From contig NZ_JAAORD010000001.1 of assembly GCF_017696205.1 (NCBI RefSeq), positions 620,001 to 684,000 of the forward strand: a stretch of DNA of 64,000 bases. The letters run 5' to 3'. The position numbers were made by a program, and so were the translations under genes. This document shows positions 1 to 64,000 of this stretch, one piece after another (positions within the stretch are counted from its first letter, which is position 1; each line of letters begins with the position of its first letter). The notes under the pieces are model-generated. The model searched no databases, had not been told where the DNA came from, and saw nothing but the letters and a program-made list of their open reading frames with translations. The stretch comes from Prochlorococcus marinus XMU1402 (GTDB lineage: Bacteria; Cyanobacteriota; Cyanobacteriia; PCC-6307; Cyanobiaceae).

Positions 1-609
1 CTCATCGTTAAGATGGTCATTTCTATAGTCCATTAATACAAACTGCCCTTTCTTAAGTGGAGGTTTACTAAAATTACCTACTATCCCATAACAAGTTTGG
101 ACTGCTAAGGGACCACACGTTTTTAATTTAAGAAAAACAGGATCATATCCTGTTGCATCTACTACTAATCTTGCAGAGTAAGTCTTGCCATCTCTTGTAG
201 TTACTGTACTTTTGTATTTTTCAAAATGTATTTTGTTTGCAAAGCCTTGATGCCATTTAATAAGAGACTTATTGCATTCATTAAACCAATAATTGTGAAG
301 TTTCTTCTTATCAAATAGTCCATAATCTAGTGAATGTTCCGTGGCTTTATTCTCGTCGTCCTTTTCTTCTAAAGCGCCATGCCCAAAAAAACTTACAGTA
401 TTCTTCCATCTATATTCAAGTAAATCCTGAAGCCCAAGTTGATCAACTTCCTCCCCCCAAATACCATAAGTGTTTGGCCAAGGTTCATCTGGTCCATTTG
501 GAGAAAGAACTTCAACATCTAATTTTTCCTTTCCCAAAGCTGATGCAATTGCCATTCCCGCAGGCCCTGCTCCCAAAACAAGAACATCTGTCATGCTTTC
601 TTTTGACAT
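1..609 (-). CDS. crtL: lycopene beta-cyclase, C-terminus cut by window edge
   Basis: Partial gene; the first ~203 residues are visible. It would cyclise lycopene ends to beta-ionone rings at the thylakoid or cytoplasmic membrane (beta-carotene and zeaxanthin pathway). The N-terminus is an FAD-binding Rossmann fold (VLGAGPAGMAIA, residues ~10-21). Further on come the cyclase-type segment PWPNTYGIWGEE (~42-53), DATGYDP, and CYGIVG followed by FVLMDYRND, which resembles the lycopene cyclase signature. The start is the ATG at 607-609; a second ATG five codons in (MTDVLVLG) is equally possible. Assignment rests on motif recall. Confidence 0.85.
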   Translation of the reverse strand, partial: MSKESMTDVLVLGAGPAGMAIASALGKEKLDVEVLSPNGPDEPWPNTYGIWGEEVDQLGLQDLLEYRWKNTVSFFGHGALEEKDDENKATEHSLDYGLFDKKKLHNYWFNECNKSLIKWHQGFANKIHFEKYKSTVTTRDGKTYSARLVVDATGYDPVFLKLKTCGPLAVQTCYGIVGNFSKPPLKKGQFVLMDYRNDHLNDE

Positions 610-834
610 TAAATATAAATCTTATGATTAAAGAAATTTATTGAACAAAATATAATTTCTGCTATTGTTTTTTTATATTCCATCCATTAATGGTAACGAG
701 AGTAGATTAATAATAATCAAATTACTTAAATACTAGTGACTAAGTTTTCTGTGTTTTAACAATAATTTATAAGATTACAAAATAAAAAAAACTTAATTAA
801 TTTTTTTATCATAAAAAATAATACAGGAATTGAA

Positions 835-1836
835 ATGATTAAAAATAAAAATATTTTAATTACTGGAGGTAATTCAGGTATAGGGTTTTTTGCCATTATT
901 AATTTACTGAAAACGAAAAATAATTTATATGTTGTAATAAAAAACGAATTTAGAAAGAATGAATTTCTCAAGAAAATTGAGAAATATTTTGATAAAAATC
1001 ACCTTGGTAAATTTTTAAACATTATTGAAAATTGTGATCTTTCCGATCTAAAGAATATAAATAAAATTAAAGATTTTTTTATTAGTAAAAAGATTTTTTT
1101 AGATGTAGTTGTTTTAAATGCAGGATTACAATATACAGGCTCTTTTTACCCTAGGGTATCAAAACAAGGCATAGAACTAACTTTTGCGGTAAATCATCTT
1201 GCACATTTTTACTTGGTAAATATCCTAAAAGATTTTGTTAGAGATAAAGAAGAATCTAGAATCATTATTACATCATCAGATGTTCATGACCCCAAAAGTT
1301 CAGGGGGCAATATAGGAAAGAAAGCAGGACTTAATAACCTAGTTGATTTCAGAAAAAAAGTAACTGGGCAATTTTTAAATTTCAATGCTGATGAAGCTTA
1401 TAAAAATAGTAAGTTATGTAATATTTTGTTTGCTAAAGAACTTGAAAAAAAATTAAAAATCTCTTCTAGTAAAATTTCTGTAATTACTTGGGCCCCTGGT
1501 CTTGTAATACCAAATGATGATTCCGGTTTTTTTAGATATAGTAAACGTTTTAATCTCTTTGGATATTTAATTTTTTCTAAAGCTGCAAAAGATATTTTTG
1601 GGATTTCTGAAAATATAGAAAATGCTGGAAAAATACTTTCTAAGATTGTTCTTGATAAAAATTATAATAATATTGGTTTCCTACATTTAAGTAATAAACT
1701 TATATCTTTTAAAAAACATAAATTAGTTAAAAGTAATGTTAGTGATGAAGCAAATAGTGCTGAGTTAGCATCAAAACTCTGGATTTTAAGTGAAGAGATT
1801 TGCCGATCATTTGGCTTTGTTACTTTCAATATTTAA
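835..1836 (+). CDS. short-chain dehydrogenase resembling light-dependent protochlorophyllide reductase
   Basis: An SDR of 333 residues. Visible motifs are the NAD(P)-binding TGGNSGIG (10-17), NAG (95-97), ITSSDVHDP (~145-153) and the catalytic Y189-x3-K193. Length, the insert before the YxxxK motif and the general layout resemble POR and plant WWOX/RDH-like SDRs more than FabG-type enzymes. POR reduces protochlorophyllide to chlorophyllide in light, but whether this copy is a true POR or a POR-like paralogue cannot be decided by eye. The 3' end overlaps the convergent MscS gene by 30 bases. Very AT-rich with many Lys and Asn. Confidence 0.7.
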   Translation: MIKNKNILITGGNSGIGFFAIINLLKTKNNLYVVIKNEFRKNEFLKKIEKYFDKNHLGKFLNIIENCDLSDLKNINKIKDFFISKKIFLDVVVLNAGLQYTGSFYPRVSKQGIELTFAVNHLAHFYLVNILKDFVRDKEESRIIITSSDVHDPKSSGGNIGKKAGLNNLVDFRKKVTGQFLNFNADEAYKNSKLCNILFAKELEKKLKISSSKISVITWAPGLVIPNDDSGFFRYSKRFNLFGYLIFSKAAKDIFGISENIENAGKILSKIVLDKNYNNIGFLHLSNKLISFKKHKLVKSNVSDEANSAELASKLWILSEEICRSFGFVTFNI

Positions 1837-2838
1837 GGTTTGTGTTGGGAATGCAAACTCAATATTATTAACTGCGAATTCCTCAATTATTTTTAAATTT
1901 ATAGATTGTTGAGCTTCCATTGCGGCAAGATAATTATTGGTTGGTATGTAATAAACAAGTTCGAAATTAAGACTGAAGTCTCCAAAATCTGTGAAATGAC
2001 ATCTATCAAAAGACGCATCTTTTGTCTCTTCAACTATTTTTTTTATTATTATTGGAATCAATTTCATAGTTTTTGGAGAGGTTTCATAAATAACTCCTAA
2101 TTTATGCACTAACCTTCTTTTTTCCATTTGTGCGTAATTTGAAATTATTCCATTTGTAAGGGCGCTGTTGCTCATTACTATTACTTCTCCATTGATACTT
2201 CTTATTCTTGAGGACCTTACTCCAACCCTCTCAACCATTCCAAGGACGCCATCAGATTTTATAAACTCACCTTTTTGAAAAGGTTTATCAAGTAAAATTG
2301 TTATGTATTCAAAAAACTCTTGAACTGGATCTTTCAAAGCTAATCCTGCTCCAATACCCCCTGCACTTAGTAGAGCCCAAATAGCAGTCATTTGAACACC
2401 TATATTTTGTAAGAAAAAGATTGAACCAATAGTCCATGTCAATGCTTTTATTAAAGGAGTAAGTGAAGATATCATTGAGCTGATTGAGGAATCATTAATT
2501 TTCGATGTCGATTCTGTTAAAGATCTTATTAAAACTTTATTGAGAGCTTTTATAATTATTATCAATATAAATAATTTCAGAATATTCAATAATACAGTGA
2601 TAAAAGTTATTTCATCAGCAAAAAAATAGTCAATTGAAAAATAAAATGAGAGGAGAAAACCTATTGGTTTAACAATTACCGAGATGACCTCAAAAATAAA
2701 ATCATCAAAATTTGTTTTTGTACGTTTGGAGATCTTTTTGAAGAATATTTTTGAAAGTTTTGAAATTATTATTGACAATAAAATTCCAATAAAAAAAATA
2801 GATATTGCCAGAAGGAAGTTTTCAGTAACTAATTTCAT
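1807..2838 (-). CDS. MscS-family mechanosensitive ion channel
   Basis: A 343-residue protein with several N-terminal hydrophobic segments, then the pore-lining helix with Gly/Ala repeats (AIWALLSAGGIGAGLALKDP, ~153-172) and the MscS beta domain (PFQKGEFIKSDGVLGMVERVGVRSSRIR...GEVIVMSNSAL). Such channels sit in the inner membrane and release solutes on osmotic downshock. It overlaps the convergent POR-like gene tail to tail. The call is secure at family level; gating properties are not predictable. Confidence 0.9.
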   Translation of the reverse strand: MKLVTENFLLAISIFFIGILLSIIISKLSKIFFKKISKRTKTNFDDFIFEVISVIVKPIGFLLSFYFSIDYFFADEITFITVLLNILKLFILIIIIKALNKVLIRSLTESTSKINDSSISSMISSLTPLIKALTWTIGSIFFLQNIGVQMTAIWALLSAGGIGAGLALKDPVQEFFEYITILLDKPFQKGEFIKSDGVLGMVERVGVRSSRIRSINGEVIVMSNSALTNGIISNYAQMEKRRLVHKLGVIYETSPKTMKLIPIIIKKIVEETKDASFDRCHFTDFGDFSLNFELVYYIPTNNYLAAMEAQQSINLKIIEEFAVNNIEFAFPTQTLNIESNKAK

Positions 2839-2916
2839 ATTTAAATAGAACTTAAAAATTTATCTTTAATAAAATTTTAAATTATCTCTAGGTAACAAAC
2901 CAGTCTTGATTTTTCT

Positions 2917-3486
2917 TTATCTAATTATTATATTTCTAATTTCTTTAAATTCTTTTCTATCCGCAGTTTGGCATAATTCAAAAATTATTGATTCAGTAGT
3001 TGTTAAGATCGCTCCCTTCTGAATCATTCTCTGCAATGCTATTTCATGATCTACCCTATTTCGACTGCTCATAGCATCTGCTATGAGAACAACTACAAAT
3101 CCTTTTTGTAAACAATCTAAGACTGTTTGTTGAATGCAAATATGCGTTTCGATACCACAAACTATCAAATTTGTAATTTTCTTATTTTTAAGTTCTTCTG
3201 AAAATTCTTTTATGTTAGCTAAGCTAAATTCCATTTTTTCAACTTTTTTAAATCCATTTTTAGGCAATAAATCAGGTATCGTTGCACCCAATTTGAATGG
3301 GTTCTGTTCAGATAAAAAAATGTTTTCTTCTAAAATTTGGTAGGCATCTATTAGCTTTTTGATGTTTTTGGTTATTGATTCCTTGTTAAATATTGATCTT
3401 ATAATTTTTTCCTGAACATCTATGATTAGTAAAGCATTCACTTTTGGAGATAGTTTGTCAGAAGATTTTTCATGTCCCTTCATCAT
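2917..3486 (-). CDS. isochorismatase-family cysteine hydrolase
   Basis: A 189-residue cytosolic hydrolase of the isochorismatase/nicotinamidase fold. The D-K-C triad is visible: D23 in LLIIDVQEK, K84 in KVEKMEFS, and C117 in VCGIETHICIQQTVLDCL. The family cleaves small amides or vinyl ethers such as nicotinamide, N-carbamoyl compounds or isochorismate; the substrate here is unknown. It is read divergently from the fur gene downstream. An N-terminal charged tail of about 15 residues may be start-site over-extension. Confidence 0.85.
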   Translation of the reverse strand: MMKGHEKSSDKLSPKVNALLIIDVQEKIIRSIFNKESITKNIKKLIDAYQILEENIFLSEQNPFKLGATIPDLLPKNGFKKVEKMEFSLANIKEFSEELKNKKITNLIVCGIETHICIQQTVLDCLQKGFVVVLIADAMSSRNRVDHEIALQRMIQKGAILTTTESIIFELCQTADRKEFKEIRNIIIR

Positions 3487-3600
3487 TTGTATTTAAAGAT
3501 ATATTCAACATAGTATTTTGAACAACTTTAGTAAACATTTTAAAGGAAAAAGTTGTTTTACTCTCATCTAGAGTTATTATTGAGAATAGCTGTGGGTTAA

Positions 3601-4056
3601 TTGTTGTCATTATCCTCTCAATACAATGTCATCACATCTCCTCTTGGAGACGGTTTACATAAAGATGGGAAGAGGTTAACTCCTCAAAGGCTTAAGGTTC
3701 TTAATTTATTCGAAAATATTGGTTCTGGAAATCATCTTAGTGCTGAAGAGGTACATGAAAAATTAGTTAAATCAAGTTCCAAAGTTTCACTTGCAACAAT
3801 TTATAGAACTTTAAGACTTTTAGTGCAAATGGGTTTGCTTCATGAATTAGAACTCAGTGAGGGCGGACACAGATATGAGTTGCTTAGTAATGACACTCCT
3901 GATCATCATCATTTAATTTGTATTAGGTGTGGTAGAACAGAAGAATTCGAAAATGAAGAAGTTTTAGAAGCAGGCAAAGTTGCAGCAAAAATTAATGGGT
4001 TTAAACTAATTGAATCCTCTTTAAACGTAAGAGCTATATGTCCTAATTGCATTTAA
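3601..4056 (+). CDS. fur: Fur-family transcriptional regulator
   Basis: A 151-residue Fe- or Zn-responsive repressor. The winged helix carries LTPQRLKVLNLFE and SLATIYRTLRLLVQMGL (recognition helix), followed by the metal-binding DHHHLICIRCGRTEEFE. The dimerisation domain ends in CPNC, so both CxxC pairs of a structural Zn site are present. The start is TTG (3601 or 3604); no ATG precedes the conserved domain in frame. It could be Fur or the Zn-type Zur paralogue; the HHH and double CxxC occur in both. Confidence 0.9.
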   Translation: MLSLSSQYNVITSPLGDGLHKDGKRLTPQRLKVLNLFENIGSGNHLSAEEVHEKLVKSSSKVSLATIYRTLRLLVQMGLLHELELSEGGHRYELLSNDTPDHHHLICIRCGRTEEFENEEVLEAGKVAAKINGFKLIESSLNVRAICPNCI

Positions 4057-4065
4057 CGGATTTTA

Positions 4066-4998
4066 TTAACTTAAAGTTCCACCGCAACTTGATCCTGCAC
4101 CTGCAGTACAGGCAAAACAATGTTCTTTTACAGCTACCCTGTAGTCAAAAGTAAATGACTCATCCAATAAATCAAAAAGTGTTTTTGGTCCTTTATTCTC
4201 TCGGAAATTTATCTGTTGATTAAAGTCACAATCATAAATTTCTCCAAGCCAATTTACACTAATAGTTTTTTTGCACATAAGATTTTCTAAATTATTTTCA
4301 TTGAAATTTTCTTTTAGTAATTTGTAATAAATATTTAGTTTCCCTTCTCTTCTTAGAGATTCTTCATATCTATTTATTGGCATATTAGTTATTGTATATA
4401 GGTTATTAAAAACAATATTATATTTTTCGAATAGTATTTTTTTATAATCTTTTTCCAATATTTTCTGAGAAGGTGGAAGAATTGGGCTTACAGGATTGTA
4501 AACAAGATTTAATTGCAATCCATTTTCTTTCTTTCCATAGCCTAAATCATTAAGAATTTTTATAGCATTAATACTTTTTTCAAAAACCCCAAGACCCCTT
4601 TGAAACTCAACATTATCTTTTTCATAACACGGTAGCGAAGCAGTAACTATTACTTTATTTTTTGCAAGAAATTGAGGAAGATCTTCATAACCTTCTTCAA
4701 AGAAAATTGTTAAATTGCATCTATCAATAATATCAACTTGTTTTGTGCTCAAACTAGCTATTAGGTTTTTAAATTCTGGATGAAGTTCTGGCGCGCCACC
4801 TGTTATATCTAAAGTCCTGATTTTGTACTTATCAATTATTTTTGGAATGAGAGATATTATTTCATTGGACATCTTTTCAGTCCTTAGAGGACTTGAATTA
4901 ACATGACAATGCTTACAAGCCTGATTGCATTTATAACCTATATTGATTTGCAATGTTTCTATAGGTTCTTTATATATTGAGGGGAATTTTTCTTTCAT
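4066..4998 (-). CDS. arsS: radical SAM protein of the ArsS (arsenosugar biosynthesis, DUF3641) type
   Basis: A 310-residue radical SAM enzyme. The cluster-binding C24-x3-C28-x2-C31 (CNQACKHC) is near the N-terminus, with DITGGAPELHPEF for SAM binding. The C-terminal DUF3641-like region has ISVNWLGEIYDCDFNQQ and ends in the characteristic HCFACTAGAGSSCGG. ArsS is known to transfer the 5'-deoxyadenosyl group to dimethylarsenite on the way to arsenosugars, usually after ArsM methylation. No arsM is in this window. It is convergent with fur, 9 bases apart. Confidence 0.85.
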   Translation of the reverse strand: MKEKFPSIYKEPIETLQINIGYKCNQACKHCHVNSSPLRTEKMSNEIISLIPKIIDKYKIRTLDITGGAPELHPEFKNLIASLSTKQVDIIDRCNLTIFFEEGYEDLPQFLAKNKVIVTASLPCYEKDNVEFQRGLGVFEKSINAIKILNDLGYGKKENGLQLNLVYNPVSPILPPSQKILEKDYKKILFEKYNIVFNNLYTITNMPINRYEESLRREGKLNIYYKLLKENFNENNLENLMCKKTISVNWLGEIYDCDFNQQINFRENKGPKTLFDLLDESFTFDYRVAVKEHCFACTAGAGSSCGGTLS

Positions 4999-5038
4999 AA
5001 ATCTATTATTTATAAATTGTCATTTGAAAATTCAAAAG

Positions 5039-6259
5039 TCAACAATTTTTTTTAAAGTTTGATCTCTTATTAGCAAGTTCAATAAACCAACTTATATATT
5101 CTTTGGGACCATTTTGAAAAATCAAGTCAAACTTTAAGTTGTCATAAAGGTCACTGATCCCTGTTAAACCAGTTTTTTTTGTAGAAGGTCTTTCAACTTC
5201 ACCAGAACTACTATCTACAAAAATTATTTTATTATTAATACCAAATTCATTCCCTAATATTTGTATAAATTCTAAAAAAGATCTGTCACTGCCTCCTCTT
5301 AAAAAACTTTTTTCACCATTATTTTTTTTTGATGTTATTGTGTCACCAACTCCTACAATTAAAGGCATATCTTCTGTTTGAATATTACTTTTGCATAAAT
5401 CAATTTTTCCTTTAATAGAATTTGGAGAGTTTCTAAAATTAAAATTACTTCCAAAAGGAGCTTTACCAGTTTTATCCTCAATAAATTTATTTAAAAGAAA
5501 TAAGACTCCAGAATCTTTAACTGCACCTTTGATAAGTAATTGTATGTCTGTTGATCCAATATCATTTTTAGAAGAAAGCTTAATTCTTTCTTTGCCATTT
5601 TTATTTCCTAAATTTGGTGAAATATGCAGGAAAAATGAGTTTTTAAGGCCTTCGGATTCAGCTTCAAAGATGATTTCATTCATCATTTTTTCAAAACTAA
5701 TTTGAATAACCTTTCTTTTATCAGAATCATTGTTAACTAATTCAAATAGACTATTGAAATTAATCGTTGGCGAGAATCGTGTTTCGCATATTGATTTTAC
5801 TGCGTGAAAATTGATATCTTCTTGGCTAAGTTCAGGAAAAATATTCTTAACTATAAAATTAAACTTTGGTCTTATTAGACTAGGTACTTTAGATAAAAAA
5901 TTTAGTTCTTTTTCTGAGACTCCTTCAAAACTTATTTCACCATTGTTGTCTTGATACTCTACTCCACATGCTGCTAAACCTCTTAAATAAAGTTCTTTGT
6001 TTTTTGGCTCAGTAGTGCTTCTTAAACTTCTTTCTATTATTCTGTTAACCCCTCTTGGACCTTCATGTTCCCCACAAGTTAATACAAAGAATTCCTCTGC
6101 AAATTCTTTTACTGCATAGATATAATTTGATTCTAATTCTCTAGTCATTGGATCTTTAACTAAAGGGATACAAACTCCGTCAATGTCTTGAATAATTAAG
6201 ATATTTTTAGAAGAAATTAATTGTTTTTGTGCCTTCAGGTTACTTGCTATATATTCCAT
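5039..6259 (-). CDS. stpA: glucosylglycerol-phosphate phosphatase family protein (StpA/GgpP-like)
   Basis: A 406-residue protein matching cyanobacterial StpA along its length: LIIQDIDGVC with the HAD-type D25/D27, VLTCGEHEGPRGVNRIIE, GLKNSFFLHISPNLG, DSGVLFLLNKF, IVGVGDTITS, LRGGSDRSFLEFIQ and FVDSSSGEVERPS. StpA removes phosphate from glucosylglycerol-3-phosphate in compatible-solute synthesis. In picocyanobacteria a related enzyme may act on glucosyl-phosphoglycerate, so the exact substrate is open. It is divergent from a GpsA-like gene, suggesting a shared osmolyte role (inference). Confidence 0.8.
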   Translation of the reverse strand: MEYIASNLKAQKQLISSKNILIIQDIDGVCIPLVKDPMTRELESNYIYAVKEFAEEFFVLTCGEHEGPRGVNRIIERSLRSTTEPKNKELYLRGLAACGVEYQDNNGEISFEGVSEKELNFLSKVPSLIRPKFNFIVKNIFPELSQEDINFHAVKSICETRFSPTINFNSLFELVNNDSDKRKVIQISFEKMMNEIIFEAESEGLKNSFFLHISPNLGNKNGKERIKLSSKNDIGSTDIQLLIKGAVKDSGVLFLLNKFIEDKTGKAPFGSNFNFRNSPNSIKGKIDLCKSNIQTEDMPLIVGVGDTITSKKNNGEKSFLRGGSDRSFLEFIQILGNEFGINNKIIFVDSSSGEVERPSTKKTGLTGISDLYDNLKFDLIFQNGPKEYISWFIELANKRSNFKKNC

Positions 6260-6425
6260 ATTTATAATTATTTGTCTTTAAATTTAATTTCTTTATCTCA
6301 GTGAAATTATAAATTAAAAAATTCAATATTTACAATAAATAATTTGCTATGGTCAAGAATTGCTTTAATGTAGAAAAATGTTGGTATGGGTTAGAAATTA
6401 AAAAAATTATCAAGAATTTCCAAAA

Positions 6426-7934
6426 ATGAAAAATAATTTTATAGAAAATATAAATGATGAAAAATATTTTTATTCATTGATTGAAGATTTAGAGAACAGC
6501 AAGGTTGGATTCTACAGTGTTGGTTTATATCCTGCATCATTAGCATATAACTGTGCTATGCATGGAAAATCAAATAATATTCTCTTAGCTCCTAGGCAAG
6601 ATAGAGATTTGTTAGGAGCTTTCTCAAATGATGTGCTTTCTGATATGGATAATGAGACTATTGAAAAGATTAAGAGAATGGGACATTATTCTTCAGATGG
6701 AACAAGAAAATCTTTGGATCTAAAAGATCTTCTCTTGGAATGTGAAATTGTTATTCTTGCTTCAAACAGTAACCATATACAAGATGATGTTAAACATGCT
6801 TTAAAACTTAGAAAAACTTTAAAAAGAGAAAATGTGGTTCTTGGCTGTCTCGTGGGTTCTTTCTGCATTGATAATAAAAACAAAAAACCCTTTATTCTCT
6901 GTAATAAATATCCAAATTTAGCTTTTTTTACAGGGTTTCATCGTCATGGAGCTTTACGAAATCCTAATGATAGTTTTACAGCCAATTTCTGCCATCCTGA
7001 TGCCCTAACTGCTTTAATAGGAGCTCGAATTTTAAATCAATTGTCACCGAAAATCCAAGTTTCTCCTGGAGTTCATAATATTGAATGTCAATACATAAAA
7101 TCAATAAAAAATATATCATCCATATTCGCAGGTTTTGTAAATAACTTTCATTCCGATAAGCCAGGAATGCTACCTACCATTAATACGATTTTGTTAACAC
7201 AATGTTTGGATCAGGCCGCATCAGTATCATTACAAGTTAGAAAAGAAAATAAATTAGTCAATAAATATCTTTCATTAAAGGAACTTGGTTATGGTGAAGA
7301 GATAATTAGTGCAAAGGAAAAAATTAATGATAAATTTTTTGAAAAAGGAGATTATACTTTTTCTCAATTAAATGCGGTTAAGGCTGATGTTTTAGGTAGC
7401 ATGACACTGCCAACTGAAGGAAAACCAACAAGGAATTTCCAGGCAGGACAAGTTTTGTCAGATATGCTCTTGCAACTCAATAGATGTCCAAAAGATGTCT
7501 CAGAATTTGTAAATTGGTGTAATAAATACTCTCTCAGTCAAGGAGGTTTAGAAGGTCTAAAATCCTTAAAATTTTGGCCAGACATTTATAAAAAATTCAA
7601 AATCAAAAATAATAATTGCTCAATGATTAATCTGATTTATTTATGCTTTAATGCTAATTCAGAAGAAAAAAAAGAAATTTATAAGGTTTTAATTAGTTCA
7701 GAAGAAATCACCAATTTTTGCCAAGAATCTGTTAAATCTGAATCATCTTTAGAACTAAATGAAAAATTAAAAGGAGATTATCTTTTTAATGATATTGAAA
7801 TGTTTTACAGGAAATTTTTTATTGACAAAGAGGAAAATGATCTTAAAAATAATGATTCTAGTAATCAAATTTCTAAAAAGAATCCAAGTTATATTAATGT
7901 ATTGAAAATTATTAATAATTATTTTAATAATTGA
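6426..7934 (+). CDS. glycerol-3-phosphate dehydrogenase-like (GpsA-like) conserved protein
   Basis: A 502-residue protein with an N-terminal dinucleotide-binding-like segment (SKVGFYSVGLYPASLAYNCAMHGKSNNILLAPRQ, ~25-58), an ILASNSNHIQDDV turn like the VPS motif of GpsA, and VVLGCLVGSF where GpsA has its lysine strand. The middle (QCLDQAASVSLQV, LPTEGKPTRNFQAGQVLSDML) recalls the GpsA substrate domain. The glycine pattern is degenerate and ~150 C-terminal residues are Asn/Lys-rich and unplaced. The assignment is tentative; it may be a diverged dehydrogenase of the neighbouring osmolyte pathway. Expressed divergently from stpA across a 166-base spacer. Confidence 0.55.
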   Translation: MKNNFIENINDEKYFYSLIEDLENSKVGFYSVGLYPASLAYNCAMHGKSNNILLAPRQDRDLLGAFSNDVLSDMDNETIEKIKRMGHYSSDGTRKSLDLKDLLLECEIVILASNSNHIQDDVKHALKLRKTLKRENVVLGCLVGSFCIDNKNKKPFILCNKYPNLAFFTGFHRHGALRNPNDSFTANFCHPDALTALIGARILNQLSPKIQVSPGVHNIECQYIKSIKNISSIFAGFVNNFHSDKPGMLPTINTILLTQCLDQAASVSLQVRKENKLVNKYLSLKELGYGEEIISAKEKINDKFFEKGDYTFSQLNAVKADVLGSMTLPTEGKPTRNFQAGQVLSDMLLQLNRCPKDVSEFVNWCNKYSLSQGGLEGLKSLKFWPDIYKKFKIKNNNCSMINLIYLCFNANSEEKKEIYKVLISSEEITNFCQESVKSESSLELNEKLKGDYLFNDIEMFYRKFFIDKEENDLKNNDSSNQISKKNPSYINVLKIINNYFNN

Positions 7935-8025
7935 TTATTTGCCGAATTTACAAAAAACTAAGTTTTTCATTTATTTACTAATCTTGATTGCAGGGTTAGA
8001 ATTATTAAGGTTTTAAAAGGTTTTT

Positions 8026-8685
8026 TTGAAAAAGGAATTATCACATCGTTCTCATGAACTGAAAGCTCTTGGTTGGAATCAAGAAGATTTAACAAGATAC
8101 GAAGATTTATGGGACTACAGCCAAAGATGGGGATTAATAAATCTTGAAAGAGAAGACAGACAGTTTTTAAAGAAAGCAGAAAAGTTACTCCCAAAGATTC
8201 AAAATAAAAAAATCTCTGTTAAAAAAACTATTGAAGAAAAATCATATTATTTATGGTTAAATTTTTACCTAAATGAAATTAATATTTTTAGTAATTCTAA
8301 TCTCCCCAAAAATAAATATAGTGTATGGACACTCTTAATTGAAGAGGAAATAAAACTTCTTAAGGAATTACAACCAGTTATGGGTCTTCCGGATACTTTA
8401 AAAGCCAAGAATCTATTCGAGAATAGAAAAAAACTAATAAATAAAGCGTTTAGCGAATTTGACGCTAAAAACAACGATAAAGTTTTCAACTTTGATGAGG
8501 TTTTAAACAAATCTGAAAAAGATGTTGGTAAGAATTGGAAATCAATTACTGAAAAAGATCCTGAGGCTAATAAAACTTTTCCAATAATTGAAGCTGCAAA
8601 TATTGAGAAACTCAGATCTTTGATAAAAGAGGATTTGAGTTTGTATATGAAAGATAATTTCCCCTCATTAAAAAAGGATTTATAA
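8026..8685 (+). CDS. conserved hypothetical protein, charged and helical
   Basis: A 219-residue soluble protein that I do not recognise. The N-terminus has SHELKALGWNQEDLTRYEDLWDYSQRWGLINLEREDR, a Trp/Tyr-rich helical stretch; the rest is Lys/Glu-rich with no signal peptide or membrane segment. The start is TTG at 8026, the first possible start before the conserved-looking region. It lies between the GpsA-like gene and metY on the same strand. Confidence 0.65.
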   Translation: MKKELSHRSHELKALGWNQEDLTRYEDLWDYSQRWGLINLEREDRQFLKKAEKLLPKIQNKKISVKKTIEEKSYYLWLNFYLNEINIFSNSNLPKNKYSVWTLLIEEEIKLLKELQPVMGLPDTLKAKNLFENRKKLINKAFSEFDAKNNDKVFNFDEVLNKSEKDVGKNWKSITEKDPEANKTFPIIEAANIEKLRSLIKEDLSLYMKDNFPSLKKDL

Positions 8686-8751
8686 ATATTTATCTTTTTT
8701 TTGTTTTTTTTTTGGACTTTTCTAAGTTAAATAGATAATAGGATTATTTAA

Positions 8752-10086
<1,335 letters not shown>

Positions 10087-10099
10087 GAAAGGAGATTTA

Positions 10100-10990
10100 T
10101 TGGCTTTAATAATTCCTAGTAACTATCACAAGATTAGTGATGTTGAGAAAAACCACATATCTTGGATCGAACCAGAATTGGCAAAAAGACAGGATATACG
10201 TCCTCTTAGGATTGGTATTTTAAATATCATGCCTCTTGGCAAGCAGTATGAATTTAACTTACTACATCCACTTGGTTTATCACCTCTTCAAATTGAGCCA
10301 GTTTGGATAAAGCTTGAAACTCACTCTTATAAAACATGGGATCATAATCATCTAAATAATCTATACATTACTTGGGAAGAAGCAAATAATCCAGAATCGT
10401 TAGATGGAATCATTATTACTGGAGCGCCTATTGAACACCTAGCCTTTGAGGAGGTTAAGTATTGGGATGAATTTGTGAAAATTGTAAATGAAGCCAGAAA
10501 TTCTTGTGCGAGTACTCTTGGATTATGTTGGGCGGGCTTTGCGCTGGCTTATTTGGCAGGGGTTGATAAGCAAGTTTTTGATAGGAAATTATTTGGGGTA
10601 TTCCCTTTGAAAAGTCTTGTTCCCGGTCACCCTTTGATGGGTACACAAGATGATGAATTTATATGTCCTCAAAGTAGATTTGCGGGATTACCAGATTTGA
10701 AAATGGAGAAGGCCCAAAAAGAAGGGAAATTGAATTTGTTGGCTTATGGAGAAAACGTTGGATATACAATATTTGAATCTAAGGATCAAAAACAACTTAT
10801 GCATTTAGGTCATCCTGAATATACGGTGCATAGAATTATTAGTGAAATTGAAAGAGACAAAGAAAAGGGAGATGTACCTCCTCCTGAAAATTTTGATTTA
10901 AATAGTTCAAAAACCGCTTGGAGATCTCATAGGAATTTGCTTTTTCAGCAATGGCTTTGGTTTTGTTATCAACAAGTTAGTCTTAATTAA
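10100..10990 (+). CDS. metA: homoserine O-acyltransferase, probably acetyl-CoA dependent
   Basis: A 296-residue MetA-type acyltransferase activating homoserine. The catalytic Cys143 sits in TLGLCWAGFALAYL and the His/Glu pair in HLGHPEYTVHR. E112 in TGAPIEHLAFEEV aligns with position 111 of characterised MetA proteins, where Glu favours acetyl-CoA and Gly succinyl-CoA. With metY upstream this supports O-acetylhomoserine as the intermediate. The start is TTG at 10100 with an AGGAAAGGAG ribosome-binding site just upstream. Confidence 0.93.
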   Translation: MALIIPSNYHKISDVEKNHISWIEPELAKRQDIRPLRIGILNIMPLGKQYEFNLLHPLGLSPLQIEPVWIKLETHSYKTWDHNHLNNLYITWEEANNPESLDGIIITGAPIEHLAFEEVKYWDEFVKIVNEARNSCASTLGLCWAGFALAYLAGVDKQVFDRKLFGVFPLKSLVPGHPLMGTQDDEFICPQSRFAGLPDLKMEKAQKEGKLNLLAYGENVGYTIFESKDQKQLMHLGHPEYTVHRIISEIERDKEKGDVPPPENFDLNSSKTAWRSHRNLLFQQWLWFCYQQVSLN

Positions 10991-10995
10991 CTTTT

Positions 10996-12561
10996 TTAAT
11001 GAGCGCTTTCAATACCACCTAGTCTTTCAAATAAGTTAAGACTTTCTTTATTTAATCCTACAATTTCAACTTTAGAACCACCATTCTGGAATTTTCTAAT
11101 AATTTGCTCAAGAGCAACAACGCCACTTTGATCCCAAATATGAGCTGAAGACATATCAATTACAATATTTTCAGGGTGTTCATGAATATCAAATCCTTGT
11201 AAAAAATAAATTTTACTCACAAAAAATAATTGTCCTTTTACTTTGTAGGTAATCAAATTATTTTCTTTAGCTCTTGAGACAGTTATAACTTTTGCGACTT
11301 TTCTGCTGAAAAGAATTGCAGCTAATGCAACTCCTGCAATAACTCCAAGCGCAAGGTTATGAGGTTTTGTAAGCATTGTAACTGCAAAAGTCATAAGCAT
11401 TACTGCAGTATCGCTTTTAGGTATCTTTCTAATATTTTTTAATCCATTTAAATCTGCTGTACTTATTGCGATTGTTATCATGATTGCTACTAAAGCAGCC
11501 ATTGGTATTGCTCCAATCCAAGACTTCAAGAGGATAATCATAATTAGTAAAGATATACCTGAGGAGAGGGTTGATAATCTAGATTTGCCACCATTTTCAG
11601 TATTCATAACAGATTGCCCAACTAAGGCACATCCTGCCATCCCACCAAATAAGGATGCCACAATATTCGCGATTCCCTGTCCTCTTGCTTCTTTATTTTT
11701 ATTAGAACTTGTATCAGTTACATCGTCTAAAATGTCTTGAGTTAAAAAGGTTTCCATTAAACCAACGAGAGATATTGCAAGTGAAGTCGGCAAAATTACC
11801 CCTAATGTTTCAAAACTAAAAGGTACTTTCCCATTTTCTATTGATCCAAAAGGGAGAGAAATACTTGGTAATCCATCAGGTAATTTACCCAAATCGCTAA
11901 CTGTTGGGACATCTAGATTAAAGAATATGCTTATAAAAGTAATTACTACTATTGCGATAAGTTGAGATGGGATTACTTTTGTGATTTTTGGAAGCCCATA
12001 GATAATTACTAATCCTAGGATTACAAGAATCCAAACTACTGGAATCTGAGAGTTAATTGGATATTGACTAATAGTTTGTTCAACTAATCCTTTTGATTCT
12101 CTAATACCTATTCCTAACTGAGGTAGTTGTGCTTGAAATATTAAAAGTGCCAATGCATTTACAAATCCACTTAATACTCCTGTTGGAACGAATCGCATTT
12201 GGTAGGCAAGTCTTAAATATCCCCAAAGAATTTGGAATATTCCAGTTAATATTCCAGCTGCAATAAGATATGGGACTCCTAATCCCGGAGCTTGTGATTC
12301 TCCATAAGCAACAAGTCCAGTCATTAAAAGAGCTGTTGAACCTGTGGCTGAAGTGATCATCCCCCTTCTTCCTCCAACAATCGCAATTGTTATAGATAAG
12401 CAAAATGCACCAAAAAGGCCAACTTTAGGATCTACACCAGCTATACCTGAAAAAGCAATTGCTTCTGGGATCATTGCAAAAGCAACAACCAAGCCAGAGA
12501 GAATGTTTGACTTTGGATCATCTAACCAATTTTTAGATAAATATCTTGAGAAATTTGACAT
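10996..12561 (-). CDS. SulP-family anion transporter with STAS domain (BicA-like)
   Basis: A 521-residue membrane protein. It opens with the SulP motif around NILSGLVVAFAMIPEAIAFSGIAGVDP, contains ~10-12 hydrophobic segments and ends in a STAS domain (LFFVSKIYFLQGF...VIDMSSAHIWDQSGVVALEQIIRKF). Cyanobacterial members include the Na+-dependent bicarbonate transporter BicA, part of the CO2-concentrating mechanism; sulfate transport is the alternative. It is convergent with metA, only 5 bases apart. Confidence 0.88.
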   Translation of the reverse strand: MSNFSRYLSKNWLDDPKSNILSGLVVAFAMIPEAIAFSGIAGVDPKVGLFGAFCLSITIAIVGGRRGMITSATGSTALLMTGLVAYGESQAPGLGVPYLIAAGILTGIFQILWGYLRLAYQMRFVPTGVLSGFVNALALLIFQAQLPQLGIGIRESKGLVEQTISQYPINSQIPVVWILVILGLVIIYGLPKITKVIPSQLIAIVVITFISIFFNLDVPTVSDLGKLPDGLPSISLPFGSIENGKVPFSFETLGVILPTSLAISLVGLMETFLTQDILDDVTDTSSNKNKEARGQGIANIVASLFGGMAGCALVGQSVMNTENGGKSRLSTLSSGISLLIMIILLKSWIGAIPMAALVAIMITIAISTADLNGLKNIRKIPKSDTAVMLMTFAVTMLTKPHNLALGVIAGVALAAILFSRKVAKVITVSRAKENNLITYKVKGQLFFVSKIYFLQGFDIHEHPENIVIDMSSAHIWDQSGVVALEQIIRKFQNGGSKVEIVGLNKESLNLFERLGGIESAH

Positions 12562-12591
12562 TTTAAGTTTCTTTATAATTAAGAAGTTAAC

Positions 12592-13866
12592 TCATAGAGG
12601 AGGCAAAATACCTTGTGGGTCAAAAATATTCTTTAAAGTTTTTAATTCATTCATCCTATTTCCAAAGGCTAATGTAATTTCTTCTTCATGAAAATTTAAA
12701 TGATTATGCAATTGGGCTAAGTGAATATTTGGATAAAACCTTTTTAGCTTGCTCCATGATTTATAAATCCATTCCAGAGCGACTTCTTTTTCTTGAAGAT
12801 CATTTTTTTTCCATGATGCATATATCCATGGTTTCCAAGTACTTTTTCTATGAACAAAAAAGCTTGCTCCATGATTTAACTTTTTAGTTTTTCCACCTAA
12901 TTGTTGAGAAGCAATATAACAGGAATTATTAGGTTTATTATCCATTATTTCACTCAAACACTTTATAAAAATTGGGATATCATTTTTTAAATCTTCTCCA
13001 AGAAGACTAATTACCTCAGAATGATTATTTGCATTCAGCTCATATAAATTCAATTCCTTTGGAAAAAAATTAATTTTATTAAAGTTTTCATAAAATTGTT
13101 TTTCTAGAGCGGGAAATTTGCCTAGAGGCATTAAGTATTCTTCTGTTCTTTTATCCTCTAAATTATTGAGTTCAGCAAAAATATATATATAAATTTTTTG
13201 GGCATAAATCCATTGCAGACTAATATTTTCTGGAAATTCTTCTGATAGTTTTATTATTTCTGAAAGTTCATTTAGATTTACAAATCCTTCAATAACCTTT
13301 ATTTGCTTAGATTGGATAGTCTTAAGTTCTATTTCGGTAATAATTGAAAAGAAGGGTGCTGCGCCTTTAATTGCTTCCCAAATCAATTGTTCTTCTAGAT
13401 TTATTTGATTTTTTTTTAAAGAGATAAATGTGCCATTTCCCAAGAAACCTTTTATTGATTCAATGTTATCAATGGCTAATCCGTACGCTCTACTGAGTGG
13501 GCTTACTCCACCAGTGAGTATATAGCCTGCTCCAGGAAGTTTAGAAAGTCCGATTGGAAAACTTCGATTATGTTTTTGTAAATGATTTACTAGATTCCCC
13601 ATTCTTACTCCACCTCCAATTGTTACTAAATTGGTTTTTCTATCTAGGTGAATTTTGTTGTAATTTTTTCTTAGATCAAGAGTTGTAAAACCATTTTTTG
13701 CACAGCTAGAGGTTGTACCTCCACTACATACGCAAAGGTGCTCGAATTCTTCATTAGAATAATTATCCTTATAAAACAAGGATTCATCAACGTCATAAAT
13801 TAATTTCTTTAATTTTGCATCTTTTGAGTTGATATTTGGAACTTCAAGCAAACTATTATTTTTCAC
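12592..13866 (-). CDS. FAD-linked oxidase (FAD_binding_4 type)
   Basis: A 424-residue flavoprotein of the PCMH/VAO type: VCSGGTTSSCAKNGFTTLDLRKNYNKI, VTIGGGVRMGNLVNHLQKHNRSFPIGLSKLPGAGYILTGGVSPLSRAYGLAIDNI, and a C-terminal HLAQLHNHLNFHEEEITLAFGNRMNELKTLKNIFDPQGILPP. These are typical of glycolate or berberine-bridge-like oxidases. The substrate is unknown. It lies just upstream of and co-directional with the SulP transporter (30-base gap). Confidence 0.82.
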   Translation of the reverse strand: MKNNSLLEVPNINSKDAKLKKLIYDVDESLFYKDNYSNEEFEHLCVCSGGTTSSCAKNGFTTLDLRKNYNKIHLDRKTNLVTIGGGVRMGNLVNHLQKHNRSFPIGLSKLPGAGYILTGGVSPLSRAYGLAIDNIESIKGFLGNGTFISLKKNQINLEEQLIWEAIKGAAPFFSIITEIELKTIQSKQIKVIEGFVNLNELSEIIKLSEEFPENISLQWIYAQKIYIYIFAELNNLEDKRTEEYLMPLGKFPALEKQFYENFNKINFFPKELNLYELNANNHSEVISLLGEDLKNDIPIFIKCLSEIMDNKPNNSCYIASQQLGGKTKKLNHGASFFVHRKSTWKPWIYASWKKNDLQEKEVALEWIYKSWSKLKRFYPNIHLAQLHNHLNFHEEEITLAFGNRMNELKTLKNIFDPQGILPPL

Positions 13867-13907
13867 TACATGATATTGTTCTTTACTATTATGGTATAAG
13901 TAATAAC

Positions 13908-15035
13908 TTGATTTTGGATAATTTAGACTCGAAGTTAAATAATCAAGTCGCGATACTTATCTGTGGACACGGTAGTAGAAATAAACTAGCCATTACTGAA
14001 TTTCAAGAATTAACTACGTTTATCCAAAAAAGATATCCAAACTTTTTGGTTGAATATGGTTTCTTGGAATTTGCTAAACCTTCACTTGTTGATGCTCTAG
14101 ACAAATTAAGAGATCTTTCTATAAAAAAAGTTATTGCAATACCCGCAATGCTTTTCGCTGCTGGCCATGTGAAAAATGATATACCTAGCTTGCTTACGAA
14201 TTATTCAAGTAAAACAGGTATTGAAATAATTTATGGAAGAGAATTAGGTATTAATAATTTAATGATTAGTGCAGCTTGTGAAAGAGTTAAAGATGTATTT
14301 AAAAAAAATAATACTCTCAAACCTGAAGAATCATTATTAGTTGTCGTTGGTAGAGGTTCTTCTGACCCGGATGCGAATTCCAATGTTTCAAAAATTACGA
14401 GAATGATAGTAGAAGGTATTGGTTTAGGGTGGGGGGAAACAGTTTTTTCTGGGGTAACTTTCCCTCTAGTTGAACCTGGCTTGAAAAATGTTGTGAGACT
14501 TGGTTATAAAAATATAATTATTTTTCCTTATTTCCTTTTCTCAGGAGTCCTTGTCACAAGAATAAAAAGGCAAAGCGATTTAGTTGCCATTAATAATCCA
14601 AATGTTTCATTTATACATGCAAAATATCTTTCTTCACAGTCCTATGTGGTCGATACTTTTGTAGAAAGGATTGAAGAGATTCTTAATAACGAAGGTAATA
14701 ATTTTATGAATTGCTCAACTTGCAAATATAGATCAAATTTATTTGGCTTTGAAAAAGAAGTTGGAATGGTACAAGAAAGTCATCATGACCATGTGGAGGG
14801 TTTGGGTATCAGTTGTGATTTATGTGATGCTGAATGTAATGGTGCTTGTGAAATACAAAATCAAATACTAATTCATAACCAAGAAAAATCAAACTCAGGA
14901 GGAGATAACTTAGAACATGAATTTGTAGAGGCTCATCAACATGAAGATAATCACCATCACCATCACCATAATATTTATCCAAATTCAAAACACCCTTTAG
15001 GACCTGTCACGCTTCGCTTGCCTAATAAAGACTAA
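13908..15035 (+). CDS. cbiX: sirohydrochlorin cobalto-/ferrochelatase CbiX with Cys- and His-rich tail
   Basis: Long-form CbiX. AILICGHGSRN carries the metal/substrate His, then GFLEFAKPSLVDAL, IPAMLFAAGHVKNDIP and VVGRGSSDPDAN, with a second half-repeat (GVTFPLVEPGLKN, IIFPYFLFSGVLVTRIKR). The tail has CSTCKYR, ISCDLCDAECNGACE and a natural HHHHHH run, as in long CbiX proteins with Fe-S and metal-storage tails. It inserts metal into sirohydrochlorin for B12 or siroheme. The frame is open upstream to an ATG at 13836, but that overlaps the divergent oxidase start; I prefer TTG 13908. Confidence 0.88.
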   Translation: MILDNLDSKLNNQVAILICGHGSRNKLAITEFQELTTFIQKRYPNFLVEYGFLEFAKPSLVDALDKLRDLSIKKVIAIPAMLFAAGHVKNDIPSLLTNYSSKTGIEIIYGRELGINNLMISAACERVKDVFKKNNTLKPEESLLVVVGRGSSDPDANSNVSKITRMIVEGIGLGWGETVFSGVTFPLVEPGLKNVVRLGYKNIIIFPYFLFSGVLVTRIKRQSDLVAINNPNVSFIHAKYLSSQSYVVDTFVERIEEILNNEGNNFMNCSTCKYRSNLFGFEKEVGMVQESHHDHVEGLGISCDLCDAECNGACEIQNQILIHNQEKSNSGGDNLEHEFVEAHQHEDNHHHHHHNIYPNSKHPLGPVTLRLPNKD

Positions 15036-15416
15036 ATCTTAAGAAATTCCGTTGAAAATCAATGAATCATCCGTCTCTTTCTTGACTTAGTCTTAATAGA
15101 CTCACTACATATAAGTATTCTTAATATAAAATCTTGAAAGTATTTTGAGCTAGATTTTCCACAATTTACAGGTTGTTTTCCACGTCCAAATCCACATTGG
15201 ACTAGAACTGCCAGTATTTTTCAAAAAAAACAGGACTTCAACATTATTGTTGACTTTTCTCTAAGAACTATTCAATTTCCTTATTTAGAAAGGCATTTTT
15301 TTAAAAAACAATTTATAACATGAGTCTCATTTGATAATTTGAAAAGTTTCATAGCAGATATTTTTTGATTTTTTTAGAAAAAAATATCATTATAAATATG
15401 ATAAAAATATAGATTT
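15036..15416. other. 380-base intergenic region with DnaA-box-like sites and a palindrome
   Basis: I see no coding frame. It contains three sites close to the DnaA box (15155-15163, 15176-15184, 15188-15196) and, just before the DUF2811 gene, a 10-base inverted repeat GATATTTTTT/AAAAAATATC around 15358-15389 that could be an operator or a hairpin in its leader. Confidence 0.4.
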
Positions 15417-15674
15417 ATGGATCCAATCAGCAATTCTAATTTAAATGATAAGAAACGTTTAGAGTGCTCTTCAAATAAAGTTTCGTTAGAAACAGAGCTT
15501 TCAGAAACTCTTTACAAAACTATGAAAGATTTCGTATTAAGTAATCCAACTTGGGATCAATATAAGCTTATAAATTCGGCTTTAGCTTCTTTTCTCGTAC
15601 AAAACGGATGTACAGATAATTCTGTCTCAGAAATTTATTTAAATCAATTATTTACACCTTCTAAGTCTTTTTAA
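15417..15674 (+). CDS. DUF2811 family protein
   Basis: An 85-residue small soluble protein with the cyanobacterial DUF2811 pattern: VSLETELSETLYKTMKDFVLSNPTWDQYKLINSALASFLVQNG. The pattern VxxExxxxxxLxxxMxxFxxxxPxWDQxxxxxxALxxFLxQNG is what I recognise. Function is unknown; it resembles small ribbon-helix-helix-like regulators only in size. Overlaps the 3' end of the convergent GMC oxidoreductase by 14 bases. Confidence 0.8.
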   Translation: MDPISNSNLNDKKRLECSSNKVSLETELSETLYKTMKDFVLSNPTWDQYKLINSALASFLVQNGCTDNSVSEIYLNQLFTPSKSF

Positions 15675-17301
15675 TATTTAAACAGGCTCTTCTGCTCAAA
15701 GCCATCATTGTAAGTGTGGGGCTTTGCCAAGATGATGTCGGCCAGCATGCTCCATCTAGTACCAATACATTCTTACATCTCCATAATCTATTAAATTTAT
15801 CAACTACGCTATTTTCTTCATTTATTCCCATTGGAGCTCCCCCTACCTCATGAATGTAATATCCAGGAGGAGGAGGACTATTTGAAAGTGCTATCAAATT
15901 TTTTGTAATTAAACTCCCTAAAGGGATATTTATTAGTTCATCAATATTATTTATTTTTCCATTTGCAGCTTTGACTGATTTTTGTATTGTTTTTTCCATA
16001 TGTTTTGCCATATTTAACTCATTCTCGCTCCATTCGAATTCAATGTAGGGGATTGGGATTCCCCATTCATCTGTTTTTCTTGAGAGAGAGACTGAGTTTT
16101 TCTCTCTAGGGAGGACTTCGCCATGGGCGATAAGAAAGCCAATGGATGTGTTTTTGTCTTTTTGCAAAAATTTAGGTATCCCTAATCTATCAATTGCCCC
16201 CCAGATTCCATAACCTCTATGGAAATTTATGTTCTCAATTTCAGGTAAATTTGAACCAAAAGGAATAAAGAAGCTACCAGCTCCAGAAAGATCGGGAGGA
16301 TTATCTAATTGTCTATCTGAGTTTTTTGTTCTTGGGACTGAAAAAAATCTACAGATAGATATGTGATCCATGAGGTATCTACCTAATTTCCCAGAATTAT
16401 CTTTAAACCCTGCAGAATTCGATTTGTATTCTGAATTCAGTAGTATTCTCAGTGTTGAAATTGTTGATGCGCAAAGAAGAATTAAATCACAATCCAATAT
16501 TTCTTTGTGTCCATTTTCAAGGTTTATAATCGTCAGTTTTGAGGCAAGCTCTGTTATCTTGTTAATCTCAAAAGACTCAACTAAATGATTAGAGATTATT
16601 TGTACATTGCCAGTATCTAAAGCTTTCTTAAAAGTGCTTCCTACACTAGAGGACTTGGGCCATTCTTTATCTTTTACTGATGAATTACGGTCAAAGCCTC
16701 TTGATTGGATAAATGGATAGTTTAATTTTGATTTAACGTTGCTGCCAAAAACTTTTTCGTTTTCTGTAAGAGGTATTTCACCAATATATTTACCATTTGG
16801 GACTTCCTTAATATTATCTTTTTGTCCATATATTCCACAGAAACTTTCAATGAAATCATAGTGAGGAGATAGTTCATCGTATGAAATAGGCCAGTTTGGT
16901 CCGAATCCGTCTTTTTTAGCTGGTTGTAAATCGTCTGAAGAAAGTCTTAATGTTATACCTCCCCAAGTTAATGATCTCCCCCCATATTGTTTACCTTGAG
17001 TCCAAAGGAAAGGCTTTTTCTTATGGAAGTCATAAGGATGTTTCAATTCATTTGAATATAAATCAGGATTATTTTTCCAATAACCTGGATGTTGGCATTG
17101 ATTGGTATGTTTTTTTGTTAAAACTCCTGATAATCTTTTTAATGTATTTTTTGGCTCATAATTACTAGCCTCAAGCCTGTTAATTTTTGGTCCTGCTTCT
17201 ATTACTAAAACTTTTATACCCTGCTCTGCCAATGTAAGTGCTGCTATTCCTCCTGTAGCACCAGAACCAACAACAATAGCATCATAAGGACTTATATTCA
17301 A
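15661..17301 (-). CDS. GMC-family FAD oxidoreductase
   Basis: A 546-residue flavoprotein. The N-terminal FAD motif DAIVVGSGATGGIAALTLAEQGIKVLVIEAG is followed by GGRSLTWGGITLRL. The C-terminus has HEVGGAPMGINEENSVVDKFNRLWRCKNVLVLDGACWPTSSWQSPTLTMMALSRRA, the glucose-methanol-choline signature. It oxidises an alcohol or sugar; the substrate is unknown. No signal peptide, so probably cytosolic or thylakoid-associated. Confidence 0.9.
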   Translation of the reverse strand: MNISPYDAIVVGSGATGGIAALTLAEQGIKVLVIEAGPKINRLEASNYEPKNTLKRLSGVLTKKHTNQCQHPGYWKNNPDLYSNELKHPYDFHKKKPFLWTQGKQYGGRSLTWGGITLRLSSDDLQPAKKDGFGPNWPISYDELSPHYDFIESFCGIYGQKDNIKEVPNGKYIGEIPLTENEKVFGSNVKSKLNYPFIQSRGFDRNSSVKDKEWPKSSSVGSTFKKALDTGNVQIISNHLVESFEINKITELASKLTIINLENGHKEILDCDLILLCASTISTLRILLNSEYKSNSAGFKDNSGKLGRYLMDHISICRFFSVPRTKNSDRQLDNPPDLSGAGSFFIPFGSNLPEIENINFHRGYGIWGAIDRLGIPKFLQKDKNTSIGFLIAHGEVLPREKNSVSLSRKTDEWGIPIPYIEFEWSENELNMAKHMEKTIQKSVKAANGKINNIDELINIPLGSLITKNLIALSNSPPPPGYYIHEVGGAPMGINEENSVVDKFNRLWRCKNVLVLDGACWPTSSWQSPTLTMMALSRRACLNIKKT

Positions 17302-17407
17302 AATCTAGTTTATGATTTCTTATTTTAATAAATATAGCATTCAGTAAATAATTAATTTTTAGATTTCAACTTAAGAAGTTAGAATTTGTTGAAATACTAT
17401 TCAAAAA

Positions 17408-17881
17408 ATGAGATTTATAATTTTAACTGTTTTAATGATTATTTTAACTCTCCCTTCTAGAAGCTTCGCTGCATTGGATTATGGTAAACAATCCTTGGTA
17501 GGAGCAGATTTTTCTGGATCTGATTTAAAAGGAGCAACTTTTTATTTGACTGATTTACAAGACGCAAATTTATCAGATTGTGAGCTCCAAAACGCGACTC
17601 TTTATGGAGCAAAATTGAAAGATACTAATTTAAGTAATTCCAATTTAAGAGAAGTAACATTAGACTCAGCTGTTTTAGATGGAACAGATTTATCAAATAC
17701 TAACTTAGAGGATTCTTTTGCTTATAGTACTCAGTTTGAAAATGTAAAAATCCAAGGCGCAGACTTCACAAATGTTTTTTTGCCAAATGATATTGTTAGG
17801 AAATTTTGTGAAAGTGCCTCTGGTACTAATCCATTCACAAATAGAGACACTAGAGAAACTTTAGAGTGTGATTACATTTAA
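17408..17881 (+). CDS. secreted pentapeptide-repeat protein
   Basis: A 157-residue protein. The first ~22 residues form a signal peptide (hydrophobic core, SFAALDYG cleavage region), pointing to the periplasm or thylakoid lumen. Residues ~30-125 are A(D/N)LXX pentapeptide repeats (GADFSGSDLKGATF, DLQDANLSDCELQNATLYGAKLKDTNLSNSNL), forming a right-handed quadrilateral beta-helix. The C-terminus has two Cys residues (KFCESASG, LECDYI) that could form a disulfide. Lumenal pentapeptide proteins are common in cyanobacteria; the role is unknown. Confidence 0.88.
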   Translation: MRFIILTVLMIILTLPSRSFAALDYGKQSLVGADFSGSDLKGATFYLTDLQDANLSDCELQNATLYGAKLKDTNLSNSNLREVTLDSAVLDGTDLSNTNLEDSFAYSTQFENVKIQGADFTNVFLPNDIVRKFCESASGTNPFTNRDTRETLECDYI

Positions 17882-17883
17882 AT

Positions 17884-18276
17884 TTATGCACATAAAAGTT
17901 CTTTTTTAATTTTTCTTTGTTTATAAAATGATCTTCCAATAGGCCAACCTAAAGTAGACAAGTGTCTCATTAAATGACTTGAGTATTCGAAAAAAAGATT
18001 GTCTGAATATTTGATACCAAGTTCTTTTAGAGTGGTTATTAATAAAAATAGATCTTTTTTGTTGCCTTTTTTCATATCCAATAAAATTAATGCCTCACTA
18101 GATATTTTTTTTTCGAGAACCTTATCATTTTCAGCAAAACCAACTCTAAGTGAATTAAATTCATCAGAATAAAGAGTATAAATTATTCCATCTTTAAATT
18201 TATCTGTAAAATTATCTTCATTAAAACTTGATGACATTGATGTTTTGTATCCTTTTATGATTTTTCTGTTATTCAT
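17884..18276 (-). CDS. hypothetical protein, weakly GIY-YIG/T5orf172-like
   Basis: A 130-residue protein, second gene of a two-gene unit with the RHH-like protein (2-base gap). The stretch IIYTLYSDEFNSLRVGFAEND followed by MKKGNKKDLFLLITTLKELGI faintly recalls the start of GIY-YIG/T5orf172 domains, but catalytic Arg and Glu are not clear, so I do not claim nuclease function. It ends with WPIGRSFYKQRKIKKELLCA. The operator array upstream of the first gene probably governs both. Confidence 0.6.
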   Translation of the reverse strand: MNNRKIIKGYKTSMSSSFNEDNFTDKFKDGIIYTLYSDEFNSLRVGFAENDKVLEKKISSEALILLDMKKGNKKDLFLLITTLKELGIKYSDNLFFEYSSHLMRHLSTLGWPIGRSFYKQRKIKKELLCA

Positions 18277-18278
18277 AA

Positions 18279-18776
18279 TTATTTAATTTTATTCTGAGCT
18301 ATTTCGTATTTCTCCAATAAATTGTTAACTTCTGCCAGTGCAATCCTTTTTTGACAGGCCGAATCATATCTATTTATTGCTATTGAAGGTATTGAACCTT
18401 TGCTTTTCATTTCCCTTATACCAGTTTCTAAACATTGAAAAGCAACACTAGATAGATCCCGCCCCTCAGCTGCAGCCCAAACTTTCAAAAGATAAGTAAG
18501 ATTCGATGGTACTGAGATCTGAACTTTGTTCGAATTTGAAGTATTTAACGCAATATCATCGAGACTAATTTCTTTCGAGGAAATAGTTTCTTTAACCTTT
18601 TTTTTAAAAAATTTTACTTGGCTTATAACGTCCTCTTGATTGTTTATTTTTTGTTCTATTTTAAATAACTCTTCTTCAGAATTAATTAAAGCTTCTAATG
18701 CCCATTTAGCATCATCTTTCGCAACAGCTGTTTTATCAAGCCATTCATCTCTTATTTTTGACCAATTACTAGGCAT
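18279..18776 (-). CDS. ribbon-helix-helix-like DNA-binding protein (putative)
   Basis: A 165-residue protein. The N-terminal half is helical and charged (coiled-coil-like). The C-terminal half has VQISVPSNLTYLLKVWAAAEGRDLSSVAFQCLETGIREMKSKG (~90-132), a strand-helix-helix arrangement like CopG/Arc RHH proteins. It is the first gene of an operon with the 130-residue protein, and its upstream region carries four AATTCTA repeats and a perfect 16-base palindrome, consistent with autoregulation (inference). Confidence 0.65.
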   Translation of the reverse strand: MPSNWSKIRDEWLDKTAVAKDDAKWALEALINSEEELFKIEQKINNQEDVISQVKFFKKKVKETISSKEISLDDIALNTSNSNKVQISVPSNLTYLLKVWAAAEGRDLSSVAFQCLETGIREMKSKGSIPSIAINRYDSACQKRIALAEVNNLLEKYEIAQNKIK

Positions 18777-18789
18777 AAGCTTTATGCGA

Positions 18790-18872
18790 CAATTCTATAA
18801 TATACAATTCTAAATAGATTGTCTATGAATTCTATATAGAATTGATATAGATTGTATAAAGTTTAATTCTAT
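18790..18872. promoter_or_regulatory. operator-like repeat array upstream of the RHH-like gene
   Basis: AATTCTA occurs at 18791, 18806, 18828 and 18865; the third forms a perfect 16-base palindrome (AATTCTATATAGAATT, 18828-18843). ATAGATTGT occurs directly repeated at 18814-18822 and 18847-18855, 33 bases apart, about three helical turns. The array starts about 14 bases from the start codon of the 18776 gene. It fits cooperative binding by a small dimeric repressor; direct evidence is the repeats only. Confidence 0.6.
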
Positions 18873-19043
18873 TTTTCAGGAATTCCTCAACTTAAAATAA
18901 TCTTTTATAGCAATTAAAAATGCGGAATTTTCTAATATGTTCTTATAAGCGTCTCCCTCCCCGTTAATTGAAAACAATGTATTAGTTAATTCAATCTTTT
19001 TTAACTTAGCTATTTGTTTATTTACTTAAAAACATTAGAGCTT

Positions 19044-19439
19044 TTATTCTCTTTCAATAAGTTCAATTTTATATCCATCAGGATCCTCAATAAAAGCTAA
19101 GACAGTACTACTGTTTTTCATTGTTTTAGGTTTGGTTGTCACTTTACAGCCATTATTTTCTAATCCTTGGCAAATAAGATGAATATCTTTTACTCCAATA
19201 GCTATATGACCATATTTATTTCCAAGCTCATAGTCTTCTGACTTTTTGTCCCAGTTATGAGTTAATTCAATTACTGTGTTTTCTTTTTCTAAGCCATAGC
19301 CTACAAATGCTAAAGTGAATTTTCCATGAGGGTAATCCTTTTTTCTTAATAAATTCATTCCTAATTTATTGACGTAAAAATCAATGGATTTATTCAAATC
19401 TCCAACTCTCAACATTGTATGTAGGATACGCATTGTCAT
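19044..19439 (-). CDS. gloA: glyoxalase I (lactoylglutathione lyase)
   Basis: A 131-residue metalloenzyme converting the methylglyoxal-glutathione hemithioacetal to lactoylglutathione. Two betaalphabetabetabeta modules are visible, with the expected metal ligands H7 (RILHTMLRVGDL), E58 (VIELTHNW), H78 (GHIAIGV) and E126 (DGYKIELIE). Length matches bacterial GloA. The start at 19439 gives MTMRILHTM; the second ATG two codons later is also plausible. Confidence 0.94.
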   Translation of the reverse strand: MTMRILHTMLRVGDLNKSIDFYVNKLGMNLLRKKDYPHGKFTLAFVGYGLEKENTVIELTHNWDKKSEDYELGNKYGHIAIGVKDIHLICQGLENNGCKVTTKPKTMKNSSTVLAFIEDPDGYKIELIERE

Positions 19440-19566
19440 TTATAAACCTTAATTAATTATCTAATATTTAATAACTTTCTGCCAAAATTGATTGTTTCGA
19501 GGGTAAGTCTTTAATTAAGTTCAGAAAAATTAGGTTAAGATAATAGTACTAAAATTTAAAAATATA

Positions 19567-20001
19567 TTGAATCAGATACTCCAAAGACTCTCTTCAGTAT
19601 TTTTGTATACTTTGCCGTTAAAGGCATCAATACCTTTTGGATATTATTTGTTCTATAAATATTCTTTTTTAAAAATACTATTATTAATAACTTTTCCAAT
19701 AGCAATAATTGAAAAATCTTTGCCTTTTGGTAGTTTTTTATTATTTATAATATTGTTTGCTGGATTAGCAAGAAATCCAAAAGTCCCCTATTTCGTCAGA
19801 TATAACGCATATCAAGCATTACTAATTGATATCGCTTTGATAATAATTTCATATCTCTTGAGAATATTTCCCATAGTTGAACTAGGCTCAATTATTTTTA
19901 TATTAATACTATGTATTTTTATTTATTCGATTTATCAATGTATTTATGGAGTTGAACCTGAAATACCCTTAATTAGCAAATCTGTAAGAATGCAAATTTA
20001 A
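19567..20001 (+). CDS. Tic20/Ycf60-family membrane protein
   Basis: A 144-residue protein with about four membrane helices. The central motif NPKVPYFVRYNAYQALLIDIALIIISYLL is typical of cyanobacterial Tic20 homologues, related to the chloroplast import channel component. The function in cyanobacteria is not settled. The start is TTG at 19567, since no ATG precedes the helices. Confidence 0.85.
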   Translation: MNQILQRLSSVFLYTLPLKASIPFGYYLFYKYSFLKILLLITFPIAIIEKSLPFGSFLLFIILFAGLARNPKVPYFVRYNAYQALLIDIALIIISYLLRIFPIVELGSIIFILILCIFIYSIYQCIYGVEPEIPLISKSVRMQI

Positions 20002-20028
20002 AATGATTTATAGATTTACTGACTTTTT

Positions 20029-20358
20029 TCAGCACTCATTCAGAATAGATTCCCATCTTAGTTGACTTGCCTTTATTGCTTGCATTGGTGGATTAGTTCC
20101 CTCTATTTCAAAGGCTTTTATTAATGATTTATTAGCTAATAGGCCTAATTTTGCGGCCTCTCGTTGCCTAGAGCATACTTTTTTTCGTGATCCCTCTTTT
20201 AGACTTTTTTCGATTTCTTTAAGAATCCGGCTAGCTTCATTCGATTTAGAATAAAAATCATTCATATAAACATCAAGTGCCGTATCAGCAAAAATTTCAA
20301 CTGGTGAGATAATTGTGACTAAGCACACTATAAAACTTATAAATACTAATATTTTCAT
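20029..20358 (-). CDS. secreted hypothetical protein
   Basis: A 109-residue protein with an N-terminal signal peptide (MKILVFISFIVCLVTII...EIFA, ~24 residues). The mature part is helical with two Cys (KKVCSRQREAAKLG and the C-terminal ILNEC), possibly a disulfide. I do not recognise the family. It follows the 20950 gene on the same strand after 7 bases, so they are probably co-transcribed. Confidence 0.7.
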   Translation of the reverse strand: MKILVFISFIVCLVTIISPVEIFADTALDVYMNDFYSKSNEASRILKEIEKSLKEGSRKKVCSRQREAAKLGLLANKSLIKAFEIEGTNPPMQAIKASQLRWESILNEC

Positions 20359-20365
20359 AAGAATC

Positions 20366-20950
20366 TTAAGTAAATTTTTTGCCCGATCTTTTTAATACTA
20401 AATAAAAGGTAAGAACGCTGATTGTTCCAGATGGGCCTATTAAAAGATGCCAAAATTGATCGCCACTAATTGAGAGCCTAGTTCCAAAGAAAGTCGTAAA
20501 GAAAATACCAAATATTGGATAAAGGATAAAAAGCCAATCTTTAAAAACTCTTTGCCAATTTATAATTAGCAGGATACTTATTATTACTTGAAAAAGAAGA
20601 GCGATAGTTTTATCAAATAAAAAATAAGAGAATATTGAACATAAAGAAATGCAAAAATTTATTTTTTGAATAAATTTATTTTTTATAACTGATATTGATA
20701 AACATGTTAGACCTAAAGATAGGAAAGAATAAAACAACCAATTAAATAAAGAGGAATGATCTACATAAATCCAAGATGTTTGAGTATGATCTATCATTTC
20801 TGAAATCGATGCCAATCCTAAAGAAATAAAACCAAAAGGTATAAATTCGTTCTTGCGAACGTGTTTGAATTTTTTGATCGATCTAATTCCTAATAATATT
20901 GGTATGATTGCTGCTTGAAAATGGGCTAATAATAAAATTGAAAAAAACAA
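20366..20950 (-). CDS. polytopic membrane protein of unknown function
   Basis: A 194-residue protein with about six hydrophobic segments and conserved-looking EMIDHTQTSWIYVDHSSLFNWLFYS and SGDQFWHLLIGPSG loops rich in His and Trp. The start is TTG at 20950, preceded by no better codon. It is upstream of and probably co-transcribed with the small secreted protein ending at 20029. No family recognised. Confidence 0.7.
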   Translation of the reverse strand: MFFSILLLAHFQAAIIPILLGIRSIKKFKHVRKNEFIPFGFISLGLASISEMIDHTQTSWIYVDHSSLFNWLFYSFLSLGLTCLSISVIKNKFIQKINFCISLCSIFSYFLFDKTIALLFQVIISILLIINWQRVFKDWLFILYPIFGIFFTTFFGTRLSISGDQFWHLLIGPSGTISVLTFYLVLKRSGKKFT

Positions 20951-20988
20951 AATAAATTTATCTGAAATTTACAGGCAAACTGTTCAAG

Positions 20989-21189
20989 TTATCTTAGTAA
21001 AGATAGGTACCATTGCCCGATTACTATAATTAATATTGTAAGGACAAAAGGAAAAGCCGGATATCTTGTCTGAAAATTAGCTGGTGGCCATGGAGACCAA
21101 GATATTAATCTTCCTTGAGTTTCATTTGAAATAACTTTTTTTTTAGATTTTTTGGATATTAAATTATCTGTGGCAAATCCTTTACTCAT
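20989..21189 (-). CDS. small single-helix membrane protein
   Basis: A 66-residue protein. Basic N-terminus, then a Trp/Pro-rich segment (LISWSPWPPANFQTRYPAFP), one membrane helix (FVLTILIIVIGQWYLSLL) at the C-terminus. Unknown function. It lies directly upstream of the polytopic membrane protein gene on the same strand. Confidence 0.6.
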   Translation of the reverse strand: MSKGFATDNLISKKSKKKVISNETQGRLISWSPWPPANFQTRYPAFPFVLTILIIVIGQWYLSLLR

Positions 21190-21316
21190 GGATCAAATAA
21201 AAATATCCTAACAAAAATGGACCAAAAAAGCGTTTATATTTTTCTGTTGAATTTCAGTTGCTTTTATTAAAACTCCTATGAGGATTCATTTCCATAGAAG
21301 TCTGTTATAGAAAGTA

Positions 21317-21403
21317 CGGAGGGGGTGGGATTCGAACCCACGGTACCCTTGCAGATACGCTAGTTTTCAAGACTAGAGCCTTAAACCACTCGACCACCCC
21401 TCC
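21317..21403 (-). tRNA. tRNA-Ser(UGA)
   Basis: An 87-base class II tRNA. Read on the minus strand, acceptor GGAGGGG pairs with CCCCTCC plus a G discriminator. The anticodon stem CTAGT/ACTAG encloses a loop with TGA, a long variable arm follows, and the T arm is GTGGG-TTCGAAT-CCCAC. The long variable arm and anticodon agree with serine (UCA codons). CCA is not encoded. Confidence 0.96.
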
Positions 21404-21779
21404 AGAGGGTTATTCAATTTTGATTAACCTTAAAACTATAACATAAGAAACTAGTCATAGTCTAATTATTTAGGGAATGGAAAAATCTTTTCTAAACCGG
21501 GATTTAGCAAAGTTTTCAGGTAATAATAACGAGTAAAATCTTCATATACAGTATTTTATTGGTTAGATTTAGACCACTCTATATTCATTTTTATCCAAGT
21601 AATAAGTTTATTTAGACACGCTTAAAGCCTAATGATTTATTAAAAAAAGAACAAGAAGCCTGAAAAATTACTATTTGCTAGGATAAATTCAAACCGAGTT
21701 AACTCTCGATATTCAATTAAAAATAACTTGTTTAGATTATTAAGAAAAAAATTTTTTTTTAATATTTTATGAAAAATTA
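21404..21779. other. 375-base AT-rich spacer between tRNA-Ser and the SASA-like gene
   Basis: No coding frame or RNA gene is recognisable. It should hold the tRNA promoter (reading left) and that of the esterase-like gene (reading right). I see no clear repeat of the tRNA 3' end that would mark an attachment site. Confidence 0.5.
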
Positions 21780-22652
21780 ATGAAAAAATTTTCTCCTTTA
21801 ATTCTCATAGTCATTTTGATTATTACTCCTTCTTTATTTGCAAGCAAAATAAATAGACTTCGTCTTAGTTCTCTAATTAATAGGTACAATTACAACAAAA
21901 AATATCCAAAAGAGTCTTATTTTTCAACTTCTTTTAAACATATTGTGCCTTGTCCTAAAGAAAGTATTAATATTGCATATTTTGGACAAAGTAATCATGG
22001 AAATATTATAAAAAGAGAAAAAAATCTAAATTTACCTTACAAGAAAGTCTTCACTTATGATTGGAGGTTAGGAGTCTGTTCAAAGTTTAAAGAACCTTTA
22101 GCAGGAGTTGATGGTCGCGCAGGTGCTTTTGGGCATATTTCATCAGATACTATTTTTTTTCTAAAAAAAAATTATACTTTACCTAATAATATTATTGTCT
22201 TGGGATTCTCTAAAGGAGGAACAAGAGCTCAAGATTGGGCGAGTGGACCTTTCGCAGAGAAACTTGACTTTTTTTTGAAAAAGTTAAAAAAAGACGATAT
22301 CGAGATTGATTATCTCCTTTGGCATCAAGGAGAATCAGAAATCAAAAACGCAAATAGAATTTACTATCAGAATTACATTAAAGATATGCAATTAATATTC
22401 AAAAAGTTTCTTACAATCTCCAAAAAAACAAAAATTGGTATGGCTTTAGTAAGCGTTTGTAATTCCGAGAAAAGTAAATCTCTAATTAAATCTCAGCGTT
22501 CAATTATTCAAAAAAATGACAGCGTCTTTTTAACATTAAATACTGATAATCTTGGAAATATTTATCGATATGATGGATGTCATTTTAATTCTTTAGGAGC
22601 ATCAGTAATTGGAGAAAAATATGCTGATTTTATAGGAAAATTTAATAAATGA
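21780..22652 (+). CDS. secreted SGNH/SASA-like carbohydrate esterase (putative)
   Basis: A 290-residue protein with an N-terminal signal peptide (KKFSPLILIVILIITPSLFASK). SGNH-type blocks are present: IAYFGQSNHG (nucleophile Ser block), LGFSKGGTRAQDW, LLWHQGESE (typical of sialate O-acetylesterase-like SASA domains) and the C-terminal DGCHFNSLGA (catalytic Asp-His block). It probably removes acetyl groups from surface or environmental polysaccharide outside the cytoplasm (inference). It lies alone beside a tRNA in a gene-poor stretch, suggesting accessory status. Confidence 0.75.
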   Translation: MKKFSPLILIVILIITPSLFASKINRLRLSSLINRYNYNKKYPKESYFSTSFKHIVPCPKESINIAYFGQSNHGNIIKREKNLNLPYKKVFTYDWRLGVCSKFKEPLAGVDGRAGAFGHISSDTIFFLKKNYTLPNNIIVLGFSKGGTRAQDWASGPFAEKLDFFLKKLKKDDIEIDYLLWHQGESEIKNANRIYYQNYIKDMQLIFKKFLTISKKTKIGMALVSVCNSEKSKSLIKSQRSIIQKNDSVFLTLNTDNLGNIYRYDGCHFNSLGASVIGEKYADFIGKFNK

Positions 22653-22890
22653 AGAGTTTGGTTATTTTATTTTTATGACATTGTCCAAAGAATTAGTCCA
22701 CAGTCAAAAAATATAACCAGAACTTTTGAAATAGCTTTAAATTGGATTAGCTTTCAAGGTACAACAAAAAAGCAAGACAATGAGGAGTCTCAGCTCAACT
22801 AAGTACTTAAATTAAATCAGTTCAAGTATTTTTTTTAGAGCATGGTAGGTCAATACAGAATACACAAATTTAATTTAGTGCAGATATCAC

Positions 22891-22977
22891 ATGACAAGTA
22901 AATGTAAAGGTATAGCAAATTATGCCTGGGATGTAGCTGTTTCAGAACCAACTGCAAGAGTTTGGAATAGTATTTAA
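22891..22977 (+). CDS. possible 28-residue small ORF
   Basis: ATG 22891 to TAA 22977, encoding a peptide with ANYAWDVAVSEPTARVWNSI. It has amino-acid content unlike random AT-rich frames (Trp, Pro, Ala), but no ribosome-binding site is obvious. It ends 3 bases before the next small ORF. It could be a remnant. Confidence 0.3.
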   Translation: MTSKCKGIANYAWDVAVSEPTARVWNSI

Positions 22978-22980
22978 GGG

Positions 22981-23184
22981 ATGTATTTAATAAATATGAG
23001 AAATAGTAATAGTACTAGATTTATATTCTTAGCAATTACTCAAAGACAGGACTCACAATCTTCAGTTTATTCGAATGATGATTATGGAGTGACTAGATGT
23101 TTTAATTACTTAACCGGACCAACAAGCGTTGTGATATGCGAAGAATGGATTTCGAGTAGTGAGAAATGTAAATTTCTAAATTAA
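22981..23184 (+). CDS. possible 67-residue hypothetical protein
   Basis: ATG 22981 to TAA 23184. A soluble peptide with three Cys (TRCFNYL, VICEEW, EKCKFLN) and YSNDDYGVTRCFNYLTGPTSVVICEEW, which looks coding-like. Not recognised. Together with the 28-codon frame just upstream it may be a tiny accessory unit or decayed remnants after the esterase gene. Confidence 0.4.
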   Translation: MYLINMRNSNSTRFIFLAITQRQDSQSSVYSNDDYGVTRCFNYLTGPTSVVICEEWISSSEKCKFLN

Positions 23185-23275
23185 TTGATTGATGTTTTTC
23201 CTTTTCTGAAATGTTATTTGAAACTTCGTATGATTAATTATTAGAATCTTTATTTTCTTAAAATATTTTTTTTAT

Positions 23276-23425
23276 TTATCCAAATTTGATATTTTCTTGA
23301 AATAAACCAAATAAGTTGTTACCGATGATGGCAGCGATTATTAAAACAAAAGCAACTATTGCAAAAAGAGCACTTACATCTTTTATGTCATAAGGAGCTT
23401 TAAATAGAGGTTTCTGGTTTGCCAT
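23276..23425 (-). CDS. 49-residue single-helix membrane protein
   Basis: ATG at 23423-23425. The protein is MANQKPLFKAPYDIKDVSAL, then a membrane helix (FAIVAFVLIIAAIIGNNLF) and a short tail. The PYDIKD lead-in before one helix resembles small thylakoid membrane subunits, but it matches none I can name. Size, composition and a clean stop make it likely real. Confidence 0.6.
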   Translation of the reverse strand: MANQKPLFKAPYDIKDVSALFAIVAFVLIIAAIIGNNLFGLFQENIKFG

Positions 23426-23730
23426 CGTTGTCAATTCTTTAAATGATATTTAATCATACTAGTAGAGTGATTTTGAAGTTATAAACTGATTATTAAAGAC
23501 TTCATTTTTGCATCAATTTTTAATGAGTTAGTCAAGAACAAGTTTTTTGGACTATTATCTTTTTTTATAACTCTCAACTTCAAGTTGAAATGATTTTTGG
23601 AAATTGCTGAATCTCAATTTTCAATTTCTCAAAAGAATCTTATTGAATATTGTAAAAACCTTATAAATTGATCTTAAAACTCAAGTTGAAAGATATTTCA
23701 TGCTTAATTTTTAGCCTAAGATTAGATAAC
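23426..23730. other. 305-base region without a recognised gene
   Basis: AT-rich spacer upstream of the 49-residue membrane protein. It holds an imperfect inverted motif around CAACTTCAAGTTG (~23576-23589) and a related CAAGTTGAAAG near 23682. No frame with coding character seen. Confidence 0.4.
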
Positions 23731-23758
23731 AAAAAAGCCACGATAAGTGGCCTTTTTT
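23731..23758 (-). terminator. rho-independent terminator of the DUF4278 peptide gene
   Basis: On the minus strand GGCCAC-TTATC-GTGGC is followed by a run of T. It lies 20-45 bases behind the stop of the 33-residue peptide. The hairpin is nearly symmetric and could also act for the other strand. Confidence 0.75.
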
Positions 23759-23776
23759 ATTTATTTGTTAGATGAA

Positions 23777-23878
23777 CTAGCTTGTATAAGATTTCCCTCT
23801 ATATGTTAGTTCGTTATGCTGCTTCTTAGCTGCTACTTTATTCTGGACGTACTTTTGTCCTCTGTAAGTTAGAGTCAT
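23777..23878 (-). CDS. 33-residue DUF4278-type peptide under a glutamine-II riboswitch
   Basis: ATG at 23876-23878, stop TAG. The peptide contains two copies of the DUF4278 motif: MTLTYRGQKY at the N-terminus and ELTYRGKSYTS at the C-terminus, joined by a Lys/Ala linker. DUF4278 peptides of cyanobacteria carry L(T/K)YRGxxY repeats; the function is unknown. A GGAG site lies 8 bases before the ATG. The gene is framed by the upstream structured leader (riboswitch candidate) and a terminator, making a compact transcription unit. Confidence 0.85.
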   Translation of the reverse strand: MTLTYRGQKYVQNKVAAKKQHNELTYRGKSYTS

Positions 23879-23889
23879 TTTTTAAGCTC

Positions 23890-23957
23890 CGGTTTCGCTT
23901 AAGTCCCCGTTCCATGGCTTAAGTCGATTTGCGGCTTGCTAAATGCAAGTTGAACGT
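23890..23957 (-). promoter_or_regulatory. glutamine-II (downstream-peptide) riboswitch candidate
   Basis: Read on the minus strand: CGTTC (23956-23952) pairs with GAACG further on (P1). Inside lies a perfect hairpin CTTGC-ATTTA-GCAAG (P2). Then come CGCAAATCGACTTAAG, the P1 closing strand GGAACGGGG, and a second ACTTAAGCG, so that CTTAAG/CTTAAG can form a pseudoknot. This order matches what I recall of the downstream-peptide/glutamine-II motif, which sits before very short ORFs in marine picocyanobacteria. The region is markedly more GC-rich than its surroundings and ends just before the GGAG site of a 33-codon ORF. Confidence 0.75.
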
Positions 23958-24184
23958 TTTGGTAGCGATTGCTACAAATTTATAATAACACCCAAGAAAA
24001 ATATTTGTCTAGGTCTTTAATAAATAAACTTAATATCTTAATTATGAGATTAGACAAATACTAAAAATATTTAAGTTTATTCTTATGTCTTTTATTACAG
24101 GTTACATTTTGTTCGTTTTTGAGAAGTATTTTTTATTTAATGAACTTTTAAATGTAAAATTCTTAAGATTATAAAATTTGTTTT

Positions 24185-24379
24185 ATGTTTTCTAGAAGCA
24201 AAAAACCTACCGTAAAAAAATCTGCAATAGTTGAAGAGACTCCATTATTTGCTCAATTACTACCATTCGCTAATAAGATGAATGATAAGGTTCAATTAGT
24301 AAATGCTTTGGCTTTTACTTTTATTATGGGGTTCTCAATTTTTGGAATTGCTCTTTGGAAACTCTCAGCGCTGACCTAA
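24185..24379 (+). CDS. 64-residue single-helix membrane protein
   Basis: Basic N-terminus (MFSRSKKPTVKKS), a short amphipathic middle (FAQLLPFANKMNDKVQ) and one membrane helix (LVNALAFTFIMGFSIFGIALWKLS). It looks like a small thylakoid or inner-membrane subunit but is not one I recognise. Its stop abuts the convergent 24380 gene. Confidence 0.6.
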   Translation: MFSRSKKPTVKKSAIVEETPLFAQLLPFANKMNDKVQLVNALAFTFIMGFSIFGIALWKLSALT

Positions 24380-24643
24380 TTATTTGATTTTTTGCAAAGT
24401 ATCAAGTTTTGATTCTTTGTTTTTAATTATTGTTAATAACCATTTAGATGCAAGTCCTCTGGATATTGATCTATTTTTAAGAAATCTACATATATAGATG
24501 TGTAGATTTTTTTCGTTTTTGGAGTTAAATTTTTCCTCAAAGTCCAATATATCCTCTTCTGATGTTCTTTTTCTTAGCTCATCCACCAAGGCATGACTGG
24601 CGGAATCATTAAATAAGTTCCCAATATTTAAACTTAATGTCAT
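24380..24643 (-). CDS. hypothetical 87-residue protein
   Basis: A soluble, helical, charged protein: MTLSLNIGNLFNDSASHALVDELRKRTSEEDILDFEEKFNSKNEKN... ending in a Lys-rich tail. No known motif. Located downstream of nrdJ on the opposite side of a ~90-base gap, same strand. Confidence 0.6.
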   Translation of the reverse strand: MTLSLNIGNLFNDSASHALVDELRKRTSEEDILDFEEKFNSKNEKNLHIYICRFLKNRSISRGLASKWLLTIIKNKESKLDTLQKIK

Positions 24644-24731
24644 AAATAATTTATGTTCCTATTTAAGAGGTAGCCATAAATTATATTTTTAAAAACTAAT
24701 TTATATATTTTATTTACAAATAATTTAAAAT

Positions 24732-27065
24732 TTAATTTTTTGGTTTGGCTAGAGGAAGAAGACACTTATCTGAATCACAACCTGCTGGGCCTGCTTCAGA
24801 TAGCTCTCCAACATCATATTTATTAAGAGCGTCAAAGAAATCGTTATTAACTTTCCTTTCTATTACTTTATTTTGCAGTGATATGTACTCCTCCTTACTA
24901 ATTGGTTCAAAAGGTAATCTCGGGAAAGTAGCGTTGGCACTAAATCGAGCTAGTAATGCCGCTGATATATATCCTTCATTATTTTGTATTGCATTGTAAA
25001 TAGCCTTAGCTAAATCCTCAATTTCATTTTCTCTAAATTCTACGGTTGCAGAGGTATTATGCTCTGTGTAAAATTTTTGCACTTGCATGTAAAAATCAAA
25101 TTGAGCTAATGCTGAGAAATTATTGATGTCTATTTGGTCTGCGCCGTCTATATTTGCCCAGCTAACTTCTGTGGGGATTTCAACTAACCATTCTGTACAT
25201 CTTGGATCAAATGGATTATCGAGCAAGCAACCATTTTCATCTTTATCAGATTGAGATGGAACAACAGAGTAACCATAATCCATACAAGCTAAAGCTATTG
25301 GATCATTTTTCCTGAAAGTTATTCTTCTAATAAATCTTTGAGCTTTTGGCGGATGCCATCCTGGAGCAGCGCCAGTCAGAAGACTTTTAGTCCCAGCTGG
25401 CTGAACTGTTGTGCATCTATTTGGTCTCCTTAGATTATGGTTATCACAATATTCCCATACAGTTTCTTTTACTATTTTTCTCCAAGAATCTAAGAATTCA
25501 GCTTCCTTTTCTTTGAATGCCTTCCCTTCTTCGCTATTTGGCCTTCCTGCTTCCCACCACTTCAACCATGGTGTTCCAAATGCGTGGACGCAGAAATCAA
25601 AAAATCCAGTGAAACTTACCCCTACAATAGGATCATATTCCCTACTTTTTCTGTAACGCTCAACTTCAAATTCATGATTGAGTAAGCATGCTACAGAAAG
25701 AGCTGCAGCTTTGAAAGCCTTTTTTTGCTCTTCAAAATTTTCAGGATCAATCTGATTTAAATGAACTTCAGCTAAATTGCAGTGAAAATCATTTCCTAAG
25801 ATCTCCCCACATGGGTTAAGTCCATATCTGCTCATCCTGTGATCAAGCTCTTCTTCAGAAAATTGGCCATAATTACTATTTATCCAATTTCTTGCTTCAT
25901 CCTTCCCTTGTTCTGAGTAGATTTCAATAAATTCCTTTCTTAATTGATCGTCTTTGAGGATATCTGCATTTGATCTTGCTATTGCTTCTGGAGCAAATTG
26001 AATAGCTCCTTCGCCTGAATGGAATTGTTTCGTTACGGCATCTAAAACAGTTTGGTATGAGGGTTTTGTATGGTAAACCCTAGTATGATTAGCCATCCTG
26101 AGGGCATCTTTTTCAGGATCTATTCTCCAATTACCACTTGCATCTTGACTCCATAGATTTTCTTTTGCAGATGCCGCTTCCTTGTCATCTGAGGCAAATT
26201 GTCTCATTCCAGCGCTTCTTCTTATATTCCCAGCAACTATAGTTACTGCAGCTTCATCAATTAATAAACAACACTCTACTGTACTTAATTTCCTGCCTAT
26301 TGCCTTACCAAGAAGTGATGCGACTCTTGAGTAGAGATCTTTCAATTTAATAGGATTTGCCATCCCACCAAAACCTTTTAATGATTCTCCAGCAGGTCTA
26401 ATATCTTCCAAATTTATATAAACATCAATTTCTCTTTCAAAATTTTCATTACTTGATGCCTCAAGAAGATATTTGTAGCTATCTACCCAGCCTCTTCTGC
26501 TATCTCCAACTTTTATGTAAAGTTCTTTCCCTTTGATTTCTAATGATGACTTTTCTTCTCTTTTATCTTTAGGAGTTATTCCAACCTCACTGACTGATTT
26601 AATATTTATTTTGTTTAAAACCGTAGGTAGTTTGTTTATAAAATGAGGTTCAATTATTGCACCGGTTCCACATCCCATCATTGCTAAGTCCATCATTAAT
26701 GCGAAGGCTTCCCAATCAATTAAGTTTGTTGAGGTACAGTTGTATGCGCCTGAGAAATTTTGGTTCTTATTAATCCAAGGGGTTCCGCCTATCCATAACC
26801 ATCTACCTGAAGGTTGGGCTTTTTGGTTACTTTGCATCTCTCTCATTAGGATCAATTCTTCCTCAGAAAGTTTTCCTAATTCTTTTAATCCTGATAAGTT
26901 CCTTTCGCCAACTTCACTCCAGTTCTCCCTTTTACCAGATGAAGTTTTTCTACTGTAAGATCTGAAAAAAACAGGATAAGCAGCTGGCGCAGTCTTTGGA
27001 AAATCATCTTTTTTAAGATTATTCGAATTGCTCTCCGAAGAAGCTTTATTTGGTGCAACAGTCAC
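24732..27065 (-). CDS. nrdJ: adenosylcobalamin-dependent (class II) ribonucleotide reductase
   Basis: A 777-residue monomeric enzyme reducing NTPs to dNTPs with B12. Motifs: SGRWLWIGGTPW, the substrate-site block MDLAMMGCGTGAIIEPHF, RRSAGMRQFASDD, the catalytic GLNPCGEILG with the conserved Cys and Glu, VQPAGTKSLLTGAAPGWHPP, and a C-terminal Cys pair in AGPAGCDSDKCLLPL that would be the redox tail. Length fits the ribonucleoside-triphosphate reductase form. The start is GTG at 27065. Depends on cobalamin, so the CbiX gene in this window serves the same economy. Confidence 0.95.
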   Translation of the reverse strand: MTVAPNKASSESNSNNLKKDDFPKTAPAAYPVFFRSYSRKTSSGKRENWSEVGERNLSGLKELGKLSEEELILMREMQSNQKAQPSGRWLWIGGTPWINKNQNFSGAYNCTSTNLIDWEAFALMMDLAMMGCGTGAIIEPHFINKLPTVLNKINIKSVSEVGITPKDKREEKSSLEIKGKELYIKVGDSRRGWVDSYKYLLEASSNENFEREIDVYINLEDIRPAGESLKGFGGMANPIKLKDLYSRVASLLGKAIGRKLSTVECCLLIDEAAVTIVAGNIRRSAGMRQFASDDKEAASAKENLWSQDASGNWRIDPEKDALRMANHTRVYHTKPSYQTVLDAVTKQFHSGEGAIQFAPEAIARSNADILKDDQLRKEFIEIYSEQGKDEARNWINSNYGQFSEEELDHRMSRYGLNPCGEILGNDFHCNLAEVHLNQIDPENFEEQKKAFKAAALSVACLLNHEFEVERYRKSREYDPIVGVSFTGFFDFCVHAFGTPWLKWWEAGRPNSEEGKAFKEKEAEFLDSWRKIVKETVWEYCDNHNLRRPNRCTTVQPAGTKSLLTGAAPGWHPPKAQRFIRRITFRKNDPIALACMDYGYSVVPSQSDKDENGCLLDNPFDPRCTEWLVEIPTEVSWANIDGADQIDINNFSALAQFDFYMQVQKFYTEHNTSATVEFRENEIEDLAKAIYNAIQNNEGYISAALLARFSANATFPRLPFEPISKEEYISLQNKVIERKVNNDFFDALNKYDVGELSEAGPAGCDSDKCLLPLAKPKN

Positions 27066-27196
27066 GATAAAAAAAGTATGTAAATAACCAGTACTGGAAG
27101 AATAACTCTACCTATGGCGTCTGCAACCATTCTTACCACTATTTAACGGTTTGTGTAAAATTATGTTTAATATGAAATCTTTGTTTAAGAAAAGAT

Positions 27197-27892
27197 ATGG
27201 AAAGAATCCCTGAACCTGAATTAATGTTAGAAAAAGAGCAGGTTATTTCTTATGACAAAGCTGATTTTTCAGAAGGGGAAGTTAATTTAATTAATCAAAT
27301 AAATTATTATCTTTTAAAAAAAAATATTTCTTTAGGTGAAAAAGATTTAATAGTTGATTTAGGTTGCGGTCCGGGAAATATTTCTGAGAAGTTAGCAATA
27401 AAATGGCCTAATACTGAAGTAGTGGGAATAGATGGTTCTAAAGAGATGATTTTGAGAGCAGAATATAATAAAAGTATTTCTACTAACCAAAAAAAATTAA
27501 AAAATTTACGCTACATTTGTTCTGATATTAAAGACATTAAATCAAATAATTTTTTTCAAAAAAAAAGAATTAGTTTACTTGTTAGCAACAGTTTGATTCA
27601 TCACATTACCAATCTTGAAGATTTCTTTAACACCATAAGAAGTTTGTCTAGTAATATTACCGTAAATTTTCACAAGGACTTAAAAAGGCCATTAGATGAA
27701 AAATCTGCTTTAGCTCTCAAAGCACAATGCTCAATTAAATATAATGAGATTTTAACTAATGATTATTATGCATCTTTAAGAGCTTCCTATACTTTCAAAG
27801 AGTTAAAAAATTTTACTTTAGCGAATGATCTATCCTCTTTAGATGTGTTTGAAGACGGTGATAATTATTTAATAGTCTATGGTAATGTTTAA
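27197..27892 (+). CDS. SAM-dependent methyltransferase
   Basis: A 231-residue class I methyltransferase: LIVDLGCGPGNISEKLAIKWPNTEVVGIDGSKEMILRAE (motif I and post-I), ICSDIKDIKS, VSNSLIHHITNLEDFFNTI (motif IV). Substrate unknown; it may act on small molecules. It is followed after ~30 bases by prfC on the same strand. Confidence 0.85.
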   Translation: MERIPEPELMLEKEQVISYDKADFSEGEVNLINQINYYLLKKNISLGEKDLIVDLGCGPGNISEKLAIKWPNTEVVGIDGSKEMILRAEYNKSISTNQKKLKNLRYICSDIKDIKSNNFFQKKRISLLVSNSLIHHITNLEDFFNTIRSLSSNITVNFHKDLKRPLDEKSALALKAQCSIKYNEILTNDYYASLRASYTFKELKNFTLANDLSSLDVFEDGDNYLIVYGNV

Positions 27893-27923
27893 GAACTAAG
27901 AAAAAGGCCCTTATATTATATAA

Positions 27924-29561
27924 ATGAGCTTAGGTACTAACATTCTAAATAATAAAGACATACTGGATGCGGTAAATAAAAGAAGAAATTTTGCTATTAT
28001 TTCACATCCAGATGCTGGGAAAACGACTCTTACCGAGAAGCTTCTTTTGTATGGAGGTGCTATTCAACAGGCAGGAGCCGTAAAAGCTAGGGGTGATCAG
28101 AGAAAAGCTACCTCAGACTGGATGGATCTTGAGAAACAAAGAGGTATTTCTATTACTTCAACTGTATTGCAATTTGAATATGAAAGATCAGTAATCAATC
28201 TATTAGATACACCAGGACACCAAGATTTCTCCGAAGATACTTATAGAACATTAGCTGCTGCTGATAATGCAGTTATGTTAGAAGATGCTGCCAAAGGACT
28301 AGAACCTCAAACTAGAAAATTATTTGAAGTCTGCAAGATGCGAAAAATACCAATATTTACTTTCATAAATAAAATGGATAGACCAGGAAGAGAGCCATTT
28401 TCTTTACTTGATGAAATTGAATCAGAACTTGAATTAAATACTTTACCTATTAACTGGCCAATTGGGAGTGGCGAGGAATTTAGAGGGGTTATTGATAGAT
28501 TTTCGAGAGAGGTGATTTTATTTGATAAAGCCGTGAGAGGAAAACAATCGAATGAGAAAAGATTAAGTCTTGAAGATAAAGAGCTATCAAAATATGTAGA
28601 GAGAGATTTACTTGAAAACTCACTTGAAGAATTGGAGGTTCTTGATGAGGCAGGATCGAAATTTGAAAAAGAAAAAGTTTTTGATGGCTCTTTAACCCCT
28701 GTTTTTTTTGGATCTGCCATGACTAATTTTGGTGTAAGACCATTTTTAGATAGTTTTTTAAAAATGGCACAAAAACCAACTTCTAGAAATAGTAATAAAG
28801 GGGATATTGAACCTGCAAGTAATGAATTTAGTGGTTTTGTTTTTAAGCTTCAGGCAAATATGGATCCAAAGCACAGAGATAGGGTCGCTTTTATAAGAGT
28901 TTGTAGTGGCAAATTTGAAAAGGATATGTCAGTTAAACATTCCAGAACTGGGAAAACAATCAGATTATCAAGACCACAAAAAATATTTGGGCAAGATAGA
29001 GAAGTAGTTGATGATGCCTATCCTGGAGATGTTATTGGCTTGAATAATCCAGGTATGTTTTCTATTGGAGATACTCTTTATACTGGAGCTCATTTGGAAT
29101 ATGAGGGCATACCGTCCTTCAGTCCTGAAATATTCAGCTGGCTAAGAAATCCAAATCCTTCAGCATTTAAAAACTTCAGAAAGGGTGTTAATGAACTGCG
29201 CGAAGAAGGTGCTGTTCAGATTCTTTATGACTTTGATGAGAGCAAAAGAGATCCTATACTCGCCGCTGTTGGTCAATTGCAGTTGGAGGTAGTAACTCAC
29301 AGGTTAAAAAGTGAATATGGTGTAGATGCAAATCTTGAATCAATGCCATATCAATTGGCTAGATGGGTTTCTGATGGATGGCCAGCTATTGAAAAACTAG
29401 GCAGAATATTCAATTGTAAAATAGTTAAAGATTGTTGGAATAGGCCAGTTGTTCTTTTCAAAAATGAGTGGAATTTAAATCAATTTGTTGAAGATAATAA
29501 TCAATTAAAATTAAACAAAGTTGCTCCCGTTGTTAGTGGAGTCGAACCAATTGTTTTATAA
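27924..29561 (+). CDS. prfC: peptide chain release factor 3
   Basis: A 545-residue translational GTPase recycling RF1/RF2. G1 [15 protein letters not shown], switch region with [11 protein letters not shown]3 [17 protein letters not shown]4 [10 protein letters not shown], then RF3-specific domains ([59 protein letters not shown]). Full length. Confidence 0.96.
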
Positions 29562-29612
29562 AGCCTTAATGGATTATAAAATTGGTTAATCTGTTACTAT
29601 TGGGAAAAAATT

Positions 29613-30287
29613 TTGGATTCAAACAGCAGTAAAAACAATAGCGAAAAATCACCTTATGAAATTTTAGGTGTAAAAGAAGGTGCTGCTTTTGAGGATATCC
29701 AGAAGGCTAGAGATCTCAAAGTTAAAGAGGCTGGTGAAGATTTAATTTTAAAAGCAAAAATAGAATCCTCCTTTGATCAATTGCTTATGGGCAGTTTGAA
29801 AGCTAGACAATCAGGTAATGTAAGTTATGAAGCTGTGAGTGCTTCAAAAAAAGAAAAACAAATTAATCAATTTACCAATAGTAACTTCCCGCTACTTTCT
29901 AAGATAAAAAATTTAAACAATAACTCTAAAAACTCAAGTCAGTACAGTTTGCCAAAAATATCGCCTCCCTCATTTGATAATCTCTTAATAAAAATATCTG
30001 CAGGACTACTGTTTTTGATTTTGTTATTTATTAGTCCAGATTCGAATAATAGACTTTTACTCTCTATCTCAACTCTAATACTTACCTATACACAAATTAA
30101 ATCGGGGAAAAGATTTATAGGTTCTTTAGGTTGGAGTGTTACCTTTCTCTCAATAGGATTAATATTTGGTGGATTACTTGAAACCAATTCTCTGATTCAG
30201 GAAATATCAAACAATTCTTTATCAATACAAAAAATTCAAAGTATTCCAGCCATGATTATTTTGTGGATGGGTGTTATTTTCCTATAG
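29613..30287 (+). CDS. CPP1-like (DnaJ-like) membrane protein
   Basis: A 224-residue protein. The N-terminal J-like domain SPYEILGVKEGAAFEDIQKARDLKVKEAGED lacks a proper HPD motif, and is followed by ~3-4 C-terminal membrane helices (LLIKISAGLLFLILLFISP onward). This matches the cyanobacterial/plastid CPP1-like family, whose plant member stabilises protochlorophyllide reductase. A POR-like gene is present at 0.8 kb in the window. The start is TTG at 29613. Confidence 0.8.
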   Translation: MDSNSSKNNSEKSPYEILGVKEGAAFEDIQKARDLKVKEAGEDLILKAKIESSFDQLLMGSLKARQSGNVSYEAVSASKKEKQINQFTNSNFPLLSKIKNLNNNSKNSSQYSLPKISPPSFDNLLIKISAGLLFLILLFISPDSNNRLLLSISTLILTYTQIKSGKRFIGSLGWSVTFLSIGLIFGGLLETNSLIQEISNNSLSIQKIQSIPAMIILWMGVIFL

Positions 30288-31190
30288 TTAATTTTCTATC
30301 ATCGATTTAATTTCTTGATAATTTATAAGATATTTATTCTTACAAAATTCACAAACTAATTCTGCTTTACCATCTTTCTTGAGGATATCTTCCAATTCAC
30401 TCTTATCAAGGATTTTCATTGCATTTAAACTTCTTTGTTTGGAACACTTGCATTTAAAACTAACTTCTTGTGAACGAGCTTTTTCAGATATTGATTTATC
30501 GTCAATATCGGGGAATATATTTCTTATTAATGAAAGAAGATTATCTTTTGACTGAAATAAGTCTTGGCTAAAAGAATTAATTTCTTTACATCTTTCTTCA
30601 AGTAGTGAGACTAGTAGAGGGTCAGTATCTTTTTTTGGTAGAACTTGAGCTAATAAGCCACCACTACAAATAACACTTTTATTTTGAATTTTTTCTCCAA
30701 TAAATACAGCAGAGGGAGTTTGCTCTGAATGATATAAATATGAAGCTAAGTCTTCAGCAATATTTCCATTTACTAATTCAACAGTGCTTGTAAAGGGTTC
30801 TCCAAATCCACTATCTCTAATTACATTTAAATATCCTGTACCTAATGCTTTTGTAAAATCAAAAGAATATTTATTATTACCTATTTTGACTAGGTCTAAT
30901 TCTAAATTAGGATTCCCTACATAACCCCTAACTTTTCCGTCTCTACCTGCATCAACTAGTAATCCTTTTAGAGGTCCGTCAGATCTAACTCTTAAAGTAA
31001 CTCTACCATGCATTATCTTCATCGAGCTTGCTAAAAGCAGTGAAGCACTAAATGCTCTTCCTAAGATGCAGGTGGTTAAATAAGAAAGACCGTGTCTTTT
31101 TTTTGCTTCTAAAGAAGATTCTGTGGTTAAGACCGCAACTAATCTTATTCCTCCATTTGCTGCAGTAGCCCGAACTATCCTATCCTGCAT
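30288..31190 (-). CDS. hslO: Hsp33 redox-regulated chaperone
   Basis: A 300-residue cytosolic holdase activated by oxidation. N-terminal Hsp33 fold ([58 protein letters not shown]) and the C-terminal redox switch C-x-C...C-x-x-C (FKCKCSKQR ... [11 protein letters not shown]) that binds Zn when reduced. Start ATG; overlaps the upstream ABC ATPase by 11 bases, suggesting translational coupling. Confidence 0.95.
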
Positions 31191-31827
31191 GATTTTCTTT
31201 CATAAAGTTTTTGATTTTCCCTTTTTCCAAGAATAATATCCTAGAAGGAATTCCCTCAAATAAAGCAGGTTCATGAGTAACAATAATAATTGTATTTTTA
31301 TTTTTTAAATCAAGAATTAAATTCTTCACATCATTTCTCATTGAAAAGTCTAATCCAGCAGTTGGTTCATCAAGTAAAAGAATTGAGGGTTTTCTTAGTA
31401 GTTGAACTGCTACAGCTAATCGCCTTTGTTGTCCGCCACTTAGTTGTTCTGGTGGTTGGGTCAGATTAATTTTTTTTAAACCAACTTTATTTAAGACTAT
31501 TTCTATATTTTTTTCTCTTAAAGATTCATGGCCTATTTTTAATTCTTTCCCAATGGTTGTACCTATAAAGTATCTTTCGGGAAATTGGAAAACTACTCCG
31601 CAAAACCATCTTCTTTGTCTAGAAGATAATATTTTATTCTTCCAAGTAATTTTTCCTTTTTGTGGATTTGTTAATCCGCTTATTATTTCGAGTAGTGTTG
31701 TTTTCCCTGAACCACTATTGCCGCAAATTAAGATGATTTCATTTTCATGTACTTTTAAATTTAGATTGTCTATTATTTTTCTCTCTCCAGTTTGAGGTTG
31801 ATAAGATATTTCTTTTAAATCAAGCAT
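31180..31827 (-). CDS. ABC transporter ATP-binding protein
   Basis: A 215-residue single ATPase domain: Walker [10 protein letters not shown] (~34-42), Q-loop [10 protein letters not shown], signature LSGGQQRR, Walker [14 protein letters not shown]-loop VTHEP. The FQFPE Q-loop is typical of ECF/cobalt-type (CbiO-like) ATPases. No permease is adjacent, so the substrate is unknown; it precedes hslO in an overlapping pair. Confidence 0.88.
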
Positions 31828-31910
31828 TATTAATTAAGTTATAGCTATGAATTTTAATCTAGTAATTACTTACTTATAATAGCTATAGATCTAAAAAGCT
31901 ATTAGTAAAT

Positions 31911-32354
31911 ATGAATATTATTTTTAGAGAATTTGATCCTTTTAATTGTTGGATTTGGATGAAGTTTTCTGAGATCCCAGCTGAAGCAGAAAAGAAATAT
32001 TTAGATCAACTATTTGATAGTTGGTACACAATAGGAACTTTAGGGGGATTTAACTCCGAGAATTTACAAACTCATGAAGAAGGTTCTGATTTAAGTTGGA
32101 TGTCATATGATAATAATCAAAAAGATTCAGCTTCCCCTGCGTTAATGCATAATGTTGGCGAGATGGAATATCAAAACATTTGGGGTAGATTTTGGGTTGA
32201 TTTTGGAGGCTCAGATTCAATTTCAATAGATATCTTAATTAATTCTTTGAATGAGATATCAAATAACTATGTAAAAATTGAAGAGTTAATTATTGGGGGT
32301 GAAAATAATGATTGGGCAATTGAGGAACATGAAGATTTAGTTTTCAAAAATTAA
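31911..32354 (+). CDS. DUF3531 family protein
   Basis: A 147-residue acidic soluble protein conserved in cyanobacteria and plastids: IIFREFDPFNCWIWMKFSEIPAEAEKKYLDQLFDSWYTIGTLGGFNSEN, MHNVGEMEYQNIWGRFWVDFGGSDSISIDILINSLN. Function unknown. It begins a three-gene run with rsmE and the DUF92 gene (spacings 9 and 6 bases). Confidence 0.82.
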   Translation: MNIIFREFDPFNCWIWMKFSEIPAEAEKKYLDQLFDSWYTIGTLGGFNSENLQTHEEGSDLSWMSYDNNQKDSASPALMHNVGEMEYQNIWGRFWVDFGGSDSISIDILINSLNEISNNYVKIEELIIGGENNDWAIEEHEDLVFKN

Positions 32355-32363
32355 GTGTTTTAG

Positions 32364-33137
32364 ATGGAAGACTTAACAAGATTAGTTATTTCAAATGAAA
32401 GAATTGAAAATATTAAGTGCAATAATTTAGAACTGACCAAAGAAGAGGCTCACTATATAAATAAAGTAATGAGGATAAAGAATGGTAAAGAAATATTTAT
32501 AGCTAACGGGGAGGGTTCATTATGGAAAGCTATAAAAGTTAAGAATGATTGTTTAGAAATAATTCAATTAAAAAAACCTTACTTTTTTCAAGAACAAGAA
32601 ATTTACTTATTAGGCATAGCTGTTGTTATACCAAAAAGTGGTTTTGAGGATATTTTAAAAATGTGTACTGAAATAGGAATTGATTTTATACAGCCATTAT
32701 TTTCAGAAAGACAAGTAAACAAAAATTTAAATCTTTCTAGAAAACTTTTGAGATGGAATTCAATTATCAAAGAAGCAGTTGAGCAAAGTGAGAGATTATG
32801 GAAACCATCTATCTTAAATGGTATGGATATTATTAAATGGCTAAAAAGTAGAGATAATCAAGAAAGAGTTTCAATTTCTATAACTAGAGAAGAAACAATA
32901 TATGACTTAAATCAATGGTTAAGAAAACAACAAGAATTTGCAAATAAAAAAGGAGGTATTTTTTGGAATGTAATTGGTCCTGAAGGTGGTTGGTCCTCTA
33001 AAGAAATTGATTTTTTTAATAAAAATAATATTAACTTTGTTAAACTTTCTGACACTATCTTAAGAACTTCAACGGCTAGTATTAACGCATCATCAATTCT
33101 TAATCAGTGGAGAGTTGATTTTAAATTAAGGAAGTAG
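32364..33137 (+). CDS. rsmE: 16S rRNA (uracil-1498-N3) methyltransferase
   Basis: A 257-residue SPOUT-class enzyme. The N-terminal PUA-like part (KEEAHYINKVMRIKNGKEIFIANGEG) is followed by the knot region with KMCTEIGIDFIQPLFSERQ, IIKEAVEQSERLWKPSI, NVIGPEGGWSSKEIDFF and LRTSTASINASSILNQWR. Methylates U1498 in the 30S decoding region. Confidence 0.93.
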   Translation: MEDLTRLVISNERIENIKCNNLELTKEEAHYINKVMRIKNGKEIFIANGEGSLWKAIKVKNDCLEIIQLKKPYFFQEQEIYLLGIAVVIPKSGFEDILKMCTEIGIDFIQPLFSERQVNKNLNLSRKLLRWNSIIKEAVEQSERLWKPSILNGMDIIKWLKSRDNQERVSISITREETIYDLNQWLRKQQEFANKKGGIFWNVIGPEGGWSSKEIDFFNKNNINFVKLSDTILRTSTASINASSILNQWRVDFKLRK

Positions 33138-33143
33138 ATAAAT

Positions 33144-33881
33144 ATGGATTTAATTAGAAATCAATTTTTTATAGGATTTTGCATTAATTTTATTTTGATT
33201 TATATATTTTGCAAGATTCCTTTGATGACGAAAAGTGGTTGGATAAGTGCAGGCATTTTAGGCACAATTTTATGGGGATGTTTGTCTTGGCAGGGATGGA
33301 TGTCAGTTGTAATTTATTTATTATTTGGATCTCTCGTTACCAAAATAGGTTTTAAATTTAAAAAAGAACAAGGAATAGCTGAAAAAAGAGGAGGGAGAAG
33401 AGGTCCTGAGAATGTTTGGGGATCTGCATCTACAGGATTATTTCTTGCCATTATGACCAAATTTAATGCTGCCAACTTAGTGATGTTTAAAGTAGGTTTT
33501 GCTGCGAGTTTTGCTGCAAAGTTGGCGGATACTTTTGGCAGCGAAATTGGAAAAAGATTTGGTAAAGATACATATTTAATTACTTCACTTAAAAAGGTGG
33601 AGAGAGGAACCGAAGGAGGAATAAGTGTAGAAGGAACTTTAGCTAGTATCTTTGGATCAATATTTATGGCTTTTATAATGCTTCGTTTATCAATTATTTC
33701 TACAAAATTTCATTTTATAGTTGTTATGGTTTCTGGATTCTTGGCAACACTTTCTGAAAGCATTATTGGTGCTAAATTTCAAAACAAATATAAATTAAGC
33801 AATGAATTGGTAAATGCTATTCAGACAAGTATTGCTTCTTTTTTTGCTATCTTTGCTCTTATTTTATTTTCATATTTTTAA
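33144..33881 (+). CDS. DUF92 family membrane protein (phytyl-phosphate kinase VTE6-like)
   Basis: A 245-residue protein with ~6 membrane helices. Cyanobacterial/plant DUF92 motifs: KRGGRRGPENVWGSASTGLFLAIM, FAAKLADTFGSEIGKRFGK, GTEGGISVEGTLAS, LSESIIGAKFQNKY. The Arabidopsis member VTE6 phosphorylates phytyl-P for tocopherol and phytol salvage; the same role here is inferred. Third gene in the DUF3531-rsmE run. Confidence 0.82.
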   Translation: MDLIRNQFFIGFCINFILIYIFCKIPLMTKSGWISAGILGTILWGCLSWQGWMSVVIYLLFGSLVTKIGFKFKKEQGIAEKRGGRRGPENVWGSASTGLFLAIMTKFNAANLVMFKVGFAASFAAKLADTFGSEIGKRFGKDTYLITSLKKVERGTEGGISVEGTLASIFGSIFMAFIMLRLSIISTKFHFIVVMVSGFLATLSESIIGAKFQNKYKLSNELVNAIQTSIASFFAIFALILFSYF

Positions 33882-33901
33882 ATTTAAAAATACTTGAAAA
33901 C

Positions 33902-34546
33902 CTAGGATTCCTTCCATTTTGTAAGAATCTCCCAGCTCTTCAGTCTCTGGAAAATCCAGAAATGACCCTCGGAATTTAGATGAATTCCATCATGCGTAAT
34001 CCAATTTTTACTCCTTTTATCAGCGTACATTTCTCTAAAAGTAGGAAGAAATGGGACATTCTGATTGAGGCATACTTCCTCCATTCTCCTTTCATAAGAA
34101 TTACAAAAATCATTTGAGTACCATAAACATCCTGCGAAAGGCATCTTGCTTTCGTCAACAGGTGTCAGACCAATAACAAATACATTTGTTTGAGAGTTCA
34201 TTTCATTAATAAGTCTTTCTAATCCATATTCAAATCCATCTATATCCAATTGATGTCTTCCGTTTTTCTGACCAATTGCTGCAGTGTCGTTAAGACCAAC
34301 ATTAAGCAGGATTGCTTTAGGTTTATTTCTTCTCGTTTCTCCTCTAGATGACCATTCTTTTTCCCATCTAAATGAAACTTTTTCTATCCCATCTCCCCTT
34401 ACGCCAAGTTGATAAATTACTGGCCCATTTTGGTTGTTGCACCAATCTTTTCTAAGCCTCTCACACCATCCACCACCTTCGTTATCTCCCCATCCATAAA
34501 CTGAGCTATCTCCAATTACAACTAGCTGTTTTGGTAAACTAATCAC
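33902..34546 (-). CDS. SGNH/GDSL-family hydrolase
   Basis: A 214-residue hydrolase: VVIGDSSVYGWGDNEGGGWCERL (block I with catalytic Ser), GVRGDGIEKVSFRWE, LLNVGLNDTAAIG (block III GxND) and THDGIHLNSEGHFWIF (block V DxxH). No signal peptide. The start is GTG at 34546. Substrate unknown. Convergent with the DUF92 gene. Confidence 0.88.
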   Translation of the reverse strand: MISLPKQLVVIGDSSVYGWGDNEGGGWCERLRKDWCNNQNGPVIYQLGVRGDGIEKVSFRWEKEWSSRGETRRNKPKAILLNVGLNDTAAIGQKNGRHQLDIDGFEYGLERLINEMNSQTNVFVIGLTPVDESKMPFAGCLWYSNDFCNSYERRMEEVCLNQNVPFLPTFREMYADKRSKNWITHDGIHLNSEGHFWIFQRLKSWEILTKWKES

Positions 34547-34594
34547 TATAACCGGAAAAAAAAATTACTTGATTCAACAAATTATTCTTACAAA

Positions 34595-36097
34595 TCAAGT
34601 TAAACTATTTTTGATTTTACCATTTATTAATTCGCCAACTATTGCGATGGAGCTATAAGCTATCAAAACTATAGTAACTTCTTGCCATGCGAAGGAACTT
34701 ACTGACTCTTGCAATTGCCAACCTAGACCAACACTTCCAATAACCCCAACAATTGCAGTTTCTCTAATAATGATGTCAGATCTATAAGCGCAATATGCTA
34801 AGTAACTTTTTGCTTGTTGAGAAAATAAACCTAAAAGCCAACTAGTCTTTTTTGAGATTCCTAGAGATTTCATTGCAATGTAATTTCTCCTGTCTTGGCT
34901 ATCTAGATTTGTAAAAAGTAATTTGCTTGTAATGCCAGCGTTGTGAAGACCTAATGTTAAAGCTGCTAAAGATAAAGAAGGATTGTTAAAAGTTAATAGA
35001 ATTAGGAGTATTACAGGTGTAGGTATTAAACGTAATAAAAATGCAAAAATTTTTATAAAAATTTTAGAAGTATTGTTGTTGAAAATTCCTATTACTAATG
35101 GAGGAAAACTAATTGCGATTCCTGTTGATAAAAGACTTAAAATTATTGTTTCTAATATAAGTTTTAAGAAATCAAATAATCCTAAATCTGAGCTTGATTT
35201 AAATAGAGAACTAAAGGAATTAAAATTTTCAAAATTTTTATTAAAAATAAAATAAAGAAAAAATGAAAAAGTAAATAAAATTGTTATGAAAAAAACTGCA
35301 ATATAAAAAATAGATAGGATTTTATTTGTAGTATTAAATTTTATTTTTTTGAATATTAATCCAGAAAGAATTATCAAAATTGCTAAGGACCATAAATAAG
35401 TCCATAACTCTCTAAAATTCAAAGTTTGGAAAGATAAAAAAATACTAGTACCTATTCCTCCAATCCCAAAAAGTCCTAGAATTACTGTACTTCTTATTGA
35501 ACACTCTAATCGGTATAAACCAAAGTTTTTAAATGTATTTATTATTGGACACCATAATATAGTTAATAAAGAAGAAAATTTAGGACCATTTATTTGATTT
35601 ATATATTCAAAACTTTTGTAGTCAATAGTTTCTAATTGTTCAGCAAAAACTTTTGAATTTACAGCAATATAAGGTATACATATAGCTATTATTCCTATTG
35701 AAAAATTTATTCCATATATTTGCATTAATACTATTCCCCAAACTACTTCATGAATAGATCTAATTATTGTTAGAAAAAACCTTATTATGCGGTAGAAAAA
35801 ATTTGGAATATTAAAGATTTTATAAAAAATATTTGAGGATATTACTCCAAAAATTGCTCCAAAAATAATACTTACTAACCAACTAAAAAAACCAATTAAG
35901 ATTGTTTCATTTAATCGATTAAATACGGTAATAATAATTTCATTATCGATCTTGGGATTTAATGAAGAAATTAAGAATTCTTGGAATAATTCAAATCCTC
36001 CAAAATGAATATTGTTTATTAATTGATACCCTAGAGGTAAGCATACCAAAATTGGAAGAAAAGATAATGAGGTATAGTTTAATTTTAATTTATTCAA
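34595..36097 (-). CDS. phnE: phosphonate/phosphite ABC permease, double-domain
   Basis: A 500-residue permease containing two fused PhnE-type domains, each with an EAA-like loop: first domain ETILIGFFSWLVSIIFG ... RSIHEVVWGIVLMQIYG ... SFEYINQINGPKFSSLLTIL; second domain ETIILSLLSTGIAISFPPLVIGIF ... TLGLHNAGITSKLLFTNLD ... GLFSQQAKSYLAY. Usual PhnE is ~260 residues, so this is a tandem fusion forming a full transmembrane pore. Operon order is phnD-phnC-phnE (reading on the minus strand). Start TTG at 36097. Confidence 0.85.
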   Translation of the reverse strand: MNKLKLNYTSLSFLPILVCLPLGYQLINNIHFGGFELFQEFLISSLNPKIDNEIIITVFNRLNETILIGFFSWLVSIIFGAIFGVISSNIFYKIFNIPNFFYRIIRFFLTIIRSIHEVVWGIVLMQIYGINFSIGIIAICIPYIAVNSKVFAEQLETIDYKSFEYINQINGPKFSSLLTILWCPIINTFKNFGLYRLECSIRSTVILGLFGIGGIGTSIFLSFQTLNFRELWTYLWSLAILIILSGLIFKKIKFNTTNKILSIFYIAVFFITILFTFSFFLYFIFNKNFENFNSFSSLFKSSSDLGLFDFLKLILETIILSLLSTGIAISFPPLVIGIFNNNTSKIFIKIFAFLLRLIPTPVILLILLTFNNPSLSLAALTLGLHNAGITSKLLFTNLDSQDRRNYIAMKSLGISKKTSWLLGLFSQQAKSYLAYCAYRSDIIIRETAIVGVIGSVGLGWQLQESVSSFAWQEVTIVLIAYSSIAIVGELINGKIKNSLT

Positions 36098-36101
36098 CTA
36101 A

Positions 36102-36842
36102 TTAATATATTTTGTCTAAATGAAGCTTCTTTAAGTTAATTCTTTTAATATTGAAAAAAATTTCACCATCCCTTATTCCAATAACTTTATCGAAATCGTT
36201 CAGCAAATCTAATCTATGTAATGCAACTAATGCAGTCTTTGGCGATTTTTTTGTATTATTTTTATCTACATTTTCTAACAGCAGGTTTTTAATTGTTGTT
36301 ATCAATTTGGGATCTAAATTATTAAAAGGCTCATCAGCAAGTAATATATTTGATCCTTGAATTAATGATCTAGCTATAGCCACCCTTTGTTTTTGCCCCC
36401 CAGATAGTTTTTTGATTTTTTTGTCGTAAACAGAGTTATGAAGTCTACATAATTGCATATATTTATGCGCCTTATTAAAAGAACTTATATTTAGCAAATT
36501 TTTAAAAGCGAAATAAAAATTGTTTTCCGCTAGTAGTCCACAATTAACATTTTGTTCTGCAGAGAGATCTTCTATTAATCTTAAATCTTGCCAAATAGTT
36601 GTTATCTTACTTTTTTGCTTTCTATCTAATTCCTCGAAACTTCTATTGAATAATTTAACCTCACCTTGAGTGGGCTTGATAGTGCCATTAAGTATTGATA
36701 TAAGGGTAGTTTTCCCTGAACCACTTTTACCTAAAAGTGCAATTTTCTCACCTGAATTTATTTTTAAATTTACTTTATTTAGGATTAGATTATTTTTGTA
36801 TTTATAAGATATATTTCTTAATTCTAAGAGAGTATTATTCAT
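36102..36842 (-). CDS. phnC: phosphonate/phosphite ABC ATP-binding protein
   Basis: A 246-residue ATPase: Walker A LLGKSGSGKTT, Q-loop TIWQDLRLI, signature LSGGQKQRVAIARSL, Walker B NILLADEPFNNLD, H-loop VALHRLDLL. The gene starts inside the stop of phnD (4-base ATGA overlap) and ends 4 bases before phnE, so the three are translationally coupled. Confidence 0.88.
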   Translation of the reverse strand: MNNTLLELRNISYKYKNNLILNKVNLKINSGEKIALLGKSGSGKTTLISILNGTIKPTQGEVKLFNRSFEELDRKQKSKITTIWQDLRLIEDLSAEQNVNCGLLAENNFYFAFKNLLNISSFNKAHKYMQLCRLHNSVYDKKIKKLSGGQKQRVAIARSLIQGSNILLADEPFNNLDPKLITTIKNLLLENVDKNNTKKSPKTALVALHRLDLLNDFDKVIGIRDGEIFFNIKRINLKKLHLDKIY

Positions 36843-37732
36843 CTTATTTTATTTAATTTCCTCGCTACTTCCTCTATCTTTTTATACTGTTTTGCATCTG
36901 CATCTATAAATCTTTTTGCATTGAACATATCTAAAATCTGTTTATGTGATTTTTGATTTATATCTAAATTTAGAATTACTGATTTAAGTTCTTTTGAAAA
37001 CCCTTCCCAAAATCTATTTTCAAGATCCCCTTGAGCTACCCAATGATAGTCAACATATTCTGGGGTAATCCAAAATAATTCTAAATTACTTGTTCTTTTG
37101 GGATTATTTTTAAGATTATTTTCCCAAACTTGTTTATTTAAAGCTCCAGCATCATATGCCCCACTATTAACTAAAGCTATTGTGGCATCATGACTCCCAC
37201 TAAAACCTGCTTTCTTTCCTTTAAAGTGTATAACTTCTACTCCTGCTTGATTTAAGAAATATTCTGGCATTAGTCTTCCAGAAGTTGAGTTTTCAGAGCC
37301 AAAAGTAAATCTTAAATTTTTTAGTTTTTTAAGTCCTTTAATTTTTGAAATTGAGTTAAGTTTTAAATTTTTGTTTACTATAAAAACACTTTTAAATTCC
37401 TTATCGATATCTCTTTGAGCTATGACAATTGAACTAGGATTTTGTAATCTTGCTTGAACTCCTGATAAACCGCCAAACCAAACTAAATCTAAATCTTTAG
37501 TTCTAAATCCAGTTACTGCTGCAACATAATTAATAACAGGAATGTATTTAACTTCTACACCGAGTTGTTTGGATAATTCTCTTGAAAATAAATTAAATCT
37601 TTTGTCCAAAATATCTTGGTTTTGATCAGGTATTGCTCCAACTTTTAAAACTTTGGTATTTGAAAATACAGGTGATGAAAAAAAAGAAAATAATAAGGAT
37701 AAAAATACTAAGAAATTTTTGAAATTTAACAT
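36839..37732 (-). CDS. phnD: phosphonate/phosphite periplasmic binding protein
   Basis: A 297-residue substrate-binding protein with an N-terminal signal peptide (NFLVFLSLLFSFFSSPVFSN). The PhnD-family core is visible: LKVGAIPDQNQDILDKRFNLFSRELSKQLGVEVKYIPVINYVAAVTGFRTKDLDLVWFGGLSGVQAR, FTFGSENSTSGRLMPEYFL, HDATIALVNSGAYDAGAL. Homologous Prochlorococcus proteins bind phosphite, so phosphite is as likely as phosphonate. First gene of phnDCE. Confidence 0.9.
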   Translation of the reverse strand: MLNFKNFLVFLSLLFSFFSSPVFSNTKVLKVGAIPDQNQDILDKRFNLFSRELSKQLGVEVKYIPVINYVAAVTGFRTKDLDLVWFGGLSGVQARLQNPSSIVIAQRDIDKEFKSVFIVNKNLKLNSISKIKGLKKLKNLRFTFGSENSTSGRLMPEYFLNQAGVEVIHFKGKKAGFSGSHDATIALVNSGAYDAGALNKQVWENNLKNNPKRTSNLELFWITPEYVDYHWVAQGDLENRFWEGFSKELKSVILNLDINQKSHKQILDMFNAKRFIDADAKQYKKIEEVARKLNKIR

Positions 37733-37743
37733 TATTATTTAAA

Positions 37744-38922
37744 TTAGAAGTATACAGATATAGCTTTTTCAAGCCTATCTAGTCCGTCTTTGATTTTAAC
37801 TTCTGAAGCTGCACAAGATATTCTTATACATTCGTCAGCCCCAAAAACTTTTCCTGGTACAACAACTAATCCGTAATCTTGAAGAGCTTTATTGCAGAAA
37901 TCAACAGAAGTAATTGAGGAGTTAGGTAATCTTGGAAATGCGTAAAATGCTCCATTAGGTTCTTCAATATAAATCCCATTTATGTTCTTAAGGCCCTCAT
38001 AGAGAAGACTTCTTCTTTGATCATAATGGCTATTTATCATTGAGAAAAATTCATTATTAATTTTTAAAGCCTCTAAAGCACCTTTTTGAACAAAAGAGCA
38101 AACATTACTTGTGCTTTGACTTTGTAATGCTGAGGATGCTTTGATTACATCTTTGGAACCCACTAAATAACCTATCCTCCAGCCAGTCATAGCCCATCCT
38201 TTTGCAAACCCATTTATTATAAAAATCCTATCTTTTAAGTCATTTGCTAATGAAGATAAACTGTAGTGTTTAAATTCTTTTTTAAGTATTAATTCGTAAA
38301 TCTCATCAGAAAGAATATTGATATTTGGATTTTCTCTAGCTAAATCGGCAATTTGTAATAATTCTTCCTTTGACATAACTCTTCCAGTAGGGTTATTAGG
38401 AGAGTTGATAATTATAAATTTAGTTTTTGAAGAGATTTTAGACTTCAAGTCTTTTATATTTATTTTAAATCCATCTTTAGCAGAAGAATTCGTAAAAATT
38501 GGCTTCCCGCCTGCCAATCTAACCATCTGGGGATAACTTAACCAATATGGAGAAGGAATAATAACTTCGTCTCCAGTATTTAACAACACTTGGAAAAGAT
38601 TATATATTGCTTGCTTAGCTCCATTTGTGACCATTACATTTTCAAAGTCATAATTTAAATTGTTTTGAATTTGAAGTTTATTTGCAATTGCTTTTCGGAG
38701 ATCTAAATTCCCCGCTGCAGGACCGTATTTTGTAAATCCATCAAATATAGCCTTACTTGTAGCCTCAATAACTTCTTTTGGGGCATCAAAATCAGGTTCT
38801 CCTGCACTTAAATTGCAAATATCTACTCCTTCTGCAGATAATTGATTTGCTTTAGCACTTATCTGCAATGTAAGAGAAGGCTCAATTGAAAGTGCCCGAT
38901 CAGATAAATTAACTTGACTCAT
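37744..38922 (-). CDS. aspC: class I aminotransferase (aspartate aminotransferase type)
   Basis: PLP enzyme: CNLSAGEPDFDAP, FTKYGPAAGNLDLRKAIA, VTNGAKQAIYNLFQVLL, INSPNNPTGRVMS, ILSDEIYE, the Schiff-base lysine in INGFAKGWAMTGWRIGYLVG, and C-terminal RISCAASEVKIKDGLDRL. I use the ATG at 38922 (MSQVNLSDRALSIEPS); the frame extends six codons upstream to a TTG with no better ribosome-binding site. The donor/acceptor pair is presumably Asp/2-oxoglutarate. Confidence 0.92.
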   Translation of the reverse strand: MSQVNLSDRALSIEPSLTLQISAKANQLSAEGVDICNLSAGEPDFDAPKEVIEATSKAIFDGFTKYGPAAGNLDLRKAIANKLQIQNNLNYDFENVMVTNGAKQAIYNLFQVLLNTGDEVIIPSPYWLSYPQMVRLAGGKPIFTNSSAKDGFKINIKDLKSKISSKTKFIIINSPNNPTGRVMSKEELLQIADLARENPNINILSDEIYELILKKEFKHYSLSSLANDLKDRIFIINGFAKGWAMTGWRIGYLVGSKDVIKASSALQSQSTSNVCSFVQKGALEALKINNEFFSMINSHYDQRRSLLYEGLKNINGIYIEEPNGAFYAFPRLPNSSITSVDFCNKALQDYGLVVVPGKVFGADECIRISCAASEVKIKDGLDRLEKAISVYF

Positions 38923-39083
38923 TGACTTATGACTTTTCAAATATGACTTTTAATAATGACAAATGCATAAATTAAGAATAAATAAAACTATCACATAATG
39001 GTTTAATTTAGTTCATTTTCTTAATCTATTTTATTTTCATGTTTTGAGTTCTTAAGATAAAAATATTTAAAGTTTTATTTTCG

Positions 39084-39587
39084 GTGAAAAGGTTAGTAAT
39101 TGGGAGAGGAAGTGTATTTGCAGATTTGTTAATAATTGGTGAGGCGCCTGGAGCACAGGAAGATTTAGAGGGAAAACCTTATGTAGGTAAATCTGGTAAG
39201 TTATTAAACGAATTATTAATACAAGCTGGGATTGACTATAAGAAGGATGTTTATTTTTGTAATGTAATTAAATGTCGTCCACCAAATAATAGAAAACCTT
39301 CTGCTAGAGAAATTAATATTCATAAACCTTGGTTATTACAGCAAATAAAGCTAGTTGATCCAAAATTTATATTACTTACTGGTTCTACTGCTATGAGAGC
39401 TATTTTAGAAGTTAAAGATCCTATAAGTAATTTAAGAGGTCAATGGATAAAAAAAGATGGGAGAGAAATTATGGTAATTTTTCATCCATCTTATTTGTTG
39501 AGATTTCCTTCAAAAGAAATCAATAAACCTTACCATTTAACTTTGAAAGACCTAGAGAATGTAAGTGGTAAACTATATGCCGTATAA
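39084..39587 (+). CDS. family-4-type uracil-DNA glycosylase lacking the usual Fe-S ligands
   Basis: A 167-residue protein with the UDG fold: LLIIGEAPGAQEDLEGKPYVGKSGKLL (catalytic motif A, residues 16-41), NVIKCRPPNNRKPSAREI, ILLTGSTAMRAIL and HPSYLLR (motif B). Typical family-4 enzymes have ~25 more N-terminal residues with CxxC and two later Cys holding a 4Fe-4S cluster. Here the N-terminal pair is absent: the frame is closed by a TGA at 39045-39047. Of the later ligands, C64 is present but the second position is H80. The start is GTG at 39084. It may be cluster-free or use another stabilisation. Confidence 0.85.
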   Translation: MKRLVIGRGSVFADLLIIGEAPGAQEDLEGKPYVGKSGKLLNELLIQAGIDYKKDVYFCNVIKCRPPNNRKPSAREINIHKPWLLQQIKLVDPKFILLTGSTAMRAILEVKDPISNLRGQWIKKDGREIMVIFHPSYLLRFPSKEINKPYHLTLKDLENVSGKLYAV

Positions 39588-39622
39588 TTTAGTGAAATCC
39601 TTTTTGAATATCAAGAATTTTA

Positions 39623-40840
39623 ATGTCATTAACTCAATCAAAAGAGGTTAATAGTCTCTCCAAAAGATATTCAACTCATATTGAGAGAAGGATAACTAGA
39701 ACAGTAATGGTGGGTGATGTAGCCATTGGAAGTGATTATCCAGTAAGAGTTCAATCGATGATAAATGAAGATACAATGGATGTCGAAAATTCTTACTTGG
39801 CTATCAAAAGACTTCACGATGTGGGTTGTGAAATAGTAAGGTTAACTGTCCCTTCCTTAGCACATGCCAAAGCAGTAGGAGATATAAAGGCAAAATTATT
39901 AGAAAATAATATCAACACCCCCTTAGTGGCTGATGTTCACCATAATGGTATGAAAATTGCAATGGAAGTTGCAAAACATGTTGATAAAGTTAGGATAAAC
40001 CCTGGATTGTTTGTTTTTGAAAAATCAGACCCTACAAGAACTGAATATACAGATGAGGAATTTGAAACTATTAAGCAAACAATACTTAAAAGATTTACCC
40101 CTTTAGTTGAAGTTTTAAAGACTGAAAACAAAGCTCTAAGGATTGGAGTTAACCATGGATCTCTATCTGAGAGGATGCTTTTTACTTATGGAGATACGCC
40201 ATTAGGAATGACAGAATCTGCGATGGAGTTCGTCAAAATTTGTGATGAGCTTGATTTTCATAATATAATTATTTCTATGAAAGCTTCTAGGGCTCCGGTC
40301 ATGATGGCAGCCTACAGAATGATTGCAGATAGGCTTGACTCAGAAGGATATAACTATCCCTTACATTTGGGAGTGACCGAAGCTGGTGATGGTGATTATG
40401 GAAGGATTAAAAGTACTGCTGGAATTGGAACGCTTTTAGCAGAGGGATTAGGAGATACCATCAGGGTTTCCTTAACAGAAGCTCCAGAAAAGGAAATACC
40501 AGTTTGCTATTCAATTTTGCAATCTTTAGGATTAAGAAAAACAATGGTTGAATACATCAGTTGCCCTAGTTGTGGTAGAACACTTTTCAATCTAGAGGAA
40601 GTTGTAGATAAAGTTAGAAACGCCACCTCACATTTAACGGGTCTAGATATAGCAATAATGGGATGTATTGTTAATGGACCAGGAGAAATGGCAGATGCTG
40701 ATTATGGTTATGTTGGAAAAGGTAAAGGAACTATTGCCTTATATAGAAGGAAAGAAGAAATAAAAAGAGTACCTGAAGATGAAGGGGTTAATGCTTTAAT
40801 CCAACTTATCAAGGATGATGGGAAGTGGATTGATCCTTAA
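39623..40840 (+). CDS. ispG: 4-hydroxy-3-methylbut-2-enyl diphosphate synthase
   Basis: A 405-residue Fe-S enzyme of the MEP isoprenoid pathway, feeding carotenoid and phytol synthesis. N-terminal TIM-barrel motifs [68 protein letters not shown]-terminal cluster ligands [13 protein letters not shown] and [23 protein letters not shown]. Full length, 35 bases after the UDG gene. Confidence 0.97.
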
Positions 40841-40917
40841 GGATTTGTCAATTTTTTGAAATTATAAATAAATTCTTTTTATAATAAGAAATATGAAATT
40901 CTCTGAAGATAAGAAAA

Positions 40918-42237
40918 TTGGTTAAAAAAAAATTTATAATTCTGTTTGCGTCAACCTTTTCTGGGCTATTTTTAAATAATTTTGCAGAAGCAACAGTTCT
41001 AAATAATAGTTATAAAGAGGTAATTGATCATGTTTGGCAAATTGTATATAGAGATTTTCTTGATTCCAGCGGTAAATTTCAAAAGTCCAATTGGATTAAT
41101 CTAAGAAAAGAAGTTTTATCAAAAACATACTCAGACAGCAATGAAGCATATGATGCCATTAGAGATATGCTTTCTAATTTAGATGATTCTTATACAAGAT
41201 TTTTAGAACCTAAGGAATTTAATCAAATGAGAATTGATACCTCTGGTGAATTAACTGGAGTTGGTATCCAAATAGTTAAAGATAAAGAATCTGATGATTT
41301 AATAATCATTTCTCCTATAGAGGGTACCCCTGCATTTGATGCTGGAATTAAAGCTAGAGATAAAATACTCTCCATAGATAATATTTCTACTGATGGCATG
41401 AATATTGAGGATGCCGTGAAATTAATAAGAGGACAAAGAGGTACTAAAGTTAAGCTTGAAATTCTTAGAGGTTCTAAATCCTTTTTTAAGATATTATCAA
41501 GAGAAAAGATTGAAATAAAATCTGTATCAAGTAAAGTCAATCAAACCAAAAACGGTTTATTAATTGGCTATGTAAGAATTAAACAATTTAATGCAAATGC
41601 ATCAAAAGAGACTAGAGATGCTATTAAGGATTTAGAAACAAAAAAAGTCGAAGGATATGTTCTTGACTTGAGAAGTAATCCAGGAGGTTTATTAGAATCA
41701 AGCATTGATATCTCAAGGCACTTCATTAACAAAGGAGTAATAGTAATTACAGTAAGTAAAGATGGTTTAAAAGAAACAAAAAAAGGAAACGGTCAAGCTC
41801 TAACTAAAAAACCCCTAGTTGTCCTAGTTAATGAGGGTTCTGCAAGTGCTAGTGAAATAGTCTCTGGTGCAATAAAGGATAACAAAAGAGGAAAATTAGT
41901 TGGGAAGAAAACGTTTGGTAAAGGTCTAGTTCAATCTATGAGAACATTAGTTGATGGTTCAGGATTGACTGTTACAGTAGCTAAGTATTTGACTCCGAAC
42001 GGTACTGATATAAACAAATCTGGAATTATTCCAGATATAGAAGTAAGAATGAATATCAACCCTATTCTCCAAAGAGAGATTGGAACTAGAAAAGATAAAC
42101 AATATAGAGCTGGTGAAAAAGAGCTAATAAATATAATTAATAGAAAGAATCAAATAAGCGAATTTAAGCCTGAGACTAAAAACCTTAATGCATTCCTAAA
42201 AATTAATAAGGAAGATAAAGTATTTTCATTAAATTAA
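40918..42237 (+). CDS. ctp: carboxyl-terminal processing protease (S41)
   Basis: A 439-residue secreted serine protease. Signal peptide (KKKFIILFASTFSGLFLNNFAEA), PDZ domain (GELTGVGIQIVKDKESDDLIIISPIEGTPAFDAGIKARDKILSID), and catalytic core with NEGSASASEIVSGAIKDNKRGKLVGKKTFGKGLVQS providing the Ser-Lys dyad. Cyanobacterial Ctps process the PSII D1 precursor or other lumenal proteins; which paralogue this is cannot be told. Start TTG 40918. Overlaps convergent nadA by 4 bases. Confidence 0.93.
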   Translation: MVKKKFIILFASTFSGLFLNNFAEATVLNNSYKEVIDHVWQIVYRDFLDSSGKFQKSNWINLRKEVLSKTYSDSNEAYDAIRDMLSNLDDSYTRFLEPKEFNQMRIDTSGELTGVGIQIVKDKESDDLIIISPIEGTPAFDAGIKARDKILSIDNISTDGMNIEDAVKLIRGQRGTKVKLEILRGSKSFFKILSREKIEIKSVSSKVNQTKNGLLIGYVRIKQFNANASKETRDAIKDLETKKVEGYVLDLRSNPGGLLESSIDISRHFINKGVIVITVSKDGLKETKKGNGQALTKKPLVVLVNEGSASASEIVSGAIKDNKRGKLVGKKTFGKGLVQSMRTLVDGSGLTVTVAKYLTPNGTDINKSGIIPDIEVRMNINPILQREIGTRKDKQYRAGEKELINIINRKNQISEFKPETKNLNAFLKINKEDKVFSLN

Positions 42238-43148
42238 TTACTCATATCCAGCATTCTCTTTATTGGCACATAGGCTCTTCTTATTATTTCCGGGTCAAGT
42301 TCGATAGAAGGAGAATTGTTTCTCAAGCAATCTAGAATTTTTTCTAATGTATTTAATTTCATATATGGACACTCGTTGCATTTACAACCTTCTATGTCGG
42401 GAACTTCAATAAAAATTTTGTTAGGTTCTTTCTTTTTCATTTGATGAATTATTCCTGGTTCAGTTAGTACCATGTAAGTTTTAGATGGATCTTTACTTAC
42501 GAAATCAAGCAGCTTACTTGTTGATCCAATAAAGTCTGAGAGAATAAGTAAATTTTGACTACATTCAGGATGAGCAATGACTTTTGATTCTGGATTTTGA
42601 AATTTTAATTTTAGAAGTGCTTCTTCACTAAAGGATTCATGAACAATGCAGCTACCAGGCCATAATTTAAGATCTCTTCCTGAATTTTTCTGTACCCATT
42701 TCCCAAGGTTCTGATCTGGTGCAAATATTATCTTTTTATCTTCAGGTATCTTTTTAATTAATGAGACTGCGTTACTGCTTGTACATATCAGATCACTTTG
42801 AGCTTTTACTTCTGCAGTACAATTTATGTAACTTACGACATAGTGATCTGGATTTTCTTCCCTGAACTTTTGAAATTTATCTGAGGGACAATCGTCTGCT
42901 AATGAGCATCCTGCGTCAATATCTGGTAAAAGGACTGTTTTATTAGGGCTTAGTATTTTTGCGGTTTCGGCCATAAAGTGCACGCCGCAAAAAATTATTA
43001 TATCTGCATCATTATTTGCAGCTTTCCTAGATAGATCTAATGAATCACCAATAAAATCTGCAATTTCCTGAATCTCTGGTGCTTGATAATAGTGCGCAAG
43101 AATAATCGCATTAGCTTTTTTGCAACGCTCCTTTATTTCAGAAATCAA
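42234..43148 (-). CDS. nadA: quinolinate synthase
   Basis: A 304-residue Fe-S enzyme condensing iminoaspartate with DHAP in NAD biosynthesis. Motifs: AIILAHYYQAPEIQEIADFIGDSLDLS, FCGVHFMAETAKILSP, DIDAGCSLADDCP, YINCTAEVKAQSDLICTSSNA, IFAPDQNLG, AHPECSQ, GSTSKL, VPDIEGCKCNECPYMKLNTLEK. The start is TTG at 43148; the open frame continues upstream without ATG/GTG. Confidence 0.95.
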   Translation of the reverse strand: MISEIKERCKKANAIILAHYYQAPEIQEIADFIGDSLDLSRKAANNDADIIIFCGVHFMAETAKILSPNKTVLLPDIDAGCSLADDCPSDKFQKFREENPDHYVVSYINCTAEVKAQSDLICTSSNAVSLIKKIPEDKKIIFAPDQNLGKWVQKNSGRDLKLWPGSCIVHESFSEEALLKLKFQNPESKVIAHPECSQNLLILSDFIGSTSKLLDFVSKDPSKTYMVLTEPGIIHQMKKKEPNKIFIEVPDIEGCKCNECPYMKLNTLEKILDCLRNNSPSIELDPEIIRRAYVPIKRMLDMSN

Positions 43149-43251
43149 ATCCTCTTTGTTATGAACTGATTTCTGTTTTGCAGTAGAAGTTATACTGGTC
43201 AGGATTTAGAATATCTCTAAATAGATTATATGTCTTTAAACAGAAAAAATT

Positions 43252-44085
43252 CTGACAAATTTAAAAATTGCTATTGTTGGTGACTGTCATGGTCAATGGT
43301 CAGAATTAGACTTGAAAGTTTTATCGATCATTAAACCAAATATTGTTTTATTTGTTGGTGATATTTCTGATGGGAGTGTCAAAATAATTAAAAAAATCAA
43401 TGAGATCAAAATTCCTACTTTTGTGATTTTAGGAAATCATGATAGAGGGAAAGATTCCACAGGCGAAACTCTCTCAAAGCAGATACGGGTTCTTGGGGAA
43501 AAATATTGTGCATGGGATTTGAAAGTTTTCAATAATCAAATAAATTTATTGTCTGCTAGACCATGTAGTTCTGGCGGCGGATATTATCTTTCTAAAGAAG
43601 TTCAAGGTGTTTATGGACCTATCACCGAACAAGATTCGAAAAATAAAATTATCAAATGTTCTGAAGAGAGTGTCGAAGATATACCTTTAATAATCATGTC
43701 TCATGCTGGCCCCTCGGGTTTAGGCTCAGAACCTAAAAGCATTTGTGGGAAAGACTGGAAATTACCCTCATCAGATTGGGGAGATAGAGATTTGTCTGAG
43801 GCTATTTCTCAAATACAAAAGAGAAGAAAAGTTGATCTTGTGATTTTTGGTCATATGCACAACCGGCTTAAAAGAAATCTTGGTTTAAGAGAGATGTTTA
43901 AAATTGATAGCAAAGGAACAATTTATTTCAACACTGCTGTAGTCCCAAGATATAAAACTGATGAAGATGGGAAATTACTAATTAACTTTTCATGGATTGA
44001 GTTTGAAAAAAAGGGATTAAGTCATGTTTCTCATCGATGGTATTCAGAATCTGGTGAAATTCGTGAAGAAGATAAATTTTTTTAG
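43252..44085 (+). CDS. metallophosphoesterase (TIGR04168-like) with a non-standard start
   Basis: Calcineurin-type phosphoesterase: AIVGDCHGQW (first metal motif), FVGDISDGS, ILGNHDRGKD, IMSHAGPSGLG and FGHMHNRL. The GDCHG motif, essential for metal binding, is in frame only upstream of the first ATG/GTG/TTG-type codon (TTG 43312), so the real start must be CTG 43252 or ATT 43249, or the gene carries a frameshift: an ATG at 43230 in another frame reaches an A6 run. About 278 residues from CTG. Cyanobacterial/plant TIGR04168 members are of unknown substrate. Confidence 0.85.
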   Translation: MTNLKIAIVGDCHGQWSELDLKVLSIIKPNIVLFVGDISDGSVKIIKKINEIKIPTFVILGNHDRGKDSTGETLSKQIRVLGEKYCAWDLKVFNNQINLLSARPCSSGGGYYLSKEVQGVYGPITEQDSKNKIIKCSEESVEDIPLIIMSHAGPSGLGSEPKSICGKDWKLPSSDWGDRDLSEAISQIQKRRKVDLVIFGHMHNRLKRNLGLREMFKIDSKGTIYFNTAVVPRYKTDEDGKLLINFSWIEFEKKGLSHVSHRWYSESGEIREEDKFF

Positions 44086-44109
44086 GATTAGATATTTTTT
44101 GTTCATATT

Positions 44110-44907
44110 TTAAGTATTTTTGGGCTTTTCATATCTTGAAAATAATGTTTGAGACAAGATATAACCTGCAATTCCTGCGGCTGTAAAAGCTAAACCATTT
44201 TTAAATAAAGGTAACAAATCATTTGTTCTGGATATTATCGGTGCCAAACCAAAAATTCCAAATAACATTCCCCATAAGGGAGAAAGAAGAGCTAAGAATC
44301 CAATTGATATGACTTGCCCTTCTTTTCTTGGAGCAGATGCGAAACCTGCTACTAGCCCTCCAAGAATAGATGTACATAAAGTCCATATATATTGCTCTTT
44401 GGGCAGTCCAGGGACAACTTGACATCCTCCTCTTTCAAGGCAAATCTTTACTGAATCAATTGCATCTAATACTGCACCATCCTCACCGTGATCTTTAACA
44501 TAATATTGGTTGCCAAATCTTGTTTGAAGTTCGACCCAGAATAACCTTGGCATAAAATTAAAATAAGCCTCCCCGACGTTAAAATTCAGTAAATTACCTC
44601 CTCTAGGATCTGCAACTATCAACAAACTTGTCTCATCTAAATCCCAATAGTCTTTTATTGCGCTACCAGGAGAACTCTCAAACTGAGATAAATATTTAAT
44701 TTTCCACCCACTTTCAATTTCTAGATTGTTGAGCTTTTCCTCTAAAGATTTTTTCTGATTAGGGCTTAATGTTTTAGCTAAATCAATTACTGGTGTTTTT
44801 TCTTCTGGTAAGAGATTTGGATTATTTATAGCGAAAACGGGTTTATGTGAAATTAAAACTAATATAGATAGAAATATTCCTAATAAATAGTTAATCTTTG
44901 AAAGCAT
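44110..44907 (-). CDS. TPM-domain (Psb32-like) secreted membrane protein
   Basis: A 265-residue protein with a signal peptide (INYLLGIFLSILVLISHKPVFA), then the TPM domain: PVIDLAKTLSPNQKKSLEEKLNNLEIESGWKIKYLSQF, LLIVADPRGGNLLNFNVGEAYF. The C-terminal ~80 residues have 2-3 membrane helices. The fold is shared with Psb32/TLP18.3, lumenal factors of PSII repair; such a role is inferred. Confidence 0.82.
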   Translation of the reverse strand: MLSKINYLLGIFLSILVLISHKPVFAINNPNLLPEEKTPVIDLAKTLSPNQKKSLEEKLNNLEIESGWKIKYLSQFESSPGSAIKDYWDLDETSLLIVADPRGGNLLNFNVGEAYFNFMPRLFWVELQTRFGNQYYVKDHGEDGAVLDAIDSVKICLERGGCQVVPGLPKEQYIWTLCTSILGGLVAGFASAPRKEGQVISIGFLALLSPLWGMLFGIFGLAPIISRTNDLLPLFKNGLAFTAAGIAGYILSQTLFSRYEKPKNT

Positions 44908-44938
44908 AAATAAGTTTTGTCTCTTTATATTTTCGCCG

Positions 44939-46129
44939 ATGAATAGCTTACCCGCGAATAATCCAGATTGGTTAGTAAAAAAAATAATAAAAATGGGCGG
45001 GACTATGAGTTTTTATGACTTTATGAATTTTGCTTTAAATGATCCTATTAATGGTTATTACGGTAGCGGTAAAGCTGAGTTAGGCGTTCGAGGAGATTTT
45101 GTGACATCACCTTCTTTATCAGATGATTTTGCTTTTTTGGTTGGTAAACAAATAGAAGATTGGTTGATTCAGTTCAAAAGTAGTTTTTTATCTAATAAGA
45201 AATTAGCTTTAATTGAATTTGGAGCTGGAGATGGAAGCTTTATGAGTGGATTAATTAAATATTTTTTAGAAAACAGCAAGAATTTTTTAGAAGAAGTTTC
45301 TTTTGTAATTATTGAACCTAATGAAGGGATGGTAGAAAAACAAAAGAATAAATTGGAGGAATTTTTGAACTTAGGTATTGATATTTTATGGAAAGGTTTG
45401 GATGAAGTAGAGGAAAATAATATAAATGGAATAGTTCTAGCAAATGAGGTTTTGGATGCTTTGCCAGTAGAGAGAATAACCTTCTCAAAAGGAAAATTAC
45501 TTCGACAAGCAGTTTCTATAGACAAAAAATCTCATAAATTATATTTTGATGAAATGCAAATCACGAGTGAATTGAGAAAAAGTATTGAACTTGCTAAAAG
45601 TGAGTTGGGCATCACTATTCCACCTGAAGATGCTTCTGAAGGATGGACGACAGAATGGCATGTAGATAACTCAAAATGGTTAGAAGCTATTTATGGGAAA
45701 ATCAATAATGGTATTTTATTGATAATTGATTACGCTAAAGAAGCCAAAAAATACTACACCTCTAAGAATTCTGATGGGACGATAGTTTCTTATCAAAATC
45801 AAAAAATGACGAATAATGTCCTAGATTCTCCTGGAAATTGCGATTTAACATCTCATGTGTGCATAGAAACTTTAATTAATGATGCTGAGACTCTTGGATT
45901 TGATACTGTCGGAATAACTAAACAAGGAGAGGCTTTGTTGACACTTGGATTGGCAGAGAGACTTTATGGGATTCAGAAAGAAATTAAAGAGGATTTATCA
46001 AATGCCCTTCTAAGAAGAGAGGCATTACTTAGACTCGTTGATCCTGTTTGTTTAGGTGATTTTAAGTGGTTTGTTTTTAAAAAGTTTAATGAGAAGAAAA
46101 TGAATATAAATTCAACCTGTTTGCGTTAA
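44939..46129 (+). CDS. SAM-dependent methyltransferase, MidA/NDUFAF7 (DUF185) family
   Basis: A 396-residue protein: [70 protein letters not shown] (SAM site), [39 protein letters not shown]. The mitochondrial relative methylates an Arg of complex I subunit NDUFS2; a NDH-1-related role is possible in cyanobacteria. The 3' end overlaps convergent aroB by 4 bases. Confidence 0.9.
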
Positions 46130-47217
46130 GAAAAAAACTTTAAAAATAATGAATCTTCTACGTCATCATATATATCAACAGCACCAATTTCTTTCGGTAA
46201 TATAAATCTCATTTTGCCATTACGAACTTTTTTATCGCCCATAAGTATTGTTAGAACGTCTTCTTTATTTATTTTTGGGATCTCGGTAGGAAGATCATAA
46301 CTCTTCAAAAGATTCTTCTGTCTCTCTAATTCTTCTTTAGACCATAACCCTTTCTCAATTGCTATTTCCCCGGCAATATTCATACCAATTGATATTGCCT
46401 CACCATGTAGAAATTTGCCGTATCCACATAAATTTTCAATAACGTGACCAAAAGAATGACCATAATTCAATATTGCCCTAACACCATTTTCATGTTCGTC
46501 TTGAGAAACAATATGAGACTTTGTTTTAATTGAACTATTAATTATTTTAATTAGATATTCATTTTTGAGATTTATAAGTTCAATTTTGTTTTTTTCAATT
46601 TCTAAGTATTCGAAAAGTTCTTTATCTCTTATTATTCCGTATTTTATTACTTCGGCCATGCCTGCACTAAATTCTCTTTTGGGCAAACTTTTTAAAGTTT
46701 CTGGATCAATAAAAACTGCTTTAGGTTGATTGAAAGCCCCAATTAAATTCTTACCTTTTGGATGATTTACTCCTGTTTTTCCTCCTACAGATGAATCAAC
46801 CATTGATAATAATGTTGTTGGAATCTGAATATATTCGATACCTCTCAGCCAAGTCGCAGCTGCAAAACCGCTTACGTCTCCAACAATTCCTCCTCCAAGG
46901 GCAATAATTATTGAATTTCTATCTAAGCCAGATTCAAAGGCTACATCATATATCTCACTTAAGGTTTTTAAGTTTTTATATGATTCTCCAGCTTTGATAA
47001 GGAACATTTCGGCCTGAAATTTATTATCATTTAAATTATTTAAAAATTTTTCTCCATACAAATTTGATATTTCTTCATTTGAAATAACAAGTATTTTTCT
47101 ATTCTTTGTTATTCCAATTTTTAAAAGTTCTTCGCTGATATTATTCAGTATCCCTGCTTCTAGAGTTACTTCGTATGACTTATCACCTAATGGGACTAAT
47201 ATTTTTTTCTTATTCAC
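46126..47217 (-). CDS. aroB: 3-dehydroquinate synthase
   Basis: A 363-residue enzyme of the shikimate pathway, NAD- and Zn-dependent. [95 protein letters not shown]. Full length. GTG start at 47217. Confidence 0.97.
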
Positions 47218-47342
47218 AATTGATTACCTAGTTAAAATTTATAAATATTTGGTATTAAATACTTTATATATTAGCAAAATCTAAGCTCTAGATCCTTAAA
47301 AATTCAGTTGTTAAGAATTAGAAATGGTAATAAAATCATGCT

Positions 47343-48533
47343 ATGAGTTTTAAAAAAAATATAAACGATATTAAGAAAAATTATTCCTTAGGAATAATTG
47401 GAGGTGGTCAACTGGCTTTGATGTTAACTGAGGCAGCAAAAAAAAGAGATCTAGAAGTATGTGTGCAAACAAAATCTTGTGATGATCCTGCTGGTTTAAA
47501 AGCAGATCATGTCATAGAAGCTGATCCTTTAAAGATAAGAGGTAATAAATCATTAATTAATGAGTGTGAAAAAATAATTTTTGAAAATGAATGGATAAAA
47601 ATTGATAAATTAAATTTAATTGGCAATAACGATATTTTTGTTCCAAGCCTTAATGCAATTAAGCCATTAGTAGATAGGTTTTCTCAAAAAAAATTAATAG
47701 ACAGAATGAATATTCCCTGCCCAAAATGGATAAGTATTGAAGATTTTAAAAATCTCTCGGATGAGGAAATCAATAATTGGACTTTTCCTCTAATGGCAAA
47801 ATCAAATAAAGGTGGATATGACGGCAAAGGGAACAGAAAATTAAAGACAAAAGAAGATTTAGATTCTTTTTTAACAGAGAATAACTCTAATGAATGGTTA
47901 ATAGAAGAATGGATAGAGTATGAAAAAGAACTGGCTCTTGTTGGTTCTAGAGATAGGACTGGTAAGATAAGATTCTTTCCAATAGTTGAGACGTTCCAAT
48001 CAAACCATGTTTGTGATTGGGTTCTTGCACCTGGAACAAATGAATATGATTTGAACTTATTTGCAATAAATATTTTCTCTTCAGTAGTCAATGAACTTAA
48101 TTACGTTGGAGTTTTAGCTATTGAATTCTTCTATGGAGATAATGGTCTTTTAATTAATGAAATAGCTCCTAGAACACATAACTCAGCTCATTTCTCTATT
48201 GAAGCTTGCACTTCAAGTCAGTTTGATCAATATGTTTGTATTTCTTCTGGGATAATGCCACCTGAAATTAAAATGAACTGTGAAGGTGCAATTATGATAA
48301 ATCTACTGGGGTTAAAAAAGAATTTCCCAATCTCAATGGAAACCAGAATTAAAATGTTATCTGAAATTGAGGGTTCTAATATTCATTGTTATGGCAAATC
48401 TCGCGAAATTATGGGAAGAAAAATGGCTCACGTCACATTTTTATTAACAGGTAAAACGCATTCAGAAAGATATGATGAAGCTCAAATTTTATTAACTATG
48501 GTAAGAGACATTTGGCCATCTCCAAATGCATAA
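47343..48533 (+). CDS. purK: 5-(carboxyamino)imidazole ribonucleotide synthase
   Basis: A 396-residue ATP-grasp enzyme of purine synthesis: LGIIGGGQLALMLTEAAKKRDLEVCVQTK, PLVDRFSQKKLIDRMNIPCP, MAKSNKGGYDGKGNRKL, EEWIEYEKELALVGSRDRTGKIRFFPIVE, INEIAPRTHNSAHFSIEACTSSQFDQ. The 6S RNA gene follows immediately downstream, as in other cyanobacteria. Confidence 0.96.
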   Translation: MSFKKNINDIKKNYSLGIIGGGQLALMLTEAAKKRDLEVCVQTKSCDDPAGLKADHVIEADPLKIRGNKSLINECEKIIFENEWIKIDKLNLIGNNDIFVPSLNAIKPLVDRFSQKKLIDRMNIPCPKWISIEDFKNLSDEEINNWTFPLMAKSNKGGYDGKGNRKLKTKEDLDSFLTENNSNEWLIEEWIEYEKELALVGSRDRTGKIRFFPIVETFQSNHVCDWVLAPGTNEYDLNLFAINIFSSVVNELNYVGVLAIEFFYGDNGLLINEIAPRTHNSAHFSIEACTSSQFDQYVCISSGIMPPEIKMNCEGAIMINLLGLKKNFPISMETRIKMLSEIEGSNIHCYGKSREIMGRKMAHVTFLLTGKTHSERYDEAQILLTMVRDIWPSPNA

Positions 48534-48549
48534 AAAAATAAGTTAGAGT

Positions 48550-48735
48550 TAGATTACTGGATCTTTGGTTAAGTTCTTCTTTATGTGCTCTGATCTGACT
48601 CTCTTTCGACATGAGGAGACTGTCGTGATGCGGTAGTAAACCGATCTTGTAATCGGAAACGAAAGCCCACTTTGAATCCTCTTCTGGCATTTCCAGGTCG
48701 ATGCAGCAGAGAACTGACGGGGATCCGGTGTTACC
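48550..48735 (+). ncRNA. ssrS: 6S RNA
   Basis: An RNA of roughly 180 bases right behind purK, the conserved cyanobacterial location of 6S RNA. The closing stem is visible: ACTGGATC (48556-48563) pairs fully (one G-U) with GATCCGGT (48722-48729). The interior is long, largely self-complementary and not coding. A strong terminator follows at 48733-48784. 6S RNA mimics an open promoter and binds housekeeping RNA polymerase. The exact ends are approximate. Confidence 0.88.
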
Positions 48736-48784
48736 TATCAAAATGCTTGCTAAAACAGGCTTTGGTAGGTATTTTATTTTTTTG
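48733..48784 (+). terminator. rho-independent terminator of 6S RNA/purK
   Basis: ACCTATCAAA(AT)GCTTG pairs with CAGGCTTTGGTAGGT around a CTAAAA loop, followed by a T-rich run. It ends the purK-6S transcription unit. Confidence 0.8.
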
Positions 48785-48841
48785 GAATAATTTAGCTGTT
48801 TTTATTCTCTATCAGTGTAAATAATTTATTTGTCAAAATAC

Positions 48842-48869
48842 TTGACGATTTTTTTAATGTATTTATATT
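48842..48869 (+). promoter_or_regulatory. sigma70-type promoter of DUF1651 locus A
   Basis: TTGACG (48842-48847), 16-base spacer, TATATT (48864-48869). Near-identical elements with the same downstream bases (AATAGTACA) occur before locus B at 51289. Confidence 0.7.
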
Positions 48870-48894
48870 AATAGTACAGATGTATTATTTAGAA

Positions 48895-49194
48895 ATGACT
48901 TTAGGAGGAGCTAATGTTTGGACTAATTTTTCTTACGGTTATCGTAATGAGTCCCCAAGTGGTTGGTTGCTTAGCCCAGACCGCAGCAGATTAATTTTAT
49001 TTATAAGGAATAAAAAATCTCCAAGAAATAGTATAAGAATTTTTGCTCATACATATTATGCAAATAATTTTGGTGAGCCAATGGCAATTAAATCATCCAC
49101 TCAAATGTATTTGGATAATGCTTGGGATAAATGGCATGACCTTCAATTAGAAGGTTGGACTTTTGAAGAACTTGAATTACCTGAATCTGTATGA
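48895..49194 (+). CDS. DUF1651 family protein, copy A
   Basis: About 99 residues; conserved features are SPSGWLLSPD near the N-terminus, LFIRNKK, AHTYYANNFGEPMAI and the C-terminal AWDKWHDLQLEGW. Paralogous to the 51341 gene. I choose ATG 48895 (MTLGGANV) because it aligns with the start of copy B (MTSGVANV); the frame runs five codons further up to ATG 48880. Function unknown. An out-of-frame 26-codon ORF with a much stronger ribosome-binding site overlaps its 5' part. It is followed by two small overlapping genes. Confidence 0.72.
   Translation: MTLGGANVWTNFSYGYRNESPSGWLLSPDRSRLILFIRNKKSPRNSIRIFAHTYYANNFGEPMAIKSSTQMYLDNAWDKWHDLQLEGWTFEELELPESV
48914..48994 (+). CDS. 26-residue hydrophobic ORF overlapping DUF1651 copy A (candidate)
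   Basis: ATG 48914 to TAA, +1 frame relative to the DUF1651 gene, preceded by AGGAGG with 5-base spacing (very strong for this genome). It encodes MFGLIF...VMSPQVVGCL plus a short polar tail, one hydrophobic helix. The paralogous locus has an ORF of identical length and pattern (51360-51440). Expression is not shown; it may be a leader peptide or membrane micropeptide. Confidence 0.5.
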   Translation: MFGLIFLTVIVMSPQVVGCLAQTAAD

Positions 49195-49331
49195 CTAACT
49201 TAAATCCAATCAAAAAGAAATTATCAAAAGTAGATAGAAAGATATCTATGAAAGACCCATCAAAATTATTAGCAGAATTTTTTAATGGTGTTGTAATTGA
49301 ACTTGATGAAGAATATAAATATGACTCATAA
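49191..49331 (+). CDS. 46-residue small protein
   Basis: Starts inside the stop of DUF1651 copy A (ATGA overlap) and overlaps the next gene by 11 bases, so translational coupling is likely. Basic N-terminus (NPIKKKLSKVDRKISMKDPSKL) and acidic C-terminus (IELDEEYKYDS). Not recognised. Confidence 0.55.
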   Translation: MTNLNPIKKKLSKVDRKISMKDPSKLLAEFFNGVVIELDEEYKYDS

Positions 49332-49473
49332 AGAATTGATAGATCAAGTTTCCGCAAATTTATTTAAACAAAGTGGAAAGTTAGAAAGCAGAAGATCTTG
49401 GTTGGCAATGAGAAATTATCTTGAACAATTAGATACCGAACAACTTAAATCCATGCTTAAGGACCACGGATGA
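49321..49473 (+). CDS. 50-residue small protein
   Basis: ATG 49321, overlapping the preceding small gene. MTHKELIDQVSANLFKQSGKLESRRSWLAMRNYLEQLDTEQLKSMLKDHG, a charged helical peptide with no membrane segment. Third member of the DUF1651-A operon. Function unknown. Confidence 0.55.
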   Translation: MTHKELIDQVSANLFKQSGKLESRRSWLAMRNYLEQLDTEQLKSMLKDHG

Positions 49474-49483
49474 TTTAAAAACT

Positions 49484-49597
49484 TTATTTAGTTTTTATTT
49501 TTTTCTTAATTCTTAGAAAACCGTAAGTTGCAATGCCAACCAAAAACATATCCAAGTAAATATGCCAAGTAGGAAAAATCTGGTGTATTAATTCCAT
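49484..49597 (-). CDS. 37-residue single-helix membrane peptide
   Basis: The ATG at 49597 overlaps the stop of the ligase-like gene (TAATG), indicating coupling. MELIHQIFPTWHIY, a membrane helix (LDMFLVGIATYGFL) and a basic tail (RIKKKIKTK). Likely inserted in the inner or thylakoid membrane. Unknown function. Confidence 0.6.
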   Translation of the reverse strand: MELIHQIFPTWHIYLDMFLVGIATYGFLRIKKKIKTK

Positions 49598-50346
49598 TAA
49601 CGTTTTATTGCCACTTGCCAATAAGGATAATCTAAATTTGATTTTTCTCTAATCAATTGTAATTTTCTAGAATTTATTTTTACTACTATTCCATCTGTTG
49701 GATATTTACTAAAAAGCTTCCCTTCTAGCCATTGTTTTCTAAATACTTCAACTTGGCTCGTAAAGTTGCATGAAATATCCTGAGGGATCGTGAAGCCAAG
49801 CTTTGAAAGACTCTTTTTGGACTCATATTGGTTAAGTGTTGAATTAAGTATTTGAAATGCGCTGAAGCTAAGACTTTCAGAAAATCCTTCTTTAGCTCTT
49901 AGAAATCTTGAAGCGATTCTCTGGGAGATATTTGGACTTTGGTTAGGTGCATATAATTCACCTCTAACTTGAAGAACTCCTCGTAAAGGGAGATTATTGG
50001 GAATGTCTTGGACTTTAATAAGTTTATTAGTAACGTCTGCCCCTTTTCTTGAAATTGCTTTCTCCAAGGTTCCATCCCTATATTGCAAAGCAACAGCACA
50101 ACCATCAATTTTCGGTTCTATTAATAATTTGGTATCTACTAATAATCCTTTCAAAAATTCATCTATTGAATCCTTTTCTAATGAAGGTAAAACTAGTTTA
50201 TTTTTCTTTATAAAGTAATCACAATTAGGGTTAGTTCTTAATAAATTTTTTTCAAGTTGGTCGAACTGCTTATCAGAGATTAAAGCATTACCATTTCTAT
50301 AATTATCGTCATACCATTCAATTCGTTTTTCTAGATAAGTCTTCAT
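49597..50346 (-). CDS. minimal NAD+-dependent DNA ligase-like protein (adenylation region only)
   Basis: A 249-residue protein. The first ~45 residues (RIEWYDDNYRNGNALISDKQFDQLEKNLLRTNPN) resemble LigA domain Ia (NMN binding); the rest is the nucleotidyltransferase domain with the adenylated lysine motif EPKIDGCAVALQYRDG, RKGADVTNK, VRGELYAP, DGIVVKINSRKLQ and WQVAIKR. OB-fold, Zn finger, HhH and BRCT domains of the ~670-residue LigA are absent. It could be an accessory nick-repair or other nucleotidyl transfer enzyme. Operon with small membrane proteins on both sides. Confidence 0.8.
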   Translation of the reverse strand: MKTYLEKRIEWYDDNYRNGNALISDKQFDQLEKNLLRTNPNCDYFIKKNKLVLPSLEKDSIDEFLKGLLVDTKLLIEPKIDGCAVALQYRDGTLEKAISRKGADVTNKLIKVQDIPNNLPLRGVLQVRGELYAPNQSPNISQRIASRFLRAKEGFSESLSFSAFQILNSTLNQYESKKSLSKLGFTIPQDISCNFTSQVEVFRKQWLEGKLFSKYPTDGIVVKINSRKLQLIREKSNLDYPYWQVAIKR

Positions 50347-50553
50347 TTAATACGATGGCTTAAGTTTTTGGCTAGGTATCCAACTTGGTTTATCTATAAT
50401 CCATTTTTCTCTATCTTCATATTTAACAGTCCATAAAAGAAATGAAGAAATTTCTTTTAGAGTTATGCCAACCAAATATCTTGTTTTTGGACTTATTAAT
50501 ATAAATCCAAATAATAATATTAATAAAATAAGTTTAAGCATACCTTTAATCAT
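50347..50553 (-). CDS. 68-residue membrane protein upstream of the ligase-like gene
   Basis: One N-terminal hydrophobic helix (MLKLILLILLFGFILIS), then a soluble tail with WTVKYEDREKWIIDKPSWIPSQKLKPSY. The stop abuts the ligase-like start (0-base spacing), so it is co-translated. Unknown. Confidence 0.6.
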   Translation of the reverse strand: MIKGMLKLILLILLFGFILISPKTRYLVGITLKEISSFLLWTVKYEDREKWIIDKPSWIPSQKLKPSY

Positions 50554-50584
50554 TTAAAAACTCAGCGTAATTTTTGCGAACTTT

Positions 50585-50842
50585 TTAATTAATGCAATTC
50601 TTATAACCTTCAATCTTTGCTAGTTCATCAATATTCAAACCTGCTTCTTTTAGTAAAGTTTCTCGTATATCGTCCTTATTAAATTTAGTTAAAGCTCCTT
50701 TAGTAGAGTACTTAATACATTGGTTTTTGTATTTTGCTTCTTTGACAACAGGAAATAAATAAAAACCAAACAAGATAATGAAAGCTCCATAGGTTAGAAC
50801 TTTTCTGTGGTTTTTCCACCATTCATAAAATTTATTGGACAC
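50585..50842 (-). CDS. 85-residue membrane protein
   Basis: MSNKFYEWWKNHRKVLTYGAFIILFGFYLFPVVKEAKYKN gives one helix, then a C-terminal soluble part with two Cys (QCIKYSTKG, YKNCIN) that could pair outside the cytoplasm. Unknown function; same strand as the ligase-like cluster. Confidence 0.6.
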   Translation of the reverse strand: MSNKFYEWWKNHRKVLTYGAFIILFGFYLFPVVKEAKYKNQCIKYSTKGALTKFNKDDIRETLLKEAGLNIDELAKIEGYKNCIN

Positions 50843-50926
50843 GAAAAATAAATCACTATTTTCTATTTTAAATTGACTGTCAACAAATTACTTTAGAAAT
50901 TTAAGGATTGCTTAATTTATTTTTTT

Positions 50927-51148
50927 TTAATTAATAGATTTAACCCAAGCATAATATCTTGATTTTCTAATCCTTTGCTCTTTCGAGACTAATCTATCCG
51001 CTGATTCTAGGGGTGATTCTCCTTTCTCAACTTTTGTTGTAATAGAAATACCAAAACCTTTTGCTTCAATTTTTGCAATGCCGCCCTCTAAAAAAAATAA
51101 AAAAGACCAACCTTTGTTCCATCCTAAATAGAAGGGATTTCGATACAT
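50927..51148 (-). CDS. 73-residue hypothetical protein
   Basis: MYRNPFYLGWNKGWSFLFFLEGGIAKIEAKGFGISITTKVEKGESPLESADRLVSKEQRIRKSRYYAWVKSIN. Aromatic N-terminus, charged C-terminus, ending YAWVKSIN. Not recognised. Divergent from DUF1651 copy B. Confidence 0.55.
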   Translation of the reverse strand: MYRNPFYLGWNKGWSFLFFLEGGIAKIEAKGFGISITTKVEKGESPLESADRLVSKEQRIRKSRYYAWVKSIN

Positions 51149-51288
51149 TGCATTCTTTTGGAGATACTATTTCAATGGTATTTTCCTTTTCAAGGAGTTA
51201 CTTGTATTCACTATTACCAAATAAGAAGTTTACGACTGATTATTTCTGGAAAGTAATTTTAGTATTTAAATAATTACAAGAGGAATAC

Positions 51289-51317
51289 TTGACGTCTTCG
51301 AGTAGTACATTTATATT
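51289..51317 (+). promoter_or_regulatory. sigma70-type promoter of DUF1651 locus B
   Basis: TTGACG (51289-51294), 17-base spacer, TATATT (51312-51317), followed by AATAGTACAAC as in locus A. The 5' flank AATACTTGACG is also shared. Confidence 0.7.
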
Positions 51318-51340
51318 AATAGTACAACTGTATTGTATTC

Positions 51341-51631
51341 ATGACTTCAGGAGTCGCTAATGTTCGGACTTATTTTTATCGTGGCAGCCTTATTGACCCC
51401 CCAACTGGCTGGTTATTTAACAAAAAAAGTGGTTTATTAATTTTTTTTGAGAGTTATAAGAAATCTCTATCTAATAACTTAAAAGTATATACTCATCTTT
51501 TCTATGCAAATGAATTAGGTGAACCAGCCCAAATTAAAAATTCAAGACTTCATTCTATTGAGTGTGCTTGTGAAACATGGAATGAATTAATTTCAGGAGG
51601 TTGGCAAATTGTTACTAATAAATTCCAGTAA
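51341..51631 (+). CDS. DUF1651 family protein, copy B
   Basis: A 96-residue paralogue of copy A: MTSGVANVRTYFYRGSLIDPPTGWLFNKKSGLLIFF..., THLFYANELGEPAQIKNS, CACETWNELISGGW. The shared features GWL, YANxxGEP and W-x-x-L-x-x-x-GW define the family. Followed after 2 bases by a Cys-containing small gene. An out-of-frame 26-codon hydrophobic ORF overlaps its 5' end. Confidence 0.72.
   Translation: MTSGVANVRTYFYRGSLIDPPTGWLFNKKSGLLIFFESYKKSLSNNLKVYTHLFYANELGEPAQIKNSRLHSIECACETWNELISGGWQIVTNKFQ
51360..51440 (+). CDS. 26-residue hydrophobic ORF overlapping DUF1651 copy B (candidate)
   Basis: ATG 51360 to TAA 51440, same length and position as the copy-A ORF. It encodes MFGLIFIVAALLTPQLAGYL plus TKKVVY. 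Compared with copy A, about half the first 20 residues are identical and the remainder are conservative hydrophobic changes, whereas the DUF1651 frame shows radical changes there. A CAGGAG site lies 8 bases upstream. Expression unproven. Confidence 0.5.
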   Translation: MFGLIFIVAALLTPQLAGYLTKKVVY

Positions 51632-51633
51632 AC

Positions 51634-51867
51634 ATGATCAAGGTAAATCCATCAAAATGGGAATATCTAAAAGAATCTACTCTAAAACGAAAACGAACGA
51701 AGATTTGCATTACTTGCAATCACTTTCGCTACAGCACTACAGAAACTTTTGCTACTATCTTGATCTGTCCAAAATACGAAAAACGCATACCACAGGGTGA
51801 TCATTTACTTAAAGGTTGCGAGTATTGGCAAAAAAATAGGACGATATTGTCTCCTGAAGCATCCTAA
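51634..51867 (+). CDS. 77-residue Cys-containing protein
   Basis: Soluble basic protein with ICITCNHFRYS, TILICPKYEKRIPQGDHLLKGCEYW: a CxxC pair plus two later Cys and a His, suggesting a small metal-binding (zinc-ribbon-like) fold. Probably co-transcribed with DUF1651 copy B. The frame with ATG 51609 is an overlapping shadow and is not adopted. Confidence 0.6.
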   Translation: MIKVNPSKWEYLKESTLKRKRTKICITCNHFRYSTTETFATILICPKYEKRIPQGDHLLKGCEYWQKNRTILSPEAS

Positions 51868-51967
51868 TTATTCTCTACTTAAACTTCTCTAGGTAGAGAT
51901 ATTTAATTATGTAAACAAAGCATTATTTTATACAACTTAAAAATTTTTTTTTAAGTAATTTTGGAAT

Positions 51968-52069
51968 ATGATTCAGCTCTATTTTTCCATATTTTTATTA
52001 GTTGTGCTTACATTTTTTGCACTTTTATTAGATGCACCAGAATTGGCTTCTTTAATTCAAACATTTTAG
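51968..52069 (+). CDS. 33-residue membrane peptide
   Basis: ATG 51968: MIQLYFSIFLLVVLTFFALLLDAPELASLIQTF, a single hydrophobic helix with a short acidic tail, resembling small photosystem or cytochrome subunits in size only. A TAAATCAG/CTGATTTA hairpin follows at 52077-52100. Confidence 0.5.
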   Translation: MIQLYFSIFLLVVLTFFALLLDAPELASLIQTF

Positions 52070-52140
52070 AAAATCATAAATCAGCATTTTTACTGATTTA
52101 CGTTCTTTATAAGTAAGTCGTAGGTTTAACTTGTTGAATA

Positions 52141-52264
52141 GGAGGGATCTAATGATTGACAGTCCACCAGAGGAGTTAAATTATAAAATTTAAATCTAGA
52201 TAAAACTTAAGCTAAATCTGGAATGGATCTTCTATTTGAGATTCATTCCTTTTTAATTTTTTTC
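52141..52264 (+). other. short transcript candidate: 13-codon ORF with strong ribosome-binding site, then terminator
   Basis: AGGAGG (52141-52146) precedes ATG 52153, opening MIDSPPEELNYKI and TAA at 52192-52194. About 25 bases later is a strong hairpin GGAATGGATCT/AGATTCATTCC (52220-52249) with a T run. It may be a leader/small RNA or a micropeptide. No long gene is linked to it. Confidence 0.45.
52220..52264 (+). terminator. rho-independent terminator
   Basis: 11-bp stem GGAATGGATCT / AGATTCATTCC with one G-U pair and an 8-base loop, followed by TTTTTAATTTTTTT. Confidence 0.75.
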
Positions 52265-52363
52265 TAAAAAAGTGTAAATTATAAAAATTAAATTTTAAAT
52301 TAAAAAATCTGTTCATATTAAAATGATTTGATGCCTAAGACTTTTCTTAGAAAGTGGCTAACA

Positions 52364-52546
52364 TTACCTGAATCCAAAGCCATTTTTTTGTTTTTCCTTT
52401 TCTTCCCATTCATTCATAATTAGTTTTAGTAAACTTCTTATTTCTAAATTCGAAGCATCTGTATCTTTTTGAAGTTTTATACAAATATTTTTAATTTCCT
52501 CAAAGGAATTATCGATTAGTATTGTTTTTTGGTCTGGATTAGCCAT
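52364..52546 (-). CDS. 60-residue hypothetical protein
   Basis: Charged helical protein: ILIDNSFEEIKNICIKLQKDTDASNLEIRSLLKLIMNEWEEKEKQKN. No membrane segment. It follows the 52553 gene after 6 bases on the same strand. Unknown. Confidence 0.55.
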   Translation of the reverse strand: MANPDQKTILIDNSFEEIKNICIKLQKDTDASNLEIRSLLKLIMNEWEEKEKQKNGFGFR

Positions 52547-52552
52547 TGAATT

Positions 52553-52828
52553 TTATAAAGCTCCATTACAGTTAAAACCACTGCAGTTAATGATACTAAA
52601 AATGTTCATTATGAAATTATGAAATCTCTCATCAAAAAAAAATGCCCAAGTCGTAAAAATTGCAAAACTAGAAACAGCAAAAGCAGCATATTGTAGCCAA
52701 TGTATTCCGTAGCTGTCTATTCCATTTTTATCAAAATTAGATTTACTCAAAAGTTTTATTCTTATAATAAAAATTTTTTTTTTAAAAGGAGAGTTTGTTT
52801 TGAACGAAAGACTTATTTCATCTTCCAT
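52553..52828 (-). CDS. 91-residue membrane protein
   Basis: Basic soluble N-terminus, then NGIDSYGIHWLQYAAFAVSSFAIFTTWAFFFDERFHNFIMNIF, a membrane segment with a DERF motif, ending in Cys/Asn-rich GFNCNGAL. The pattern YG-x-x-WL...D(E)RxF is also seen in the 56897 gene. It lies 16 bases downstream of the hli gene, probably in one operon. Confidence 0.55.
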   Translation of the reverse strand: MEDEISLSFKTNSPFKKKIFIIRIKLLSKSNFDKNGIDSYGIHWLQYAAFAVSSFAIFTTWAFFFDERFHNFIMNIFSIINCSGFNCNGAL

Positions 52829-52844
52829 CTTTGATATATTGTTC

Positions 52845-53099
52845 TTAAATAAATCCCGGAATTATCCAACCAAAAAAACCGTAGTTAATAATTAAAGCTA
52901 AAAAACCAATCATAGCTAATCTGCCATTTGTTATTTCGGCATTTTTCCAAAATTTACCCATATAGTTTGTGATTTTTTTCGATTTTTTATCTATCAAATA
53001 ATTTGGTTCTAAAGGTTCCTGTAACCTTTTGATAGTGTATAAAGAGAATTGGATTGTAATTGCGATGATAACAACTATAAAACTAGTAAGAGCATCCAT
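52845..53099 (-). CDS. hli: high-light-inducible protein with an extra N-terminal helix
   Basis: An 84-residue protein. The C-terminal chlorophyll-binding-type helix FWKNAEITNGRLAMIGFLALIINYGFFGW has the ExxNGRxAMIGF signature of Hli/ELIP proteins, which bind pigments and protect photosystems in excess light. Unlike the shortest Hli proteins it also has an N-terminal hydrophobic helix (LTSFIVVIIAITIQFSLYTI). ATGTWACAT palindromes lie upstream. Confidence 0.88.
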   Translation of the reverse strand: MDALTSFIVVIIAITIQFSLYTIKRLQEPLEPNYLIDKKSKKITNYMGKFWKNAEITNGRLAMIGFLALIINYGFFGWIIPGFI

Positions 53100-53457
53100 G
53101 TTTTAATTTCATTTGTGATCAATAACTATCCAAAAAGTAAATGACGTTTGTATGTATCAAACATTTCCTTATTTCTGCTTGTTTGACAGAGGAAAACCTT
53201 AACTTGAATTATTAACTAATGTAACATATTTAAAAAAAATTAGTATGAATTCTTACTATTTCTTTGGAATTCACATTTTTATAGCCTTTAATGTTACATT
53301 TATGTATCTGTTATACTTAAGGATTAGTCATAACTGAATTAAAAAATTAGTTTCAAAGTCTTATTTATCCAAGCTAGATGGACTATTGAAAATTTTTTTA
53401 ATAGGAATATATTTTCAATATTATTTATTTAAATTAATTTTTTTTAGCTAGAAATTA
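53100..53457. promoter_or_regulatory. upstream region of hli with two ATGTWACAT palindromes
   Basis: A 358-base region without a gene. ATGTAACAT at 53219-53227 and ATGTTACAT at 53291-53299. On the hli-coding strand the first reads GTTACATT-AG-TTAATAAT, a partial match to the HLR1 light-response element bound by RpaB. Confidence 0.4.
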
Positions 53458-53577
53458 TTACTTTTGTTTAATTTCTGGAAGGTAAAATTTATTCCCTAGT
53501 GTATAACCAATTGACATGAGTACGAACCCAATAAGTTGAGGTAAATGAGAATTTGCTAGAGAGATTTTTTCAATCAT
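53458..53577 (-). CDS. 39-residue single-helix membrane peptide
   Basis: ATG at 53577: MIEKISLANSHLPQLIGFVLMSIGYTLGNKFYLPEIKQK. One hydrophobic segment with GYTLG. Clean start and stop; not recognised. Confidence 0.55.
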   Translation of the reverse strand: MIEKISLANSHLPQLIGFVLMSIGYTLGNKFYLPEIKQK

Positions 53578-53618
53578 TTCTCAATCCATAAAACATCATA
53601 ATAATAAAAAAATTTTAA

Positions 53619-53801
53619 TTATGTAAATTTATTTTTTTTTGATTCTTTAATTTCTCCAGATTTTTTTAGTGAATTAACAAGTCTTTCTTTTTCTGTTTTT
53701 AAATTTTCTAATGCAGATTTTGTGAATTGTTCTTTAGCCTCAAATTTTGCTGAACTTATAACTTTTTTATTAGGAAGTTTTTTCTTCGGTTCTGGCTTCA
53801 T
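53619..53801 (-). CDS. 60-residue Lys-rich hypothetical protein
   Basis: Very basic soluble protein (MKPEPKKKLPNKKVISSAKFEAKEQFTKSALENLKTEKERLVNSLKKSGEIKESKKNKFT), helical in the middle, otherwise disordered-looking. Unknown. Confidence 0.5.
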   Translation of the reverse strand: MKPEPKKKLPNKKVISSAKFEAKEQFTKSALENLKTEKERLVNSLKKSGEIKESKKNKFT

Positions 53802-53900
53802 ATTAAAAAAACTTTTTAAAAATTTTAGAAGTTATTTTTTTTGTATTAGGTATTATTTTTTACAGTTTTCTGGTTAATAATAATTGTTTACATAAACAAA

Positions 53901-54113
53901 TTAATCTTTATCTTTTGGGAGCCTTAACCATCCAGTAGTCCATTCTGATTTTAGTTTTGCCCATGAGATTCTTTTAATATCTTTTTTATTTTTGGTAGGA
54001 AAAATATCAACCCATCTATCTTCATTTTTACCACCATAAGCTTTAACTTGAAAATGCCTATTACCATTAATAGTTTTTGGTGATGTCCAACAAAGAGTAG
54101 GAGGCCATTTCAT
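53901..54113 (-). CDS. small Trp-rich protein (TIGR02450-like)
   Basis: A 70-residue protein with six Trp, matching the cyanobacterial TIGR02450 pattern: KWPPTLCWTSPKTINGNRHFQVKAYGGKNEDRWVDIFPT and WAKLKSEWTTGWLRL. Function unknown. Confidence 0.75.
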   Translation of the reverse strand: MKWPPTLCWTSPKTINGNRHFQVKAYGGKNEDRWVDIFPTKNKKDIKRISWAKLKSEWTTGWLRLPKDKD

Positions 54114-54138
54114 GAGAAGTTTTTAAAAGTTAAAAAAA

Positions 54139-54225
54139 CTAAAGGTTGCTTTGCCCAGTCAAAACTAAACTGTAATATGCGATCATACCAAGGATAAGTA
54201 CAATATCTAGTATTCTGATGAGCAT
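54139..54225 (-). CDS. possible 28-residue membrane peptide
   Basis: ATG at 54225: MLIRILDIVLILGMIAYYSLVLTGQSNL, one hydrophobic helix with a short polar tail. Plausible micropeptide in a zone full of similar ones; no other support. Confidence 0.4.
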   Translation of the reverse strand: MLIRILDIVLILGMIAYYSLVLTGQSNL

Positions 54226-54294
54226 GCTTTATTATTTTAAATTCAAATTTTATTAAAGAAGTTTTATAAATTTGAGTTGAAGATTTAATATTTT

Positions 54295-54504
54295 CTAATT
54301 TTTCTTTTTGTTATTTCTAACTATCGAGTGGCAAGATTCAGGATGGTATTCATTCTGAATCTTGCCAATGAAATCATAAATAAATGAATCGGGACATCCA
54401 GTTTCTTTTTGAAGTTCCGAAAGTTCTTCTTTAATGAATTCATATACACTCGTTATTACCCCTAAATTTTCTTCTTGGGAGGGAGCCCATTTTTTATTCT
54501 CCAT
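54295..54504 (-). CDS. 69-residue hypothetical protein
   Basis: Soluble acidic protein: KKWAPSQEENLGVITSVYEFIKEELSELQKETGCPDSFIYDFIGKIQNEYHPESCHSIVRNNKKKN. Two Cys and a His near the C-terminus. It overlaps the upstream 54494 gene by 11 bases, so they are coupled. Confidence 0.6.
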   Translation of the reverse strand: MENKKWAPSQEENLGVITSVYEFIKEELSELQKETGCPDSFIYDFIGKIQNEYHPESCHSIVRNNKKKN

Positions 54505-54685
54505 TAATAATTTTTAAATTATTTTCCACAATATCGTAATAGGTTATGTCTCCATAATCAGCATCTGAACAACATAAATCTCCATATAGTTCCTCTAACA
54601 AATCGTACGCATCTGAATACTTATCAAAACTTTGAGCTGTTAATTCGTCATCTTTCCCATCAATTCTAATTATTTTGTAGGTCAT
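54494..54685 (-). CDS. 63-residue acidic hypothetical protein
   Basis: MTYKIIRIDGKDDELTAQSFDKYSDAYDLLEELYGDLCCSDADYGDITYYDIVENNLKIINGE. Strongly acidic, with a CC pair. Overlaps the 54295 gene. Unknown. Confidence 0.6.
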   Translation of the reverse strand: MTYKIIRIDGKDDELTAQSFDKYSDAYDLLEELYGDLCCSDADYGDITYYDIVENNLKIINGE

Positions 54686-54743
54686 ATTTTACTTAGATGC
54701 AAAAAGTATTTTTGATTCATTAGATCATCTTAAAATAAAAATC

Positions 54744-54950
54744 TTATTTAGGAGTATTAGTTGGGTAAAGCTTCTGAATTTTATTTTTCTGAATTTCTAT
54801 TTTTCTTCTTTCATATTTTTTTTCCATTATTTTTCTGATAAATAATTGTGGGATAAGCCAAACTAACGCAATAGCTATGGCCATGAAAGCAGGATTTCTC
54901 CACGTTAACCTAATAATCTGCTGTATAAATTCTTGATTGAAAATTTCCAT
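54744..54950 (-). CDS. 68-residue single-helix membrane protein
   Basis: One helix (PAFMAIAIALVWLIPQLFI) followed by a basic tail (MEKKYERRKIEIQKNKIQKLYPTNTPK). First gene on the minus strand before the divergent SDR. Unknown. Confidence 0.6.
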   Translation of the reverse strand: MEIFNQEFIQQIIRLTWRNPAFMAIAIALVWLIPQLFIRKIMEKKYERRKIEIQKNKIQKLYPTNTPK

Positions 54951-55124
54951 TTATTAAATTTTGATGATAAAAATATCTTTGCTTTCTTTTATAAAATCTT
55001 TTAAAGTTCTTTAACCATAATAACCTTAAAAAATCTAATAAGGAATTTTATAAATTTTTTCTTTTTCTCGTTCGTTTTCTTTTATATTTGGGTTTAGATT
55101 AATTTTTTATTTTTTAATTTAGAG

Positions 55125-55790
55125 ATGTCTACTTATCTAATTACAGGATCAAATAGGGGTATTGGATTAGAACTATGTAGGCAAATTCATAAGAGGGGAG
55201 ATAATGTAATTGCAACGTGTAGGAAAGCTTCAAAAGAACTTAGAGATTTAGGTGTGAGAATTGAAGAGAATATAGAAATTTCTTCTAATGAGTCGATAAC
55301 AAATTTGTGTAAAAAACTATCTGGAGTTAATTTAGATTGCTTAATTCATAATGCAGGAATTTATGAATTTAATTCTTTCGAAAACTTAGATAAAAAAAGT
55401 ATTTTGCGGCAATTTGAAGTTAATGCATTGAGCCCAATATGTATGACCCAATCACTTAAACACCTTTTAAAAAGATCTTCTAAAGTTGCTTTTATCACAA
55501 GTAGAATGGGATCTATTGAAGATAATTCATCTGGAAGTTCTTATGGTTACAGGATGTCTAAGGTAGCCTTGTCAATGGCAGCAAAATCACTTTCCATAGA
55601 TTTATCAAGAGAAGATATTTATGTAGCTATTTTGCATCCTGGGTTAGTGTGTACAAGAATGACTGGCTTTACACGAAATGGAATTAGTCCTGAAGAATCA
55701 GCAAATGGCCTTTTAAAACGTGTAGATTCTTTAAATAAAAATAACTCGGGTACTTTTTGGCATGCCAACGGAGAAGTTTTGCCTTGGTAA
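55125..55790 (+). CDS. short-chain dehydrogenase/reductase
   Basis: A 221-residue SDR: YLITGSNRGIGLELCRQIHKRGDNVIATCRK, LIHNAGIYEFNSF, VAFITSRMGSIEDNSSGSSYGYRMSKVALSMAAKSLSIDL (catalytic Ser, Tyr, Lys), LHPGLVCTRMTGF. Resembles CsgA/sniffer-like short SDRs. The substrate is unknown. It stands alone among very small genes. Confidence 0.9.
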   Translation: MSTYLITGSNRGIGLELCRQIHKRGDNVIATCRKASKELRDLGVRIEENIEISSNESITNLCKKLSGVNLDCLIHNAGIYEFNSFENLDKKSILRQFEVNALSPICMTQSLKHLLKRSSKVAFITSRMGSIEDNSSGSSYGYRMSKVALSMAAKSLSIDLSREDIYVAILHPGLVCTRMTGFTRNGISPEESANGLLKRVDSLNKNNSGTFWHANGEVLPW

Positions 55791-55907
55791 AATCTATATT
55801 TTTATTTTTAAAAGATTTATATCGTTAATTTGTTAAAAAACTTTTAAATTTTTAACGAATTTCTTTCCTTGTTTAATTCTTTTAGTTATGTTTAGAAAAA
55901 TATTAGT

Positions 55908-56045
55908 AAAGGAGGTGATTCATTGTCGTATCTACCGAAAAATGCGGTTATCAAAGGGACCGTGAATTCAGTATCTTCATCACATTCATCGGTCTCTTTT
56001 TCTTTAATTAAGAAAAAAGGTTTTATCATCAATAGATTTATATAA
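55908..56045 (+). CDS. 40-residue ORF behind a full-length Shine-Dalgarno sequence (candidate)
   Basis: AAAGGAGGTGAT (55908-55919) is complementary over 12 bases to the usual 3' end of 16S rRNA. TTG 55923 opens a 40-residue frame, LPKNAVIKGTVNSVSSSHSSVSFSLIKKKGF. A hairpin GGGACCG/CGGTCTC with T run (55956-56006) lies inside the frame and a second terminator follows at 56066, so this could equally be a leader or a small RNA. Confidence 0.45.
   Translation, partial: KGGDSLSYLPKNAVIKGTVNSVSSSHSSVSFSLIKKKGFIINRFI
55956..56006 (+). terminator. possible internal terminator/attenuator hairpin
   Basis: GGGACCG (55956-55962) pairs with CGGTCTC (55990-55996) with one G-U, followed by TTTTTCTTT. The loop is long (27 bases). 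It lies within the 40-codon frame, so an attenuation mechanism is possible. Confidence 0.45.
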
Positions 56046-56065
56046 ATAAATCATTTAATAATCAA

Positions 56066-56100
56066 AAGCTCTGCATCTCCAGTAGTTGCAGAGTTTTTTT
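56066..56100 (+). terminator. rho-independent terminator
   Basis: CTCTGCA (56069-56075) pairs with TGCAGAG (56087-56093), followed by seven T. It closes the transcript carrying the strong Shine-Dalgarno ORF. Confidence 0.8.
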
Positions 56101-56130
56101 ATGAATTAAAATGGTCTTTCAAAATGTTCC

Positions 56131-56232
56131 CTATCTTTTTTGACCGAAGTAAATTAGTGCCAAAAAAGATAAAGTACTTACCAAAGCGATTAAGTACCAT
56201 CCAGTTGAGGAGTTGCTAGTTACTTCGGTCAT
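56131..56232 (-). CDS. 33-residue membrane peptide
   Basis: ATG at 56232 directly after the stop of the upstream peptide. MTEVTSNSSTGWYLIALVSTLSFLALIYFGQKR: polar N-terminus, one helix, basic end. Likely a small membrane subunit; unknown. Confidence 0.55.
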   Translation of the reverse strand: MTEVTSNSSTGWYLIALVSTLSFLALIYFGQKR

Positions 56233-56322
56233 TTATTTGGATTTATCGGAGGAATTGATTATTTGAGTGAAAATCACAATTGATATCATTAAAAAAACTA
56301 AAAGTATGTAAGTTAGGTTCAT
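56233..56322 (-). CDS. 29-residue membrane peptide
   Basis: ATG at 56322: MNLTYILLVFLMISIVIFTQIINSSDKSK. N-terminal helix and a polar tail. Immediately followed (0-base spacing) by the 33-residue peptide and preceded by the 56323 gene, all co-directional. Confidence 0.5.
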   Translation of the reverse strand: MNLTYILLVFLMISIVIFTQIINSSDKSK

Positions 56323-56577
56323 TTATAGAAAAATGCTAATTATCAAAAAGATTATTCCTAGAACTACCGTAACAATTGCTCCATCAACTAATAGGTCTTT
56401 CCATGTATAACTTTTAAGCATCCTTTCTTTATCTTCTTCACTCATAAGGTTTTTTAACCACGTCCAATCTAAAAGCTGTGTCAATGCAACACCAAAAATT
56501 AAATGACCAATCAAAATACCAATTAGATCAATTCTAGAAATATCTTTAGTGAGACTTGTAATAATAAAAAAGTCCAC
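56323..56577 (-). CDS. 84-residue membrane protein
   Basis: Two helices: LIGILIGHLIFGVALTQLL and GAIVTVVLGIIFLIISIFL, separated by a charged loop with WLKNLMSEEDKERMLKSYTWKD. The stop of the upstream 56577 gene overlaps its start by 1 base. Unknown. Confidence 0.6.
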   Translation of the reverse strand: MDFFIITSLTKDISRIDLIGILIGHLIFGVALTQLLDWTWLKNLMSEEDKERMLKSYTWKDLLVDGAIVTVVLGIIFLIISIFL

Positions 56578-56804
56578 TAACTTTTTTCTTTTTTAGATAA
56601 GGCTCCACCTTCTTCTTTGTATTTTTCCCAGGCTTCACTTATTTTTGCTTTAGAGAAGGTTTGTTTCCCCTCAGAGAATTTATTTTTGAGATTATTAAAA
56701 CTATTTGTCAGCTCTTTTTTTGTTGGTTCATCAAGAAAGTTTGATGTTAATTTCCACAAGTACCAGCTACTAGCTAGTAGAAGAATTAATCCCAGTAATT
56801 GCAT
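56577..56804 (-). CDS. 75-residue membrane-anchored helical protein
   Basis: N-terminal helix (MQLLGLILLLASSWYLWKL) then an amphipathic charged domain LDEPTKKELTNSFNNLKNKFSEGKQTFSKAKISEAWEKYKEEGG. Overlaps the following gene by one base. Unknown. Confidence 0.6.
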   Translation of the reverse strand: MQLLGLILLLASSWYLWKLTSNFLDEPTKKELTNSFNNLKNKFSEGKQTFSKAKISEAWEKYKEEGGALSKKEKS

Positions 56805-56896
56805 ATTGGTTTTTTACTATGCTACAACTTTTTAAATGGTTTCGATAAATAAATTTATTTAATACCTTAATAATTTTTTTTGAGACTAATAAAAAA

Positions 56897-57052
56897 TTAA
56901 AATTTTAACCAGTGGAAAAATATTCTATCCAGAAACCAAATAGTTAATCCCCCTTCTAAGAAAGCTAGCCAGTACATACCATAATCTGAAAACCCCATTT
57001 GTTCTTTGACTGTCTTAATTAATTTTTTATGAGCTTGAATGAGATCTTTCAT
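56897..57052 (-). CDS. 51-residue single-helix membrane protein
   Basis: I use ATG 57052 (MKDLIQAHKKLIKTVKEQMG) because a longer GTG-started frame would overlap the Cys-rich gene upstream. The rest is FSDYGMYWLAFLEGGLTIWFLDRIFFHWLKF, sharing a YGxxWL...DRxF pattern with the 52553 protein. Unknown. Confidence 0.6.
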   Translation of the reverse strand: MKDLIQAHKKLIKTVKEQMGFSDYGMYWLAFLEGGLTIWFLDRIFFHWLKF

Positions 57053-57069
57053 TAATAAATAAAATTGTT

Positions 57070-57321
57070 TTAAAGCTGCTGAATTTCTTGAACTAAAAAA
57101 CCCTTCCCATAGCAAGATAGACACGTTTTAGTCTCATCTAATGAAATTCTCAGAAAACCTGCTCCTTTACATCTGAAGCAATTTACTTTAGAAGTTGAGT
57201 AAAGTTTTGACTTGATTTTAGCAGCACGGTTTAAATAGGAAACAGTTTCTTTACGACCGTTTGCTTTGGCAGCTTTGTTTAAAAGCTTTTTGTAGTTGAC
57301 TTTAAGTTCTTGAGTATTCAT
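57070..57321 (-). CDS. 83-residue protein with DnaJ-type CxxCxGxG zinc motifs
   Basis: Lys-rich helical N-terminus, then NCFRCKGAGF and CLSCYGKGF, two CxxCxGxG modules that together would bind one Zn as in the DnaJ cysteine-rich domain or BSD2-like small chaperones. I prefer ATG 57321 over the upstream TTG. A thylakoid or assembly chaperone role is speculative. Confidence 0.7.
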   Translation of the reverse strand: MNTQELKVNYKKLLNKAAKANGRKETVSYLNRAAKIKSKLYSTSKVNCFRCKGAGFLRISLDETKTCLSCYGKGFLVQEIQQL

Positions 57322-57619
57322 CTTTAAACTGAAACTAGTTTCCAAATATAGGTAAAAGAAGCAATAAATAATTAAAATAAGCCCTATGAATTTACCGTTT
57401 ATATTTCTAATCTGATCTCATATTGAGATTAAATTAATATAACGGATATTTTTTTTTAATGTTTATTGGGGAGTACTATTTTTTTTATTTTTAACAGAAA
57501 ATTTATATTTAATGAACTAATATTAAATCTTAAAAAGATGATTAATTGTTGTATTTAGCAGAACAAATTTTAAATAAAAGAGATTTATTGTAAAAATATC
57601 ATTTTGGTAAACCAGGAGA

Positions 57620-57745
57620 TTATCCAGCCTTTTTAAGACTTTTAACTAAAAAATCATTCTCGTTAGTAAGTAAATCAAACTTTGATTTCTTAAGTTTTTC
57701 TTTGATTTCAGTAGTCGGATTTTTTTTAAATTTGTTGTTATTCAT
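57620..57745 (-). CDS. 41-residue Lys-rich peptide
   Basis: ATG at 57745: MNNNKFKKNPTTEIKEKLKK...KFDLLTNENDFLVKSLKKAG. Charged and helical, no membrane segment. Unknown. Confidence 0.5.
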   Translation of the reverse strand: MNNNKFKKNPTTEIKEKLKKSKFDLLTNENDFLVKSLKKAG

Positions 57746-58276
57746 AAATTTAAAAATCAATCTAAAAAAATGACAAAAACAATCCTACTTATCATTAAAA
57801 CAAAATGTGGCTATATTTTTTAAAAAAGAGAAAATATTTTATTTTGCACATAGAAGATTTAATTTAATCAACATATTGTGGAAAACCCTGTTGAAAAACA
57901 CTAAAAAAGTGGATAACTCTCGGGGAGCATGATCAAAACAAGCTTTTCTGGAATACTTTTTAAGTATTAATACTTCATCAAGAAAAGTTTAAATATAGTT
58001 TAAAATGCACCAAAACCTATTGTCATAACTGTGGGATCATTACTTTTATATTTATAAAAAGGATTTTATCTAGAAACTAGTGTTGAGAAAAAAATAATAA
58101 ATTTATTTTTGAATGATGTATCAAATTGACAAATAAAGTTAAGAAAAATAAAAGGAAACTTGAATTTTTGAAAATTTGTCTCACCTGTTTAAATTAAGTC
58201 TTGATTCGGTTTTCTCTATGGCAACACTTCCCAAATAAGATTAATCAAATAGGTTTGTATGAGTTAAAAATTTAAC
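57746..58276. other. 530-base region with no recognised gene and DnaA-box-like sites
   Basis: AT-rich spacer. On the minus strand TTTTCCACA (57885-57877) and TTATCCACT (57916-57908) resemble DnaA boxes, 22 bases apart. No coding frame or RNA fold stands out. Confidence 0.4.
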
Positions 58277-58513
58277 ATGACAGAAGAAAAAAAGGATTCA
58301 AAAAAATGTTCTGGAAAGAAAAACATTATGTTTGCCTATGGTTTTATACAACTTGGTTCTAGTTTTGTATCTGCAATAGCTTTAGCTGCGATTGCTTTTG
58401 GATTCTGTTCAGTAAAAAAAGAGTCTAAACTTTTTAATAAATGTGTTGCCGAAATTATTGAAGATGGTGGTACTAATTCAGAGGCGGTAAGGTATTGCAA
58501 TGGTGGCAATTAA
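58277..58513 (+). CDS. 78-residue membrane protein with four Cys
   Basis: Basic N-terminus (MTEEKKDSKKCSGKKN), one or two hydrophobic segments (IMFAYGFIQLGSSFVSAIALAAIAFGFCSV) and a polar tail with NKCVAEIIEDGGTNSEAVRYCNGGN. Unknown. Confidence 0.6.
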   Translation: MTEEKKDSKKCSGKKNIMFAYGFIQLGSSFVSAIALAAIAFGFCSVKKESKLFNKCVAEIIEDGGTNSEAVRYCNGGN

Positions 58514-58534
58514 AATTCTCTCACAGAAAAATAA

Positions 58535-58777
58535 ATGGATTCGACAAGTGATTTGATTATCGACTCTTTAAAAGAGGAGCCAATTGGAGAAACTGATCAC
58601 TTTATTTGGTTCATAACAGATATTGGTATCGCCGCCCTATTTAAAAGAGAGCAAAAATATGAAATTTATAGTTCAAATGTCGAAATTGAGGCAAACAAAA
58701 TTGCTCTGGATATAACTAAGGAAGAAAAAGAGTACCTCAAAATAAAAGAGAAACAGCTTTTCTTGTTTTATTCATGA
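58535..58777 (+). CDS. 80-residue hypothetical protein
   Basis: Acidic protein: DLIIDSLKEEPIGETDHFIWFITDIGIAALFKREQKYEIYSSNVEIEANKIALDITKEEKEYLKIKEKQ. Soluble overall with one short hydrophobic patch. 21 bases behind the 58277 gene. Unknown. Confidence 0.55.
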   Translation: MDSTSDLIIDSLKEEPIGETDHFIWFITDIGIAALFKREQKYEIYSSNVEIEANKIALDITKEEKEYLKIKEKQLFLFYS

Positions 58778-58797
58778 TCTAGGATTTAATTCTTGAT

Positions 58798-58992
58798 TTA
58801 GTAAGATGGCTCAAGATTAAAGGCCGGCTCCATAATATTGTTTTCACTAATTAATTCGTAGGTTAGCTCTTTATTTAGGGCATTTATATAAGATGTATAA
58901 AGTTTTCCCCAAACAAATTCAAATTCATCTTTACTTAAATTCTTGAAAAGAATTTCTCCTTTGAAGTAAATGTGATAAGAATCATTCATCAT
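58798..58992 (-). CDS. 64-residue hypothetical protein
   Basis: MMNDSYHIYFKGEILFKNLSKDEFEFVWGKLYTSYINALNKELTYELISENNIMEPAFNLEPSY, a compact soluble alpha/beta-looking protein. Unknown family. Confidence 0.6.
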   Translation of the reverse strand: MMNDSYHIYFKGEILFKNLSKDEFEFVWGKLYTSYINALNKELTYELISENNIMEPAFNLEPSY

Positions 58993-59087
58993 GGAAAGTA
59001 AATCTTATCCTTTTTAACGCAGTGATATATGTATGTAGTATTATGTGCTACTAAAGAGAAATTTAAATTTAGAACTTAGAAATACTT

Positions 59088-59399
59088 TTAGACTATCCGT
59101 GTATTCATTTTTTGTTTTTTGAATAATCCGACTGTCTCATCAAGATCCATACACGGCTGAATACTTATATCCATTAACCTTCTCCAGGGATGCCATTGCT
59201 TCCATATTGTTTCAAGAGAATCGGCACTCACTACAGAATGTCCAATCCCATTTTGAACCATAAAAATCCATGAATGAACCTCATAGTTTTCAGGTCGGTT
59301 TTGGGGACCACCTGATTCATACCAATTAATTAGCATTTCTGCCCCTTCTTCTTGATCCTCACCATCTGTAAATTCGTAGGAAATCAAATACCTTTGCAT
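59088..59399 (-). CDS. DUF3303-like protein
   Basis: A 103-residue protein: RYLISYEFTDGEDQEEGAEMLINWYESGGPQNRPENYEVHSWIFMVQNGIGHSVVSADSLETIWKQWHPWRRLMDISIQPCMDLDETVGLF. Matches the DUF3303 pattern of small stress-type alpha/beta-barrel-like proteins. Function unknown. Confidence 0.75.
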   Translation of the reverse strand: MQRYLISYEFTDGEDQEEGAEMLINWYESGGPQNRPENYEVHSWIFMVQNGIGHSVVSADSLETIWKQWHPWRRLMDISIQPCMDLDETVGLFKKQKMNTRIV

Positions 59400-59500
59400 A
59401 TAGATTATTATTAAAATCTCTAAACTATTTTAACTCTAGATTTTGATATTGCCTCCCAATTTAATTAATGCTATGAAGTTTATAGAAGTGATTGTTTTAA

Positions 59501-59605
59501 ATGACAGAAAGACTTGGGAAAATTAAAAAAAATATTTTGACTAATTTATCATTTATAAATAAGACAATCTCGAAGTATTTTCAAAATCATGATCTGTTCG
59601 TATAG
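59501..59605 (+). CDS. possible 34-residue ORF
   Basis: ATG 59501: MTERLGKIKKNILTNLSFINKTISKYFQNHDLFV. Basic amphipathic, coding-like only in size; weak evidence. Confidence 0.3.
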   Translation: MTERLGKIKKNILTNLSFINKTISKYFQNHDLFV

Positions 59606-59682
59606 CTTCAGTTAACAGATAAAATTTGATACTTTTTAAAATACCTTAAATTAGTTACCATATTTGTATTGTATAGATACCA

Positions 59683-60066
59683 ATGATAAATAAAAAGGAT
59701 CTAAGGGATCCAATTGATAATTTAGAGTATGAAAAAGTTCTAGAAGAAGAAATAATTAATTCGTACGAAAGTAAATTTCAGAAAGATACTGAAGGAAATA
59801 GTAAAAAGATTAAATTTTACAGACTTAAAAGAACTCCATTAGAAGTATTAAATAGGTTATTTTTCTTTTTCTTTATTGGAAGTTTTCTTTTCTCTTTGTT
59901 TTTAGCTTATTCAGAGAGTAAGTTATGGTTCGTATTTTATGTAATAAGTGCATTATCTTGTGTTTCTTATACCCCTAATAGAAAAGCACTTAAAGAATTA
60001 ATAGCAGCTTGGCCAAATATAGAGGATCTCATTAAAGGGAGGAGTTTGTGGAAAAAAGGCAAGTAA
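59683..60066 (+). CDS. 127-residue membrane protein
   Basis: Charged N-terminus, then two helices (LFFFFFIGSFLFSLFLAYS and LWFVFYVISALSCVSY) and a soluble tail RKALKELIAAWPNIEDLIKGRSLWKKGK. First of three closely spaced genes. Confidence 0.65.
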   Translation: MINKKDLRDPIDNLEYEKVLEEEIINSYESKFQKDTEGNSKKIKFYRLKRTPLEVLNRLFFFFFIGSFLFSLFLAYSESKLWFVFYVISALSCVSYTPNRKALKELIAAWPNIEDLIKGRSLWKKGK

Positions 60067-60073
60067 AAAGATT

Positions 60074-60166
60074 ATGAAACCGTTAAATTCATTTAAAAAG
60101 TGGTTATTAAATATTCTTGTGCCATACATTGAGGGCACCAACAAGAAAAAAGAGGATAGAAAATGA
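60074..60166 (+). CDS. 30-residue basic peptide
   Basis: ATG 60074: MKPLNSFKKWLLNILVPYIEGTNKKKEDRK. Amphipathic helix with basic end, 7 bases after the 59683 gene and overlapping the next gene by 4 bases (ATGA). Confidence 0.5.
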   Translation: MKPLNSFKKWLLNILVPYIEGTNKKKEDRK

Positions 60167-60300
60167 GTCTAATAAAGATTGGAATTATTGTTGAAATATT
60201 TTTGTTCGTAGGAGTTTTTTTTTGGGTTAGGAAACTAACTAGTAAAAAAGATAGGCAACCATATCTATCAAAAAAAACAATTAAAAATCTCAAATTTTAG
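60163..60300 (+). CDS. 45-residue single-helix membrane protein
   Basis: ATG in the stop of the preceding peptide: MSLIKIGIIVEIFLFVGVFFWV (helix) then RKLTSKKDRQPYLSKKTIKNLKF. Third member of the 59.7-60.3 kb unit. Unknown. Confidence 0.55.
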   Translation: MSLIKIGIIVEIFLFVGVFFWVRKLTSKKDRQPYLSKKTIKNLKF

Positions 60301-60421
60301 AATTTTGATCACAAAATAAGGAATCTTTGTAAAGAGATCAAATTTATTGGAAAATTCTTCACTTTTTTCCTCTCACTTTGTGTCCGAAATCGGTTAGAAC
60401 ATCTATATCGTTTTTAAAAAT

Positions 60422-60775
60422 ATGGTTTCCTCCATTCAAGGTCTTGCTCCAATAACTAATCCATTAAATAGTGTCTTAATAGAAAAGAAACTAATAAATG
60501 TTGATCAAAAGTTCATTCAACTTGTTTCTCTGGCAGAAGGATTACCTCGTACAGAAGTCATTGAGAGTGGGAGGAATTATTGGAGAGGTGTTTGTAGGAG
60601 CTTAATTTTTAGATTTCCTGATGACCTTGAAATTTTAAAGCTTGATGTAAGAAGTTATGTAGATAGATCAAAAGGAATTATTCAGATAAGATCTGCAGCA
60701 AGATTAGGGCAATCAGATTTAGGTGTAAATCTTAGAAGAGTGGAATACTTGTTTAATCAATTAGAGAAATTTTAA
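60422..60775 (+). CDS. DUF1499 family protein
   Basis: A 117-residue protein with FRFPDDLEILKLDVRSYVDRSKGIIQIRSAARLGQSDLGVNLRRVEYLFNQL, the typical DUF1499 core (I-x-R-S-x-S/A-R-x-G-x-S-D-x-G-x-N-x-x-R). No signal peptide here, unlike many members. Function unknown. Confidence 0.85.
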   Translation: MVSSIQGLAPITNPLNSVLIEKKLINVDQKFIQLVSLAEGLPRTEVIESGRNYWRGVCRSLIFRFPDDLEILKLDVRSYVDRSKGIIQIRSAARLGQSDLGVNLRRVEYLFNQLEKF

Positions 60776-60852
60776 TTAATCTATTTTTTATAAATTTAAG
60801 GTTCTTTTTACTAAATAGTTGTGCTTTAATTCATAAGAATATTTGAATTGCC

Positions 60853-60984
60853 ATGGTAAAAATAATCTTAGTTGGAATTATTGTCGCGCTTGTATATTCT
60901 CAACCTGACCTTCGTCTTACAGTTGCTGATTGGTTAAAAGCAGCTTCTGATTTTCTTATTGAATCGGTACAAGTAAAACCTTAA
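60853..60984 (+). CDS. 43-residue single-helix membrane protein
   Basis: ATG 60853: MVKIILVGIIVALVYSQPDLRLTVADWLKAASDFLIESVQVKP. N-terminal helix then an amphipathic helix; resembles a small anchored peptide. Unknown, but clean start and stop. Confidence 0.6.
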   Translation: MVKIILVGIIVALVYSQPDLRLTVADWLKAASDFLIESVQVKP

Positions 60985-61168
60985 ATTAATTCTTAATGAA
61001 GCATTAAAAAAGACCTGAGATAGTAATCATTTGTTTAATGCATATAGCTAAGAAAATAAATATTATTATCCTGCTTAATATGTATTTCACTTAAACAAAT
61101 AAATAGTTTTAAGAACATAATAGAAAAAATTTTTTGAAATTTTTGAATAGTTAACGATAATAAGGGAT

Positions 61169-62224
61169 ATGAAGCTTAGATTATTTGAGTTCTATTTTAT
61201 TAAAGACTATTTGAGGCCTTGGTTTGGTCTTATTTATTCTTTATTCTTTCTGTTTTTTTTAGGTGCAATTGGCTATCGAATAACAGAGGGATGGGAATGG
61301 AGTGATTGCTTATGGATGGTTCTGATCACAATAACCACAATTGGTTTTGGAGAAGTTCAACCTTTAAGTCCTGAAGGCAGGATCGTAACTGTTTTAATAA
61401 TTGTTGGCGGATTGATCTTTATTCAATTTACTTTTCAAAAAGCTGTAAGATTATTCGAATCCGGCTATTTTCAAAGAGTAAACGAATTACGTTTTAAAAG
61501 AATTCTTAGAAAAATGGAAAATCATGTAATTTTGTGCGGGTATGGGAGAGTAGGTCAGGAAATATCTAACCAAATAAAAACACAAAATATTCCTATTATC
61601 GTTGTTGAGAGTGACGAAGATAGAAAAAAGATTGCTGAAGAAAATGGTTTAGAAGTGCTTTGTGCTGATGCGACTCTTGATGAGACTTTAAAATTGGCAG
61701 GATTAGAAAAATGCAAAAGTTTGGTTGTTACCTTACCTAATGACGCTGCAAATTTATATGTTGTTTTAAGTGCTAAAGGGATAAGAAGTTCTATAAGAGT
61801 AATAGCAAGAGCAGGAACTGAAGAGGCCGCAAGTAAATTGAGATTAGCTGGAGCAAGTATAGTTGTAAGCCCTTATATCGCAGCAGGAAGAGCAATGGCA
61901 TCAATGGCTTTAAGACCTATTGCTATTGATTTTCTTGATCTACTTGCAGGAAGTGAATGTGAGATTGAAGAATTTGAATTAAGTAATGATATTAGTCTTT
62001 TTGAAACTGCAGAGAAAAGATCACTTTCTGAACTTGGAATAGGTAAAAAAAGCGGGGCAAAAATTTTGGCTATAAAAGAGAACGAAAAATTATTTACTAA
62101 CCCTGGCGGTAATTTTATACTTCAGCCAGGTCAGGTATTAATAGCATTTGGTAGTAAAGAACAACTAAATATTTTGAACGGATTATTAGGTAATCTTGTC
62201 GTAGCAGTAGAGCTATTAAAATAA
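61169..62224 (+). CDS. potassium channel with TrkA-N/RCK regulatory domain
   Basis: A 351-residue protein. Two-helix pore module with selectivity filter TITTIGFGE (canonical TVGYGD, here GFG), then an RCK domain: HVILCGYGRVGQEISNQI (dinucleotide site), VVESDEDRKKIAEENGLEVLCADATLDETLKLAGLEKCKSLVVTLPNDAANLYVVLSAKG, and a C-terminal TrkA-C domain. Gates K+ flux in response to nucleotide or ion binding. Full length. Confidence 0.92.
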   Translation: MKLRLFEFYFIKDYLRPWFGLIYSLFFLFFLGAIGYRITEGWEWSDCLWMVLITITTIGFGEVQPLSPEGRIVTVLIIVGGLIFIQFTFQKAVRLFESGYFQRVNELRFKRILRKMENHVILCGYGRVGQEISNQIKTQNIPIIVVESDEDRKKIAEENGLEVLCADATLDETLKLAGLEKCKSLVVTLPNDAANLYVVLSAKGIRSSIRVIARAGTEEAASKLRLAGASIVVSPYIAAGRAMASMALRPIAIDFLDLLAGSECEIEEFELSNDISLFETAEKRSLSELGIGKKSGAKILAIKENEKLFTNPGGNFILQPGQVLIAFGSKEQLNILNGLLGNLVVAVELLK

Positions 62225-62278
62225 ATAAATCGAGATTCAGAATTAATTGCTAAATTGATTTTGGTTGGAATAAATTAA

Positions 62279-62632
62279 ATGAAAATATTTAAATTTCTAT
62301 TCGTTATTCCTGTAATAACTTTAATTATTATTTTTCAAACCTCTTTGCAAAACAGATATCTAATGGCTTCTGATATTAGAAATGGAGAAACAATTTTTAG
62401 AAATGTTTGTGCAGGCTGCCATGTAAGAGGTGGATCAGTAGTTCTTAAAGGATCCAAATCATTAAAACTTTCCGACCTTGAAAAAAGAGGAATAGCAGAT
62501 GTAAATTCAATAACAATTATTGCCAATGAAGGTATTGGTTTTATGAGGGGTTATAAAAATAAATTGAAGGATGGAGAGGATAAGGTTCTTGCACAATGGA
62601 TCATTCAAAATGCAGAAAAAGGTTGGGAGTAG
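62279..62632 (+). CDS. cytochrome c (c6-like), secreted
   Basis: A 117-residue protein with a signal peptide (KIFKFLFVIPVITLIIIFQTS) and one haem motif CAGCH, with the axial Met in GIGFMRGYKNKL. The C-terminal helix VLAQWIIQNAEKGWE fits cytochrome c6. Thylakoid-lumen electron carrier between cytochrome b6f and PSI or oxidase. A c6C-type low-potential variant is possible. Confidence 0.88.
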   Translation: MKIFKFLFVIPVITLIIIFQTSLQNRYLMASDIRNGETIFRNVCAGCHVRGGSVVLKGSKSLKLSDLEKRGIADVNSITIIANEGIGFMRGYKNKLKDGEDKVLAQWIIQNAEKGWE

Positions 62633-62642
62633 ATGAAAAGTT

Positions 62643-62690
62643 TGCTTCTTTAATATGTTTGTGTGAGGAAAATTAAAGAAGCATTTTTAT
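62643..62690 (+). terminator. rho-independent terminator behind cytochrome c
   Basis: Perfect 12-base stem TGCTTCTTTAAT / ATTAAAGAAGCA with a 17-base loop, followed by TTTTT. Confidence 0.85.
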
Positions 62691-62826
62691 ATTAAATAAA
62701 CAGGTTTAAGGACAAATTAAAAAGCAAATAAGATCAAATAAAAAATAAGCATTGAATGTAAAGTAAATATGAAATAATTACATCAAATAAATTTGATTAT
62801 ATAAAATTAATTTGTTGGGTTTTTAA

Positions 62827-63555
62827 ATGACTATTAAAGATCATAAAAGTTTGCAAGACTCAAAAATTCTTCTTGTAGAGGATGATAAGAGTATTAGGCT
62901 GACAGTATGTGAATCATTGAAAGGCGAAGGTTTTCAAGTGTTAACTTTTAAGGATGGTTTAAGTGCCTCAAAATTTATTGACGATAATACTAGAAATGAT
63001 ATAGACCTTATAATTCTTGACGTGATGTTGCCAGGGCTTAATGGATTAGAGTTATGCAGAAAAATAAGAAATGAAGAAAATTATACACCTATATTAATTT
63101 TGAGTGCTAAAGATAATGAATCAGACCGGGTTCTTGGATTAGAGGTTGGTGCTGATGATTATTTAACAAAACCTTTTGGTTTAAATGAATTAATTGCCAG
63201 ATCAAGAGCATTAATAAGAAGATCTAAACGTAATAAGAAATATATAGACAAAAGACAAACCATCATTGAGTTTAATCATATAAAAATGTTTTTAGAAGAA
63301 TGCAGAGTAACTTCTTTTGATAGGGAAATAACTTTATCTCCAAAAGAATTTAAATTATTAGAGTTATTTATGAAAAGTCCAAAAAGGGTATGGTCAAGGG
63401 ATTTAATTCTTGAAAAAATATGGGAAATTGACTTTATTGGTGATACTAAAACAGTAGATGTTCATGTTAGATGGCTTAGAGAAAAATTAGAAGAAGATCC
63501 CTCAGCGCCAAAACTTCTGAAAACTGTAAGAGGTTTTGGATATAAGTTTGGGTGA
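62827..63555 (+). CDS. phoB: phosphate response regulator
   Basis: A 242-residue OmpR/PhoB-type regulator: receiver acidic pocket LLVEDDKS, phosphorylated D65 in LIILDVMLPGLNG, conserved switch ILSAKDNE and KPFGLNEL. The winged helix has FKLLELFMKSPKRVWSRDLILEKIW and TVDVHVRWLREKLEEDP...RGFGYKF. The adjacent PAS/kinase gene supports PhoB rather than RpaA/RpaB. It activates phosphate-starvation genes. Confidence 0.88.
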   Translation: MTIKDHKSLQDSKILLVEDDKSIRLTVCESLKGEGFQVLTFKDGLSASKFIDDNTRNDIDLIILDVMLPGLNGLELCRKIRNEENYTPILILSAKDNESDRVLGLEVGADDYLTKPFGLNELIARSRALIRRSKRNKKYIDKRQTIIEFNHIKMFLEECRVTSFDREITLSPKEFKLLELFMKSPKRVWSRDLILEKIWEIDFIGDTKTVDVHVRWLREKLEEDPSAPKLLKTVRGFGYKFG

Positions 63556-63557
63556 AA

Positions 63558-64000
63558 ATGAAAACACTTCAAGAGGTATTAATTTTATTTTATAAGAAAT
63601 GGAAAAATAAGGTTAAAGGATTTTCAAAAAATAATAAAAATATTGAATCAACTAAAAAAAAGAACCAACAAATTTTTGATTTTCCATTTGATAAAGTTAA
63701 ACCACAGCAACTTTTGTCTTGGTTAGATTATTCATCTCAAGGATGGATGATTTTGTCATCTGATCTAACAATAAAATTTATCAATCAGAAAGCTTTATCT
63801 CTCATTAAGTTTATTAAATATAAAGACGTTATTGGAAAAGCAATTAATGATATTAATGAGCTCGACGTAGTAAGAAATAAAATTCTATATTCTAGAAAAA
63901 AAGATTTCCCAATCAGCCTAGATTGCGCCATTTCGGGGGAACCCATTTCTGTAAATATTGTTAGAGCAAGGAAGAAAAATTATTTAATATTGCTAGAGAG
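63558..64000 (+). CDS. phoR: phosphate sensor histidine kinase PhoR, N-terminal part
   Basis: Partial gene running off the window. ATG 63558 lies two bases after the phoB stop. The visible ~147 residues start MKTLQEVLILFYKKWKNKVKG, with a basic Lys-rich linker, then a PAS-like region (LSWLDYSSQGWMILSSDLTIKFINQKAL). No clear transmembrane helix is visible at the N-terminus. The kinase domain lies beyond the window. Confidence 0.78.
   Translation, partial: MKTLQEVLILFYKKWKNKVKGFSKNNKNIESTKKKNQQIFDFPFDKVKPQQLLSWLDYSSQGWMILSSDLTIKFINQKALSLIKFIKYKDVIGKAINDINELDVVRNKILYSRKKDFPISLDCAISGEPISVNIVRARKKNYLILLE

Follow-up and report, generated by a model that had tools for sequence, protein, structure and literature searches.

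Nested or overprinted small genes of bacteria yield two proteins from one stretch of DNA, read in different frames. Small hydrophobic peptides under SOS control are known from the Escherichia coli type I toxin-antitoxin systems TisB/IstR-1 and DinQ; TisB is reported to have 29 residues, and DinQ is an SOS-induced small membrane peptide of about the same size. In Prochlorococcus MED4, Yfr6 and Yfr9 have been described as short peptide-coding RNAs in sense/antisense pairs, each with one partner reported as phage-induced, and the pairs have been proposed as toxin-antitoxin candidates (PMC2518516). The same report describes MED4 PMM0684 as phage-induced together with a co-induced antisense RNA, asMED4_07401 (PMC2518516), and both PMM0684 and PMM0819 are listed among the genes induced on phage infection (PMC5490813). 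These two genes belong to the DUF1651 family (PF07864) of marine cyanobacteria, of which the host open reading frames considered here are also members.

The window, the whole 64,000-nucleotide stretch of the Prochlorococcus marinus XMU1402 genome that was analysed, contains two DUF1651 paralogues, here called copy 1 and copy 2. A sequence-only reading of it had proposed that each of them holds, within its 5' end, a +1-frame ORF of 26 residues plus stop behind a strong Shine-Dalgarno sequence, and both the ORFs and the Shine-Dalgarno sequences were verified. The nested ATGs lie in both cases 19 nt after the DUF1651 ATGs. The features of the locus are as follows.

48842..48869, + strand: promoter-like TTGACG-16-TATATT of copy 1 (10/12), its −10 block conserved in copy-1 homologues
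48872..48887, + strand: LexA-type box TAGTACA-GA-TGTATTA of copy 1, with one mismatch to the MED4 consensus, conserved half-sites and a variable spacer
48895..49194, + strand: DUF1651 copy 1, host ORF of 99 aa (PF07864 E 3.9e-10 for the ORF from 48880); start ATG in 130/130 unique homologues
48903..48908, + strand: Shine-Dalgarno AGGAGG of nested ORF copy 1; TTTAGGAGGAGCTA exact in 119/130 homologues
48914..48994, + strand: nested 26-codon ORF of copy 1, MFGLIFLTVIVMSPQVVGCLAQTAAD; fewer synonymous DUF changes over its first codons
51289..51317, + strand: promoter-like TTGACG-17-TATATT of copy 2, a conserved block in the copy-2 alignment
51320..51335, + strand: LexA-type box TAGTACA-AC-TGTATTG of copy 2, with two mismatches here and an extra half-site TAGTACA upstream
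51341..51631, + strand: DUF1651 copy 2, host ORF of 96 aa (PF07864 E 2.9e-13); ATG in 121/127 unique homologues
51349..51353, + strand: Shine-Dalgarno AGGAG of nested ORF copy 2; 0, 1, 1 and 1 changes at the GGAG sites (average over the sites of codons 2-6: 6.3)
51360..51440, + strand: nested 26-codon ORF of copy 2, MFGLIFIVAALLTPQLAGYLTKKVVY; purifying selection in its own frame

Allowing up to three mismatches, the leader pattern has two occurrences in the window, while 100 shuffles contained none. The two peptides, which may span the membrane, reach best 19-residue Kyte-Doolittle means of 2.09 (copy 1) and 1.86 (copy 2), and a Pfam search with both at E up to 1 gave no match and no kinship to a known toxin family. 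The locus resembles TisB/IstR-1 and DinQ in a LexA-type promoter and a hydrophobic peptide of similar size, with an antisense RNA, reported for PMM0684, as a possible further common feature. It differs from them in that the XMU1402 ORF is nested out of frame in a conserved protein gene and has no Pfam match. Yfr6 and Yfr9, for their part, are stand-alone RNAs, whereas the XMU1402 ORF shares its DNA with a protein gene and stands behind a LexA-type box. From nested small genes in general the locus is set apart by two features: the paralogues differ in which of the frames selection acts on more strongly, and sister groups without the ORF provide natural controls. The nested ORF itself was not found described in the literature searched.

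Membership of the host ORFs in PF07864 follows from scores of 40.4 (copy 1) and 50.5 bits (copy 2) against a cut-off of 22. The Pfam match starts at the G of PxGW, residue 23 from the 48895 and 51341 ATGs, and most of the profile matches listed from other genera start only at about position 13-21; judged from these late match starts, the N-terminal extension bearing the ORF is not recognisably conserved in other genera. In an AlphaFold2 model of DUF1651, residues 1-11 and 13-16 have pLDDT below 50 and the strands begin at residue 23, as would fit a dispensable tail; a Foldseek search with the model found nothing at E 0.001 or lower. In the XMU1402 genome copy 1 has a further in-frame ATG at 48880.

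The sequence-only reading had also considered that the annotated DUF1651 N-terminus might be wrong. This alternative was rejected, because both starts are conserved and loss of the first ATG tends to go with truncation of the domain. In copy 2 the three sites of the DUF ATG have changed 4 times in total, while sites in codons 2-6 average 6.3 changes each; two of the six homologues without an aligned ATG are merely shifted by indels, and the DUF domain is truncated in 3/4 of the alleles that lack the ATG (Fisher p 5e-5, with allele L241 left out of the table). These three truncated copy-2 alleles (L119, L147 and L176) keep the nested ORF intact; two of them carry TTG, a possible start, at the ATG site, and such alleles are few and could be of recent origin or products of assembly error.

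The LexA consensus reported for MED4 is TAGTACA-N2-TGTACTA (PMC2921402). Within the 60 nt upstream, the best LexA-type site has one mismatch in 225/257 homologues of the two copies, two in 31 and three in one (117/130 with one and 13 with two in copy 1; 108/127 with one, 18 with two and one with three in copy 2), while shuffled upstream regions gave two mismatches in 3/4000 trials and one mismatch in none. The box lies mostly 5-7 nt upstream of the DUF1651 ATG; in 16 copy-2 homologues the top-scoring site is the upstream one, which ends 22 nt before the ATG. A lexA gene is present (LexA_DNA_bind match) with GGTACAAATGTATTA about 35 nt ahead of the LexA domain match, and a recA-like ORF carries the box AGTACAGATGTACTA upstream, which is also listed for recA of AS9601. 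Promoter-like sites, counted in the region on both strands, are not more numerous than in shuffles. Whole-genome LexA matches at two mismatches or fewer number 119, versus 138 in a reversed control, and were not used. With operator-like sites, lexA and recA all found as in the LexA/SOS regulon of high-light (HL) Prochlorococcus, whose labels HLI and HLII we take on assumption, the motif suggests that the nested gene is probably under LexA/SOS control.

Homologues were taken from the best-listed matches (about 155 listed; best 80 of 258 relatives), and the counts therefore lean to close relatives of copy 1. The pair region came from 80 of 240 matching genomes, some sequences ending at contig ends; copy 2 was drawn mostly from the same regions as copy 1, and further copies from other loci returned by the searches. 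Position counts used single-length alignments (128/130 copy-1 and 123/127 copy-2 sequences retained). The observed/expected analysis retained 129/132 sequences of copy 1, 124/141 of copy 2 (13 of the 141 being from other genera), 20/29 of the PMM0684 group, and 20/22 and 19/19 of two sister groups in which the hidden ORF is decayed or absent and which served as controls. Expected counts come from a two-rate (transition/transversion) model fitted on the synonymous changes of the same gene and are approximate for that reason; 68 hidden-synonymous changes in copy 2 exceed the 42.9 expected.

Stops or frameshifts in the hidden frame would speak against the peptide, and copies 1 and 2 largely pass this check. 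An open frame of exactly 26 codons is present in 129/130 unique homologues of copy 1 and in 124/127 of copy 2; one copy-1 allele has a stop at nested codon 20. The nested start is ATG in 125, GTG in 2 and ACG in 3 homologues of copy 1, and ATG in 125 of copy 2; in the PMM0684 group it is lost in 2/26 sequences. Indels have destroyed the separate nested ORF in alleles L241 and L244. The check fails in the third-paralogue groups, where the ORF is decaying in one (17/22 retain it) and absent from the other (0/19), to which the third paralogue of the XMU1402 genome and its close relatives belong. A comparison of copy 1 with 50,697 phage records, bearing on a cyanophage origin, gave no match; one contig called viral (L410) has near its end a gene resembling copy 1 that includes the nested ORF.

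The presence of the ORF is in itself weak evidence. When the same DUF1651 protein was recoded 20,000 times with the codon usage of the window, an ATG with an exact 26-codon ORF and a Shine-Dalgarno sequence arose in 20% of recodings for copy 1 and in 0.9% for copy 2. The nested stop was dropped as independent evidence, since it is forced by conserved Leu-Ile codons of the DUF frame. Hydrophobicity was matched less often, for the first 13 residues in 0.03% (copy 1) and 1.5% (copy 2) of recodings and for the whole peptide in 1.4% and 4.7%. The case for a nested gene, as we read the alignments, is evolutionary.

In copy 2, the codon-structured constraint sits in the nested frame and not in the DUF1651 N-terminal tail. 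Over DUF codons 8-20, changes fall 68/35/21 at DUF positions 1/2/3 (n=123), whereas two downstream regions of the same sequences give 77/48/95 (codons 34-65) and 49/49/97; the phase recurs in three subclades with 34, 34 and 39 members among the 124 sequences (28/10/4, 13/9/4 and 12/6/4). Hidden-frame third positions are free and first and second positions vary less, which is a protein-type signature. DUF replacements in this segment are unconstrained (107 observed, 110 expected; n=124), while nested-nonsynonymous changes number 59 against 114 expected and nested-synonymous ones 68 against 42.9 (binomial p 2e-7, compared with 0.50 and 0.61 in two control regions). Of the 58 hidden-frame replacements, at least 37 exchange one hydrophobic residue for another, for example A>V, V>L, V>M, I>F or I>V. 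Constraint is weak in the second half of the nested ORF (24/39.3, p 0.006).

The PMM0684 group (n=20) has the same phase less strongly, with changes of 19/7/8 at DUF positions 1/2/3 (binomial p 0.012), and DUF replacements are rare too (27/73.4), which supports constraint on both frames. Synonymous changes over DUF codons 8-17 are depleted in copy 1 (6 observed, 26.4 expected) and in the PMM0684 group (4/18.1); the two control groups show no significant depletion (23/30.8 and 12/13.9). The copy-1 window was picked after per-codon counts; codons 8-20, fixed by the first half of the ORF, give a weaker 16/33.8, with 7/24.6 in the PMM0684 group and 35/40.6 and 18/18.5 in the controls. The second half of the nested ORF in copy 1 is unconstrained (55 synonymous changes, 36.3 expected). 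Purifying selection beyond the host frame, the mark of a nested overlapping gene, is thus found in copy 2, less strongly in the PMM0684 group, and partially in copy 1, where it is limited to about the first 10 hidden codons and could bear on the RNA and not the peptide. The earlier proposal that the micropeptide is under selection therefore holds well for copy 2, holds for the PMM0684 group jointly with the DUF frame, and fails for copy 1 beyond those codons; the accompanying claim of a divergent DUF frame is right for the two copies, which differ strongly, but within copy 1 that frame is highly conserved.

These patterns bear on three other explanations. If the ORF simply followed from AT-rich codon use and the sequence of the DUF1651 N-terminus, its frequent persistence in copy-1 recodings and its decay or absence in the third-paralogue groups would be understood; the codon phase of copy 2 and the PMM0684 group is nevertheless unexpected under DUF-frame constraint, copy 2 already contradicting it, and the control groups lack a significant synonymous depletion, so that we regard chance as improbable. 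An element acting on RNA or initiation from the Shine-Dalgarno sequence to hidden codon 10 (decoy initiation, an antisense target or RNA structure), with the peptide irrelevant, would account for a copy-1 constraint restricted to about 30 nt past the second ATG and would suit the antisense RNA reported for PMM0684. It sits badly with the freedom of hidden-frame third positions in copy 2 and with replacements there that so often keep residues hydrophobic, and we likewise give it little credence.

Programmed frameshifting, in which translation would start at the second ATG, read about 13 hydrophobic codons and slip by −1 near a CCC run to give a membrane-anchored DUF1651, appears very unlikely. 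The switch from hidden-frame to DUF-frame constraint near codons 20-21 of copy 2, beside the C run, would agree with it, as would L241 (longer C run) and L244 (deletion, truncated domain), in which the second ATG is in phase with the DUF1651 domain. A frameshift would not need an upstream start, however, yet the DUF ATG is a conserved codon whose loss accompanies truncation; the three truncated alleles retain the nested ORF; and the C run is unconserved, DUF residue 20 being T, A or S in 23/123 copy-2 sequences and MED4 PMM0684 having only CCC.

We therefore consider it likely that a real gene is nested here, in which the 26-codon ORF encodes a small hydrophobic peptide, probably under SOS control. 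One mRNA, from a promoter overlapped by the LexA-type box, would carry two start codons separated by 19 nt: the first ATG, close behind the promoter and with no evident Shine-Dalgarno sequence, would open DUF1651, and the second, behind a strong AGGAG(G) and one frame over, would open the 26-residue, probably membrane-inserted peptide. We infer that the peptide is translated in the cell, inserts into the membrane and acts in the response to DNA damage or phage, like SOS membrane peptides of the TisB/DinQ type. A fuller scenario is tentative and, taken as a whole, somewhat unlikely: a LexA-controlled, phage-responsive membrane peptide was overprinted in the DUF1651 N-terminal extension in high-light Prochlorococcus, and after duplication the paralogues split the frames, copy 1 keeping mainly the DUF1651 tail, copy 2 mainly the peptide and the PMM0684 group both, while the third paralogue lost the peptide; with the antisense RNA it might form a nested type I toxin-antitoxin-like module arresting infected or UV-damaged cells.

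Should the nested peptide prove real, some of the induction recorded for these genes may be the peptide's and not that of DUF1651, and knock-outs of them would need a new reading. The locus would be a clean case of gene birth by overprinting, in which the frame conflict can be measured because the paralogues differ in the frame that selection protects and internal controls lack the ORF, and it would supply a candidate for an SOS membrane peptide from a streamlined genome.

The two DUF1651 (PF07864) paralogues of the window, copy 1 and copy 2, belong to a genome that we infer to be of the high-light kind of Prochlorococcus. The best 80 of the 258 relatives in the DUF1651 alignment, on genome contigs, are recorded as Prochlorococcus, including P. 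marinus MIT 9314 and MIT 9401, and a few uncultured Synechococcaceae. The order purK–6S RNA–copy 1 is that of purK–yfr7–PMM0684 in MED4.

Features of the DUF1651 locus
47343-48533, ORF, purK, named from the MED4 gene order
48551-48735, 6S RNA (Yfr7), E 2.8e-18, directly upstream of copy 1
48895-49194, plus strand, DUF1651 copy 1, PF07864 match
49597-50346, minus strand, 249 aa, between both copies, stand-alone adenylation domain of NAD-dependent DNA ligase, Pfam E 7e-19
51341-51631, plus strand, DUF1651 copy 2, PF07864 match, about 2.4 kb downstream of copy 1
51634-51867, 77-aa ORF right behind copy 2, Cys pattern (CITC..., CPKY..., GCEYW), no Pfam family above cut-off
52133-52257, Rfam match to Yfr11 below threshold, 33.8 bits versus gathering 44

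As the sequence-only reading had correctly observed, both copies contain a +1-frame ORF of 26 codons preceded by AGGAG(G). It starts 19 nt past the DUF1651 ATG. When the DUF1651 protein was recoded with the codon usage of the window, the ATG, the SD and an ORF of exactly 26 codons recurred together in 20% (copy 1) and 0.9% (copy 2) of trials, and the first 13 residues of the nested peptide were matched in hydrophobicity in 0.03% and 1.5% of recodings, respectively. By itself, the nested ORF is hardly more than chance, and the case is made by the homologues. A relative of copy 1 occurs in 240/266 genomes of the genus, and the leader pattern (up to 3 mismatches) in 215/266, most of them with two sites. 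Stops or frameshifts in the nested frame, proposed as a check, were nearly absent, that frame being open for exactly 26 codons in 129/130 unique homologues of copy 1 and 124/127 of copy 2.

Selection on the micropeptide, as previously suggested, is upheld in copy 2. Changes per codon position (FastTree/Fitch, 123 sequences) amounted to 68/35/21 at DUF1651 positions 1/2/3 over codons 8-20, compared with 77/48/95 for codons 34-65 and 49/49/97 beyond them. Since position 3 of the nested frame coincides with DUF1651 position 1, wobble falls in the nested frame exactly across the nested ORF. Among 124 sequences, DUF1651 replacements occurred at the expected rate (107 observed, 110 expected), changes silent in the nested frame were frequent (68 versus 42.9 expected) and those altering it were rare (59 versus 114); the split among DUF1651 replacements gave p 2e-7, versus 0.50 and 0.61 in two control regions. 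Three subclades comprising 107/124 sequences repeat the phase (28/10/4, 13/9/4 and 12/6/4), and tree-free allele counts agree (27/15/12). Over nested codons 14-26 the constraint is weak (24 versus 39.3 expected).

The claim is also supported in the homologues grouped with MED4 PMM0684 (20 sequences), which repeat this phase at 19/7/8 (bootstrap p 0.03; tested against their own downstream codons, p 0.0004) with constraint on both frames, DUF1651 replacements being 27 versus 73.4 expected and nested-frame replacements 18 versus 75.4. For copy 1 it holds only in part. There the DUF1651 frame is strongly conserved (6 replacements versus 108 expected, codons 8-20) and synonymous changes are depleted over the same codons (16 versus 33.8), most strongly over codons 8-17, nested codons 1-10 (6 versus 26.4), a range picked after the per-codon counts were seen. 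Nested codons 14-26 showed no constraint (synonymous 55 versus 36.3 expected). Two control groups were formed by third paralogues, one of MED4 and its relatives (group A; nested ATG lost in 5/22, SD in 7/22), the other of the XMU1402 genome and its relatives (group B; nested ORF in 0/19). Synonymous depletion was not significant in either (A and B, codons 8-17: 23 versus 30.8 and 12 versus 13.9; codons 8-20: 35 versus 40.6 and 18 versus 18.5), so the effect tracks the nested ORF and not mere nearness to the gene start.

Both starts are conserved in copy 2, the DUF1651 ATG with 4 changes and the nested ATG with 3 (three sites each), codons 2-6 averaging 6.3 per site; the SD core GGAG had 0, 1, 1 and 1 changes per site. 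Leaving out two alleles shifted by indels, the DUF1651 ATG is missing in four unique alleles, few in number and some of the sequences from single cells, the DUF1651 domain being truncated as well in 3/4 (Fisher p 5e-5). These three (L119, L147 and L176), two of them with TTG at the ATG site, keep the nested ORF intact. This speaks for the first ATG as the true start of DUF1651, at odds with the earlier proposal of a misannotated N-terminus, and for a nested peptide independent of DUF1651. The same pairing argues against a frameshift fusion of the nested frame to the DUF1651 domain, a reading favored by two copy-2 alleles in which the second ATG is in phase with the domain: L244, the fourth truncated allele, where a deletion removes the nested ORF, and L241, where a longer C run joins the hydrophobic frame to the domain (MFGLVFIVAALLTPPTGWLF...), which may be a natural fusion or may reflect faulty assembly. 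In an AlphaFold2 model of the copy 2 DUF1651 protein, pLDDT is below 50 at residues 1-11 and 13-16, which fits an N-terminal tail that could yield to the second frame.

A LexA-type box, TAGTACA-N2-TGTATTA, typically lies 7 nt (125/130 copy 1) or 5 nt (104/127 copy 2) ahead of the DUF1651 ATG, its half-sites conserved across homologues and its spacer variable. Relative to the MED4 LexA consensus TAGTACA-N2-TGTACTA (accessible text of PMC2921402; a related consensus and recA/lexA boxes appear in that of PMC3091678), 225/257 homologues have one mismatch, 31 two and 1 three; two mismatches were reached in 3/4000 trials with shuffled upstreams. In the window, the copy 1 box has one mismatch and the copy 2 box two, and the XMU1402 genome contains lexA and a recA-like ORF with a perfect LexA box. 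The box would overlap the expected transcript start, and the leader appears too short for an SD ahead of DUF1651.

Similar boxes occur elsewhere. One precedes the ATG of a small gene (MKVISSSPYAPFN...; L073:1545-1773 and L314) by a few nt; in the XMU1402 genome (C1:327326-327361) two mirrored boxes form a long palindrome there. This is a possible new SOS gene. Another small protein gene, MMKTAVKPN... (L309:1501-1750, own genome C1:30262, with a relative in L078), has a hydrophobic stretch and a box just before the ATG. The third DUF1651 paralogue of XMU1402 (C2:41335-41595; L008, L346) lacks the nested ORF and carries a related box at a greater distance from the ATG. On a contig classed as viral, possibly host DNA (L410, IMGVR_UViG_2716884731_000001), a copy-1-like DUF1651 gene near the contig end has both box and nested ORF.

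PMM0684 and a matching antisense RNA increase in mid to late phage infection (accessible text of PMC2518516), and PMM0684 and PMM0819 are phage-induced (accessible text of PMC5490813). Locus L070 fits PMM0684 by position (purK, yfr7, PMM0684) and L018 would be PMM0819 by approximate position; both contain the nested ORF. The LexA-type promoter, the hydrophobic peptide of 26 residues and the possible antisense RNA are reminiscent of TisB/IstR-1, by functional analogy only, a Pfam profile search having found no sequence relationship for the nested peptides. The locus is best read as a nested gene for a small membrane-type peptide, whose dominant frame differs between the DUF1651 paralogues; the sequences show the ORF, the SD, two starts, frame-specific selection and the LexA-type box. 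Judging by its box, this gene probably belongs to the SOS regulon, and its peptide would be translated, inserted in the membrane, induced in XMU1402 and functional.
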